Below, one piece after another: positions 1 to 64,000 of a DNA stretch of 64,000 nucleotides (position 1 is the stretch's first letter; every line of letters begins with the position of its first letter). The notes under the pieces were generated by a model that was given only the letters and a program-made list of their open reading frames with translations, was not told where the DNA came from and searched no databases. Origin of the DNA: Rhytidiadelphus loreus (taxonomy: Eukaryota; Streptophyta; Bryopsida; Hypnales; Hylocomiaceae); NCBI GenBank assembly GCA_947034895.1, contig OX344762.1, positions 20,192,760-20,256,759 on the forward strand. The letters are read 5' to 3'. Both the position numbers and the translations under genes were made by a program.

Positions 1-530
1 CCTGTAGTAGTTCCGCCGTTGTACATTATTCTCGAGGTGCACTGAGGAGATTCATCCACAATTACCACAGCTATTAAAGGTGTAGATCAGCTATATTTTC
101 TTTAAATCTTTGATTATACAGATTTAATAAGTCCTCAATACTTTTATTTGTATTGGTGAGAAAGGCTTACCTCTATTAATTTGATGTTAATATCACTAAA
201 AGAAAACCCACGAGAGATTTCTTAGAAAACTTAGTCGCTTTCAATACAGCAACGCCATTTAAGCCAGTTTCTAATGAGACTAGAGCACTTTTTCTAGAGT
301 ACCTCGCGGAGATGATATTTCTACTAGTGTTGTAATCGCCTTACAGTCGTAGCATGCGTCCGTATGTTCTAACAAGATGCCCTTGAACTACTTTATGTCA
401 TTTTAGGTTATCTTCTATGAGGGATGGTATGTGAGGCAAATAGAATAGAATAGAAGGTAATTGTAGGGCACTTGAAGAAGTTCGAAGTCTAGGGTTCTAA
501 TTTTTTGGCACTGACATGTGCGAGCAACAG
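1..530. other. No coding sequence seen; probably intron or upstream part of the ABCG gene
   Basis: The next exon downstream encodes the middle of the first membrane domain of an ABCG transporter, so the exons for the first nucleotide-binding domain must lie upstream, beyond the window. This stretch is AT-rich with stops in all frames, and I could not recognise an exon in it. It is best read as a long intron. Confidence 0.45.
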
Positions 531-3500
531 CTTGCGATTTTGGGAACATTTACAGGGACTTTATTTTATCAAGTTCCCGACTCGAAACTTCGAGCGGATA
601 TGGATCTCCGAAGGTCCCTGTCCTTCACTGCTGTCATGACTCTGTCGCTCAACACCATTTCGCAGATACCCATTCAACTGGACGAGCGAACAGTTATCCC
701 CTCCATCATTGCTCTCAGTCGTTGCAATTTCAAAAAGATGAACCAGTAAAAAGAGCCAGTGATGACTTGTATTTTTTGGTTGCAATTGATCACATTCAAG
801 ACCCAGAGGATTAAATTTCTCTATACTAGTTGGCATCTCTGTATTTTGCATGTTTTTGACAGTGAATTATTTTCGGGTTCAGGTGTTTGAGAAGCAGTAT
901 GCAGCAAGGTTCTTCCGGCCTTATGCATATGTCCTTGCATGTACCTTAAGTCAAATCCCTTTGACACTTATAGAGGTAACAGGACTTTATACCGTTCATG
1001 ACAATCAAACTGTTTAATTTTTCAGTTGACATGCACAGAGTATGAAAAGAAACAAGTTCTAGACAAACTTCCAGCAATACTTTGGATGTCCATGACACTT
1101 GCCACTGATCTCTACAAAAGGAGACCCTTGCAGAAGTCTTGCCGTACAGTGTCCTCTGGTTTGAGTGGAAGGTTCTTTTAACTATAATGAGAACTTTCTT
1201 TTTAGCAGTTCTTGTTCTATGTTGCTGCAGATGGTCATATATACACCTCTAATATATTGGTTGACTGGGTTGACATCATCGAACAATGGTGCTCATTATT
1301 TTCTGTATATTCTCGCTGTTTTTCTATGTGCCATCTCATTTGCAATGATCACTAGACTCTTAGCTTCTTTTTGCAAGACAAAAGAGGCAGCTGGTGGTTT
1401 GGCAGGTTCATGGTCTTATCGCAATTAAAATAACATAACTATTAATGGTGACTTATTCAGAGTTTTTGAAATTTGAATCAATGTGGCTTGAAATCAATAT
1501 TTTGTGTTTAGTGATGATCATTTTGACCGGAATTCGTGGCTAAATATGTGGACGTATCAATCAACGGCCAGCGGTCTCAAAAGAAGGTTCACATTTTGCA
1601 GGCCTTTGTATCATATTCTTTCTCCTCTTTTCTGGTTTTCTCATTGTCAAGAGCAAGGTTCCCAACTGGTGGATCTGGGTATATTACATCAGCCCTCTCC
1701 AATGGGCTATCACAGCCATAGTTTGCAATGAGTTTCTCTCAGACAGATATAGCCAAGTAAGTTGAATCTTGAAACTATGATATGTGAAGTAATAATCTGT
1801 TGAAAACAAAAAAGAGACCAATTAGATTTGTTGTAGGTTGGCAGGATACTGCGTGTATGAGATTGAAGCATGCACACAGTACTTGAGTTTTGTAGTGAGT
1901 TGTTAATTTTCATTTCAGTACTTAGTTTGCAGCAAGCATATAACTTCGGTTGATACCAGAATAAGCATTTCCGTAAAAGTAGACTGTTTCAGGAAGTTTT
2001 TTATATCAAAAGAGAAAAGTTTTCCGCATGATTCATATGGTCTTTTGATTCACATATATCTTGCTCTTGTGTTTGATTAGTTTGTGATGCTAATCGCATG
2101 CAAATCAGTGTCTGCTGTGGTTGATAGTCCTGCAGTGACTCTATCGACTATTGTCTTGGAAAGGGCGATATGAATGTTGGACAGGCTTATTTGGATCTCT
2201 ACAACTTCCCAACTACTATTCTTCGTGGTTACTGGATTCCTGTGATTGTTCTGATCTGCTTCTATTGTTTTTTGACCGTATGCTGCTTTTACACAGTTGC
2301 AAATATACGGCATGATGAGGTAATTATGGCTCACTCTGACATACCTAACACGGATTCTGCAATAGTGCTTGTATGTAATCGATGATGTGGAGTTCAGTCG
2401 ATGATCAATTTGAAGTCTCAGACAGTTGCGTGAGGTGATGTAGTATGTTTCTGAACATGGATGAACTAAGTTATCTTTTCTTGAAGCTAATAGATCAAAT
2501 TGTAAATGAAACTTTGTTTAGAGACGTTCAAAAAAACTGATTTGGGAATCTTCGCGATCTGCCCATTGTCGTGAGGGTGAGAGCATAGCACTAATATGGA
2601 AACCCACAAGCTCAGAAGTATTCTAAATAGCCCTGCCATGTTAAATACTGCCTATTGTAATACCATTCAACTCAAGGTAGTTTCTACTTCAAACCCTGCC
2701 CATTGTAACTCAGCTCCACAATGGGGTGCAGGAGCAACGTTTAGAGCGGATAAATGTTTTTTCTCTTTTGATCCAATCTGAGCACATGTGAATCCCATTC
2801 TCTTCATATATCGCTCAGAAAGTGCAGTTGTTAAAAATGACAGGTGAAGCTGCCTTCGGTTGCGCGGTTGTTACGGAATCAGCCTGTAACCGCGAAACCT
2901 TCAGCATCAAAGCGAAGATATTTTCAATTTCCTAAAATTGGTTCTGATAAGAAAGTCACAGAAGATGAAGCTACTGTCTTAAAATTTGAGCCAATGATTC
3001 TTTCTTTTCACCAGATAGTATACGAGGTATGAATGTTTTCATATGTTCCTTGTTGATATTCTGGTAGTTTTAGCTACTTCTATCATTTGATTGAATTGAA
3101 ATTGATAATTTCTGAAAAAAAAACTTTTGTTCTCTTAGGTGGTTATTTCAGGTATAAAAGAACCTCGAGTACTGCTTTCCAGTGTTTCCGGATTTGCCAA
3201 GCCCAAAACTATGACTGCGTTGATGGGCAGTAGTGGTGCTGGGAAAACAACGTTACTTGACGTTCTAGCAGGTCGCAAGACGACAGGCAAAATACTTGGT
3301 GATGTTCTTATTAATGGCTACCCCAAATTGCAAGAGACGTTTGCACGCATTGCTGGGTGAGTGATACAAGAAACATGTCCACAATTGTATATTTTCTTCA
3401 GACAAATGAAGTTAGATTTTGTCCTTAGGCTTTCATAGCCTCTTAATCATGTATCCTGCTTTGAATTGTTATGAAACGGTCTGCTGTGAAAACATTATCG

Positions 3501-6500
3501 TCATGTTTGTTAAAATGGAAAATTTTCAAGAAGCTGGCACTTCTCCATATCCTCAGATCTCCATCAGTCCTAGGATTTGGAAGGCACTTTGAAGCACTCC
3601 ATTTTAACAAATATGAGCATCTTTATTGTTCCCGAGACAGTTCATCGAGGCCTGAAGTAAATGTGTTCCATGCCGTATGTTAGTGTGCAATTTCCAACAT
3701 TTGGGGGACAGATATGTGGAACAGAATGACATTCATACTCCGTTTATAACTGTGCGGGAGTCTCTCGAATTCAGTGGTTCATTACGCCTTCCAAAAGGCA
3801 CTGCCACTCGAACTCGTCAAATGTTCATCGAGGAGGCAAATATTTCAACTTCTTTAATAATTGTACATAATAATTGTATGATTGGAAGGTATAATGCAAG
3901 GCATGTATAATTCATTTATGCATGTCTAGGTTGTGACAACAGAAATTCATTAAGTGCCCCAACTCTTGCTTTAGAAGTTGCTTGCCTTAAGTAATTTATT
4001 TTGATTAATTCCATGTCCATGTATCTAGATCAACCTAATGTAGGAATATTTACGATTAGACCCCACGTGAGGGGTTAGTAACCTGTATCGTTAGCAAACC
4101 TTGATTTTGTACCTTTGTACTTAGCCTTAGGTTTCCTTTAATTAACATTAGCATATCTCCTTGAGGTTCCCTAGCTTATCCCGAGTGGTTCCCTTCTTAA
4201 CTACTCTTGTCCCTCTATTTATAAGCATTTTCTTCACACTCTTGTATTCTCTTAACTGAGTATGCACATGTACACGTGGGGTCAGCTCAACCCTTTTCAA
4301 TAGTTACTTTTGCTTTTTGAAGACACCTTTGAATCTTGTCTCCTAAGATTGACATGCTTACCTCTTGGTTACTAATCCTTTTTGGCTTCTTAACCCTCTT
4401 GCAGCGTGGTCCTTAGAATTGTTACGATCTGCCTATCTAGGTTAACCTGTAAAGGAAAGTGAGAGTTGTGTCTTTGTAGCTGGATTTATAATCTAACTCC
4501 ACAACAGGTATGCTGATGAATTATGACCATTAAATTCTCTATGAACGATTTGCTTCACGTGTCTTGAAGTAATCTTTATGTCGAGCTACAGGTTATGAAA
4601 TTACTGGAGCTGTTCGAGATAGAAGACAAACTGGTTGGATCAATTGGAGATGGAGGTCTTTCTGTGGAGGAAGCAAAGCGTCTTACCATTGGTGTTGAAC
4701 TCGTAAGTCACATTCAATTGATCAAGGTCCCCATGTTTCACGAATGTGGAAATCACGTGTCTGATGTAATTCGAGTGATGATAAATCTTTTTCTTCTGAA
4801 CGAGTGTTTTTTTAAACCTAACGTGCAGGTAGCAAATCCAAGCATTTTATTTCTGGATGAACCAACTAGTGGCTTGGATAGTCGGGCTGCTCAGATTGTT
4901 ATGCGAAGTGTTACCAATATTGTCAGTTCGGGGCGTAGTGTAATTTGCACCATCCATCAACCCAGCCGAAGGCTATTTCTGTACTTTAGTCACCTGCTGT
5001 TGCTAAAACGAGGTGGTGAGGTTGCGTATTTTGGACCCATTGGAGAGCAAGCAAAGGACCTTCTGGTATGTTTCATTTCAAGCTTGTTTATATTCAGTAG
5101 GCCTTTCATGCACATTGTATTTGACCCTTTAAGGACGATGTGGCCCAATCTATGCCTCATTTTCTCTTATGCAGTTTTGAAGAGTCTATTGGGATTTTAT
5201 TTGATCAAATTAATTTTTTTTATAACGTAGCACATGCAATGTTCCTCCCTCAATCTAATGATATAAAGATTTTCTCCATTTAGATTATACTTTCCTCAAT
5301 ATGATCAATCAGAATGGTTATTTCAAAATCATGAACCCTTTGTCGTCAAAGGATTAATGCAGCTTAACCTTGCTAAATGAAATACAGATTCTAATTCACC
5401 CCTTCCAGAGTGTCCTCTCAATTCTGATAAGAGAATAAGAGGGTCCAGAAACCCAACTGAAACCTCAGGGCTCAAAAACCTAGGGATTACATAGATATGA
5501 GGTTTCAGATGAGTCTCTCAACTCGCTCCAAGAGCTTCTCAAACCGCTCCGGTTCCTAGTTTAGAGCCCTTTTCCAGAACCTGTTGCTCTAAAATTAAGG
5601 GCACTTATAGATCAGAGAATTCAGATGAGTGTCTCAAGCCGCTCCGGTTCCTAGGATGATCCTTTTCCGAATGTTCTAAGTCTGTCAAATTTCGTGTATG
5701 TAACGAATATGCCCATTCTTTGGGCAATATTCGTTGTCTTGCTATGCTTAACCTGGGACAATTGACAAGTGTTTTCCTGGTTTGAAAGTTCTGCTAAGTG
5801 CTATTTTTTTCAGTGATTTTGTAGCCATGTTCTTAATATGCTATGTGCTCAAAAGTACCAGGCAATACAATATGCGCTCACACATGGGATCGTTGAATTG
5901 CAACAGAATTATTTTCAAGCGCTTCCTGGGATACACGAATGTCCTGCCGACCAGAATCCAGCATCGTACATGTTAGAAATCATTGGAGCAGGGATTGGTC
6001 ACGTTGCTAAGCGCGACTTCGGGCTCGACTATCAACAAAGCTCTCTGGCTCAACAAAATCGTATGGAAAGCTCGAATGTAGTCACTTGACATATTAGCAC
6101 TGAAGTAGGATTGCGTCACTATAAGCTCTTCAAGAATTTTAACATTTGTAGGAGTGTGAATTGGGGGAGATGTATAGAATTGTGGGGAGCCCTTGGGGTA
6201 TAAGAGATAAATCTGTTGAGATTCTTATTCAATTGTAAAATGGGAGGTTGTTGACCACTAATACGTGACAGTAGACAACCCCATTTCCTCAGTGGCCATA
6301 GGCATAATTTAGCCAAGTTAGTTAGACCACTTGCTAAGAAGTTCAACCAAGCGTTTGAATATGAGTTGTTTGTAGAATGGATCAGGTCTTTAACGATTTT
6401 AGTATCCAAGTTTTGCACAGAAGTAATGTGGGGGACCGCGCATTAGAATATTACAATTCTGGGAAGAAATTTAGGGGTTCTGACCATTGAATGATACGCA

Positions 6501-9500
6501 TCATACAGTTGAGGAACTGGAGACCTATAAATTCGGAAGGGGGCATCTAGGAAAGGAGCCACTTGTCAAAGGATACGGTGCATCACCTTGGATGTTGTGC
6601 AAGGTGGTGGTTCTTCGCCAATTCAGAACATATTGGCGGAATGTTTCTTACAGGTGCATAATCTCTCGTCCTTCCCAGTGCTTGGTGCGAAGAGACATCT
6701 TTGCAATGGGTCATCAACACTCACAGCTTGTAGTGTTAGACTGGATAGAAGGTTCATGTTTATAATTAGACTCAAACTTTCCATTTAATGTAGAGAGAAT
6801 CTGTATTGCCCAGCTTGCGAGGAAACTCCACCCGCAGTTGACTGGATCAATTCTGTCCAGTTTACAAGAGTGATCTGAAGAATAAAATTGAGCGCTAGCA
6901 TGAATAATTTAGATTTTGTTGGGGTAGTTGTGTTGTCACATGGATCTAGATAGTAGCGTAACATTCTGAAGTAGCTCCTTGAGCACCTGTGGAACTGTTC
7001 ATTCAAAAAGAACTTAGATTCCTTTTGAACACAGCCTTGAGCTCATGTCAATCTTTGCAAAGTCACATGATCAGTTGTTTAGGATTTTCCTGGCTTCACG
7101 TGCCAAAACTCTAAAAGGGATTGAAACATTCGTTCGACTTGACTCTATAGTGATTTGATTATCTTCTACAGTGCAGAAGGGAGAAAACCGGTTAGTCCTA
7201 ACTGCTCTAGAATGTCATGAATGCTATCTTTATTGCTGTATTAGTCAAAATGGTGAAGTTTCAAGAGATCGGCATTTTTTAAGCACTCATCCGAAACCTC
7301 AAATCCAAGTCCTGCTTTTTCAGAGCTCTGTGCATTTGAACGTCACAACTTCGGTGCTCTGAAACACACAAATGTAACTGATATGACCATCCCTGATGCC
7401 TTATTTTGGAGGTAGAATCTAAGACCACAGAGTGACCTGATAATAATCTAATCTTACCTTGCAAACTGTTTGCAGCTTTGGGAGAATGATGCTGAATGCT
7501 CTTCTAGCCTTAATCTTGGGTAGCACCTTTTATCAGGTCTCAGTAACCCTTACATGTGCAGTCCAAATTGTTGTTTCCAATAATATAAACAAAGGAAATG
7601 ACTTGTAGAAGTTAGTTCTTGCTTGCAGCTGGAATACAAGAATTTCTACTTTTTGAGATATTTCGATTTCTTGTCTTCAATTTTTCTGGTGCTATTGATG
7701 AGTTTTATCAAGACTTCAACAAGTGATGAGCTATGATATATATAATTGCATGACTTATTTTGTTTTGATAGATTAAGTACGATACTACTGCTGGCATGGT
7801 TTCTCGGATGGGCCTCATATACATATCTGTTGTTATGGTAGCAGTGACAAACGCAAACAATGTCATTCCCCAGGTGCGCATAGAGAACACGCTGTATGAT
7901 TCCCACTGTACATTTCCAACTTTTGTGACATCTACTGCAATTGAATTGAACATTTTCATGCACAGTCTTGATTGTACATATTGATCATGTTCTTTTAGAT
8001 GGCTGCCTTTGAAATTGTTCTCCAAAGGAATAATTCTCTTGTGTTCACTTTGTGTCACTCCTAAGGTTAATGCTGAGCGAGTGGTTTACTACCGTGAACG
8101 AGCATCAAATATGTATCCTGTTCTATTCTACAGCATCTCCTGGACATTGGCTGAGGTACTCCAAACCATGAACAAGCTGTTAGGTCAAAATAGGTCAGTA
8201 AATTCAATAAATGATTACATGACCAAATCATTGCATGACTTGTGGTGCTTTAACAATACACTGTACATTTACATATATAGCGAAGTTGAAACTGCAAGTC
8301 AATGATTTCTGCATATCATGAATAACTTTGTGTGATCTGCATCAATTTGGGGTACTCAAAAATATGACAAAGTGTATGTCAGTTATATCAGAATTACCGT
8401 TGTGGAGATGGTGACCTTGACAAGGTGTCAAAATTGTGAACGACCATGCATCGTGGGGAACTAAGTTTTTTGTTATTGAATATTTGCAGATTCCCTACCT
8501 CTGTGTTTCAACACTTATTTTCTGCTCAATATGTTTCACATTGGGTGGAGTAGCCACAGGGTCTCTCAGAGATTTTTTTGAGTTTTGGTTTGTCTTCTGT
8601 GAGTATGCAGCTTGCATCACTTTCTTCGGTATTTTCCTGGCCATGATGACTCCAAATGCTCAGGTATGCAGTTTGTCGTTGTAATTTCCAGAGTGCAATT
8701 AAATTGTCCATTTGAGTACTCTCTGATGTGAACTAAGTTTTTTGTCAATGCAAAGAATCGAGTTGAAATCTAATCTCCTGGATATGCTACACTAAATCTG
8801 GAACCTCACAGTGGGTTTTGTTCTCTGCCAAGATCTGAGGTTGATACACTGATAGCAACAAAAGAATTTTACAATAGAGCTTGATAGGAATAACGAATGC
8901 TTGACAATATACACTAACAATAGTCCATTATGTTAAATGGGCAAGGTTCTGGACTGTAAAGATTGTAACCATAGATAGACCTCAGTCCCAGAAACTTCTC
9001 TGTTAAGTGATGTCTAAAAGTTCCTGAAACATTCTCATCTTTGAGAAAAAACTTGTTTAAATTGTGATTGCGTAATAGTGAGGATATTCCCTGGCATAAA
9101 ACATATTAAACCTTACACATGAAAATGAACACCACCAAATTCTGTAGAATGTTTCTTAAAACATTCGATTGCTTTTGCAGGTTGCAACTATTTTCATCCC
9201 CATTGTTGTGAACCTCTGGTAAGTGAGCTTGGTTCATGTTCTGAATTGCTTAGAGAAAGGTAGTACTTGTGTGTAAGTGAAGGAGAATTATTTTCTAGTT
9301 TTCATTCGTATCTTAATGTTATGTATGCTCCAACAGTTAAAACTCTTTTCCTTTCCAGGAACATGACATCCGGTTTTATGATTCCCAAATTGAAGATTCC
9401 AAGTTTTTGGATCTGGCTTTACTGGGTGAACCCCACGCAATATGCCATCAACACCCTTACCTCCATTGCGTTTTATTGTGATTTGGAGACAGCCCCGTGC

Positions 9501-9716
9501 GACACATGCAGCTCGCTTCCGTCCAGCTGCCCCGAGTGCCCTTGTGTCCGTGTGCAAGATCAGAAGAATTTGTTGGCTTGGACAATTATGAAAACGAGTA
9601 TGTCTCTGGACTACGAAGCCAGGCATAAAAACATGGGAATGATTGCCCTGTTCATCTCTGTGTTTATGGTGGCCAGTGCTATAGCTCTTCGGTACATGAA
9701 ATACGACAGGCGGTGA
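531..9716 (+). CDS. Full-size PDR-type ABCG transporter, 3' part (19 exons; 5' end outside the window)
   Basis: ATP-driven membrane exporter of the plant PDR/ABCG family; substrate unknown. Exons: 531-692, 883-975, 1231-1405, 1512-1535, 1602-1756, 2128-2319, 2844-3026, 3139-3356, 3712-3835, 4592-4702, 4829-5065, 5907-6060, 6509-6653, 7476-7536, 7772-7873, 8066-8155, 8490-8663, 9181-9218, 9359-9716; all join in frame to the TGA. Exons 1-6 give the end of membrane domain 1 ([39 protein letters not shown]). Exons 8-11 give nucleotide-binding domain 2: Walker [11 protein letters not shown]-loop GYVEQNDIH, signature [15 protein letters not shown], Walker [15 protein letters not shown]-loop TIHQPS. 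Exons 12-19 give membrane domain 2, with a Cys-rich loop ([16 protein letters not shown]) before the last helix. Oddities: intron 9 has a GC donor, exon 4 is a 24-nt microexon, and the usual Asp after the H-loop is replaced (SRRLFLYF). The first half is missing only because the window starts inside the gene. Confidence 0.9.
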
Positions 9717-10227
9717 CTATGGTAGTGGTGATTTATTATTACATGAGATTGAACATGAATTGTGAGTTTCATTACTTTTTAGGTGTGGAACTCTTTTCAT
9801 CATATACATGTTTAATTTCATCGTACAGCATGTTACAAACATTTGATTTTTATGGGTTCAACTGAAGGACCTTCATTTTATCATACACAGGTAGCAGCTT
9901 CAGTTGAAGATATTCTCAAAATAGATGCCCAAATATTTGGAAACATGCTAAAAAATAAACTATGGAAAAAATAAATCTTGCAGATTATCTCTATATAATT
10001 TTAACACCTGTTGAATTTTATTTTCCTGAAAAAATTAAACATTTGACGAAGAAGTGTCATAACTGCTATCCAGGTACTGTACTTTGGAAGTTTTATGTGA
10101 TAGTTCTGGTATTTCTACATTGAATGCATCGAATTTGAACTTTGAAGCGAGATCGATAAATTACATAATGCAGCACTTCCTGGATTCTACCCTCAAGGAA
10201 ATGTAAGGTTCACCAAAATTGTAATTA
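9717..10227. other. 3' flank of the ABCG gene; no gene seen
   Basis: AT-rich sequence after the stop codon, with several AATAAA-like hexamers (for example near 9953-9972) that could serve as poly(A) signals. There is no ORF of note. Confidence 0.5.
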
Positions 10228-10529
10228 AGGTAGGTGGCTCTAAAACAGACCCGTCTCTAAAAGCGATCTGGCTGCAGAGGTACATTCTGCTTTCTTCGAT
10301 GTACCAAAGACGTACATTTCACAAGGGGGTCGCTTTTAGAACCACTGCATTTCAAACTTCAAAAATTCATAACTAATTCCACAGAGATCCAAAAAATATG
10401 AAACGACTTGGGTTGGATGCCAATTCCATTTTTCTTCTTATGAAAATTTACTGAAATTTGTTTCATGAATGTTAGCATCCTCCAAAATGCAATCAGCTCT
10501 TAAAGGGTCGCTTTTAGAGCATCCTACCT
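10228..10529 (+). mobile_element. 302-bp TA-flanked MITE, copy 1
   Basis: The ends are inverted repeats starting AGGTAGG and ending CCTACCT, with further similarity inside (GGCTCTAAAA against TTTTAGAGC). Each end is bordered by TA, as expected for the Tc1/mariner (Stowaway-like) target duplication. It has no coding capacity. A copy of the same length lies at 13675-13976 in the opposite orientation, with roughly four differences by eye, so both were probably mobilised recently. Confidence 0.8.
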
Positions 10530-10779
10530 TACTGTGTGTGGTTGCTTTCCACTACAAATATTTCTTTGTCAAATATCTGGAAATGTTTAATGGTAAAAGA
10601 TGACATTGACCTTTCAAAATTTGAAGTAGAAATTCAGTTTTGGCTCCATTGCTGAAACTTACCTCCACATATGGTATTGCTACCACTTATTAATTTGGAA
10701 ATTTTGTGTTTTGCAATATGGTAAATCAACTACATTCCAAATCCTAAATCTAAAGTCTAACTTCATTTTTGAAATCCAT

Positions 10780-11885
10780 TTGACTTACAGTACAAAATTA
10801 AAAATTAAAGCTTGATGATAAGTTTCAATTCACATAGACTTAGAGAACAAAATTGCAAGTTAAAGCTTGATGACAAGTTCCAATTCACAATGTACCCAAA
10901 AGAGTAAGCAAGGGTATTAGTTGCCCCCCTCCTTTCTCAAAATTTTTTAAGGCCGTTGATTTTTTTTTTTTTAAATGCTTACCTTCAAAATCGTCGTCGA
11001 TTTCTCAAAAAAATTTAAGCCGTTGATCTTTGAGATTTAATCTGAGCCATCCATCCAAATACGGATATGATATATGGACACAAATTAAAGTACGGTTACA
11101 TATATTATATGAATACAATACTTGATATTGGAATATAGTACGTGTATGTATATGTGTACGTGTACATGTACGGATATGGGATATTGATACAGGATACAGC
11201 TTTCATTGTCCCATATTCTTTGCCATTGTATACTTGTTCAAAAAATTACAAATAAGGGGAGGAGGGGACGAAAAATTCAGAAATTAATTTTAGTTCATAA
11301 TTTTTCTAATACCTAGGGGATCTAGAAGGGAGTTAAAAAAAATTTAATTAAATAATTTTTTTTGAGTTCATTGTGACAGTTTGTCACAATGACAATGAGC
11401 TCAAAATTGGCAGTTACTGGCAATTCACAATGTACCGAAAAGAGTGAACCAGCCATTTGGCCATTAATTAATAGCCCCCCTCCCTTCCAAAAAACAAGAG
11501 CTATTGATTTTTTAGAAAAAAAAAATTACAACCCCCCCCTTCCAACTGTTGATCTCAAAAAAAACTCAGATACAGATACAGATACGCAGTCTGATATGGA
11601 TACATATATAGATATATATACCTATATATATATGGATATAGATGTTGTACAGATACGATACGGATATGGATACATACTTGGGAAATAGATATCCCATTGT
11701 GGTTGTGAGAAAATCTAATTTTGAAAATTACAAAGAGGGGGGGAGGTTCAGGAAAGAATTTAATTAAAAAAAATTTAATTAAAAATTTGGGGGTGGGGGT
11801 GGGGTAAATAAGAAGAAAAAAATTTATTAAAGGAGTTTTGAGCTCACTTTGATAGTTTGTAACAATGACAATGAGCTCAAAAGAG
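10780..11885. repeat. Two diverged direct copies of a ~450-bp unit with GATACA-type microsatellites
   Basis: The unit starting near 10888 (CAATTCACAATGTACC, then a C-rich run, an A/T-rich tract, and GATAC/TATATG repeats) recurs from about 11423. Each unit ends in a similar segment with an inverted GAGCTCA/TGAGCTC flavour (near 11362-11405 and 11837-11882). A shorter ~60-bp duplication precedes them (AAAGCTTGATGA at about 10807 and 10863). No protein is encoded. Confidence 0.55.
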
Positions 11886-13674
11886 ACACTTGTCTCAAAG
11901 AGGGAGACACATAGGATTATAGGAATGCCTACTTGGTCTCATATTTGACCCTTTTGGATGATCATTGTCCAATATAAATCTTGAGTTAAAGTAATATTAA
12001 AAAGAACTTTGACTTTTTGGCTATTACTATTATAATAAATAAGAGAATTTACTAATGATTTAACATTTGGAATTGAAAGTTGGTAATCAACTAGTTTCAT
12101 TTTATGATGCTATGTTGACTATGTTTCAAAAAATATCAATTCTTTGTTGTACTCAAAAGAAGAAGTCCAACTTCAAAAGGGGTCGAGTACCATCGGAAAG
12201 AAGCATTTGTTCATTCAAGACTTTGTTATGCACTCCTCCAACCCAAGTTGGAACTTGAATGTATTGACATGAGGTAAACCAATCTATTGATAGGCCAACC
12301 GCCCAAACACCCATTACAATCTTACACCAACCCATGGTAGACTTTTCCTAATAAATGAGATTAGAACTTCAGTAGGTTGGCTAGTGGCCAAAACCAATGC
12401 CTTGGGTGATGGTGATGGAGTCGCTAGTGACTACTTTAAGAATTTCTACCTTTTTAGTGTATATTCATTACAAGAACTAACTTTTTTATTCCTTGATGTC
12501 ATGGCCATGTTAGGAAATGTTTTGACTACTTCAGATGGTAAGACGGCCGTTATGGGTACACTTTTCAGTGGTTTGGGAGTAGCCTAGAGATTGTTTAGGG
12601 CTAATTGGGCAACAGACTTCAAAAATTCATAACAAATTTATACTTTGTCAAAAAAATAAAATTTCAACTCCTCTCTGCATTTCTCATGTTTGTCTTTATA
12701 TGGAAAAAAATATTTGAATTTTTTCAAAAATGTCACCAAGGCAAACCGGCCATTCTACTTGTCATAGGTTGGTTTACCTTACATAACGTAAACCGCCTCT
12801 ACAATGGCACAAAACGAAACGCCCGCCCATCCAACCGCCCCCCACCGCCCTAATATTAGACCAAACATATAGTCGGTGTCGTACGCAACCGCCCTAATAA
12901 TAGTCCAACATATAGTCTGTGAACCCACATGAAAAAGTCGGTGACTGGGGGCTCTACCTTCCAGAGCAATGAACACAAATGATTTCAACAACCGACCTCC
13001 AGTCTATTGACATCTCGACAACTATTGTATCATAAAACTTTGAAATCAATGGTCAAGAGAGTCGTATTCATATGCGGTGGTCGTGAATCTCGGGAGCCAC
13101 CGTTAGCTCAAGTTATGCAGCAGAATCAGGCCCGACAAATTCTGCCAGCAGTCTATGAAACCACACACAGCCGCACACAATCCCAAGACCGATTGTCGCC
13201 AAATTTGAGGCTCAAGTCAGGACTAGCACTATTCTAGCGTTAAGTTCCAGTAAATATTTCATAAGTTGGTCACAAATCACGCTCACTAAGTTAATGAGAC
13301 CAATATTTCGTACATACAAGCATGGTTGGAGAGCTTGGCGCTTACGGTAGGAGTCTCAAAAATTGCTTGGGCATTAAGAATCAACCCTACGAAAGGGCCA
13401 GAAACAGTGTGCACATGGTTGATAAGATGGACTTGTCTACATTTTGTTTGGTAACAAAATCTGATTCCAAGTGCGCGATTTTAGGACAATGAGCAGTCAA
13501 TAGGGACTACCATTATGTGTTGTTTATCACTCAATCATTAAGGTAACTCTTCCTATGACAAGAAGAATGGGAAGGAGCCCATCCCATGCAAAATTATTAA
13601 TATGGTGGTACACATTTCAAAACTAGAATGTACACCATTAGTATAATTTGGCAGGGATGGGCTCACTTACCTTA
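11886..13674. other. Intergenic, no convincing gene
   Basis: There are several short ORFs (12067-12258, 12384-12587, 13007-13237), none with a recognisable domain or splice context. A C-rich stretch near 12820-12900 contains repeated ACCGCCC. The region is bounded by the two inverted 302-bp MITEs. Confidence 0.4.
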
Positions 13675-13976
13675 AGGTAGGACGCTCTAAAAGCGACCCT
13701 TTAAGAGCTGATTGCATTTTGGAGGAAGCTAACATTCATGAAACAAATTTCAGTAAATTTTCATAAGAAGAAAAATGGAATTGGCATCCAACCCAAGTCA
13801 TTTCATATTTTTTGGATCTCTGTGGAATTAGTTATGAATTTTTGAAGTTTGAAATGCAGTGGTTCTAAAAGCGACCCCCTCGTGAAATGTACGTCTTTGG
13901 TACATCGAAGAAAGCAGAATGTACCTCTGCAGCCAGATCGCTTTTAGAGACGGGTCTGTTTTAGAGCCACCTACCT
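13675..13976 (-). mobile_element. 302-bp TA-flanked MITE, copy 2 (inverted)
   Basis: Reverse complement of the element at 10228-10529, same length and about 98-99% alike by eye. It is bordered by TA on both sides. The two copies face each other across about 3.1 kb. Confidence 0.8.
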
Positions 13977-14379
13977 TAATGCATTCTTGAATTGGCTAGT
14001 CAATTTTAGAAGCACTATAGCACTGAAGTAGAGAGTTGTCAGGCTTTGCAATAGGGAGGGTCGAGTGCCTGTTGGTCCATTTTTGACACTCCATTGATGC
14101 ATTTATGGAACTTTCATGAACATCCCAAGTACCCTATTCATCAATTTATGGACCAACTTGCTCTATTCAAAGGCAAATCTTAATTGATTTACTATTGCAG
14201 TCTATGAGCATCAATAGCAACCTAAGCACCTTTGTCTTTGGAAAATCATATCTAATTCATTCTAAGTAAAAAATTTACAATTTAAATTGTTGTTCAATTA
14301 TTTTATTTATTTTTCTTTCTACCAAAAAAAATATTAAAATGATTTGGCAGGTCATTCATGAGCCTCCTACCTTACTAAT

Positions 14380-15510
14380 AATCTTTTGACAAAGCCAGTG
14401 CCAAACTCTAGTTTTATAATCCCTTACAGACCTTGAAAGAAACATGTAATTATGCCTTAACACCTTCAGTTATTTTTTTGAGGTTCCTAGGTACATTATA
14501 ACATTCTTTACCAATGAGGTTGGGGTCTTCTTTTTGCATCCTTGAAAAAGGGCCCCTTAACCCCTTTAGGATGTTAGCAGCCCAAACTGGCCTACGAATT
14601 TTTATACAATACAATATGCCTTGCCTTAATTGGGTCCTCTTTCCAATGTTTTCGCTTTCCATTAAATGTGTAGTGAGCTTTAATGTGTTTTGTTGTATGG
14701 TTTGAGGTGGGCAAATGTAAGTGGATGGCTCATTGCTTCTCTCCTTTTTTTCAACATGTGATTCTTCTCATTAATTGCTGAAATTCAATTCAAGTCTTGG
14801 GATGTGAGACAAAAGTGCAAAATTTTGAATAAAATTATTAATCTACTGATGGAAACTTGTGCACTATCACATTTTCAGATTTCAGACTTTAATGTGAGTC
14901 AGATTGTATTTTACGACATAGTGTACAAAAGCGTACACTTGCTAACATCCTAAAGGGGTTAAGGAAGAAATCCCATTCCAAATCACCCCCCATTTTGGCA
15001 ATGTAGGCCGCTCTCTTTCCGCACAAGAGAAGATGAATGGGGATTAATTACGGCGTAGTTCCTGATGGAGTTGTGGCACATTGTGATTGTTCTACAAGAC
15101 TCCCAATATTGCAACCAACGGTTGGTCGGAAATAGGAAGGTCTATATGACCAAAGTGGGAGGAATGGAATCTTCCACTCAAAATTCACAGTAATTATTTT
15201 TTGAGAAATAAAAATCTGAAAAATTATGGAAACCTTCCAAACTCTATTTCTGCACAGTAGAAAATTTTCTCACTGACAAAACCCGACGTGCAGATATGTG
15301 GAATTGCTTAAGTGGTCAGGAATTGGAAATCTCCCTTACAGTGAACAAAATTGTCTTTAGTTAATATTCCTCAGACAACCCCACTGATCCTAGAGTTCAG
15401 TGATAAGTCCCTCCCAGGCATTTAGCAAAGCATCATAACTTCACAACACTGAGAAGACCATTGCCTGGTTACACAATGTTATGAAAGTCCATGCAAGGCA
15501 GAGAAGTGGA
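14380..15510. repeat. Old dispersed repeat, interrupted by a TTAA element
   Basis: The segment at about 14490-14555 (TTTACCAATGAGGT, TTTTGCATCCTTGAAAA) and the segment at about 15335-15510 (GTGAACAAAATTGTCTT, CATTTAGCAAAGCAT) match, in the same order, a stretch at about 48235-48440. A CCTACCTTA end like that of the 302-bp MITE lies just upstream in both places (14366 and 47925). There is no coding sequence. Confidence 0.5.
14561..14958. mobile_element. 398-bp non-autonomous element with TTAA target duplication (piggyBac-type)
   Basis: Perfect 19-bp terminal inverted repeats, CCCCTTTAGGATGTTAGCA at the left and its complement at the right, are immediately flanked by TTAA (14557-14560 and 14959-14962). 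TTAA duplication with C-run termini is typical of piggyBac-superfamily elements. No ORF inside resembles a transposase, so it would need one supplied in trans. It sits inside an older dispersed repeat. Confidence 0.75.
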
Positions 15511-15804
15511 CAATGATTGATTATCAATATGCATAAACATATTTAAAGCTCATGCAATAGATTTTGAAGCCCCAAATTTTTGAGCTGGTAGGACAGGTAT
15601 CCATTGATAGTGTTATGCTAGAATTTTTGAAAACCTGCGGCACGCGCGTAAGCCATTCAATAAATTCTGGACATGGTGGGATTGGATCAGGTAACGAAGA
15701 CAAAGTCTGCCGAATATGGAGCCTAACTTCAGCAAGCTGCCGTGTGGAATTTCTCAAGGAGATCGTGCTAGATGTTCACTTCTCAAAAGTACATGTTTGA
15801 AGTA
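15511..15804. other. Short ORFs on both strands, no supported gene
   Basis: Overlapping ORFs of 78 codons (+, 15564-15800) and 77 codons (-, 15524-15757) run through each other. Neither has a recognisable motif or splice context. The composition is slightly less AT-rich than the surroundings. Confidence 0.3.
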
Positions 15805-16091
15805 AGGTAACTACACCTAAAATCGCACACTTCCTAAAATCATTCATTAGAGATTCTTGCCTAAAATGTACTCCCACTATTCACAAGACTTTATAATCGC
15901 TTTTAGGAACACCTATTTTCAGCACTTTGAAAATTCATAGTTTATTCATATGGCTGGTGCCCAAAAAATGCACTTTAAGAGAATCAAGAATCCCCTTTTC
16001 ACTACCAACATGACCTTACAAAAAAAAATTCCAATATAATAATGGGAACCATGTTGAAATTCTTATTTGTGCAATTTCGGTGTAGTTACCT
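15805..16091. mobile_element. 287-bp TA-flanked MITE, a second family
   Basis: The terminal inverted repeats begin AGGTAACTACACC and continue with imperfect matching for about 25 bp (AAAATCGCAC against AAATTGCAC). TA lies on both sides. The first bases (AGGTA) are shared with the 302-bp family, but the remainder differs, although an internal AAAATTCATAG segment resembles it. Confidence 0.7.
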
Positions 16092-17635
16092 TAATATGAC
16101 GTCTGACTCATAATTTTGCAACAATTAGCATTCTCAAACTACTTGAGGAACATGTACAAATACAACAAGCTTTAGCATTCCATAATATGTAGAATCCGCA
16201 CCTAATTAGACCACACATTGGAATCCCTACCTCAGATCAAGGACTGTAGTTTTTAGGGCAAGTTTTCATGGGCTCGATTATTTTTTGTAAAACTTTGAAT
16301 TCTTATAAGATAGAAAAGCTTATTAGCTTTAGGGTAATATAATTTTTTATTTCAATTGGTGATTGGGAGCAAAAGTTATACCACAATAAGCTTAGAATTG
16401 AGCTTAGAGGGTAGAAAAAAAATATCCACAAAAACTCAAAATTTAAATTTTTAGATTCTTTTTTTCCAAAGATTGTATTTTTGTCTACATAGAAAGCTTT
16501 GATTTGTTCCATTTGGATTTGTGATGTGAAAGTTATGATGCATCTTGTTTCGTAGGCAATTAGAGCATCTTTTTGAAAAAATAATGAACATGATTCGTTT
16601 TTGAGCTTAGTTTTCAGATTTTCTCAAAACAAAGGGGGCCACAGAGGCCTGACTTTGATTGTTACAACAATCTCACCATTTCATAGTAGTGTGTTCTAAT
16701 TCCATCTTAGAGCTATTAATGATTTAGTTCTTTCCTCTATCATGTACCTTCATCTACTTAACATTTTTTAAAAGAATGAAAACCACATTATTTTTTTAAT
16801 TTTAATTTTTCCAATATTCTCAACTCAATTCATCTTGATAAAAAAAATTTAATTAAAAATCTATAGTGTAATTTTTTTTTAATTTAGAAGATTCAAAGTC
16901 TCATAAACTACTTTGCCAAAGTGCCTTGCAAAAAACATGATTTCTTCAATTTGAATGCATTTATCTTGCAATCTATGCAGTGAAAGTATGTCAAATTTTT
17001 ACCACACATTCTCATATTAGTCTACTACAAGATCCTATAGCTAATATATACCAAAACAAAAAAAAATACTGTTTCTAAATTTTTTGCTCTTTACACCAAA
17101 AATGACAATTTTGAACGTTTTTTTGATGAAAAATAGGCCTTGGTCAAATAAGAGTTAATTCTTGAAGAGTCATTGGCTTGATTGGGAAGTTACAACACTA
17201 ATGTCATTAGTTGGCTATGAAGTCGTAACATTGGTGAACTACTTTGTGGGGGAGCAAAAGGGCCTCAAGTTGGTTAATGAATAATGTTTCATGTCATTTG
17301 AATGACACGTTGAAACACTTTTTTCCATCCTTTTCAAAGGGTAAATTAATTGTTTTTTTCTTTCCTCGTTTCATTTGCTCAAGGTCTATTTCGGGTAAAA
17401 AGAACCGGACGGTACTAACTGATCAAGTTGCCTGCACCTTGATAAGCATGTGACTCATTTTCGTCCTTAGAAAATAAAATAAATCAGCACGATTGGATCT
17501 TGTCATGCTGTTGTGCTGGCAGTCACACCTACAACATGATCAGATTGACATGAAGAAATTGATCTATTTTATTTTTAATTTTATTTCAACTTTTGAACTT
17601 CACGTTTTTCTTTCAAATTCCATTTTTAATGGTTC
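16092..17635. repeat. AT-rich repeat DNA related to the TTAA family elements
   Basis: A stretch at about 16960-17130 (ATCTTGCAATCTATGCAG, then CTACAAGATCCTA, then a GATGAAAAA segment) matches, in the same order, the right part of the element at 53690-54980 and more weakly the one at 30903. No clear ends were found, so this is a degraded copy. There is no gene. Confidence 0.4.
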
Positions 17636-17835
17636 AACAATAAGTAGTGTGCCTTGTACCATTTCCACAACTAAAATAAAAGTAGAAGTAATTTTCTAAA
17701 TTTTTACTTCATGCACATGTACCCCTCCTTATAGAGAGCTTTTCAATGGTACCAAGAATGTGAGTGCAGGACGTACGATCCAAAAGATCTCACCATAACA
17801 AACATATAAACGACCTCATTTAAGGTATAGCTAGC
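17636..17835. repeat. Dispersed repeat, copy 1 of a direct pair
   Basis: It shares an ordered set of matches with 20105-20390: GTGCCTTGTACCATTTCCAC, AATAAAAGTA, an AGAGAGCTTT block, the ACCAAGAATG/ACCATGAACA block, TCTCAC(C/T)ATAA and CTCATTTAAGRTATA. The two copies bracket about 2.3 kb. No protein is encoded. Confidence 0.5.
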
Positions 17836-19567
17836 TAGTAGGTCTTGAACCCTTGATATTAAATAGTATGGTCAATGCTTGAATGTTGTCTTGACTACGG
17901 TATTTCCCCCCCCCCCCTCCCTCCAAAATATTACCCCTTTCATAATTATTTTTTTAAAACCCTAGATGTATAGGGCAATGTCCGCACATGAAGGAATTGT
18001 GTAGCCAACAACAAGTGTATTGTCTATTGTAAACCACCTACCAAGGAATGAAGTAGAAGTAATAGCATGTGCAAAGTGAGGTGGTTGATTGCTTTTGCAC
18101 CTCCTTCTACTTCAGCTTCCTCATTGCAAAAAAGTTGGAAACACATAATGGTCACCTTTCTTTCCCAAAAAAACCAAAACCAAAAGAGTTTGAAATACAA
18201 GTGGACCGACTGTTTTCACAAGTCAAGCCATTCGCAATCACTACAGGTAGCCTAAAGGTATGGCCACACGATGGGCGCACACCCGCTTGACTTTGTCAAG
18301 ACTGAAGTTGCCGTTCTTCAGGGACTCCGAGGGAGTTGGGTCCGTGGTGTTTACAGCCAAGTGATCTTTAGTAAACACCGAAGCTACCTGGCTGTGAGGT
18401 GAGGTGGCGCAGCAGACTAACACCAACTTGTAGAATGATCGATAGTTGCGGGTTTTATGTAAACTATTCCCAGGTTTCTCGTAACATGAAATCCTGGAAA
18501 AGTGTAATTAGTAGGTTTCAGATCGAGACCTGAGATCGGTTCCACGTAACTTGTCAAAACTGGAGCCACGATGACGTAAGAGCTGCGGGATTCCTAATTA
18601 AGAATGGGAGCACTTTGAAGCACCGTCAAGTTCTAATCAAGGTAGTTACAGCGACCACGTACGTCCAGAACTCCTCCGAATAACTCGCTCCTCATCGATC
18701 ATAAATCATGACCGGAATAGATTTCTTTAAAGAATGTACAGTATATTGTCGTCGGTCTCATTCTTCGATCTACAGTAACTGATCAATCGGCAGTTCATCG
18801 AGCTTCAGTCGAGTCGGCTCTTCAGGGTACCTGCTGAATTCTTTTACATTGTCCTCGGAGTGTAAATCTTGTGAGTCTCAAGCTAGAATTCTGCTCTTGG
18901 AGCTAGGGTAACTACAGGTATCATATCAGAAGTAAGAGTGAAGGGTGAAAGCACTGTCTCTAATTAAGGACTGGTCGTGAAAATGTGAAGCGGTTGCAGG
19001 AGTCGTCGATCTGACTGAGGATTCGATCGATGCAGAATATGTATTTTTGGATCGGAGGTCGTTTGGGGGAGTCAGTATGAGTGTCGAGGTTTCGATTTCA
19101 GTAAGATGGTCACTCTCAGAGAATGGGCCGGGTTCAAGAGGGTTGATCGAAATCTTTCGTTCTTGCAGATAATTATTCGCGACTTGGGCAGTACGTCTGT
19201 ATTGCAGGAAATGGAAGTCTGTCCTAGCTACCCGGCCTCGAAAATTGACAACCTGGTTTTACACAGTCAAGTTCAACTTCTGAAATCATTCAGTCGTTGC
19301 TCGATTCCTGTCGATCGTCACAGCAACGTCACAATTAAAGTGCAAGTTTGCACACTTATCTTTAAAATCAAAGTTTTAGCTTTCTACATATTAATTAGGA
19401 TCAGTTTACATTTGCAGAGGCTCCTACCACCATCCTTGCAAGTGTGAACCCAAAGTACATCAAACTTACATAACAGTCAAACTTGAGACCCTAAAGACAG
19501 AATTTGAAAAACCCTCCCCAATAATTAAAGTGAGAGACTCTGGTGAATGTCTAATGAATGTACAATA
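17836..19567. other. Less AT-rich unique stretch; possible non-coding or unrecognised gene
   Basis: A C-run lies at about 17907-17920. From about 18250 to 19450 the composition becomes balanced, unlike the neighbouring repeats. A 113-codon ATG ORF (19106-19447) contains two possible acceptor sites and no known domain. I cannot assign a product. A transcript may originate here, but nothing proves it. Confidence 0.3.
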
Positions 19568-20008
19568 GGGATAGTCACACTTTCTTCACTTGGCTTTTGG
19601 AGAATGGAGAATGGAAACGCGTCAGCTTGGGGTTGGCTTTAGGTTGCCATGTTGGTAGAATATACTTAGTTGGATATATCTTCCGCACTCCTAGTCTTCA
19701 CCTCCGGAGGTGAAGATTGGGAGCGAAAGATATATCCAACTAAATATATTCCTTTGTGCCCTACACTTTTATCTTTCCATTGCCGCTTTTACCTTGGTTG
19801 TTGCCAATTTCCCTCCAACTTTACATCTAATCTTAGGTTTAGATAAATGGATTCTCCATTTTTTTCATTCTCCACTCTCAACACATCTTTTAGCCAGGGG
19901 TGTCACACCTTCTTCACCCACTGTAGTTTCCCATTGGCTCCCTCCAAACCCTCACCAACTTTTCATTCTCCATTCTCCAAGTGCCAAGTGAAGAAGGTGT
20001 GACTACCC
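19568..20008. mobile_element. 441-bp TA-flanked foldback MITE, copy 1
   Basis: The terminal inverted repeats (left GGGATAGTCACAC then TTCTTCACTTGGC; right GCCAAGTGAAGAA then GTGTGACTACCC) are bordered by TA. Inside, 19658-19751 is a nearly perfect 94-bp palindrome with no loop, centred on CACCTCC/GGAGGTG. A second copy lies at 48922-49344. There is no transposase. Confidence 0.75.
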
Positions 20009-20094
20009 TAATGTAGAAGAGACTCGATCATTATTAATGGATTTTGGGTTGTTAAAACGGATCCTTCTTCACAAAGTCCAAGTGTGGCCATACC

Positions 20095-20395
20095 TCAAGT
20101 TATACTACGTATTAGTATTCCTTGTGCCATTGCCACAATATAATAAAATAAAAGTAAAAATATTTTATTTATTTTTTAATTCATAGAAAACTTCAAAATT
20201 CAATTTCTCTTTGGAAATGAGTGAGAACTCCACAAAACAACATCCATCCACCCCTCTTCGCAGAGAGCTTTCTAACAATACCATGAACATAAATGGGGGA
20301 CTTATGTTTCCAAAGGTCTCACTATAATGTAACAAAACAAAACGAACAACCTCAAACAAACAGCCTCATTTAAGATATACATTCCCCTACTATAA
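20095..20395. repeat. Dispersed repeat, copy 2 of a direct pair
   Basis: Counterpart of 17636-17835, same orientation, with the shared blocks in the same order but spacing enlarged by small insertions. Confidence 0.45.
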
Positions 20396-21710
20396 CTTAC
20401 AATTTGAAATTTCATACACTTTCCATTCAACCACTGCACTTTTGTTTCACCTTTCATACATGGATCAAGCACCAAAACTACAATGGTCTCATCCAAAGTA
20501 CACATGATTATCAATGGGGTCCTGTGCCATATTTGTGATGACAGTGTTCCAAGAAAAATTGACATTAAAGCATTTGGGATCACTTACAAAGTTGATATGA
20601 ATCCCTTTTCAAACTTTCTAAATTCTCGCACTTTCCATGACTTTTTTTGTGGTACAAGTTTTTCACAATACTGGGATTCAAGAGGGGATTTTGAACAAGG
20701 TGCATCCATTACTGCAATTACTCACAGTAGTCCTGTAGTTGAAGACCATATCTGGTATTTCCATGCCAATCATCAGATCGACAGATTTCCAGTTTATTGA
20801 GCCCGGTCTTTATCTCAGAAGATAGTGGACTCCTCACGCCAACCAAATGCCTGAGAATACTTTTTTATTAGGCCTGCTGATTTTTCGTATCAGGGACAGT
20901 AAATTACTTGGTATTGTGCATGGCACCTTGTTCCAACATAACAGACAAAAGGATAATCAAGCATCAAACAACACAGTGAACGCACGTCAATGTTACAGAA
21001 TATTCTGAATTTTGAGATAGGATGGAACTAACTTTCTGTGAAACGACGAGATTGTAGAATCTTTCTTGCATATCATCAAGTCCAAACTTCTAAGGATTGA
21101 ATCGAATCCATACGTGAAAACCTAGAAAATTCTGATACCGCTCATCAAAAGTACAAAAAATTAATTACAATGCTCTCCGAAGCTTATCTAAAGTGACCAA
21201 GTCAGCACTACCGATATGGAGATAGATGACTTTGACCGGGGCAAAAAGGGGCTAAAGATTCGGTGGCAGTTGAAGAATGTGCAATACCCGAAGACGATCA
21301 TGCAGAATCTGTCAGAAATCCAAACAAGAGATTAATTAGCAGTTTAAAGAACTCATTCAAAATGATCTCCCTGCAATAGAAACATAAGAACAGAGCTGTC
21401 ACTTAAATCAATGGCTTATTCAGAGGATATCTTCATATACGCCGGTATGATGTTCTTTTTGGACAGCAGGAGGAATTCCTTGATTTCTTTTTGTTAAGAA
21501 GGATATGGATGTAGAGATGATCCATCTTCCGAAGCTCAAACCTGAATCGAAGATTCTTTTCAATGCACTTACTTGACCCGAGCAGATTTGAGTGCAGTGC
21601 TTCGGTTGTGATACTCAAACCTGTCGGTACTCCGCTTCTGACTGACGTAAAACCGGCTTGCCGATCTGTTGTTGAGGACGGATCATCAGAATTATTAATT
21701 CGACATCCTG
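20396..21710. other. Intergenic and 3' flank of the F-box gene
   Basis: A 105-codon ATG ORF (20483-20800, +) has no known motif. The part from about 21400 to 21710 continues with balanced composition and is likely 3' UTR of the minus-strand F-box gene. Confidence 0.35.
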
Positions 21711-23637
21711 TTAGAAGCTGAAGCAAGAGAAATCGAGGCTCATCGTCCAAGTCAAGATAATGGGGTGGATTTGCTGCTCATAACCAGCGGCAATCGCTTC
21801 AATGGCCAGTTTAAGATCGTCGAATGTCACTGGACTGGAAGTGTGAATACGAACCACCAGGTTCTTCACTGAGGGCCGCAGCAACAACCGCAAAACACGG
21901 ATGGCAGGGCCCAAATTCTGTGGAATCATGTGCAGAATCAGGCGACTCATACGAGGCCACCTCTCCGTCGAAGTTATCATGTCCACGTTCGTCTCCATGC
22001 AGTACCACATCCCGGGACCAATATTTAAAACCTCCAACTTTTCACAGTCATGCAATTTGCTAAGATCAGGCAGCAGCAGGGGGACGTCCTTCAGAACACC
22101 CAAAAACTTGCCATCCTCTGCAAGCGCCATACACGGGATGTCCAAAAAGACCATTTTCAGGTTGGGATTCCGGTCGATGAGAGCGAACAGTGTAACGAAG
22201 CTGGAGGCTCCATAGAGCAGCTCCTGTAAACCATCCAAGCTCCTCAACTCGATTTTGGAGGGCTCCATGACTTCAAGATTGAAAGCAACGTACTTCAGTT
22301 TGTTAGCTCTGATGATCAATTTCTCAGGACACTGCATTTTCAACTGCAACTTCTCAAGCTTCGGAAGGTCTATCACAATCTCCTTAGCTGTAGTAGAGAG
22401 ACCGAGGCACAGTACCTTCATGTCTTGGAAAACCAAATTGCCCCGGTCCACACCAAATACCCCCAGGAGCGCTAGAGTCTGTAAATTGGGCATTATTTCA
22501 TTGATGTTTTGCAAAGCTTCGGCAGTAACTTTGACACAGCGCCATGTCAGACTTAACATCGAAAACATCTTCTCACAACCGCTGGTGTCGATAAACATGT
22601 TCCTCAAATCCAAAGTTTTCAATCCTTTACCTTGAATAAGATGGACACAGAACATTTATTAGACAAGTTGGAAGTCGAGTCTATAAACGAACCACAGAAA
22701 ATTGAGCGCGGTGTGGCTTAACCCATCCATGGCCTCAATTTATTTTACCAATTTTGAGAATCAATATATGTAAAAGTTTCAATATTATAAGTTTATTGCA
22801 CCAGACTCTTTAATTTCACCCTAAAAATCAAGACAAATTACCACTCTCAAGCTAAATGAAGCCTTTAAATAATGGCGTCATGTATTTCAACGCTGGAAAT
22901 GGATACATTAAAAGCATTGAGTTTGACCTCAGCGGATCCAGTTTTGGGGCCATGAAAGATGGAAACCACGAAGGGTCAAGGAGATACGACTTACAGGATT
23001 TAGAAAAAACTCGGATGACATCCGATCTGCGCATGATGGCCTGCTGACCGTAATCCACGAGGCAAACATGTTCAAGTGTCGAATGCATAGCAGGTAACCA
23101 TTTCTTCACAAAGAGTGGATCGCTAAGCCAGAAGTCAGTTCTTCGTTTTTCATCCTCAGGTACAGTTTTGGCTTGCAACTTCGGCTCAACTTCAATGCGA
23201 AGCTGCACGATGCATACCTTCGTTTTCAGAATCTTTTCCAATTGATCCTTCATTTTCAGCTTCGATCTTTCATCACGTGAGGAGCTTGATTCGGCTCCAT
23301 CAGAGATCCCTGATTTGAGAGAGCCCAAATCAAAAACGTTTCGGTTTCGGGCCCTAGCATGCTGGGATTCCAGTACGGTCAACCGCAGGGATCGCACTTG
23401 GTTGCCAGCATCCCAAAAATCCCTACACACCAATTGGGCATTCGCAAGGACTCTTGCGTCCTCGAGCCGATTCAAGATGTCCTGCAACACATATACAGAC
23501 AACTGCTTCCAGTCTCGAAATCCCGTTTGTCCGTTTGTATGCTTCCTACCTTTTTCCGGTGGGCAAGGTTCAGACTTCATGCCAGTCTTATGAATTCCGC
23601 CGGGATGAATCTTCTTCGGCTGATACACATGCAACAT
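21711..23637 (-). CDS. F-box/leucine-rich-repeat protein, 520 aa, two exons
   Basis: Probable substrate receptor of an SCF ubiquitin ligase. Exon 1 is 23637-22995 and exon 2 is 22630-21711. The donor is GTAAGT, the acceptor reads TTCAAG, and the join gives VFSKSC-KGLKTLDLRN with consistent phase (1 then 2). The start is the ATG giving MLHVYQPKK. The F-box lies at about residues 40-85 (DWKQLSVYVLQDILNRL, then LVCRDFWDAG). A Ser-rich and Lys-rich linker follows at about 105-140. The rest, from about 200, is a run of degenerate leucine-rich repeats (LKTLDLRNMF, LPKLEKLQLK, CEKLEVLNIG, WPRMSRLILH). It ends near FSCFSF. The intron is 364 nt. The partner substrate cannot be inferred. The pattern resembles large F-box/LRR families of bryophytes, but no orthologue is claimed. 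Confidence 0.85.
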
Positions 23638-24960
23638 CGTCTTTAGCTACCTTTTAAACTCCAATTGCAAGAAGAGGGACAGATAAACGAAGTTCTTAAG
23701 AACAATAACAGTGATGAACAGGTAAAACAGACTGTCGGCAAGTCGTAAACCACCACCAAACATCAAATTCCAATACGTCCATCAGCATTAGTTGGGCTTC
23801 TAAGAGACCATTTTTATTAAAAAAAAACTCCCTTGCTTGTACCGACAGTAGGTTCAAGATCCTTAGGGTAACGCGGTGGGGGAGGGGGGGGGGGGGGAGA
23901 GAGTGCTGCTCAGGACACGTCTAGTTCATTGGAGAGAATGTACCAGAGTACATTTCAAGAGATTGAATCACATGAGCAGCACCGTTCCTACCGCTTACGC
24001 TTCTTCAACGAGACAGAATGTGGCAGAGGGTGTGTCCTTGGGTGCTGCACAGATTTCAGTGTTCAACGAATCTAACTAAACAGGCCATACAGACAGAAAC
24101 AAGAATGACACAATGAACTACAATCTGAGTTTCAGTCCAAACCCTAATGAAGGTTCTCCAGATTTTGCTGTATGCGAATGGCAAGCTCAGACGTGCTCAA
24201 TAGATCACTTACAGGGGAACTTCCTTTCGAAGTGGACATGGCTGAATCGGCATGCAATACGGCGGAGATTCCAAGACATAAGAAAATTCAGTGTGTCGGT
24301 AGTCTACGTCCCCAACCCAGAAACTCCGCGCAGAGTTGAGTATCGCCCTCCCGGTTCCAGGAACCTTTTCAGATGACCAGTGATGCTAGTATCAATTCCT
24401 TTGTGATCCGGAATTGCTCTTACGCTAGAAAAGCTGAACATTCGGCTTCGACATTTCTGAGCCAGTTTCTTCACTTTTAAGCTCACGCTCATGTCCACCA
24501 CAGCCCTGCAAATCTAATCCCACCACGTTCAAAAAAGTAAAGCGCAATCAAATCACTGCAAGCTCCACCTCTCAATAAAGACTGAAACAAATGAAGGCAA
24601 TCTCCACCTCTCCACAAATGATGGCAAGACTGAAACAAGAATGATCCCTCCCGCGGAAAATGAGTGAAAGTTTCGGATTCTGAGGCACAGTTACTTATTC
24701 GTAGATTCCACTGTAGAAAGAAAGAGTAAACTACTGTGGCGCGCGATTGTGTCAGTCGATCAGATCAAGAAATTAGGTAACCCCGGCCAGCACCCGGAAA
24801 AAACTGCGCCGCGCCCACGAGGACGGTTGCAAACCACCGCAGCCGCCGCAGTCCAAACAACTAAACAATTCAAGATGTTCTGAGGAAAGGCGGTGCCTAA
24901 CTATACATGCAAATGACGGCGCCGCTTCCATTTCAAACAAATATATCGATCATCCTTTAA
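23638..24960. promoter_or_regulatory. 5' flank of the F-box gene (no discrete site assigned)
   Basis: Sequence upstream of the minus-strand F-box start. It contains a G-run at about 23880-23898 and a GC-rich patch at about 24740-24860 that stands out from the AT-rich background. No TATA element could be assigned with confidence on the minus strand. A plus-strand 87-codon ORF (24113-24376) has no known domain. Confidence 0.3.
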
Positions 24961-27000
24961 ATACAGTTTACACATCAATTAGTTGAGCAATTAGTTGAGC
25001 AATCACAGATCAACTTGCGTGCAGTCCAACAGACCTCAAATTTGACTCCAAAAGAAGAAATTAATCGCGCCAGAGCAGACAACTACGACTCACCAATCAG
25101 AGCTAGCCCTTTCGTGGCCATTACCTTCGAACGAGCGGGCAAATTTCGCGACTACCAATACGCAATTACTGCAAAGTCTTCAAATCGTCGAACCCTCAAA
25201 TCTGAAAAATACGGAATCGCACGAAACATGCGAAACGCTTAAGACAGAGACAAGGTGACCACCCAAGCCATACCCTGACCCCATGATTTCACGATCCCTG
25301 ACATCGGAAGATTTCCGGCGAGGAATGCAGCAGCTTGGTATTTACCTAATATGAATTCTGCCACTGCATCAAACGTTATGGTTTATATGAGTAAACACTA
25401 TTTTTTAACAAATTGGAACCTACTGTCTGATGTGCCTTAAAATAAACAGTCATATGATTCTTTCGATAGTGCCTTAGAGAAGAGTCTGTTGGGAATGGCT
25501 CTACTTGCTCTTTCGATAGTAAGAAGCAAGTGAAGAGTCTCTCAGGAGTAGTTCCACTAACTATGCCTTTTTCAACAGAAACAGGATGTTAAGAGTTAGT
25601 TGGGAATCGCTCTTCTAACTATGCTGTTTTTTCTGATGACATGCATTGGGACCAATGTGAATGAAGGCGTCTCTTAGAGGAGTCGTACTAACTAACTACC
25701 CATGATTCAATGGAGATTGATTTGAGAGCATACTTGCGTGACTGGAGGAGGATCCGTGTGAAGTAAGCATTTGATCATGCTAGTAAGAGAAGGCCGACTG
25801 TGGTGGTGTGGATGATGGGAAGCATTGGGACGACTGGTGTGAAGGAAGAGTCTATAAGAAAACTTCTACTAACAGCAACACATGGATTGAGATTGATTGC
25901 AAGCATTGCGTGATTGCAATGAACATTGCGTGACTGTGGGGTCTGACTTGATCATACAGACCAACTCTCCATTGACAACGGCCCATGTAACAAGACCAAC
26001 TGAAGGTACGTGAGTACTAAGAGGTTCACTCCCAGCGAACTCGTCAGACACATGAAAAGTCATATCGACAACATGATTGTGAGTGCTAACTTACTTTGAT
26101 TCATTAATTTAAAGCAATTGCAAAAGGGGACTTTCAATGCCTCATGTACGACTGAGTACTAGTTACAGACAGTTTCGCATGGTTGAAAATTACAGACATC
26201 AAAGGAAGTGGTACCGTTGAATGCGATTTGAACTTGGTGGTAGAATACTCTTTTGTTTTTTTTATGGTAACGCATGATTTTCGAATGCAACGTCAATGCC
26301 ACGCGAGTGGACAAAAGAAATTGCCAGGCTTTGTACGCTTAGATAAGATAGTCGGGAGCTTTTCGCCTTGCTACAGTCCGTTCCCAGTGAATCAGGTTTT
26401 CTAAAGATATAACAAGTAAAGGAAACTGCATTTTAGTTCATTTGCTTGCTTTTAAGATATTTGGGTACACTGATGTACTCTGCTGGAGAGGCAATTTCAA
26501 GAGAGTAAATAATTAACTTTACTGGGGCTGTATTATTTTTCTAATGCTTTCAATTCACTCACACTCGAAAGTAAAATTCTGTCTGTAACTTAACTTTGGC
26601 GGGATTATAATTTGGCGGCTAATCTGAGGGTGTCACTTAATTACACGAACGTGCACATCATGGGCCGGGGCTGTAGTTAGCAATGCCGTCACGCACACTC
26701 AAACGTAACTGAAAAAAACTGTCTGTAGCGGGGTTAAGGTATATTTCCTCCTTCCATGGAATTGGACGGACTGCCTTTTTATTCTTCAATGGTCACCGGT
26801 TGCATCCTCTCAACCGCAAAATCTACCACTTCATTTCCTGCACTATCAAATTTTCACTTGTCAATTTCCTCCAAATTCAAATTGACACCGACTATAAAGA
26901 CTAAAAGGACTAATGAATATTGCATCCTTGGTTTAGGTGTAGGATCCTTCTTGCATTCGCTGAGATTTCATAGCGTATTCAATCATGCTTGAGATTCACA
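24961..27000. other. Intergenic, no convincing gene; local imperfect repeats
   Basis: ATTAGTTGAGCA is directly duplicated at about 24978-25000. An imperfect ~75-80-bp unit containing GTTGGGAATGGCTCT / GTTGGGAATCGCTCT recurs between about 25455 and 25690. The plus-strand reading frame at 25015-25242 opens with TTG, not ATG. I see no gene. Confidence 0.35.
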
Positions 27001-27019
27001 TTTCAATGCAGCCAATGTA

Positions 27020-27375
27020 TGTCAAGGATTTGTGAATTGAAGCTCCAACATCTCCTCTTTGCTCTTCACAAGTTTAATTTGATCGTCCAAATTTTGTTTC
27101 TTTTTTTGAAATTTTCTCTTCTGCACTCACTAAGTTGATCAATTTCTTAACATTTTGCTTCAATTCATACAAAGGTTGGAGCCTTTCATTTGATTGTGTA
27201 TGGAATTCTTTGAATGTTGCAACTTACTTTGCATCCCTTAGATGTTTAGGTTTACATGAAGGCAAAGGTCCTTCATACATTAAGTGAGATTTTTCTATGT
27301 ATTCATGGTCTAAGTACACATATTTAATTTGGTTGATGGATGTAAAGAGCTTGTACTAAAAGCTTTAAAGTGGCT
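27020..27375 (-). pseudogene. Decayed coding remnant, probably mobile-element derived
   Basis: Read on the minus strand from about 27340 downwards, a protein-like frame runs KYVYLDHEYIEKSHLMYEG, a segment ending KPKHLRDAK, one in-frame stop, then VATFKEFHTQSNERLQPLYE. A frameshift precedes a Lys/Glu-rich coiled-coil-like tail (LVKSKEEMLELQFTNP). The composition looks coding, but the frame is broken at least twice and no start is visible. The family is not recognised. Confidence 0.35.
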
Positions 27376-27420
27376 TTCTTGCTCTCCACAATTTCCAAAT
27401 GTCAAAACTTTGCTTTTATT

Positions 27421-28680
27421 AATATTTTTTTAATTTCTTCTTCTCTTATTGTTGAACAAGGTCATTTTTCAATGTTTTACTCTTCATGGTCAATTGTCAA
27501 TTTTGTATGAGTCAAGTAATTTAGGACAGGGCAGTGCATTGAGTTGATGACTATTGCGGAGCATTGTTATTGTCAATCCTTAGCTCCAACAGCCAAGGCC
27601 TTTGCCTCCTATATCAACACCCGCCCTCCAAAATTGGTACCTTAAGGTAGGCACTCCAAAAACACACACCATGTAAATTGCTATCATCATCATGTGTACA
27701 TCTCCAAAATCAATATGTACCTATATGGAAGAATTCTTTTTAAAACATCTAAAAAAAACTCAGACCTTTAATAACTTTTGCATGTGGTATCCAAATGCCA
27801 CGATCTTTGGTGCATTGGAACCTCCTTTCACTTGCCCCAAGAAAATATGAAAATTTGACTATAAGTTAATAATAATAACTATACACAATAATAAAAAGTG
27901 GCAATTGAAGGGGCTCACCTTATAGCTCATTCCAAGATTGGTGGTAGCCCAATTGAAAACATTTTGACCTATTTAAACCTTAAAGATCCAACCAACTATT
28001 TTTTGATGGTTACTTGATTTTGGATAGTATTTTTTGGTAGCAAAATCTTTCTATTCGTAATTTGTAATATATATTTTGCCTCTTAATCCCGGGGGGAACA
28101 CTCACGATTTTTAGAAAACTACGTGAGTTAAAAAATAGGGTTCATTTAATTCAAAGGGGGAAAATTTTATATAATTTGTAGAACTACTATAGGGTTCATG
28201 AAATGCTACACACTCTAATATATATAAATTAGGGTATGTAAAAACATCATATAATAGGAATTTTTATTAATAAGTTAGCCTTGACAAATAGAAGCCGTGC
28301 AAATTTTTCATAGTATGATGAGTATAGATGTGGACAAATAATTTCATATGGATGATAAAATGGACATAGTCAAGAAAATCTACAATAATGGGTGGTCGAC
28401 TAAAATTGTGCCATGGTACTTATAGTATATATATAAAAAAAATAGTATTCTTTAGTATAAATGTAAGACATCAACTAAAAGTGGAAAAATTGTCAAATTG
28501 TATGAATAGGGAGGTTTACCTTAGTGGGTTCAACAAATTGAAAATTGTACAATATGATGATAGAATTTATAGTCCATTTAACTCTAATCTTTGAAGCCAT
28601 ATGTGTTGATCACACTTGTATTGAATGAGATTTTCATGGGATAGTTTCATTAGGAATTCTAAAGTGTTCAATGTTATTAA
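27421..28680. other. AT-rich intergenic DNA with a MITE-like left end
   Basis: At about 27642 the sequence CCTTAAGGTAGGCACTCC matches the terminus of the 302-bp MITE family. No matching right end was found, so it is a truncated or diverged relative. There is no gene. Confidence 0.35.
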
Positions 28681-29555
28681 TCCCTAAAGACTAGAGGGTG
28701 TTTTGGAAGAGGAAAAATCCAAAATTGTCAATTTTTGATGCATTGTCTAAAATAAAAAATTATTTAAAAATATTCCAATTGTATAAAAGTGTATTATATA
28801 ATTATGAAAATGTGTGAAAATAATTTCAGCCATTTGATCAAGTGGATTGAAAAATTATAATGTTTAAAGTGAGAAAAAAAAACTTATTCTCATTCTTGCA
28901 AACTAGAATTAGCAGCCCTCAAGCCCTCTTAGAATAAATTTTTTGGTCTACACAAAAATGAGGATTTTGACTATTCATGAATATATGATAAGTTCACTCA
29001 TGAAAAATTTGAATCAACTTGCAATGCAAAGAAGTTAAGTGCATTGGCAATACTTTAGTCTTTTTTTAATGATTTCTTGTGCAATGAGATTATTTTTATT
29101 TGAAATCCAAATGGTTAAAAATTAGAGACAAACATTTAGAATATTTGGGAAAAATTTCAAGAACTTTGACTTCACATATTGCAAGATAATAGGACTTGAG
29201 GTTAGAAAAAAAGTTTTTTTTTTTAAGCCATCCTAACATAGCTAATAAAGTTTGACTCCTTTGAGGATGTGATTTGAGAACTAAATTATTTTTGATAATT
29301 GTATGACATATTTTATTAGTATCATAAATGCCAAATTTCAATAGTTGATGAGAGTTTTTGCAAAGATGCCTCAAAGATGCCCAAATTGCAAGGGCTGCCA
29401 AAAAAGTTTAGGGCGGAAAAAAATTATATTTTCACTAAGAAGATACATGTTTACATCTTGTATCAAAATTTTATGAACATTTGACCAAAATTGACTTCAT
29501 AGGGACCTACCCAAAGTTTCAATTGTTCATTCAATGGATAATTGGCCTTTAGGGG
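28681..29555. mobile_element. 875-bp degraded TTAA-flanked element
   Basis: TTAA borders at 28677-28680 and 29556-29559 enclose short inverted termini, TCCCTAAAGAC at the left and GCCTTTAGGGG at the right. There is no coding capacity. Its end sequence is like that of the elements at 30903 and 53690. The pairing of these two ends is inferred from sequence and spacing. Confidence 0.45.
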
Positions 29556-30902
29556 TTAAAAATTGCCACTTGAATTTAATTGATTATTGTTGGTTTCACA
29601 ATATATATACTCCATACATAGATGGAGTAGATGGAAGAGAATTTTTTTGAAAAAGGGTGGAGGTGGGAGAAAATTGGACACTTAAATTTTATATGTAAGA
29701 TAGCCCCACTTAAAAACTTGCATGAATGAATTTATAAAAACTATAGGGTATTGAAAATATGCCCTTTTAGCTTTTTATGTAAAAATACGGTCATCTTTAA
29801 TGCAATGATTAAGGTAAATAGCCCCACATCAAATACCTTCTTGACTCAAGTGTATACCTTAAATTATAAGGAGTGATCCCCCCGAGCTCTTAATACATGA
29901 GATCTTTGTTAAGGTACATTACAATTAAGATTGTTACTTCTAACTTTTCCAATGATGAAAAGAATACAAATTATCCACATTATGTGAGATTGGTTAAGGT
30001 AATGTTAATGATAGGTTAAACCCAACTAATAGATAATTTTTGGTTATGTTGTAGGTCAAAATCAACTAATATGTAATTAAGTAGTTTTTAATTACTTCTA
30101 TTGTCAGATGTTCAAGGATAATTTTGATTTTTTTCTACTTAAATTAATATAGCTTTCAATGATAATGATGTTGCATTACATGATTTTTGAGGCCATTGAA
30201 AAACTGTGAATTCCTCGACGTTCCTAGACTGTGGAAACATCATATGACCACCAGTTCAACGTGGCAAAGAAATTGCCATGTCGGATAATATAAATGAATT
30301 AATTTTAATTTTTTAATTTTATATATATATATAAATACTCTAACTATCCGGCCATAGTTCACAACATGGGGAACTATGGCCGGATAGTCTATTAGAGGCC
30401 TCAAATCTCCCCCTATGAATGGGTGAACAACTAAATTAATGCCATATCATATTAGTAGATGTCAATCTAGTGAATAATCATCTTTTGAATGACCAACTAA
30501 GAAAAATTGATAATCTTCTCCAATAGCTATACAATATATCCATCTATCATTATACACTAAATTAAACATTCTTGCACTTGGTCAAACGCACTAACGATAA
30601 GCACAATTGTTTGCTGTAATTGTTAGTTTTGCAAATAGATAACTTCTATAGGACCATGTCTGTTGTTTGATCCAACAATGCTTGTTCCCATACTTCACGT
30701 ACTTTCTTGTACAATGGACTGGGAAGTTCATGTGATTGAATTACTTGAGTTGTATATAGGGAGATGCTTCAATTTTTCTAATGCATAAAAAGGTGAATAG
30801 CCTTAATTACAACCATTTCAATATGACAATGTATGCTATCAATATTGATATTTGAACATATATAGAAAAAAATATAATTTAGATTAGATTTTGAGTCTTT
30901 AA
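29556..30902. other. AT-rich intergenic DNA with a perfect short hairpin
   Basis: No gene seen. It contains the hairpin at 30343-30388, described separately, and an AT dinucleotide run just upstream of it. Confidence 0.4.
30343..30388. repeat. Perfect inverted repeat, 18-bp arms and 10-nt loop
   Basis: ACTATCCGGCCATAGTTC at 30343-30360 is exactly complementary to 30371-30388. The arms are GC-rich within a very AT-rich region and adjoin (AT)n. Function unknown; a small foldback or the trace of an excised element is possible. Confidence 0.7.
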
Positions 30903-31450
30903 CCCCAAAAGTTCTTTGATTATGTTTTCACCAAAAACCCTCTAAAATTGTCATTTCTAGTAGAAGTACCAAATTTTAGAAGAAGAAAAAAATTTGGAAA
31001 CATGTAACCATAAGATCTTGTAGAACATTGGTTGAAAGGACGTGGAAAAAATTCAAAAGTTTCCACCATGTCAAGCTTTTTGGGGGCCCTACAAAAAACC
31101 AGGTAGCTGCACTTCACAAGGTCACATTTGTATGAAAAAATGTCCATGTTGGTGGTTCTTCTTTGGATTCATTCTTCAAGGCAAGTTGGCTATATGCTTG
31201 AAAATTTTCTATTCATTTAGAATTGTACACTATATAGGAAAAAAATAGTAAGTAGAAAGAGGTAGAAAATGATTCAAAATACAAAATTGTTAAGAATATT
31301 GTTATGGAATTTTAAAATGCCAATTCCAATGTTTGTGATGTTGTAGTAAACAATCTACTTCCTATTATTTTATTTTATTTCCAAAAATAATGAAAATTGA
31401 GTTAAATAAAAGACTTCAAAGTTTATTTTAGAGTAGAAAATCCATAATTG
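30903..31450 (+). mobile_element. Partial TTAA-family element
   Basis: It begins CCCCAAAAG after TTAA (30899-30902). Its sequence follows, block by block, the reverse complement of 54980 down to about 54415: TATGTTTTCACCA, AGATCTTGTAG, GACGTGGAAAAAATT, GCTGCACTTCACAAGGTCAC, AAGTTGGCTA, AGTAAGTAGAAAGA, GACTTCAAAGTTTATTTTAG. The other end is not present; it stops near the CT microsatellite. Confidence 0.55.
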
Positions 31451-31464
31451 CCTGCAAACTAAAA

Positions 31465-31466
<2 letters not shown>

Positions 31467-31505
<39 letters not shown>
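31467..31505. repeat. (CT)n microsatellite
   Basis: Uninterrupted CT dinucleotides, about 19 units. Confidence 0.95.
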
Positions 31506-31507
<2 letters not shown>

Positions 31508-34154
31508 TAGGTACAACAAAGTTCACTCAAAACTGTGATACAGCAAGGACGGAACATGGACTGATACCCTGATACGGGGATGAGGAACATACCCCTAGCG
31601 TACATAGCAATGCACTTGAGAAGAACCAGGGAGTACATGCCCAAAGGCGTTCAAAAAAGACCCGAACCAGGCGGGTATTATGCACATCATAACTCCAAAA
31701 CAGGCTGTACCATAACAAGCAATGCACTCAGTAGAAAGAAACCCGATCGATCCACGTTAGCCAGTACCGTTCAAGACGGGCACCAACCAAGAAACCTGAG
31801 CCACAGGCTGGCAAGGTAGCCATGCAGACCACTGAGCATCCGGCATGGCATGTTCAGAATGCAAGTTGGGGGGTCGTGTGTTCAAGAACTACAGATTTTT
31901 ACTGTAGCAGTGCTGGAACACCGGGGTCTGGAGCGCAAGAAACTTCACGGTCAGGCGAGCGAAGAGCAAGTTCGCGTAGCACTACCGGAACATGGACACT
32001 GAGATGGTCCCGCAGGTGCAGCTGTCGTGTGAAATGTAGAGAGTAAAGGGTGTGCAGTTTTGAGTACGAGAAGCTCAAGCATGGGCAGGCTTAGAACTCT
32101 ACTGCAAATAACGATTGCTTGCACCTTGTATGTTTTAATATGTGATTCGGATGACAACGTGTAGTCACGCTGCAGACACCTCGTGTACATTCACTAACAC
32201 ACGCTTGTTTGTTTGGTGGGTATGGGCACAGGTAAGGCGTGGCTACCTCATATTCGAGCATATCTTGCTGCAATAACTTAGCAAAGTCGATTACCTTAAC
32301 TCTTTGTACAATCGCCATATTGTAGCATAGCAAAAATTGTGGTGGGAGACTAGGATGATACTGTGACCACGGAATGAGCACAGCTGGGACGTGAATGGAA
32401 TGAGAGGATATATCGAAAACTTTCTTTGTTTAATTACAAGGATGCCGATGCACACCTGGCGTGATAGCAAGATGCAGTACATGGACGATAGAACACTGGA
32501 AAATCACCGTAGCATAGTAGAAGTGTTCATACGGATTCCCACCTTCCCTCCCGATCAGATCAGAGTCAGAACTGGATGATCGGAGGGGTTGCGGTGCAAC
32601 GGAATCGAGATGTTTTGTGAAACAGATAAGCTTGATCAAACGACACGCTGATAGAGAATATCCTATCGTGAATGATCTACGAGTGATAATGAGTAAGAGG
32701 AATCTGATCAGTCTAGAGTGGATCTGATTAGTCCCAATTCGGTGAGAATGTCAGGTTCACATCCAGAGCCATTACTGCCTGGAGAAATTTATCTCTGTAC
32801 ATGGAGATATAATTGAGAAACCTTGTATGATTGATATGTGGCCACTTAGTGACTGAATCGGGTAGTCCAGCATGACAGAGTGGGAAATATCGTGGACTGT
32901 TGCAAAGGGAAAATGAACGATTAAAATTACACGGAATTTGACTTATAGAATCTGCTCAGAAATGAGATGACAAGACAAAAACTTCTCTCTCTCCCTCCCT
33001 CCCAAGAACAGTGATGATTCTTCTCAGAAAATTACACACACATGAGTATGTAGTCGGCTTCAGTCGGGCAAACATGCCTTTTACAGGCAATAAATAAATA
33101 GGCATATGAGTATCGAGATACCAGAAAAATCAATACCAGTCCCTCCACGGGTACATGTATGCGCTGGTATGGTGTGGTTTGATGCCCGGACCAGGGCTAG
33201 GGGCGTGACCTCATAATGTCAGGTAAGCTAAGCCAACTGATCATTATGATGGGCCAATCTTGATGGGTACTAACGGCATCTTCTTGCTCCCGCTCAGCTC
33301 TGTGCACTATAAGGTTGATGAAGCTCCTGTTCCCCAACACTTCATCGTGGTGCAACAGGTCTGCTCCAGCACGTAATGGACACGGAGATGAGCTCACAGG
33401 TGCTGCTACTGGGTCATTCTGAGAGTATTGGCTACAAGTTGCAGCGGTCCACAATTTGCAGTGGTCCACGATTGAAGCTTATAATCTCCTCCTGTTGGTT
33501 TTTCGTGTGTTTTAATATGTGTTTAGGATAACAACTTGTTGTCATGCTTGAGACACCTCGTGCATGTTCACTAACACACAATCGTTTGTTTGGTGGGCAT
33601 GGGCACAGGTGAGGCGTGACATCCTCATATTCAAGCATATCGATTTGCTTGTAGTTGGCAGTATTGGTTTCAGTGAAATTTGCTCTTATCAACGTGGTTT
33701 AGGATTGTGTTATGCTACAAGTGGGGGTTTGATTTCCTCCCTGTGGTTTGCATGGAACGTATTCAGTCCATGTGGATAAGTCTTGAGTTACTCAGTTATA
33801 TTACTTTTTATACGAATCTCGGTGTCAATACGAATTGGTTTCGCATACATGGACAACAATATTGTCGATAAGTATGCAATGAAGCCAACATAAAGTCTCA
33901 GATCTGCAAACAGGGAATTTAGATCTTAGAAAAATCAATAAGAACACACCCACCCTCCCTCCCGAATTAATCAAGCATCACTATACTTGTACATCAAGCA
34001 AAGTGAGTAGCTGTGGACTGTGGTCAGAGGTGTCAAAACACTTCGGAAATCCATCTAGGCAAGTAGCTCAATCGATCCTAAAGCATTCGATCTGCAAGGA
34101 CGTAGTAACTCTCCAGATCAAATATTAATCCACATGTTTGGCTTTAACCCACTT
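31506..34154. repeat. Region with two diverged direct copies of a ~380-bp repeat
   Basis: About 31930-32310 and 33300-33680 share ordered blocks: TGGACACNGAGATG, GTTTTAATATGTG, CACTAACACAC, TTTGTTTGGTGGG, ATGGGCACAGGT, CCTCATATTC and AGCATATC. On the minus strand both copies keep a similar short frame (PPNKQACVSE / PPNKRLCVSE, then ILKHT). A further family member abuts the retrotransposon: about 32940-33000 resembles 39880-39945. No gene is assigned; a 79-codon ATG ORF at 31580-31819 has no known domain. Confidence 0.45.
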
Positions 34155-34159
34155 GATCA

Positions 34160-34342
34160 TGTTAGCTTCACCTGTATTTTAGGGTTACATCCCTTGGATG
34201 TAGTTCATCTGCATGATGAACTTAGGTTAATCCGATAGTACTTAAGCAGCATGCTTACCATGCTAAAGCTCTCTCTTAATCTTACCTCAGGATTATACAG
34301 TTCAGACAGACGTGTCATAGACAGCGTCGAGTTTATTCTACA
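34160..34342 (+). repeat. 5' LTR, 183 bp
   Basis: It starts TGTTAGCTTCACC and ends TTTATTCTACA. It is very short for a plant copia LTR. It matches the 3' LTR except for T/C and G/A differences (GGATGTAG against GGATGCAG; CCATGCTA against CCATACTA). Confidence 0.95.
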
Positions 34343-34354
34343 TGGTATCAGAGC
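34343..34354 (+). other. Primer-binding site (initiator Met-tRNA)
   Basis: TGGTATCAGAGC directly abuts the 5' LTR and is the standard plant copia primer site complementary to the 3' end of initiator methionine tRNA. Confidence 0.95.
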
Positions 34355-34492
34355 GGACCGTTGGCTAAAGTAGTCTCAGACACTTGCGCCACAATTAGAA
34401 TACTAGAGTACACTTACGATTAGTATTCTTACGCGATCATCTCTCTCAGCTTTAGTCGACAGAGTCACTACAGCTCAGATACAAGCTTAGCA

Positions 34493-37400
34493 ATGGATTC
34501 TTACGTTAGAGACGTACCGAAGTCAATGAAACTTGCTGGACCAGCCAACTATCTCATATGGAGTTACAAAGTGAAATTGATGCTTATGCAGGAGGGACTT
34601 TGGAAGTATGTAGTACCTGCGGGAACTGATCGAACCACTGTCGATACCGGCGGCTTACCAGGCGCCGCCACCAGCTCGACAAGCAATGTCTCCAGCACAC
34701 CAGGAGCAGCCACGACGCCGATAATCACGTTGCCACCAGCTACTCCCGCACCTGCAGACAACAACGCACGTGATGAAGAACTTCGTTTCCGAGTTGGACG
34801 ACTTATTATATCTACGGTAAGAGACTCCATAATTCTCAGTGTTGTTCATCTAGTTGATCCTGAAGCAATCTGGCAACGACTGAGGAGTATGTGCGATGTT
34901 CGGAGTTCCTCCCGACGACTAGCGTTGAAGGAACAATTTTACTCTCTTAGACTTCCAGAAGGCAAACCAATCAGAGATCATCTTCAACACGTGAATCTGC
35001 TTGTTACTCAACTAGCGAACCTAGGTATCACAAACCCAGACGAAGACCTTGTCGACCTCACTCTCAACAGTCTGCCCAAGAGTTGGGCGACATTCAAACA
35101 AGTACAGAAGGGGCGAGATCGATCACCTTCGTTCCCGGAGCTGGAGGGGTTACTCTTACAAGAAGACATGAGTCGCACTTTGGACAAACAACGTAAAGAT
35201 GGCGAGTCTTTGAACCTGCTACGCCACAACCGAGCTCCACCTTGGGGATCAGCACAGCGTGGACGATCCAACAGGGGTCACGGGTATTCTACCGTTGATC
35301 GCAGCACGGTGACTCACCAACCGCGCATCGTCACCAACTCTACACCATCAACCATCTATTGTCACCGATGTGGCAAGCCAGGACACATAGCTCGGGATTG
35401 CATCCGCATTACACTTGAAGAACGCATCAAGGCGATGCAACTCCAGCTGCAGCACCTGCCACAACAACGCACTCATCAACAAATCAATCTAGCCGAAGTT
35501 AATGACAATGAGGGTGACGGCGATCATACTGAGGATCCTGTTGGCGATTCGACTGAAAACCTAGAATCTCATACCACAATAACACACGAGCAAGCCTGTT
35601 TCGACGCATTTCCGGAAGAACTAGAACAGGAGGAATACATAAATGCTTGCATCATCTCCACAGTTACCGAAGACGAATGGTTCCTGGACTCTGGCGCCTC
35701 ATCTCATGTCACTGGAAACCCTAGTCTCCTCAAGCACATAGTTCCCTCTCCTGTCCCTTACATCCGAGTTGCAGGAGGACAGATGATGCCTGTACTTGGA
35801 CATGGTACTGTAACTCACACCGATTCCTCTGGTGCAGTAAAGGATATTTTTAATGTCTTATATGTTCCAGGAGTTAGCTCTAATCTATTCTCTGTGGGAA
35901 AACTGACAGACGTAGGATACAAAGTATTATTTGAATCCACAACCTGTACCATCTATGACAACACTAACACCGTATTCATACATGGGATTCGTGACACAAA
36001 AAACAATCTTTACAGAATAGTTAACCTCGTCGATAGTCCAGCTCCAGTTCAATCTGCTCCAGCACCTACTTCAGTTCGACCTGTCCCAGGATCCAGCCAT
36101 CCCGTTCCCTACCAATCCAACTCATACCCCTCACAGAATACAATTCAGCTCTGGCATCAACGTGTTGGACATGTCAATTTCCAGAGCCTCTACCATATGA
36201 CAAACAAACAGATTGTAGCCGGCATCCCAGTACTTCCTTACTCAAAACATATCTGCTCCTCATGTATGCTGGGGAAACTCACCAGGGATCGCGTTCCCAA
36301 ACACCGCCGGACACCTATTACTAGGAAATTACAACTCATTCATAGTGATTTATGCGGACCCTTGCCTGTCACATCACGGAATGGGAACAAGTATATCCTG
36401 ACATTTATAGACGACTTCTCAAGAAAAACCTGGATATACTTTCTTTCAGACAAATCTCAAACACTGGAATATTTCAAGATATTCAAGGCTTTAGTCGAAG
36501 ATTCCAACTCACGTATAGGGAGCTTACGTAGTGACAGAGGGGGGGAATATCTATCTACTGCCTTCACCAATTATCTAAGCACTAACGGAATCTCACGACA
36601 ACTCACTGCTGGGTACTCACCACATCAAAATGGGGTCGCTGAAAGAAAGAATCGGACACTGCTCGAAGGAATACGCAGCGTTGTCACTGGAACCAACATC
36701 CCGAAGGCCCTCTGGGAAGAAATCGCCAAAGCTGTCAACTATATACAAAACAGATGTCCCACCAAAGCTCTCACACTGCAAACCCCAGAGGAAGTGTTCA
36801 CTGGAATAAGACCTCACCTTAGCCACCTTCGAATTCTAGGCTGCCGAGCATATTGCCATATCCCAGACTCCAAGCGTAACAAACTAGAACCTAAAGCCAT
36901 TGCCACTATTCTCGTAGGATACGATGAACAAAGCAAGGCCTACAGGTGCTACCACCCAGCCACCCGAAGAATCTTGGTCAGCAGAGATGTTCGCTTTGAC
37001 GAACTCATTTTTCAACTTCCCTCCGTAGAATCTACCGAACCTCTGCTGGGATCACATCTCCTCGACAGTTCAACTACGAGGTTCTCAACCTCTGCTGCTC
37101 CCCCTAGCCAGCCGAATCCTACAACCCCGACAATCATTCCCATTCCCGATGAATCACACAATACCCCTGGCACTCCCGATGGGACCCCGGACACCCCGGA
37201 CCGGACCCTAGACATCTCAGATCAACCCTCCGACTCGTCGAATCAGCCCGCTTCTTCCGAGATCGAACCTGCAATCACACCAACACACAGTATATCTCCA
37301 TCTTCAGCAGTTCCCGAATTGACGGGCGCTCCAACAGTAATCCTAAGACGATCCCACAGACCACGACGCCAAAATATCAGACTACAGGGGTATGACTTGT

Positions 37401-39523
37401 GCCTATCTACTGACGATTTTAATGTTTGCCTGTCTATTTCTACACCTACAGCTCCACCGTCTGAATCAGATCAAGATAACATTACGTTCAAACAAGCAGC
37501 CGCAGATCCGGGATGGCGTCAAGCAATGGAAACAGAAATGACCTCCATTTGGAAAAATCAAACTTGGGAATTAGAAGCTCTTCCCTCAAATCACAAGGCT
37601 ATCTCATGCAAGTGGGTATACAAACTAAAACCAGGAATTGATGGTCAACCTCCAATCAAGAAAGCTCGTCTTGTGGCCAGAGGTTTCGAACAACGTGCAG
37701 GAATTGATTTCCACGAAACCTTTGCTCCAGTAATCAAGTGGGCGACTCTCCGCACAGTCATCGCCCTAGCTGCAACAAAACAATGGGAAATCCACCATAT
37801 GGACGTTCGAACTGCATTTCTTCACGGTATTCTCAACGAACGCGTCTACATGCGACAACCTCCAGGATTTCGGGTCAAAGGGAAAGAAGATCTCACCTGC
37901 CGACTTCGAAAATCACTGTATGGTCTGAAACAGAGCCCACGTACCTGGTATGATCGAATTGACAAAGCCCTATTACGCATTGGTCTCACCAGGAGCACAT
38001 CAGACGCAAATATGTACTATCTACACAAAGATGGACAAACGCTGATCATTCTACTCTACGTAGATGACCTATTTATTACTGGAAGCTCACCTACAATAAT
38101 CTCTTGGATCAAGAATTTTTTACACAAGGAGTTCGACATGACGAACCTAGGACGGATCAAGAAGTACCTGGGAATCAATTTCGAGACGGTCCGACTTGGA
38201 GTCTTTCTTCATCAACGAGAGTATGCAGCCTCTATCCTGCAAGAATTCGGCATGCAAGACAGTCACAATGCATCAACTCCGTTCCCCGAAGGTCATCAGC
38301 TCGTCACCGACATGAAATCCCCATTGACTGACTCCAATTACTACTGTCGCCTTGTTGGAAAGTTAATATTTCTCACCATAACAAGACCTGACATTGCTTA
38401 CTCCATAAGCAGACTCAGCTCATATATGGCCAATCCACAAGAGGCGCATCTAGAGGCTGCCAAGCACGTCCTTCGCTACCTACGAGGGACCATACATCAA
38501 GGGATATTATACAAGGCCAAGTCACCTCCCCTTATCATCGGGTACACAGATGCTGATTGGGGATCATGCACCGAAACAAGGAGGTCGATGGGAGCATACA
38601 TATTTACATTAGCAGGAGGACCGATTACCTGGCAGAGCAAGCGACAGCTTACCGTCTCTCGCTCCTCCACCGAATCAGAATACCGCGCGCTCAGTGACGG
38701 TGCTCAAGAAGCCGTTTGGCTTCATAGACTACTAGCTGAGTTACAAACACCTTCTATCGCCACTTCCCCAGATTCAGCCAATGATCATAACCGCAGTAAA
38801 ACTGTTCCCAGTATTACTATCCATTGCGATAACCAAGGAACCATAAAAAATTCTCAAAATCCAGTCTTTCACGCCCGGACCAAACACATTGAGATTCATT
38901 ATCACTTTATCCGTGAACGAGTGATCGGGGGGGAAATAGTGATCCAATATATTCATACAAATCTACAGCCGGCTGATGCACTCACCAAACCCTTGGGCAG
39001 GGTCAAGTTTCAGCAACACCGCACTGCAATAGGATTACACAGCTTGGAAACCCTAGAAAAAACAAGTCTATCTTCCCTTACACCCTACATACAATCTAAC
39101 ACCTCATACCCTGCCACAGATAGCGTTCAGCATCCGCTAGAGAAGAAAAGCTCTTATGCTCGGCACCTCGGAAGCCCAGAACCTCTCGAGAACAATCCTC
39201 CCAAGAAAAATATAACCCAGGCCTCCGTCCCTGCCTCACGACATAAAATCTCTCCTGGGCCGATTCTCTCCTCAAGCGCCCCCGGTTACCAAACTCTTCA
39301 ACTTGAGACTCCACCTTACTCCCACGACAAACAGCACACAACTCCTCGAGCGGCCACACTTGCTTCACCACCACCGTGTCCGCAACAGCAACGCACCACC
39401 TCCAGAGTCGCGCCACAAAGGAGAGCATCATCCACAATACAACTCCCGCCAACATCGTCAGCGAAGCCGCCTCCACGAACTCCTTCAGCGACAACTCCTG
39501 CTCAATCTTCTCACACGCCATGA
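34493..39523 (+). CDS. Ty1/copia Gag-Pol polyprotein (1676 codons, intact)
   Basis: Single uninterrupted ORF from ATG (MDSYVRDVPKSMKL). An N-terminal Gag region of UBN2 type is followed by a zinc knuckle CHRCGKPGHIARDC at residues 290-303. The aspartic protease has DSGASSH at about 399-405. Integrase begins near 550 with an HHCC zinc finger (LWHQRVGH, CSSCMLGK), then the DDE core (HSDLCGPL, HQNGVAERKNR). Reverse transcriptase contains KARLVARGFEQ, HHMDVRTAFLHG and LYVDDLFITG (about 1188). RNase H has YTDADWGS, TWQSKRQ and SRSSTESEYRAL. Recognisable Pol sequence stops near GRVKFQQHRTAIGL (about nt 39040). The remaining ~155 residues are low-complexity Pro/Ser/Thr/Gln-rich and lie opposite an antisense ORF, so they may be a by-product of that frame. 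All catalytic motifs seem present. Confidence 0.95.
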   Translation: MDSYVRDVPKSMKLAGPANYLIWSYKVKLMLMQEGLWKYVVPAGTDRTTVDTGGLPGAATSSTSNVSSTPGAATTPIITLPPATPAPADNNARDEELRFRVGRLIISTVRDSIILSVVHLVDPEAIWQRLRSMCDVRSSSRRLALKEQFYSLRLPEGKPIRDHLQHVNLLVTQLANLGITNPDEDLVDLTLNSLPKSWATFKQVQKGRDRSPSFPELEGLLLQEDMSRTLDKQRKDGESLNLLRHNRAPPWGSAQRGRSNRGHGYSTVDRSTVTHQPRIVTNSTPSTIYCHRCGKPGHIARDCIRITLEERIKAMQLQLQHLPQQRTHQQINLAEVNDNEGDGDHTEDPVGDSTENLESHTTITHEQACFDAFPEELEQEEYINACIISTVTEDEWFLDSGASSHVTGNPSLLKHIVPSPVPYIRVAGGQMMPVLGHGTVTHTDSSGAVKDIFNVLYVPGVSSNLFSVGKLTDVGYKVLFESTTCTIYDNTNTVFIHGIRDTKNNLYRIVNLVDSPAPVQSAPAPTSVRPVPGSSHPVPYQSNSYPSQNTIQLWHQRVGHVNFQSLYHMTNKQIVAGIPVLPYSKHICSSCMLGKLTRDRVPKHRRTPITRKLQLIHSDLCGPLPVTSRNGNKYILTFIDDFSRKTWIYFLSDKSQTLEYFKIFKALVEDSNSRIGSLRSDRGGEYLSTAFTNYLSTNGISRQLTAGYSPHQNGVAERKNRTLLEGIRSVVTGTNIPKALWEEIAKAVNYIQNRCPTKALTLQTPEEVFTGIRPHLSHLRILGCRAYCHIPDSKRNKLEPKAIATILVGYDEQSKAYRCYHPATRRILVSRDVRFDELIFQLPSVESTEPLLGSHLLDSSTTRFSTSAAPPSQPNPTTPTIIPIPDESHNTPGTPDGTPDTPDRTLDISDQPSDSSNQPASSEIEPAITPTHSISPSSAVPELTGAPTVILRRSHRPRRQNIRLQGYDLCLSTDDFNVCLSISTPTAPPSESDQDNITFKQAAADPGWRQAMETEMTSIWKNQTWELEALPSNHKAISCKWVYKLKPGIDGQPPIKKARLVARGFEQRAGIDFHETFAPVIKWATLRTVIALAATKQWEIHHMDVRTAFLHGILNERVYMRQPPGFRVKGKEDLTCRLRKSLYGLKQSPRTWYDRIDKALLRIGLTRSTSDANMYYLHKDGQTLIILLYVDDLFITGSSPTIISWIKNFLHKEFDMTNLGRIKKYLGINFETVRLGVFLHQREYAASILQEFGMQDSHNASTPFPEGHQLVTDMKSPLTDSNYYCRLVGKLIFLTITRPDIAYSISRLSSYMANPQEAHLEAAKHVLRYLRGTIHQGILYKAKSPPLIIGYTDADWGSCTETRRSMGAYIFTLAGGPITWQSKRQLTVSRSSTESEYRALSDGAQEAVWLHRLLAELQTPSIATSPDSANDHNRSKTVPSITIHCDNQGTIKNSQNPVFHARTKHIEIHYHFIRERVIGGEIVIQYIHTNLQPADALTKPLGRVKFQQHRTAIGLHSLETLEKTSLSSLTPYIQSNTSYPATDSVQHPLEKKSSYARHLGSPEPLENNPPKKNITQASVPASRHKISPGPILSSSAPGYQTLQLETPPYSHDKQHTTPRAATLASPPPCPQQQRTTSRVAPQRRASSTIQLPPTSSAKPPPRTPSATTPAQSSHTP
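39096..39521 (-). CDS. Antisense ORF in the copia element: hydrophobic segment plus RNase H1-type hybrid-binding domain (141 aa)
   Basis: The ORF runs from an ATG whose last-strand base pairs with the T of the sense TGA (one-base overlap) to a TAG. Residues about 21-52 are hydrophobic (LTMLAGVVLWMMLSF...), a possible membrane anchor. Residues 91-136 match the N-terminal domain of eukaryotic RNase H1, also found in caulimovirus P6 (Cauli_VI family): RFYVVRQGRRPGLYFSWEDC, then VLGFRGAEHKSF and LADAERYLW. The conserved Tyr, Gly-rich turn, Pro-Gly-x-Tyr, Ser-Trp, Gly-Phe-x-Gly-Ala and Lys-Ser-Phe positions are all there. That domain binds RNA:DNA hybrids or dsRNA in known proteins. No RNase H catalytic domain follows. 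Transcription would have to come from the 3' LTR in reverse or from DNA beyond it. Function is unknown. Confidence 0.7.
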   Translation of the reverse strand: MACEKIEQELSLKEFVEAASLTMLAGVVLWMMLSFVARLWRWCVAVADTVVVKQVWPLEELCAVCRGSKVESQVEEFGNRGRLRRESAQERFYVVRQGRRPGLYFSWEDCSREVLGFRGAEHKSFSSLADAERYLWQGMRC

Positions 39524-39585
39524 AGGCGAAATTCCCCTTACTAATTAGGATCACAGCTCACAGAAAGGAATGTCAATCTTCGATT

Positions 39586-39594
39586 GAGGGAGGG
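39586..39594 (+). other. Polypurine tract
   Basis: GAGGGAGGG immediately precedes the 3' LTR, the expected plus-strand primer. Confidence 0.85.
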
Positions 39595-39777
39595 TGTTAG
39601 CTTCACCTGTATTTTAGGGTTACATCCCTTGGATGCAGTTCATCTGCATGATGAACTTAGGTTAATCCGATAGTACTTAAGCAGCATGCTTACCATACTA
39701 AAGCTCTCTCTTAATCTTACCTCAGGATTATACAGTTCAGACAGACGTGTCATAGACAGCGTCGAGTTTATTCTACA
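39595..39777 (+). repeat. 3' LTR, 183 bp
   Basis: Same length and ends as the 5' LTR, with two substitutions. It is followed by GATCA, the target duplication. Confidence 0.95.
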
Positions 39778-40982
39778 GATCATTATATACGAATGCTAAT
39801 TGATAAAGCAGTACTGGATGCGTATTTTTCTAGGATAAAGGAAACGACATGTTGGGACTGAATATTACATGTCTTAATTTACAGAAACTTGCTCAAAAAT
39901 GAGGTGACATGTGAAAAAAATTCTCTCTCTCTCTCTCTAATTTCAAATTTTTGTTTGTGAATTTTTTTATTTTTTTTATGTATCTCAACTGCCTAATTAC
40001 TCTTATAGACAAGGATGTAAAACTCAAATAAATATAAACTCAAGGTAAATTTGGGAATGAATTAACTTAGAAAGTATCAGAATTGTACCTTGATTCAAAG
40101 ATGTCTTACTATTGCTTTTGCTTTTCATTTCTTTTGCAAGGATTTATTTATTTACTATTTAAAGAGTGAATGCATACTAACTAGGGTCCAAGGAAGTTTA
40201 GTTTTTTGCTTAATCTTTTTCTAGGTCATCACTACAAACTTGATGTCCAAATGACCTCAAATTTTTGGCACAAAGAAGGTTGTTGCAATATCCAAAATAG
40301 TCCAATAAGAAGGCTTTGGAGTTGAGCGGATGGCTTGGTGATCGGAATGGCACTTAGATACATGAAATGTGGTGATCTTTGAACATGGATGGATTGACAT
40401 CTACATGAAGACAACTAGTTATATAGGTTGCCTGGATGAAATTTGCACTTAATTGATTATATTGTGATGTAGGTGGAAGGCATGCATGATGGACGCTTGT
40501 AAAATAATTTGAAAATATAGTAGAACAAATCAAAGAGCTACTTTTTCAAAGTAAACATGTTGTACATTATGAACTATTCATTTAGATGTTTTATAATTTA
40601 GGAGTTGATTCTTTTGAAGTTGTTAGAAATTAATGCTACATGACTTGTATAGACTAATAAATGTACAGACTTCTTCTATTAATGTAATTCATATACAAAA
40701 AACATAAGTTATATTTTGTAACATTTGCAAGTTCATGCCAGAGTTTCAAAGTTAGAATGGAAGGTCTACTTGAAAGAAAATGTAATTTCATTTTTATATT
40801 CTTGTATACATATACCTCATGATTTTATTGATGAAAGTGTCGTTTTTTGGGTGGTGTACATGTCAAATGGAAAGTCACACCTTTGAAGTGCAAAATTGTC
40901 TAGTTAAGATTGTTCCAACCTTGACAACTCAATAATATATAGGAGTTGACATTGAGTTTTACATCCTTGCTATATAAGAGTG

Positions 40983-41038
40983 ATAGTTTCCCACAATATT
41001 TTAGACAAGAGTGGAGATGACATATTGTGGGAAACTAT
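40983..41038. repeat. Perfect inverted repeat, 17-bp arms and 22-nt loop
   Basis: ATAGTTTCCCACAATAT at 40983-40999 is exactly complementary to 41022-41038. It lies in repeat DNA. Function unknown. Confidence 0.7.
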
Positions 41039-43153
41039 ATTGCCCACATTTTACAAAGCTTTACTTATGTAGGAAAAGGATATTTTAAGTATTTATTATC
41101 AATTTAAGGTCCTATTAATCCACTCAAACTTGCTCTTTTCTATAAATTTTACTATCTATAATTAGTCATGTAGACCTTATAATGGTTAACTTAATTACAA
41201 AGACCTTGCTAGCTAGGATACTTGTTACTTTAATTCACAATTGCTATAAAGAGCCCCTTCACCTCTACAAAGCTTCTTCTACTACTTCATGAATCATTAC
41301 TGCTACTGGTAGTTATATTTATTTTATCTCCAACTTATGCAATTGAGAAGACTTGGTTGAATTCATCTATCGTTAAAAAAATTATGTTAGAAGAAACTAA
41401 TCTTGTTTTCACCATCAACTTTTTTTTAAAAATTTTCAAAGTTAAAACTTGTAGAAATTCTTAAAGTTTTATAGATACATGCATCTCATCTTTGGATTGT
41501 CTTGAGTATGCCATTTTCTTAAGGCTCTACTAATTTATAGCCATGTCCTATTTGTGAAATTGAAGATATTCTTTACTGAAGGTTTTACCTCAAAAAGACC
41601 AACATATAATCCAAAGTTTCAACTTTGTTTCAAATGATATTTCATTTATGTTTTTTCATTTTTTGACAATATGTATTTTTTTTTCAAAGATGAAAATCAT
41701 ATTTTTCTACAAGTCATGAAGTTTTATATGTTTAGTCAAAAATTGAAACTATAGTAAATTTTGGAAGAAATAGTGAAAAATACTCATAACAAATGCCAAA
41801 TTACATCAAAAAATCTTAATTTTTCTACTTACTTAGGCATTAGATGAGAATCAGGCCTTCGGGAGGGCCATTTCAGACTGGTTCCCGTTGCTGGAAACTA
41901 GCCTATGCGGTCTAGATAAATAAAAAAAAAATAAAAAAATAAAAAAATAAAAAAAAAATAAAAAAAATATTAAAATGAAGAATAAAAAATATTAATTTTT
42001 TTTTTCAAAAAAAATAAATTTTTATGTCTGCTGACGTGATCGTCTCTCGACCATGTCAACGGGCTGCGTGGCAGAGTTTCCGACACAGGGGAACGTCAGG
42101 GAATTTACAGCCCTTAACTACTGCAGAAAATCTTCTAATGTGTATGTAATAGTACAAACCATCATGGTGTAAACAAAATTTCTATTTTATCTATAATTAG
42201 ACTAAAACAATAGACTAGATAATAGGTTCAATGTTTAAATTGAAACAGTTTAGAACATTTTTATAATTTGATTAGAAAGTAGAGTTGATAAAATGCATTT
42301 GATTAGTTGGAATTCAAATTCAAAATACATCATGTTGACAAATATTCAAATCAAGAGCACGGAGCTAAATCTATTTCTAATATTCAAATGAAGAGCAAGA
42401 AGCTAGAACTCATTCTATAGCCCTAGTTGAATGAAAAGATTGTTGGAGACATCACATGACTCAATCAATCTCTCCACAACATTGTTATAGCTACATTAGT
42501 GGTTGTTGACTATTTCTGGGGAGGACACTCCCCACGTTTTAGCAACCCACGTGCACCAGAGAAAGTAATACAAGTAATACATTGATAAATTTTATTTTTT
42601 TTTGAAAAAAAAATTATAGATAGATTTTACAACTTTAAAAGTTTATGTTTTGAATTATTGATAATTTTTTATACTAATAGTAATTAGTTAGAAATTTTTT
42701 AAGAAAAAAGATACACTGTACAACTGAAAATAACTTTCACACCTCTATATTATATAAGAAAAAAAAATTTGAAAAATGAAAAAAAAATTCGATAGAATAG
42801 CTTTCTATTGAAAGTTTATTTTGGTTGAATATTGATGTAATAGTCATCTTCATGTGAGCTCTATAAATATTTTAGTTGGAAAACATGCCATTTTAGTTCA
42901 TTTTTCAACCCTTTCTAGACAATATATCTTATATTATTTGGAATTGAAATTTTTGTCAATAGAAACCTTTAGTCATTGTTAAACAAAGCTCAAAATTTTA
43001 GGATGAAATTATAGTTTATTCAAAAGTAAATAGGGGGTCAAAAAATCACTCCGTCACACGTGGGTACTCCAAATGTAGTGAGAGTGTCTTCCCCTAGTGA
43101 CTATTCAAGTGCATCTTGTGAGACTGATTGGAAGAGAAGACCCAAGTTTGAAG

Positions 43154-43239
43154 CTAAATTTATGAATTCATGTTGCAAGCTCCTTTTGATTGGAAACTAA
43201 ATTTATGAATTCATGTTGCAAACTCCTTTCGATTGGAAG
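43154..43239. repeat. Tandem duplication, 2 x 43 bp
   Basis: The unit (CTAAATTTATGAATTCATG, then TTGCAA, CTCCTTT, GATTGGAA) occurs twice in a row with two or three substitutions. Confidence 0.8.
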
Positions 43240-44169
43240 ATTATGTACAAGGCAATGCCACTCATCATCAAGGATTTCATGTAAAAAAGCATCAATGAGG
43301 AAGCGCTTTTTTTGCAAAATCTCCAACGAGTCACATTGCGCAACATAAACCATGGGGGGAATCCTCCATTAGGATGAACAAAACATGATGAATAGAATGT
43401 AATGGGATGAAAAACACGTAAAGCCTGATTACGCAGGCAAAATTGTGTAATCGAACAAGAAACCCTAATCATGGTGCAAAATTCGCACCGGAAATGAACA
43501 GGACATTTCCCACCAGTGGTTTACGAAGAAACCAACGTCTGCCATCGCAAGACACCAGAACCACTTAAGTCTGCACAACTGACTTGGGCCTCCCGGTCCT
43601 GGTCTGGTTACAAAACAGTTTAATTTATTTGGCCGGCTTGACACATTCAAGAGTTCTTCAGCTGAATTGCATATTCCTTCCAAGTTGTGACACTCAACCC
43701 TCTCTAACTGCACTGTCTTAGGGACCAAATGTCCCGTCAGATCTGTTCACAACTTCACAAGTGGGAGTTTTCCATAACATGACATATATTCTCAAGATAT
43801 ACTGAGAATGTGCAACTTGAGAGTGCCAAATGTATCAGCAAACACATGACAGTAGCACACGATCCTTCCGTGTAGTAAATTATGTATTTCACTCGTGATC
43901 GAGTCTCGGTAAGATCGCAATGGTTCTCTTTGAGAGAGAATAAATGGTAACTGTTTTCTAAGCCAACTACGTTCCTGGCCATCAAGGTCAAGATTCTAGA
44001 AATGGGTCATCGTCGAAGGTCAACACTGTAGGAGTGCAACTAAGTGACAAAGACAATTAATCATCAATGCACTAAGCTGACTAAGAATTTTATTCATCTT
44101 GCACGAGTATTTCCACTCCTGGGTGAGGTCAATGATAACAAAACTGACATACTCCTTGTAATGTACAGG

Positions 44170-45768
44170 CTAACCTGATTGAGTAGGAATCTCTGAGCAG
44201 GATTCGAAGTTGAAACAAAGGGCGAGCGTCAAAATTGGCAACTGAAGGGGACTGGTACCCTCAACATCCTCAAGTGATTCTTGGCTTCTCGTGAATATAC
44301 CAACTTCCTTGGAAGGGCAAGAGTAGCTAATGAACTCCCACCCGTTTCTTAAATGCTTACTCTCGGCCTCTGTTAACGACCATATTACGGAAGGCATAAC
44401 AAGTTGCTGATCATAACAAAATCTGACCTCGGTTCTCTGAGAATACTCTTCCGCCGAGCCAGCTAGCGGTTCCGGAAAACTCTTGGTAAGCAGTAACCTC
44501 CGATTGAATTCATGAAAGGCCGCCATAGCACCTTTTGTGAATCCAATACCCTTCAGCACCACCAAGTAGAGCTCCTGCGAGAGAATAATAGCTTTCACAA
44601 CCACACCAACACCTTCCACAGCTCCCTTCATTTCCAGTATGCCCTCCCGTAGCGCACTAATCACACCCATTGGCAGGCTCCCAAGCGGTTCCAGAACCCG
44701 GAGAGCGCTCTTGGTGAGCTTGAAACCTTTCATGGCCGCACTCCAGGAAAGCAGATCAACCACATCTAGCCTACCCAAAGTTTTACCAACTTCCTTCGCG
44801 GTGTTGACAACATTAGCAGCTCCTTCAGAAGCTTTCAAGCCTTTCACAATCGTCCTGAAATGCTGACCAAGTAGGTTCCGTTCAGCCTTGATTGCTATTT
44901 CCGCACCCGCTCCAATCGCTCCCGTCTCCCTATTTTTGCACAGCTTCGTTACAGTGATAAGACCTTTGGAAATTTTCACCCCCTTCAGCACAATCTTGAC
45001 AGTGTTCAACCCAAGGACGACGCCACTCCCTCCGGCTCCCAGAACGTGCAACGCATCACCAAGTGGAGAAGAAAAAGTCTGGATAACTCCTTTAGCAGCC
45101 TTTACGCCCTCCACTACTCGATCGGCTGTCTTGACCACTGTAATAAACCCTTTCATCTCATTTTTGTAATCTGCCTGCTGTGATAGTCCAGTTATAGTGG
45201 TCATCACACCTTCCAGTCCTAACCCAAATCCCCTGAGAGATTGTGCAGTTGAGTATCTCAATCCTGCAGACGAGCTCATTGCAGCTTCATACAGGGCACT
45301 ATCTGAGAAGCCTTCTAGTGAATTCACCAACACATCACTCTGCTCCCCTCTAGAAATTCCCAAAGTGTCGCTTTTACAAGCTCTTGTGTGACTCGACACC
45401 TGGTCGGGGTTTCGGGATATCTTGCGTAAACCGTAGCCAGCCGAATTTGGGCTTTTAACAGGACGAGCAGTTACAGGGTTTTTGGATGTGAGGCTTCGAC
45501 ATGCTCCTTTGTCAATCCCCGAAGTCCCACTTGTGCCTGTACTTGGGACATCCTTCTTACCATATTCCTCAACAGCATCCCCCATCAGCTTCAAAGTTTT
45601 GCTTGTTCTCTTTAGCCCCTTGAGCAAAAAGAACGTCAGTCCCAGTCCCTTCCAAGCACCCGCCAATGACGTTACTTCTGGACGAACCTTGTCATCAGAT
45701 GGTGGCAGCTTGGGATAGAAGGGAATGAAGAAGCTGAGAGAATAATGGGATGCCCCAAAGGGCCCCAT
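44170..45768 (-). CDS. Orphan 532-aa protein with repeated Lys-Gly helical segments
   Basis: Intronless ORF from ATG (MGPFGASHYSLSFF) to the stop after IPTQSG. I do not recognise the family. Residues 1-80 include a hydrophobic stretch and LKGLKRTSKTLKLMG; about 80-150 is Ser/Thr/Lys-rich and probably disordered. From about 180 to 420 there are at least five similar helix-like segments: MKGFITVVKTADRVVEGVKA, VLKGVKISKGLITVTKL, IVKGLKASEGAANVVNTAKE, MKGFKLTKSALRVLEPL and VVLKGIGFTKGAMAAFHEF. Each has a hydrophobic face and a Lys-Gly near the start, suggesting an internally duplicated amphipathic-helix array. The C-terminus lacks this pattern. There is no catalytic motif and no clear signal peptide. 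The length and even composition of the open frame, in a stop-rich region, argue it is a real gene. A 93-bp foldback sits about 206 bp upstream of the ATG. It could also be an exon of a longer gene. Confidence 0.65.
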   Translation of the reverse strand: MGPFGASHYSLSFFIPFYPKLPPSDDKVRPEVTSLAGAWKGLGLTFFLLKGLKRTSKTLKLMGDAVEEYGKKDVPSTGTSGTSGIDKGACRSLTSKNPVTARPVKSPNSAGYGLRKISRNPDQVSSHTRACKSDTLGISRGEQSDVLVNSLEGFSDSALYEAAMSSSAGLRYSTAQSLRGFGLGLEGVMTTITGLSQQADYKNEMKGFITVVKTADRVVEGVKAAKGVIQTFSSPLGDALHVLGAGGSGVVLGLNTVKIVLKGVKISKGLITVTKLCKNRETGAIGAGAEIAIKAERNLLGQHFRTIVKGLKASEGAANVVNTAKEVGKTLGRLDVVDLLSWSAAMKGFKLTKSALRVLEPLGSLPMGVISALREGILEMKGAVEGVGVVVKAIILSQELYLVVLKGIGFTKGAMAAFHEFNRRLLLTKSFPEPLAGSAEEYSQRTEVRFCYDQQLVMPSVIWSLTEAESKHLRNGWEFISYSCPSKEVGIFTRSQESLEDVEGTSPLQLPILTLALCFNFESCSEIPTQSG

Positions 45769-45973
45769 TTCGTTTACAATAGAAGACCCTTGATTCTACC
45801 TCCTTCCAATGTTAGCGAATCTGCACAGAAGTCGGCGAATTTAGAAATCTAGCCACCACCAGACAGCTCAGCAATCTTGCAGTGAAACAGAGTAACATCA
45901 CAAGACCCAAAACAACACAAAATTCTCAGTAAGAAGGAAAATTTTCAGCGACAGCGAACCTCGTGTACTTCAA

Positions 45974-46066
45974 GGTCGTGAGATTTAATATTGTCTGCTT
46001 CTTTCTAAAAAAAATTAGTTTCGTCATAGCCAAAAAACAAAGCAGACGATATTAAATCTCACGACC
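45974..46066. repeat. 93-bp foldback in the 5' flank of the orphan gene
   Basis: GGTCGTGAGATTTAATAT, then GTCTGCTT, at 45974-46001 pairs with AAGCAGAC, then ATATTAAATCTCACGACC, ending at 46066, with one or two mismatches and a loop of about 38 nt. No target duplication is evident. It is likely a tiny MITE and could be transcribed as 5' leader. Confidence 0.65.
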
Positions 46067-47690
46067 AGAAATCAGTACATTGGATGCTCAAGTCATCATG
46101 GATAAAATGCACAGTGAGATAGCTCTAAGCAGATTAAACAATGAATATAAGGCTCTAATTGTATGAAATACATCATTGATCTCAATTAAGCACTAACTTG
46201 TAAATCCGCATTTACATACTCCTCGAACATCAACATTGTCACAGTTTATGTGATAAGCAAATCCTCGATATTGTTGTCATTACCATTAATTGATTAAAAC
46301 TGGAAGACTTATATCAAAAATCACTGAAAGATGGACAGATTCGTTACAAACTTTATCCAATACATGACTTCAAACTTGTAACCACAAGGTTTAGGAATTA
46401 CGGACTCTACATAGAAATAAGAAATGAGAGACGTACGTGAAATCAACAGCTTCTTGACGTCCGCTTGAAAGGTACAAATAGAGTCTCCCTCGTCGCAATG
46501 TGGATACTCAAATCCTGAAAATCCTGAAGTACTGGTCTCGGCCGATACGAAATTTTTACAGCCTTCCGATTGCGGAACAGTGGAAGATATGAAGTCGATG
46601 AATGTGATATTCCGTAAAAGCAAACCATGCTATCTTCGTCTATAAATTTGACGAACGTTCATAAACCCTAGCAATTAGTAATGAAACGAGCAGGTACATA
46701 AGAAGATAGTATGACTGGCCATAACGAAACAGACGTTCACAACCGTAATCTGTATCCTTTTCCTAAGATACTATAGCTCCGAGACGATCGAATCATGCTC
46801 CGTCACGACAATTAACCATTCCTGTGAGGAGGAACGTATGACTAAAATCCCTGGTAACACGTATCCAATTCGTACCAGGATCTGTAAGAAGTGCTGGTCA
46901 GCACGAAATTCCACGGGCAAAATCGAAACCTAAATTTTTCGATTGCAAATCAATACTCTCCATCGAAATCTCAAAACATAAGGTAAATCCAAAAAAAAAC
47001 TTAAACATTATGGAAAGCGCACAAATTCTCTTACCTAACCTCGAAATTGAGCACGAATCTAGAAAAAAAAATTCCAGGGCTCCACTAAATTTAAAAAGAC
47101 ATTGGAAACGACAGAAATCTCCGTAGAAAGGTCTTCAAAAAAACGACTGGTGGAAAAAAGATGCCGAAAACCAAAACGTTGGCACAGAGGATCTCAAACC
47201 GCACCAAATTAGGGTGAAATTCTATCACCGCAATCGAGAACCCCCACAATTGGAGCTAAAACTTGCGGAACAAGAAATAGAGCTACAGAGCACCAAATTG
47301 GACCAAATTTTCACAGGAAGGAAGCTGTGATGCTGCACTGTAGAAAGAAATGCAACGATGAAAAAGAATGAAAGGGCGAGGAAACGCCACGGCAGCTTGA
47401 GTGCGGAATCGGACATAAGTAAAGCGCAAGGAATGCGCTCGAAGAACTTCGAAGCCGCCGCACGGTCGGACCAAATAGAGAACAGGGAACCTGGCCCCTG
47501 TTTGATATCACACGACGAAAATCATCCACTCTGTTGGTGTCAACGAATGATAAAAGTTGACCCTTGAGTGTTTTCCACGATGAAGGAAAATTATGATAAA
47601 TTATTTGGCCTGTTTCCATTGGCCAGTCGGAGGGCCAGTTCTGGAGGGGTGCTGGAAGCTCCCTGGACACTCAGTTATGTGAGGTAGTAT
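46067..47690. other. Upstream flank of the orphan gene; no convincing gene
   Basis: Minus-strand ORFs (46321-46623, 100 codons; 47311-47670, 119 codons) overlap other frames and lack recognisable motifs. Composition from about 46700 to 47560 is less AT-rich than the repeats on either side and may hold promoter or leader exons of the minus-strand gene. Confidence 0.3.
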
Positions 47691-48440
47691 GTCCATAAAT
47701 TGTCCACCTAAGAGCTGAATTGAATTTTGGGGAGGTAAATCTTCTTGAAATATTTTTCAGTAAATTTTCTTTAAAAGACAAGTGGAATAGGCATCTTATC
47801 CAAGTTGTTTCACATTTTTTGGAGCTTTGTGGGATAAATTATGAAATTTTGAAGTTGAATTGGCATAGGGCTCTCAAATTGCCCACCTCCTATGCTGATT
47901 TTTTCTAGCCTTCCCTTAGAACCTCCTACCTTACTTGACAAGGTTTCCATTGGGCTTTCTCTTCAATACCAAGCTCCCTACAAATCAACATGACACTCCA
48001 CATTTTCAGTAATCACCATAGAAATCACAAGATTCCCCAACACAGAAACCAAATTTCAGGGAACTATAGTTTTAATCCTATCTTTTTCTTAATATTAAAC
48101 CCCTCTAATTCAGCATCTAGGCCCTCCAACTTTGCATTTGAGAAAAGCAAGGGTTGGAGGGGTGCTAGAACATAAAAACCAACTTGACACTCCAATTCAT
48201 AAGCTCTTGGCAAGCAATGGAAATGTGCTCTAAGTGTAATATTGTTTACCAATGAGGTAGGGGGCCCTTTTGCATTCCTGAAAAGGTGTCTCCTACAATG
48301 AACAAAATTGTCTTATATAGCTACTCAACCAACCCCAATTGTTGAATTAACTAATAATCACTTGCACGCATTTGGTAAAGCATAATACCTTCCCAATATG
48401 GAGAGGACCATTGATTGGTTATACACTGTTTTGAAGTAGG
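47691..48440. repeat. Degraded MITE relative followed by old dispersed repeat
   Basis: About 47755-47935 is a diverged relative of the 302-bp MITE (GTAAATTTTCTTTAAAA, TTTCACATTTTTTGGAGCT, ATTATGAAATTTTGAAGTT, CCTACCTTA). It is followed by the repeat at about 48235-48440 that also occurs at 14490-15510. No gene. Confidence 0.45.
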
Positions 48441-48751
48441 CATATCGAAAATTTCCATTTTTTTAGTTGCCTCTCCTATTTACATTTGTTCAAACATTTA
48501 GAGTGACATATTATGCCTCAATAGTTAGGGGACATGGGACGCAATTGGGAAAGGAGCGAACAATTTATCGTGTTTCAATTGTCGAAATCAATTCTTGTTC
48601 TATTTTGAATAGATGAGATGGGTCCTAGGGTGCTTGTGCAAGGATAACCTAATATAATTACACAATAATGCATATTTTTGGTAAATTAAAAAATCTCTCA
48701 TATTTTCTACTCATTTAATTGCACAACTTTCATATGTTTGACACATGTAAT

Positions 48752-48836
48752 GAATACTCCCTCAGTTTTTGAAAAAAGACTTCTATTTTCTTTGTGTTTT
48801 ACAAAGGAAACACGGGTCTTTTTAGAAACATAGAAG
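48752..48836. mobile_element. Possible truncated Stowaway-like end
   Basis: TACTCCCTCAGTTTTTGAAA resembles the TACTCCCTCCGT terminus of Stowaway/Tc1-mariner MITEs, but no matching GGGAGTA end was found downstream. Weak call. Confidence 0.25.
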
Positions 48837-48921
48837 GTAAATATTTGTAATTTTTACTTGCATTTAGATAAAAACTGGATTCATTTTCATTTTTGTTCTA
48901 CAGTATTTTAAATTTGCACTA

Positions 48922-49344
48922 GGGGTAGTCACACTTTCTTCACTTGGCACTTGGAGAATGGAAACATGGTGGCTTGGGGTTGGCTTCATGTTGGTAGAAT
49001 ATTCTTAGTTGGATATATCTTTCACATTCCTAGTCTTCACCTCCGGAGGTGAATATTGGAAGTGTGGAAGATATATCCAACTAAGAATATTTCTTTGTGC
49101 TCTACACTTTTACCTTTCCATTGCCACTTTCACCTTCGTTGTTGCCGATTTTTCTCCAACCTTACGTCTAATCTTGCGTTTAAGTAAATGGATCCTCCAT
49201 TTTTTTCATTCTCCACTCTCAACACATCTTTTAGGGGTGTCACACCTTCTTCACCCACCGTGGCTTCCCATTGGCTTCTACAAACCCTCCCCAACTTCTC
49301 ATTCTCCATTCTCCAAATGCCAAGTGAAGAAGGTGTGACTACCG
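48922..49344. mobile_element. ~423-bp TA-flanked foldback MITE, copy 2
   Basis: Same orientation and organisation as 19568-20008: end GGGGTAGTCACAC, internal palindrome around CACCTCCGGAGGTG (about 49005-49092), right end GTGTGACTACCG. The right border is mutated (TTA instead of a clean TA), so this copy is older or slightly damaged. Confidence 0.7.
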
Positions 49345-50858
49345 TTAGTGAATCAGTGGGGAATTCGGTGGTTTCATCAGTTGCAACATTCTCTATGATA
49401 CCGTAGAATGTGCTTTCAGGATCTTGCTGGCACTGAGAATGTTCTTTTAGAATCTACGTTTCTGAACTCCCTCAAACTGCAAGTTTATGGGCATCACCTT
49501 CCAGAAAATTTTCATCGATAACGAGTGGATGATGTCACAAGAAAATATCGTTCATCCTCTCACGTTTATCATCGCTCGTCGTCTGGGTGAGAATGGGTGA
49601 TAAAGTTTGTAGCTGAAGGGACCCCAAGCGGCCAAGTCATCGGTGACGCTCAGGCCAGCTGGTGGCAGGGACTCCAGGTTCAGGCCACGTAGGCACAAAG
49701 CTCCGCTTAAACAGAGGAGGAGGTAAGGTAGCCAAGCCTATTACCTCCCTGATTTGGAATCCGGATATCTTAGGGCCAATCCCAAGAGGGGCACATATTT
49801 TTCAGGGCCAATCTCCATTGGGGCCTGGACGTCAAGGCACTGGATAGATTCGGACCTCCAAGTTGGAGGGTGACTTGTCTCTAGGGGCTTTTCATTGCAC
49901 TTGGACGACCAGATCTAGAGGGCCCAAATTATTTACCAAATCCTTTATCTTTTATCCTTTATCAAATCATCACCTCACCAAGGCTCCTAGAATGCAAACC
50001 CGACATCATTTGCTTCTTGTCAATGTACTTTGTCGATGGTACATGCAAAATAGAGCGTCCAAGGGGAGGGTCCGGACCCTGCAGCCCTACGCTTCTTCAA
50101 TGCACGGATTGGAGCCTAGACCTTCGTCCAGACCCCATCCAAGAGCTCATCTCCAATGGAGCCCCTCGGAACCAGAGATCCAGGCTCCAATGGAGACGGG
50201 CTCTTACAAGTGTGTGTTTGTTTCACTGATCAAACCCAAGAGAAATTATAATTTTACCATTAAATTTGTAATTTTTGTGAATTTTGAAGTGGTCAACCCT
50301 AAAATTACAAAATTGTCTATAGAGTGGAGTCATAAACATTCCATAAACACCCTGTAATCTCCCTTTCATGTATCTACTAGCATTTAAGTTCCCACTAATC
50401 AAGGATTGATATGAAACCCATTTTGGCATTAATTTATTGATTTTGTCAGAATCTTGAAGGGATTTGGATATTTTTTGGGGTAGATTTGGGTGAAGCAATT
50501 GTGGAATTGGGGCCAAAACTAGCTTACAAAATTAAGCAATGCACAGAATTGGGTTGGTTTACCTTAGGGGAACCTAATTTTGATCCTTTAAGGATTATTG
50601 GTCATGAAACTAATGAAAACTGGGGGTTTTGTGTAGTTGTGTATAATTGTTGATGATTGTATTGTAAAGAAGAGATATCAATTTTATTTATTTATCTATT
50701 TTATAGAAAAAAATTCCATCGGTGCCAATGAAAGATGAGACATTGCAAATACACAAAAACGCCATTTTTAAAATTAGTTTTCAACTATAAAAAATTCCTA
50801 CCGCTACCATCAACCAATTAAAGTTTTATGATTCAATTTACATAAACCTTATCTAATA
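49345..50858. other. Intergenic; GC-richer patch at ~49560-50220, no gene assigned
   Basis: The patch is richer in G and C than its surroundings and carries short repeats (GGGCCAATC, CTCCAATGGAG). The plus-strand open frame at 49863-50357 begins with TTG, not ATG, and has no known domain. It could be a decayed retroelement fragment. Confidence 0.3.
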
Positions 50859-51030
50859 CACTAGTAGAAACCTGTGTTGCAGTCAACAAAATTCAGATGA
50901 CATTTTTGTTGACTGCAACATAGTTTTCAAAAATTCGCGTTTCAGTAAACGTGAATTTCTGAAAACTGTGTTGCAGTCAACATAAATGTCATCTGAATTT
51001 TGTTGACTGCAATACAGGTTTCTTCTAGTG
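50859..51030. mobile_element. 172-bp CACTA-type foldback element
   Basis: The ends are CACTAGTAGAAACC and GGTTTCTTCTAGTG, typical of the plant CACTA (CMC/En-Spm) superfamily, with a 3-bp target duplication ATA (50856-50858 and 51031-51033). The whole element is one near-perfect inverted repeat (GTTGCAGTCAACA, TTCAGATGACAT and GTTTTCA blocks on each arm). Transcribed, it would form a long hairpin. No coding capacity. Confidence 0.85.
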
Positions 51031-51033
51031 ATA

Positions 51034-53689
51034 TAAATATAATCGATGGTAAAATACATGAAATTTTAAGAAGTATAGAAAGTCAAACATGATTGACTTT
51101 CACCAAAATAAAATCTAAAATGTTATTACAAGTACATTTGTAAATATATACGAACTAAGACTTCATATTTTTGCACGCAACCGTGGATGATTGTATTGCA
51201 TGGAAAAGAGATCAATTTTATTTATTTATTTATTTAAAAAAATTTATGTTGACCTTGAAGAAGGAAGAAACATTGCAAACACACATACAAACATTTTTTT
51301 TTCCAATGATGCCCGACACCAACACCAACCAATGTTTCATAATGTAATTTAGGTAAATCTTCTTTGATATAAATATCAATGATGGAATACCTAACTTAAG
51401 AAGATATGCATAATTAATTTTTTCAATTAACCCCTAAATGACGGACCCATCATTCATTAGATGTTTTTTCAAGCCTCTGGGAGATCGTGAGTCATTATGT
51501 TGTGATAATTAGGGGACGTGACTGCTGCAGTGACACCACAGTAGTCCTACGTGGCCGAAAGGCTGCCATTTCATTTCTCAATTTTTTTAATTTATTTTGT
51601 TTTTGCAACTTTTATTTTGCATTTGAAGAATTAAATATTTTTTTTTGGATATTTTGAATTCTTTTTTCTGACAACCGACCGTTCCTTCACTGTGGAGGGG
51701 ACACTAAAGGGAACAGGCCTGAAACGGTCTTCCGGAGGCTCCAAATCACATGTAATGACTGATTTCAAGCCTCATTGCCCATCACTTAGTTTGTTGACAT
51801 TTTGCAACTAGATATGTATGAAAAATTTTATATTTATTTTTCAAAGATGCAATTACTTGCCTTCATTACTTCACAAAAAGTTTAGATTTTTACATGGAAA
51901 ATTGATTTTTTTGAGAATTTTTGAAGATAAATTGAAGAAAACTCACATCAAATAGAAAATTATTTCAAAAAATCTGAAAATTTCACCATATGTGTACATT
52001 ACAATGAAAAATATCATAGTATAAACTCAACTTCCATATCATTCTATAATTAGAATTCATTAGACATTGAAAATACATTAAAATTTCAAATTTCAATCAA
52101 ATATTTAATACTATAAATTTTTCCAAAATTCAAATTGAAGTAGAAACTAGAGTAGATGACCTTCATTTTATTAGTTGGGTTCAAACTCAAAAAACATCAT
52201 TTTTGTGGAGAAATTTCAGATTTAGAGCAAAGGGCAACAACTTCTCAAAATACACTAACATAGCATATTTTGTGATCCGTTTTTTTTTTAAACTTCTTAT
52301 TTACGTGAAGACAAACACTAGCAAAACTACAAACTCAATTGGATACTCTTCATAACTCAATATGAAAGGTCAACAAGGAAAATGGGAATAAAAAATACTT
52401 CTAATAGCTTTATAACTCATTGGATTGCCATCCAAACTCTACATAATGGCATTCTAGGCAATCCCAAGTTAACCTTGCAAAGTGCCTAAATATAACCTCA
52501 CAATAGAATTTCGTTGGGCAATGCATTTGGATTTGGAATTGGAAAGGAATCTCAAAGGGATAGTTGAGGTGTTTCTTTTAACCTTGTAAAGCCCTAAGTC
52601 CTTTTTTCCTTAAAAAACACTCAAACCTGACATTTCTATTGCAAAGAATTAAAAAGTTTGAATATTGTAATATTTGAATATCTAACAATAGGATCTTGCA
52701 CAGTCTGGACTAGTATAAGAATGTGTGGAAGAAATTTTAGAAACTTTGACTATGAAGATTGCATGATATTTGCATTTATAGTGAACATAAGTTTCCCCCT
52801 TTTTCTTTCTCTTTCTCTTGGTGTCATGGTCTTTTGTCATGTATTGCAAATAGGTTGATGAAAAAAATTTAAAAATAAAAAATAAAAAAGTTTAATTTTC
52901 ATTCTAACTTTTATTTTGAGTCAAAATCCCAAATCATTCTAATAGTTTATTCTAATCGATTTAATTTTATATGCATACTACACTTCAAAAATCACAATCT
53001 TTTTATTTTTCCACTAAAAATTCTAAAAAAATCAACAACCATTGAAGAAGGAAATTATCACACACAAAAATTATCAAAAAATTCATTCAAGCATTAATAT
53101 TAATACTTAAATTTAGCTTGATAGTAGTAGTATGATTGATTGAAGGTCATTGGCAAGGTATTTGAATAACAAAGTGTAATATAATTAGTTAAACATTTCA
53201 CTTTGCTTATCATTGCTAGTTCTCCATATTGAAGAAAATTCAATTCAATTTAATTGTATTTGTTTTATTTGCCAATCCAATCCAAAATAAATAAATTTTG
53301 TTTGCTCCTCAATTATCTCAAAAGCCCAATTGTTGATTCAAAATGATATTTTTTTGTTGAGTATTTGATATAGTTAATGCATGAATTGAAGGCTATCGTA
53401 GTAATAAAACTTTGTATTTTATGCTAAGCCGAATTCTATACCACATGGCTTGCACATTACACTTTAATTTGAATCATTATTGCACCTCCTACAAAAACTA
53501 TAACAAATGTTGAGGGGTCCTTTTTGCTTCCTTAGTAAACAAGAGCCTCCAATGTTTCAACTTCCTAGTCAACCAATGACACTAGCATTACACCTTCCTA
53601 CTTAGCCAACGACAATTTATAGAATCACTCCTAAGAATCTATAAAGGGATTATTCCAATCTTCAAGGGGGAATGGTTGAGGTTGATTAA
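51034..53689. other. AT-rich repeat DNA, no gene
   Basis: A TTAACCCCTAAA element-like end lies at 51427. About 51500-51760 is the inverted relative of 41840-42110. About 52665-52790 resembles the TTAA-family right arm (ATAGGATCTTG, AGAATGTGTGG, AGATTGCATGATATTTGCAT). No ORF is worth naming. Confidence 0.4.
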
Positions 53690-54980
53690 CCCCTAAAACA
53701 TGATATTCGTTATTTTGGGAGAATTCCATGATTTTGGGAGTATGCAATTTAGCGCGCTTCGCGCTGATCTGCACCACATATTGGAAAACTGGAATTTTTG
53801 AATGGCCATAACTTACTCAAATTTTGTCCAAACTGGGCATATGAGGTGTTTTTTGACATCTACGGAATATGTAGATGTCAAAAAACACCTCATATGTCCA
53901 GTTTGGACAAAATTTGAGTAAGTTATGCCCATTCGAAAATTCCAGTTTCCCAATCTGTGATTCAGATCAGTGCAAACCGACCTAAATTGGGAGATAGGAA
54001 AACTCCCAAAATAACGAATATCGTTTAGTAAACGGACAAACAACGTTTTTTGGCAAAATAGCAATTTTGGGCAGATTACTACAGATGGATTTTTTCTTTT
54101 TTTCTTTTAAAATTTCACACAATATGGGGACAAAGAGTAGCTTTAAGGCTCAACAATTTTCATAACTTTTGAGTACATGGTTCAAAAGTTATTGCATGAT
54201 ATGTAATTTTCAGTGTTCAAAGGGCAGCCCAGGTAGCCCGGGTAGAAAAAAAATTTCTTTGAAAATCACTTTTAAAAAAAAGAAGAAGTTGAAATTGATT
54301 CTTTAGATTTTTATATATGTGGTAAGCTTTGAATCATTCCATTTTGATTAATGAGATGAAATTTATGAGGAATTTTAGTTTGGGTTAGTTTGTGGGTAGT
54401 TATAGAATCTCTACTCTAAAATAAACTTTGAAGTCCTTTATTTAACTCTATTTTAAATATTTTTGAAAATAAATAAATACTTTAGGTGCATATTGATTAT
54501 TACAACATTACAACCATTGGCATTGACATTTTTTGAATCTATAAATAAATTGTTAACAATGTAGTATTTTTAATCATTCTCTACTTCTTTCTACTTACTA
54601 TATTTTTTCTATATGCTGTACAATTCCAAATTAATGATCTGAAAATTTTCAAGCATGTAGCCAACTTGACTTGAGGAATGAATCCAAAGAGTAACCACCA
54701 TTTTGAACATTTTTTTATACAAATGTGACCTTGTGAAGTGCAGCTGCCCGTATTTTCACAAGGCCAAAAAAAGGATTTTTGTCATTTCAAACGTTAATAT
54801 CTTGCAATCTACAGGGTGAAAAATTCTGAAATTTTTTCCACGTCTCTTAAAACTATTTTACTACAAGATCCTACGATTACATTTGTCCAGAAATGTTTTT
54901 CATCTAAAATTTGGTGCTTGTAAATGCAAGGGCAGTTTTGGAGCAGTTCTGGTGAAAACATAGTCTCTAACGTTTAGGGG
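53690..54980. mobile_element. 1.29-kb TTAA-flanked non-autonomous element with an internal 321-bp foldback
   Basis: TTAA borders are at 53686-53689 and 54981-54984, with inverted termini CCCCTAAAAC at the left and GTTTAGGGG at the right. At 53702-54022 there is a large foldback (ends GATATTCGTTATTTTGGGAG and its complement; innermost ~47-bp arms nearly perfect around 53863). The right two-thirds matches 30903-31450 in inverted orientation. No transposase ORF was found. Element identity rests on border sequence and the partial homologue. Confidence 0.55.
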
Positions 54981-54984
54981 TTAA

Positions 54985-56578
54985 AGTAGCCAACCTTTTT
55001 CCAACCACTACCTATTTTTTCTAGTTAGATTGTTTTGTTCTGATCAATTGTGGTTTAGGGTGACAGCTCACGAAGGACAAATGTTAGGGAGGTGTACATT
55101 GAAAGCATACAATGATCACAAGATTTACATTGGAAGCCACAATTATCACCTACATTGAAGCATGGTTGATTTTGTAATTAGCCTATGGTTGGAAATGTGG
55201 TGCCCTATAGAAGAAGAATGGGTTCAAAAACGGAATCTTTACGAAAAAATTCATAATTATTTCGTTTTTTAGGGAGAAAAAAGGAACAAATTATGAAACC
55301 CTCCTCAAATCTATTTCTCCATGGGGATTTTTCCCCTCACCAAATGCATACTGAAAATACGGTAAATTGCTTAAGTAGTGATGCGAATGAGGTCGGCTAC
55401 CTTACCAATGTTATGAATGGACTCTCTGTCCACTTGCACCGACAACAGTAAAATAAAATACTAAAACAACAAAATCTGCCCATGTACTATTCTTTGCAGT
55501 TGCAGAGATAAAACTAAAATGGTACTGTAGTGGAGGACTGGTGGTATTACCGACAATCAATAACTGGATGCCTCCAAACATGAATAAGATTCGGGCTGTT
55601 GTCGGTAGTGACTCTTGGGTCTGTACTGTAGGTTGTCTGTTCAGTAATTGCCACCGTTCTTCAAGAATTGTAAAGCACCATGCGAGTTGGAATTTCCCAA
55701 TGCAATGTCATGTCGGAGAATGATTGCGGTTGACTGTACGTTATTGCTTTGTACTGTATATATGGATTCATTCACGAGGGAGTCAGAAGAGTTTACCAAA
55801 ATGAATGAAACGGACTTTACCATCTCATTTGAACCATTACCACCTGCAAAGATCGAGGTCAACTTCTTTTCAGGACCATGATGGGAAACTCATAAAACTC
55901 CCTTGGGTACTGGAAACTTATTGACACGCTTGGTATCTTCAAAACAAGTTGCATTGTGTCTGGGAACTACTGTCGGATTCTGACGTCATCGTACTCGTCT
56001 TGTACGCTATTTTCTTGCTCAATTTCTGATTGCATTTGAATGCTCTTGAATTGCCGCTGCACCGGATTGCTGCTGTTGAAATTTCAAGTCGTGTAGCAAT
56101 TTATTCAAAACCCTTGTCGAGATTGTCGGTACGAGGAGGAAATTCTACTAATTCTACTAATTCAGAGCTTTAATTTGCACAGAATACCCCATGTTGAGGA
56201 CACTGCTTACACACTGCTTCAGGAGTTTAGGGCAACTCTAAGTTAGACGTGCTGGGACAAATTTAATTCTAAGTTCAATCGATGGCACAAATTATTTGGT
56301 ACTGTCGGTATGAAGTTGGTATCTTTCCCAGAGGATTTAGGGTTGAGCTTGAACGCTTGAGTCTCCTCATTCGGCCGAGATTTAAAAATTTTCGTATCCA
56401 TTTCGTTCTTGAGATGTTATACATTCTGAACGAATAGTCTTGCTTTTTGGATCTCACTTACATACCTAGCTTGTCGAACTGATCAACTCTCCAATTCGCA
56501 ACAATCCTTGAGACGATATAACCATGGATGCAGTAGACCTGATCCTCGCTTTCAAGAGTTGTGCAATTCACTCTAATG
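54985..56578. other. Intergenic, no convincing gene
   Basis: Overlapping short ORFs on both strands at 55541-55881 have no recognisable motif. TGTCGGTA recurs several times between about 55597 and 56310. I see no gene. Confidence 0.35.
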
Positions 56579-56580
56579 TA

Positions 56581-56828
56581 CTCTCTCCGTCCTGAAATTC
56601 ACAATGATTGTTCACAATTTTTTTGAGACAATTTCAATGATCATATTGTGAAAAACATGATTAAGAAAGGTTCCAAATTTTATATCACTAGAATCAATGA
56701 AGAACATTGCATGTGTTCATTGCAACCTAAATGAAATTAGTTACAAAGAAAATATTTTTTTGACCTAATCAAAACAACCTTAAAAAGGATGACATTCATA
56801 GTGGACAATCATTTCAGGACGGAGGGAG
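56581..56828. mobile_element. Stowaway-type MITE, 248 bp
   Basis: The ends CTCTCTCCGTCCTGAAAT and ATTTCAGGACGGAGGGAG are the classic Stowaway (Tc1/mariner) terminus, flanked by TA (56579-56580 and 56829-56830). Subterminal matches continue (TGATTGTTCAC against GTGGACAATCA). No coding sequence. Confidence 0.9.
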
Positions 56829-56830
56829 TA

Positions 56831-57894
56831 GTTATCTTTTGTGAAGTGTACGCAAACTCATACATCGGATGTCGGTGATTGTTGGTATTCGTTGTCGGTA
56901 GACTTGCACCATGAGGTTCACCACCAAAGATGTTGCTTCATTGACTAAGGTTGGTCTCTTTTAAATTACTGTTTCCTACTTCAAAGTATCAGTACGAATT
57001 GGGATTAGGGTTTGGAGCTGAATGTGGGAGGTTTTGAAGCTGTGACATCTGGGAGGGATCGGAAGTTGCTGCTGCTGGTATCAATGGTAGTGAGAATTTC
57101 TTGGTTCTGGAGTGTGTATATTCTACATTGTGTGCTTCTTCTTGGAGTTCGTTGCGGTGATCTTTCAGATTGTGACGCATTTGGTAGCTTGGAAGGACTG
57201 GATCCATTCGAATTGGGCGTGACTTTCTGGTTTTTTTTTTGCTTTCTCGATCTCTTTGTTGCTCTGTTTTCGACTTGATGTCTTGCGATGCTGTCAGCAA
57301 AATCTGTCTTCGGGCTTGCGTTTGCAAAGACAAGCGTTTCTGGGTGCATTTGCTGAACTTGCTCAGCAGTTGAAGCTGTGGTCACCTTATCTAGCACCAT
57401 GCGTCTAACCTCAATGGATCGGAGCCCATTTCTGTAGAGGTCTCAAGCAGCATTGGATTTGGGCATAGTTATATATCATAATCTTGTCATTTAGGATTAT
57501 AGTATCCGCTATTGTACTGTAGACCATACGCTGGATTGATCATGATCTAAGTCACTAGACAGATTTCAACCATTGAAGTTTTTGTACAGGAACATGCCTT
57601 GTCATGGAATTATCATACCTCGCCACTCCCACTTTCCCATGGGTCTATGGACGTGGGCATGTTGAGATATCGAGGAAGAACTAGAACTCTGTGAAAAACG
57701 GAAAGTTTATTGTTAATAGGTCATTTCATTATATAAGAGTTTTGTTCATCTGGTATAGTATAGTTCCTCTTTCTCATTCATAATTGACAATCATTGCCTT
57801 TGTAGTCTGTGCAGATTATCACGTGAAGGATAACAACGCCGACACTGTTTAAACCATACTTCTACTGGTATTATCTAAAGATGGTGACATAACC
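56831..57894. other. Intergenic; unsupported minus-strand ORF
   Basis: A 131-codon ATG ORF (57400-57005, -) is Ser/Gln/Lys-rich with no known domain, and a plus-strand frame overlaps it. Either could be chance. Confidence 0.25.
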
Positions 57895-58365
57895 ATGAAT
57901 AATAAGGCTATGGTTTCACTTCTCAATGAATCCCTGCCGGCACTCGCCTCTCCCACAGTTCACGGAAAATCCACCATTACAAGAGTGCTCATTTTATCCA
58001 TTTTAGGGATATGTCTTACTCTGCTCATTCTCCTGTACTGTTGTCACTGCCTGAAATTTGAGATAAGGCCGCAGTTGGCAAATGCCATGGGTTAATTAAC
58101 ACTTGCTCTGCTCATTCTCCTCTACTGCGTGCTTTGGGCAATCGGATTCACGGTATATGGCATAGCTCTACGCTTGCATGTGGATGTCTTCCATTGGAAA
58201 TTAATGTGATAGTTGATTCTCTTCATATTTCGCTTCTGCAAGCGATTGCTGTGGGTGGGAGTTACGTGTTGAAGATGCTGCTCTACATAGCTCCTTGGGT
58301 TGCCTTGGTTGTGAGAGAATTCGAGATCATTGTTTGGCTGGTAGTCGGGTGCAATAAGGTAAGTA
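57895..58365 (+). pseudogene. Possible small membrane-protein gene or remnant
   Basis: An ATG ORF (57895-58095) has a clear membrane segment (VLILSILGICLTLLILLYC). It is followed, after about 110 bp, by a near copy of the same segment in another frame (LLILLYCVLWAIGFTVYGIA), then after a stop by a third hydrophobic open stretch (AIAVGGSYVLKMLLYIAPWV...) ending at a good donor (AAG/GTAAGT at 58362). The duplicated TCTGCTCATTCTCCT looks like a local duplication that broke a multi-span protein. Family not recognised. A live gene with unusual splicing is possible. Confidence 0.3.
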
Positions 58366-59834
58366 CATCAAACTACATCCCCCTCTTTGAACGAAGCTTC
58401 CTCAATGAACATGAATTGGATAAAGTGCAATTTTTGGCAGCATTCATCATCCACTCAATGGATGTTAGACACAAAAATGGTTTTAATCTCTAAGGTGCTA
58501 GTATGTTACTCAACCTCAATTACTTCCCCCTTTATTTTTTTGTGGATTCTTTTGGATTTTTCATGCCATGTACTGATCAAAACATGCTTGTGACTTGTAA
58601 ACTTTGCAAGTTTGGGCACAGGATATGATAATTACAAGTTTGCAAGCTCGGTTTATGCAGTGGGCATGAATGTTTTGAATTCAGCTATAGAATCTTTCAG
58701 GATGTGAATTGACTACAATTTGTTTTGATCATATTCTACGTCCCTGAAATTCAAGTACGCAGTCTGACTGGAAAATACCTTACGTAGCTAGTGAAGCATG
58801 AGGTAGTCGTTAGAATGTTTGGATACGAGAGGATATTCCATATGTCGACAAGCTAATTTGAGCAGGCTGGTGTCTTCAACTTACAAGGATTGCTTTGCTG
58901 CATTAATTCATCAGATTGATCAAATTGAAAGTAAACTAAATACCAAATTAAAATGTTACTCCCATCAATCAAGGAGCAGGTAGTTTTGATTATCTCAAAC
59001 TTGTTTCTTCAACTTATGCAAATTAATGTGACCTTTAGACCCATTCCATGGCACAGATTCCAGATCCAAAAAACTCCTATCACATGAAAGATAAGAGTGT
59101 ATCCAAAAGTGTCCCAATCCCATGTGTACAGTAAACTTTGGTACACTTGTCCAAGACTGAAATGTCACGCAATTAAAAAGTAGACACTTTTCCTTAAGCA
59201 AATGAGATATGCTAAAGTTGTCCAATCCCATGTGTACACCACGGGACATACTCTCAGAATATACTGAAATGTGATAATATTGGAGAACTGTACTGTACCA
59301 ACCAAACGGAAGTGGATGAATTATAGGTTTTTTTCATCCTTAGGATGCATGTTCTGGATGAAAAGCAAGCCGCATGGCGTAACGAGCCCTTTCTCCCGCT
59401 CCCGCACTCCACTTCTTGACACCGTCCTTCGGTTGGTTTCCAAGACCTTTGCCTTCCGCCTCCGACCAGAGGTCGGTCTGATATCGCCTGCGCTTTTCGA
59501 ATGAACGTTGCCCTCCATCAAACGCAGCTAATCACTTCTTGCACAGGCCGGGATTCAATCAATCGGAGTATTACCATACCCCAGTGCAAATTTCTACCTC
59601 TCTATTGAAATTCTAGTGCAAATTTCTACCAAATTTTGCACTAGAAATCAGTGAGTTTAGTTTGGGCTTCCTCGGAATGTGCTTGTAGTATCTGGAGAAT
59701 GTGCTTTTAGAATCTTTGCTCCTGTTAGTTACTCGCTTTGTTATTTTGAATGAATTCGAACTCAGTACAGTAGTGTAATCCATGTGGCAGAGTGTGTTGC
59801 AGCTGAAGTGTTGCAGCTGAGTGTTGCAGTAGAA
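58366..59834. promoter_or_regulatory. Upstream flank of the YiiX-like gene
   Basis: Mostly AT-rich. About 59370-59520 is a GC-richer island open on both strands (minus strand: RPTSGRRRKAKVLETNRR), probably a repeat-derived fragment. At 59799-59828 TGTTGCAGCTGA-like units repeat just before the start. No TATA site is confidently placed. Confidence 0.3.
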
Positions 59835-62800
59835 ATGGAGCGGCGATTATTAGTTTCTGCGTTTTGGGGTTGTACTCTTGTTTGGACTGCAATAATTGGC
59901 ATTGGTGTCGATGCATACCAGCAGGTCTTTGCTCCCAGTGATGTGCTTCCCCTATTGCCGAGGTCCATTGCCATGCCAGTGCTCAAGAGTTTACACAACC
60001 CAGTGGATCTGCTGCCGAAGTTTGTGGCCGCGGTCTCTTCTCGAAACGACACGGTGCAATGGAAGGGGACCTGCTTTTATGTGAATGAAGCTTATATGGA
60101 GTACACTGAGCCTAAGGAGGATGGGCATAATGGGGGTGGCATTCTTCACATTAAGGTAGCTGACGTTCCTACTTGAATTGTTGTTTTTTGAGACTTTGTC
60201 ACGCTTTGTGCTTCATCGTTGAGGTGTATTGTGCTTCATTGTATTTATTTCTCCTGTACTGTGCATGTTGGAAGAAAACCTTGCTTCTTAAATTAACCAG
60301 AAAACATTCAAACCGACACTCAAACCTAACAAGGTTCCCAGATTGCTTATTCATAGACTTAGGGTTTGGTTGTGCATTTGGCAACCTCTTTTGAGTGAAC
60401 GAGATGTCATGGATTTTGAATGCTCAATTTGATTTATCATATTATGAGTAGTAGTATTCGGATAGGGCGGAATTTTATACCACCTGAATCAGTGAAGAGG
60501 ATTGTATGTGTTGGTCTAAGAAAAACTAAATTGAACAAAGAAAGTCCCCGCATGGCATACTCAAAATTGCGAAAAAACATTGAGAGCCGATTTGGGCTTC
60601 TTGGTCAATTGGGGGGTAATGCCGTGGTTAAGTTTACAGTGTCGGTTTGAGGGATAATCTTTAGTGACAATAGTTTGCATCCTGTGGTGTGCACATTATT
60701 AAGTTAATATTTTGGTTTTTGGATGTTTGCAGACCAGCAACGCACACAGCTGGACATGCATGGACCTTTACGTTTTTGCAACGCCGTACCGTCTGACTTG
60801 GACCTTCTACTTTACTGGACGCCATCACACATTGAAAATTGATAAGTGGGAAGAAGGGGAGCTCGACTATGTAATTTTCATGACCTTCTTGCCTTTCAAA
60901 AGAAAAGAAATGGCTTTCATGTTCTAGTTAGTTTTTTTAGTAAATTAGATTGTTCGGGGAAACGTTGTAAAATAGAGTTCTCCTCGATTCATGGGAGGTC
61001 TCGCTACGGTTACAATGATCGTATGGATCATATTGTATAGCGAGGCCTTTCTGTGACTATAGAGACACCTCCCATTGAATCACGGAGAAGATTCATCTAT
61101 GAAGTTATCTAAATGTGTTTGAACAATTGAATTTTTCTGATCCTATTATTTGCAGATGATGAAGAAGTGATAGTCATTTACATCTGCATGCTCTGAGATG
61201 CTGTCAAAGTGCATCCTCTTTTCTTTTTTACTCTTTTTTGTAGATATTTTAGCCGTGGACAATTGCAGTATTATTCCATCTCGTGAAGTTGGGTTTTAGA
61301 ACTGTTGAATTAGTACGGGAGTATCTTTACGGTTCCAGGTTCTCATCAATTTGGTCTTCTTGTGATACAGGTGAAGAACAAGGGCTTTTCAGTGTTTTTG
61401 ATGCCCGCCGGTATGCTGGGAACTTTGCTAGCGTTGTGGGACGTGATTCCATTATTTTCTAGTTCAGGGTGGGGAGAAAACTCGAATATTGCTTTTATCA
61501 AATCTCACATGGGGGTGGAATTCGTCAAGCGCCAGCAGCCTCGTGTGTCAGATGTCAATGTCGCCGACTTACATTCAGGAGACTTTTTAGCCATGTCCAA
61601 AATCAGAGGCCGATGGGGTGCATTTGAGACTCTTGAAAAATGGGTGACTGGAGCACAGGCTGGACACACTGCGGTTTGTCTCCGTGACGAAGATGGCAAA
61701 CTCTGGGTTGGAGAATCCGGTCACGAAAATGCTGCTGTAGGTTTTCATCTTTTCAATTTTATGAATTGGAATGGCAAAGCATAACAAGATTTTCAGTAAT
61801 TGTTTCAGGAACTTTCGGATAGCATCTTAAAGAGAATCTTCTTCATGATTCAGAGGGAGGTCTCCCCTGGCCATACAGAGGCCTCTCTAAGTATCGTGGG
61901 GAATTCTCCGTATGGTCACTGTGACTATAGAGAGAGTTTCCATGAGTAAGTAGGAAGATTTACTCTATGATGCTATCTAATAGTTCTTAACGCAGTCTAA
62001 GTTTACTGAAAAAAATCTTCTGATCCTTGGATGCTGATATTGAATTGCTGAACAATGCCACATAATGAAGTATTGTATAAGATGATTTCTTGCTGTGAAT
62101 ACTTATCTATGCCAAGTATAATTTTTTTAACATATGTGGGTTTTAATCCTTGTTTTCTATACAGGGTGAAGAGGTAATTGTCATAATTCCATGGGAAGAG
62201 TGGTGGGAGTTACAAACTTCTGATGTTGCCAATTGTCATGTAGCGGTCTTGCCATTACATCCGGCTTTGCGTGCCAAATTCAATGTAACGGCTGCGTGGG
62301 AATATGCTCGCCGAATGAATGGTTTACCTTATGGCTATCATAACATGATTTTCAGCTGGATCGATACTCCGACTGACAATTACCCCCCTCCTCTTGGCTC
62401 CAACTTGGCAAGTCTTCTGGCAGTATCATATCAACTTTTGTCATTCTATGAACATTATGTTATATTTTAAGTGAACAGGTCATAATTTGGGGGGATCAAT
62501 TTTCGCCCTTGGCTTCAAATAAATGCTAACAGCAACCTTATATTGATGGCAGGTGGCATCTGTGATTACTGTGTGGACTCGATTGCAACCTGATTATGCT
62601 GCGAATATGTGGAATGAAGCTTTGAATAAACGACTGAATACAGAGGTAATCAACTCTCTGATCACTGGCAGTGAGAAGTTTCCTCTGCACAATGCTTCCT
62701 CAGAAATTTGTGATTCTACTTGCAATGTTATTATGGCCGTGTGTTTCCTATGGATCTAGAAATGGGCCAACTTTGTAAATTAATGAATTCTTTTTGCAAA

Positions 62801-64000
62801 CGCTGTTCATGCAACATGATTGTATTTTTCTATTTATATGATTCTTCTAGGTTTGTTTCACGTGTCTTAGTATTTTGTGTGTATTTTTTTGTTTATGTAC
62901 TCAACTTTGCTCTGCATCTTGGCATCCTTGAGTTGTAGTGGCATGGCACTTTTTGAGAACAGTGTCAAGTACGAATTATTTAGCGTAAAGTCGTGTCAAA
63001 TGAGAGAAAATCAAGCAAATTTAGGCTGTGACTAACTCAAGTGTGAAGACTTCCTCATTCATTTGGCTCCAAACTTCAAACTTTGCAAAAAAGAACATGT
63101 CAAGGATTCCAATTTTAGAGGGTTCTGTAGATTGTTACGATGTGGTTGATCCTACTTTTTGGCAGTGAAGTTACATGGACGTGCAAATATTGTTTTTTGC
63201 AGGGTCTGGATCTTCCTGGGGTAATGGTAGAAAGTGAGAAACAAGGTATTCCATTTGAGGAGCTTCTAGCTATCCCAGAGAAGGATGATTGGGAGTACAG
63301 TGATGGATTTTCCACAACTTGTGTGGCCTTCATTCTCCAGATGTACAAAGAAGCTGGACTTTTTGACTCCCTTGCCACTTCCATCCAAGTCACAGAGTTT
63401 ACGGTTAGTGCCAATCTATTCAGCTTTATATTTATTGTTCAGATTGCGTTACAGTATTTAATGTTTTCCAATCTATCTATTATTGAAATCTTGGTTGCCA
63501 ACTGTATTGAATTAGCTTGGCTGTGTTGTACTCTGGATTGAAAGCACTTTGAGATGCGTTTCAAGCATGGGATTAGAGAGAAGAGAATAAACGCCAGCCA
63601 TTATTTGTAGGCTGGCTTGACTTAAGAGTCTGTTCATCTTGGGCTGCACGTTTGGTCCTGAGAGTCCAAAACTACTATATAATAGTGATTGAATATGGAA
63701 GAAGCGATGGTAAAATTGAGAAGTTTCTATATAAAAACGTCAAGTTTTAAAATAAGTTACGTGTAACAATAATCGCTGAAGACGCGTGTTATAAGTTTAA
63801 TAGTTCCTAAAAACAACTTAAAAGTTACCTAGCAAATCCTTGCAGAACCGCCTGGAATTAGATCTACCGACTCTACATGCTGTAATTGATTTTTATTTTT
63901 ATTTTCTTGAACAAATGGTATTGGTTGCAGATCAGGGATGCCTATATGCTCAAGTTTTTTGAAGATGACGTGTCTCGGTTGCCAAGCTGGTGCAATGTCA
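59835..64000 (+). CDS. Conserved plant protein, probable permuted papain-like (YiiX/NlpC-P60-type) hydrolase; 3' end outside the window
   Basis: Exons: 59835-60155, 60733-60870, 61371-61736, 62165-62407, 62553-62645, 63203-63403, 63931 onward; all are in frame, giving at least 477 residues. The start is the first ATG of the frame (MERRLLVSAFWG); 51 bp of open sequence lie before it without an ATG. Residues about 5-25 are hydrophobic, a signal peptide or anchor, so the protein enters the secretory route. A Gly-Asp (SGDF, about 223) and a His in AGHTAVC (about 252) are followed far downstream by a Cys in STTCVAF (about 427). His before Cys is the order in permuted papain-like amidases. Other conserved blocks: VIIPWEEWWEL, YGYHNMIFSWIDT, AANMWNEALNKRL, QVTEFTIRDAYMLKFFE. 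The family is widespread in plants and uncharacterised as far as I know. Intron 4 uses a GC donor (TTG/GCAAGT). Introns 2 and 3 each hold a related small repeat. The catalytic role is inference. Confidence 0.8.
60945..61110. repeat. Small foldback repeat in intron 2, copy 1
   Basis: It contains GGGAGGTCTCGCTA and, further on, TAGCGAGGCC and GACACCTCCC, so it can fold on itself. The right side GACTATAGAGA, GAAGATTCATCTATGA, AGTTATCTAA matches the copy in intron 3. Confidence 0.5.
61814..61978. repeat. Small foldback repeat in intron 3, copy 2
   Basis: The ends GATAGCATC (61818-61826) and GATGCTATC (61967-61975) are inverted. Inner blocks GGGAGGTCTC and GACTATAGAGAGAG match the intron 2 copy. 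No coding sequence; probably a MITE. Confidence 0.5.

Follow-up and report, generated by a model that had tools for sequence, protein, structure and literature searches.

A minus-strand reading frame with an RNase H1-type hybrid-binding domain in a clade of Ty1/copia elements from the moss Rhytidiadelphus loreus

Does the minus strand of a plant retrotransposon harbor a gene of its own, or does an open frame found there simply mirror the coding sequence on the opposite strand? The question is raised by a reading frame of 141 codons plus a stop codon, located at 39096..39521 on the minus strand of the window (the whole stretch of 64,000 nucleotides that was analyzed) and overlapping the 3' end of a copia gag-pol gene. 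As of 2020, clear similarity to database proteins had not been described for antisense ORF proteins of plant LTR elements (PMC7264820). A gene with a hybrid-binding domain (HBD) offers a recognizable fold and a likely ligand, and is short enough for in vitro work. The ORF had been singled out in a sequence-only reading, and its coordinates, its length and the one-base overlap between its ATG and the sense stop are as claimed there. Overall, our analysis supports that reading, with membrane anchoring, hybrid binding and expression as predictions.

The host element and the antisense protein

The host element (34160-39777, plus strand, as are all its sense features) is young. It looks intact, as previously proposed, because gag-pol is a single frame, the LTRs share 98.9% identity and GATCA is found on both flanks. 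The 5' LTR (34160..34342) is immediately preceded by GATCA (34155-34159) and adjoined by a PBS-like sequence, TGGTATCAGAGCGG (34343-34356), which we take to be of the tRNA-Met type. The 3' LTR (39595..39777), also of 183 bp, follows a CAATC/GATTG inverted repeat and the polypurine tract GAGGGAGGG (together 39574..39594), and is immediately followed by GATCA (39778-39782). Between them, one open frame of 1676 codons (34493..39523) encodes a 1676 aa polyprotein with gag, zinc knuckle, pre-integrase, integrase, RT and RNase H, the latter identified through alignment to relatives. Past residue 1524, the polyprotein continues as a Pro/Ser/Thr-rich C-terminal tail (39065..39523), which overlaps the antisense gene; the antisense ATG (39519-39521) shares one base with the sense TGA (39521-39523). 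The tail had been regarded as odd, and the nearest relative found, P0003, indeed stops at the equivalent of residue 1524 and lacks it. Rfam and tRNA scans of the whole window gave no matches.

The domain proposed from the letters was confirmed by profile, sequence and fold comparisons. Residues 92-134 of the antisense protein (39120..39248, minus strand) match PF01693 (Cauli_VI, ‘Ribonuclease H1 N-terminal domain’) with E=1.5e-16 and a score of 60.8 bits, compared with a curated cut-off of 21. This is the sole Pfam family detected at E<=1 on the 141-aa protein, and the same scan found no RNase H catalytic domain. A PDB sequence search retrieved the HBDs of yeast RNase H1 (4.4e-8) and human RNase H1 (2.4e-5). 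When a predicted model was used in a fold search, it matched the human RNase H1 HBD, and 3bsu ranked first (TM 0.89 by target), with rmsd values of 0.7-0.9 for the leading chains. Among 35 representatives, Y93 and K/R123 are present in all and W107 in 32, while the position of the human K60 contact is occupied by Ser in 31. The N-terminal part is predicted to form a helix (residues 3-50; 39372..39515, minus strand) with a hydrophobic core at residues 19-37, and a hydrophobic helix was found in all full-length intact antisense ORFs scanned. In the predicted architecture, a hydrophobic helix at the N-terminus is joined by a flexible linker to the RNase H1-type HBD at the C-terminus.

A homologue search with P0001 as the only query yielded 42 candidates, none at E<=0.001, and a PHROGs search of P0001 gave no match. 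No confirmed locus was obtained from viral contigs searched with P0001, an RT-RNase H stretch, A1 and A3, nor from genome contigs searched with A1 and A3. Capture of a host gene fragment had also been suggested; no donor gene was found.

Selection acts on the antisense frame

Chance was considered as an explanation for the open frame. When the codons of the sense tail were resampled synonymously, 5 of 2000 trials left an antisense frame open over 140 codons or more; when their order was shuffled, none of 2000 did. Furthermore, the ORF recurs in diverged elements. In four diverged pairs, omega is 0.18-0.26 for the antisense frame versus 1.15-1.26 for the sense frame, and the antisense third-position shares are 0.47-0.55 (P 1.8e-5 to 6e-4). 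A chance ORF is ruled out by these omega values together with the resampling and shuffling results and the PF01693 match. In the same pairs, omega of the pol RNase H is 0.04-0.11, so that the antisense gene is under weaker constraint than the pol RNase H. The signal is not uniform: antisense omega is 0.71, with no third-position excess, in the L040-L043 pair; 0.41-0.82 in the nearest pairs (L001-L004, which differ by 6-11 changes); and about 0.35-0.67 in distant pairs, where dS is high. Altogether, the antisense frame is under purifying selection.

A rival proposal makes the sense tail the target of selection and reads the antisense frame as its shadow. Favoring this proposal, the sense frame is open across the ORF more than codon shuffles predict in three lineages (P 0.004 in L001, 0.004 in L039 and 0.015 in L043). 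However, sense omega exceeds 1 equally in pairs with a stop-broken tail and in open-tail pairs; for this reason, and because antisense constraint depresses synonymous change in the sense frame, we do not read these values as positive selection. In addition, three loci with an intact antisense ORF (L011, L028 and L050) stop the sense frame 0-2 codons past the pol match, and PF01693 falls on the antisense frame. The same holds for L022 and L023, but their pol is damaged. Of 50 loci, 26 failed the intactness test. The tail is not conserved, and the early sense stops in relatives, together with sense omega, refute it as the sole selected product; overall, this proposal is extremely improbable. Related copies thus keep the antisense frame and not the sense tail, as the sequence-only reading had anticipated, and the ORF is almost certainly a selected, protein-coding accessory gene.

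Distribution of the gene and a sister lineage

Within the host genome, 150 of 897 candidates from an RNase H search were scored, and 62 of them show 63-100% identity. An antisense HBD lies within 300 bp of 55 of these 62 matches, and none is found in sense orientation; within 2.5 kb, the count is 59 of 62. The 300-bp tally used all 150 RNase H matches, the best 80 of 121 HBD matches and the best 79 of 150 matches to the PDF-type gene described below, and its ‘neither’ counts are upper bounds because weaker HBD and PDF matches were omitted; the 2.5-kb tally used all 121 HBD matches and 76 of the 150 RNase H matches. The HBD ORF is antisense and adjoins copia pol in 30 of the 30 best loci and in 18 of the next 20. 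The gene persists in recently active elements (LTR identity 97-100%). Distances for pol and for the antisense ORF are correlated (Mantel r 0.59, 0 of 5000 shuffles; 35 of 44 usable loci, near-identical ones having been removed). Hence, the antisense gene shares descent with pol, and it is a marker of a whole copia clade.

Presence of the HBD in all copia elements was discarded. Among 11 RNase H matches at <=50% identity whose 3' flanks were read with a local HMM, two have a degraded HBD ORF and nine have none, and in four of the latter (L059, L060, L061 and L064) a PDF-type match is found in its place. This second antisense gene occurs in a sister lineage, with the same slot and orientation and a similar N-terminal helix, and a different C-terminus. 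It was found at 42 of 62 scored RNase H matches of 43-50% identity (150 of 169 candidates were scored in the PDF-type search). To judge from sequence, its C-terminus resembles the PDF motif with which plant OSB proteins bind ssDNA. This putative assignment follows the signature given in two reviews and, beyond Pro-Asp-Phe, the wider motif of OSB proteins. Within the signature, D and F are invariant and P is present in 6 of 8 aligned copies. Seven stretches were hand-picked from the 150 scored, all of them stop-free within the listed match; counts of the S-x/W register are descriptive because the register was sought as such. Pfam scans of the antisense proteins of L059, L060 and L061 gave no match at E<=0.1, OB-fold and SSB-like domains included, and a PDB sequence search with that of L061 gave none at E<=1. 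Alignment of the helices of both gene types with hhalign (probability 1%) does not support homology. OSB-type PDF motifs prefer ssDNA over dsDNA or RNA (PMC4166229).

A first exon of 24 codons followed by a phase-0 intron is predicted in all nine PDF-type copies read, with predicted intron lengths of 85-102 nt. An antisense intron, if conserved, would argue strongly for the expression of genes of this type, and it provides strand-specific RNA-seq with a precise junction.

A putative role and its relation to known systems

That the antisense protein binds nucleic acid is quite likely, judging from its domain, and its predicted helix probably anchors it to a membrane. We lean, if only slightly, toward a minus-strand accessory factor that would tether or shield reverse-transcription intermediates of the element at a membrane or replication compartment. 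Under this hypothesis, the minus-strand gene would be expressed as an accessory protein of the copia clade, the helix would insert in the membrane, and the HBD would grip the RNA:DNA hybrid of the element's own reverse transcription; in the sister lineage, the transcript would be spliced and the head would act on single-stranded cDNA. The sister counterpart, with its other head, hints at the kind of ligand: we favor reverse-transcription intermediates over dsRNA because the hybrid and single-stranded cDNA both arise in reverse transcription, and action on such intermediates may be given an even chance. A broader and more tentative view is that two copia clades share a modular minus-strand gene, expressed in both and spliced in one, in which a membrane-helix N-terminus carries swappable heads (HBD for the hybrid, PDF for single-stranded cDNA) and which anchors or protects the intermediates at the membrane. 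The PDF-type intron would then survive because retrotransposition copies the other strand. If true, this would be a class of minus-strand replication factor that is not known from LTR elements.

The HBDs of RNase H1 and caulimovirus P6 can bind dsRNA too, and a silencing suppressor that shields dsRNA, formed by sense and antisense transcripts, from Dicer-like enzymes is an unlikely alternative. Caulimovirus transactivator proteins, which carry the fold, rank high in a viral fold search, and antisense transcription would itself produce dsRNA, as argued in PMC7264820. However, the sister PDF-like head, if truly of the OSB type, would prefer ssDNA, a poor fit to a dsRNA role. We give rather little credit to a copy-number-limiting self-restriction factor with an effect comparable to that of Ty1 p22: antisense promoter use would climb with copy number and an anchored binder could sequester intermediates, but the gene is kept in recently active elements and its long-term conservation would be harder to account for. 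Very improbable is the view that antisense RNA alone matters and that the coding look is left over from a captured, now unneeded gene. Gene capture is common among transposons, and HBD ORFs are found in other repeats of this genome as well (five of five weaker matches fetched); capture of a PF01693 gene is also on record for a fungal Helitron (PMC4289320). Against this view stand the shared descent of ORF and pol, the constant length of exon 1 in the sister gene, and purifying selection on the protein across many lineages, with antisense omega already unfavorable to it.

The accessory factor that we favor has several partial counterparts. It shares sequence, predicted fold and the Tyr and Trp contact positions with the RNase H1 HBD (PF01693; PDB 3bsu, 1qhk) but has an N-terminal helix instead of a catalytic domain and mostly Ser at the K60 position. 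The fold search places the same small domain in caulimovirus P6/TAV (transactivator/viroplasmin), which likewise comes from a reverse-transcribing element; P6 is, however, far larger and sense-encoded, and the match appears confined to the HBD (well-superposed matches span about 47-54 columns, and longer alignments have rmsd >=10). The capE gene of a Pleurotus ostreatus Helitron is likewise a transposon-captured PF01693 domain, in a fungal rolling-circle DNA transposon, and is not reported in PMC4289320 to be antisense or lineage-wide. OSB organellar ssDNA-binding proteins share with the sister gene a C-terminal motif of ~50 residues with the Pro-Asp-Phe signature (PMC6963530, PMC4166229); the sister gene differs in having no visible OB-fold/SSB-like domain, a hydrophobic helix in front and an antisense location in a copia element.

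In the one open-access library searched, we found no previous account of copia elements with an antisense gene for an HBD protein. REXdb considered extra ORFs of >=250 codons (PMC6317226) and would miss the gene because of this minimum, which suggests that ORF length cut-offs have concealed genes of this kind. The conserved combination of a membrane-type helix and an HBD suggests that a helper protein encoded on the opposite strand of copia elements has been overlooked. The closest parallel is aORF-3R of plant LTR elements, found in maize Grande, RIRE2, Silene Retand (with TRP28) and PvRetro13: it is antisense, lies between pol and the 3' LTR, recurs within lineages and is a suspected nucleic-acid binder (PMC7264820, PMC11963269). 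The gene described here is also antisense, between pol and the 3' LTR, and conserved across copies; in the window element it additionally overlaps the sense tail. In contrast with aORF-3R, whose named examples and TRP28 survey are mainly Ty3/gypsy, it is short (about 140-160 aa), belongs to Ty1/copia and has a recognizable HBD and a hydrophobic helix.

The antisense gene and the elements that carry it

The copia element of the window is bounded by two 183-bp LTRs (34160–34342 and 39595–39777) that are 98.9% identical, and GATCA flanks it on both sides. Its gag-pol is a single frame of 1676 codons, with gag, integrase and RT domains identified. At 39574–39594 an inverted repeat of the CAATC...GATTG type lies directly before the polypurine tract, as it does in most of the other elements compared, diverged ones among them. 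On the minus strand, translation of 39096–39521 yields a 141-aa ORF whose ATG overlaps the sense stop by one base; here coordinates and translation agree with the sequence-only reading.

That reading had also assigned the protein an RNase H1-type hybrid-binding domain (HBD), and the Pfam search bore this out: PF01693 is the sole match (residues 92–134, E=1.5e-16). Sequence matches in PDB are the yeast and human RNase H1 HBDs, plus a weak match to a designed protein (E=0.31). In an AlphaFold2 model, for which the alignment had 26 rows, residues 3–50 are predicted to form a helix, followed by a low-confidence linker and an HBD with pLDDT of about 90–97. Foldseek ranked the human RNase H1 HBD with RNA/DNA (3bsu) first among PDB structures, and yeast 1qhk sixth. 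Tyr29 and Lys60 are listed as HBD contact residues in an excerpt of PMC7657459. All 35 representatives of the gene have Tyr at the Tyr29 position, and 31 have Ser at the Lys60 position. Two further contact positions, Trp43 and Lys59, carry Trp in 32/35 and Lys or Arg in 35/35. With tblastn, HBD stretches 28–49% identical were found in 20 records, 14 from plasmids and 6 from phages, the annotated ones being mostly ribonuclease H or viroplasmin proteins.

The genome search (407 Mb, 489 contigs) listed 121 matches to the protein. Copia pol adjoins the match on the opposite strand in 30/30 best loci and in 18 of the next 20, where L041 has a pol remnant only and L036 and L049 lack copia pol. The ORF was scored intact in 24 of these 50 loci (23 distinct), a count that includes L044 although its N-terminal part is missing. 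LTR stretches are 97–100% identical in 7/20 longer loci (L037, L038, L039, L042, L043, L046 and L047, three of them truncated by the locus edge), which points to recent activity of the clade.

Five weaker, HBD-only matches that were examined (L051–L055) belong to other repeats without copia pol, and the three ORFs scanned matched PF01693 at 8.9e-20, 9.6e-18 and 7.8e-13. These HBD ORFs represent the families L051/L055, L052/L054 and L053; a hydrophobic stretch precedes the HBD in L051, L053 and L055 too.

Trees of pol and of the ORF recover mostly the same element groupings, and their distances are correlated (Mantel r 0.59, 0/5000 shuffles). Mean identity among the 35 representatives is 0.68 in the RNase H stretch, 0.64 in the HBD, 0.33 in residues 1–60 and 0.19 in the linker. 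The metagenomic protein P0136, whose HBD is 67% identical, is probably a member, so the family may occur outside this genome. Another metagenomic protein, P0152 (159 aa, 16 member sequences), has the same architecture of hydrophobic N-terminal stretch, linker and HBD.

The frame under selection

The antisense frame had been proposed as the selected one, rather than the overlapping C-terminal extension of gag-pol (sense tail, 39065–39523, plus strand), and the omega comparison agrees. By coordinates, antisense codon positions 1, 2 and 3 face sense positions 1, 3 and 2. In the diverged intact pairs L001–L006, L012–L015, L011–L022 and L006–L009, antisense omega was 0.18, 0.26, 0.21 and 0.20, versus 1.15, 1.24, 1.26 and 1.23 in the sense frame of the same stretch; third-position shares were 0.55, 0.51, 0.48 and 0.47 (P 1.8e-5 to 6e-4). 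Other pairs count against this: L040–L043, with omega at 0.71 and third-position excess absent; close pairs among L001–L004 (6–11 changes), with antisense omega of 0.41–0.82; and distant pairs, with about 0.35–0.67 and high dS. In the four diverged pairs, omega of pol RNase H was 0.04–0.11 (dS up to 3.2), so the accessory gene is under weaker constraint than pol.

Relatives with a broken antisense frame and a conserved sense tail were looked for, and the opposite was seen: in L011, L028 and L050 the sense frame stops 0–2 codons past the pol match while the antisense ORF is intact. The sense frame stops likewise in L022 and L023, but their pol is damaged. P0003, the nearest metagenomic relative, has no sense tail either. 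Judging from these sequences, the tail is dispensable. The sense frame is nonetheless open across the antisense ORF beyond codon-order shuffles in L001 and L039 (P 0.004 each) and L043 (P 0.015); for L042, P was 0.127. In the window (39065–39523), L039 and L043, this frame is open although its residues look unconstrained.

A PDF-type gene in a sister lineage

In L059–L061, loci of a sister copia lineage in the same genome, an antisense ORF with a hydrophobic helix adjoins RNase H. Its C-terminus, WWDNR...N..A.DF.H......LW....TP.W, is what we take to be the PDF motif of OSB proteins; a Pfam scan of these proteins gave no match. In excerpts of PMC6963530 and PMC4166229 the motif has 50 residues, and in one of the two it is enough alone for ssDNA binding in AtOSB1; the PMC4166229 excerpt confines its conservation to green plants. 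Taken with the genes present in the window, the PDF-like motif suggests that the genome is that of a plant. A PDF-like stretch of ~33 residues (query 109–144; about 50–60% identical) occurs in many repeats, often in open frames of ~73 codons.

The helix frame has no ATG upstream. In another frame upstream, a 24-codon stretch starting MA or MS runs immediately into a GT donor in 9/9 copies read (L070 included; L060, a near-copy of L059, excluded), and CAG acceptors in phase 0 lie 85–102 nt downstream in all nine. The gene with this predicted intron after codon 24 is found in L059–L061 and L067–L073, in the same slot as the HBD-type gene. Exon 1 was gapless in all pairs compared, while introns required gaps; between L059 and L061, exon 1 has a third-position share of 0.52 (P 0.027) and exon 2 one of 0.44 (P 0.004).

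The best 150 of 897 RNase H candidates in the genome were scored and joined to antisense ORFs by coordinate. At 63–100% identity, an HBD ORF lay antisense within 300 bp in 55/62 and within 2.5 kb in 59/62 of the matches listed. Among those listed at 43–50%, 2/62 had an HBD, 42/62 a PDF-type gene and 18/62 neither; at 40–42%, one of 26 had a PDF-type gene and 25 neither. None of the 100 HBD or PDF-type partners in this set of 150 was sense-oriented.

Both gene types share an N-terminal register of Ser/Thr plus one residue, Trp at +9 (HBD types 15/15, PDF types 9/9) and Arg at +17 (11/15 and 8/9), which suggests a common origin of the N-terminus. Against homology, hhalign gave a probability of 1% (E 0.057) when the profile of the HBD types was compared with that of exon 2 of the PDF types.

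Possible function and known systems

The elements appear to retain a gene, encoded antisense, whose small product consists of a helix, a linker and a putative nucleic-acid-binding head. Should ssDNA be the ligand of the sister head, the theme common to both genes would be hybrid and ssDNA, which are products of reverse transcription. The main rival explanation is a role of the antisense protein in silencing. An antisense intron would persist because the sense RNA, the one that is copied, is not spliced there, and this could also account for the antisense placement of such a gene.

Among the open-access papers searched, we found none that describes copia elements with an HBD gene in antisense. 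Excerpts of PMC7264820 and PMC11963269 present antisense extra ORFs of plant LTR elements as established, with antisense TRP28 ORFs in 97% of Retand clusters, and the REXdb survey, as excerpted, counted extra ORFs from 250 codons up (PMC6317226). A fungal Helitron with a PF01693 gene is described in PMC4289320. In the fold search, caulimovirus transactivator proteins were among the top viral matches of the 141-aa model.
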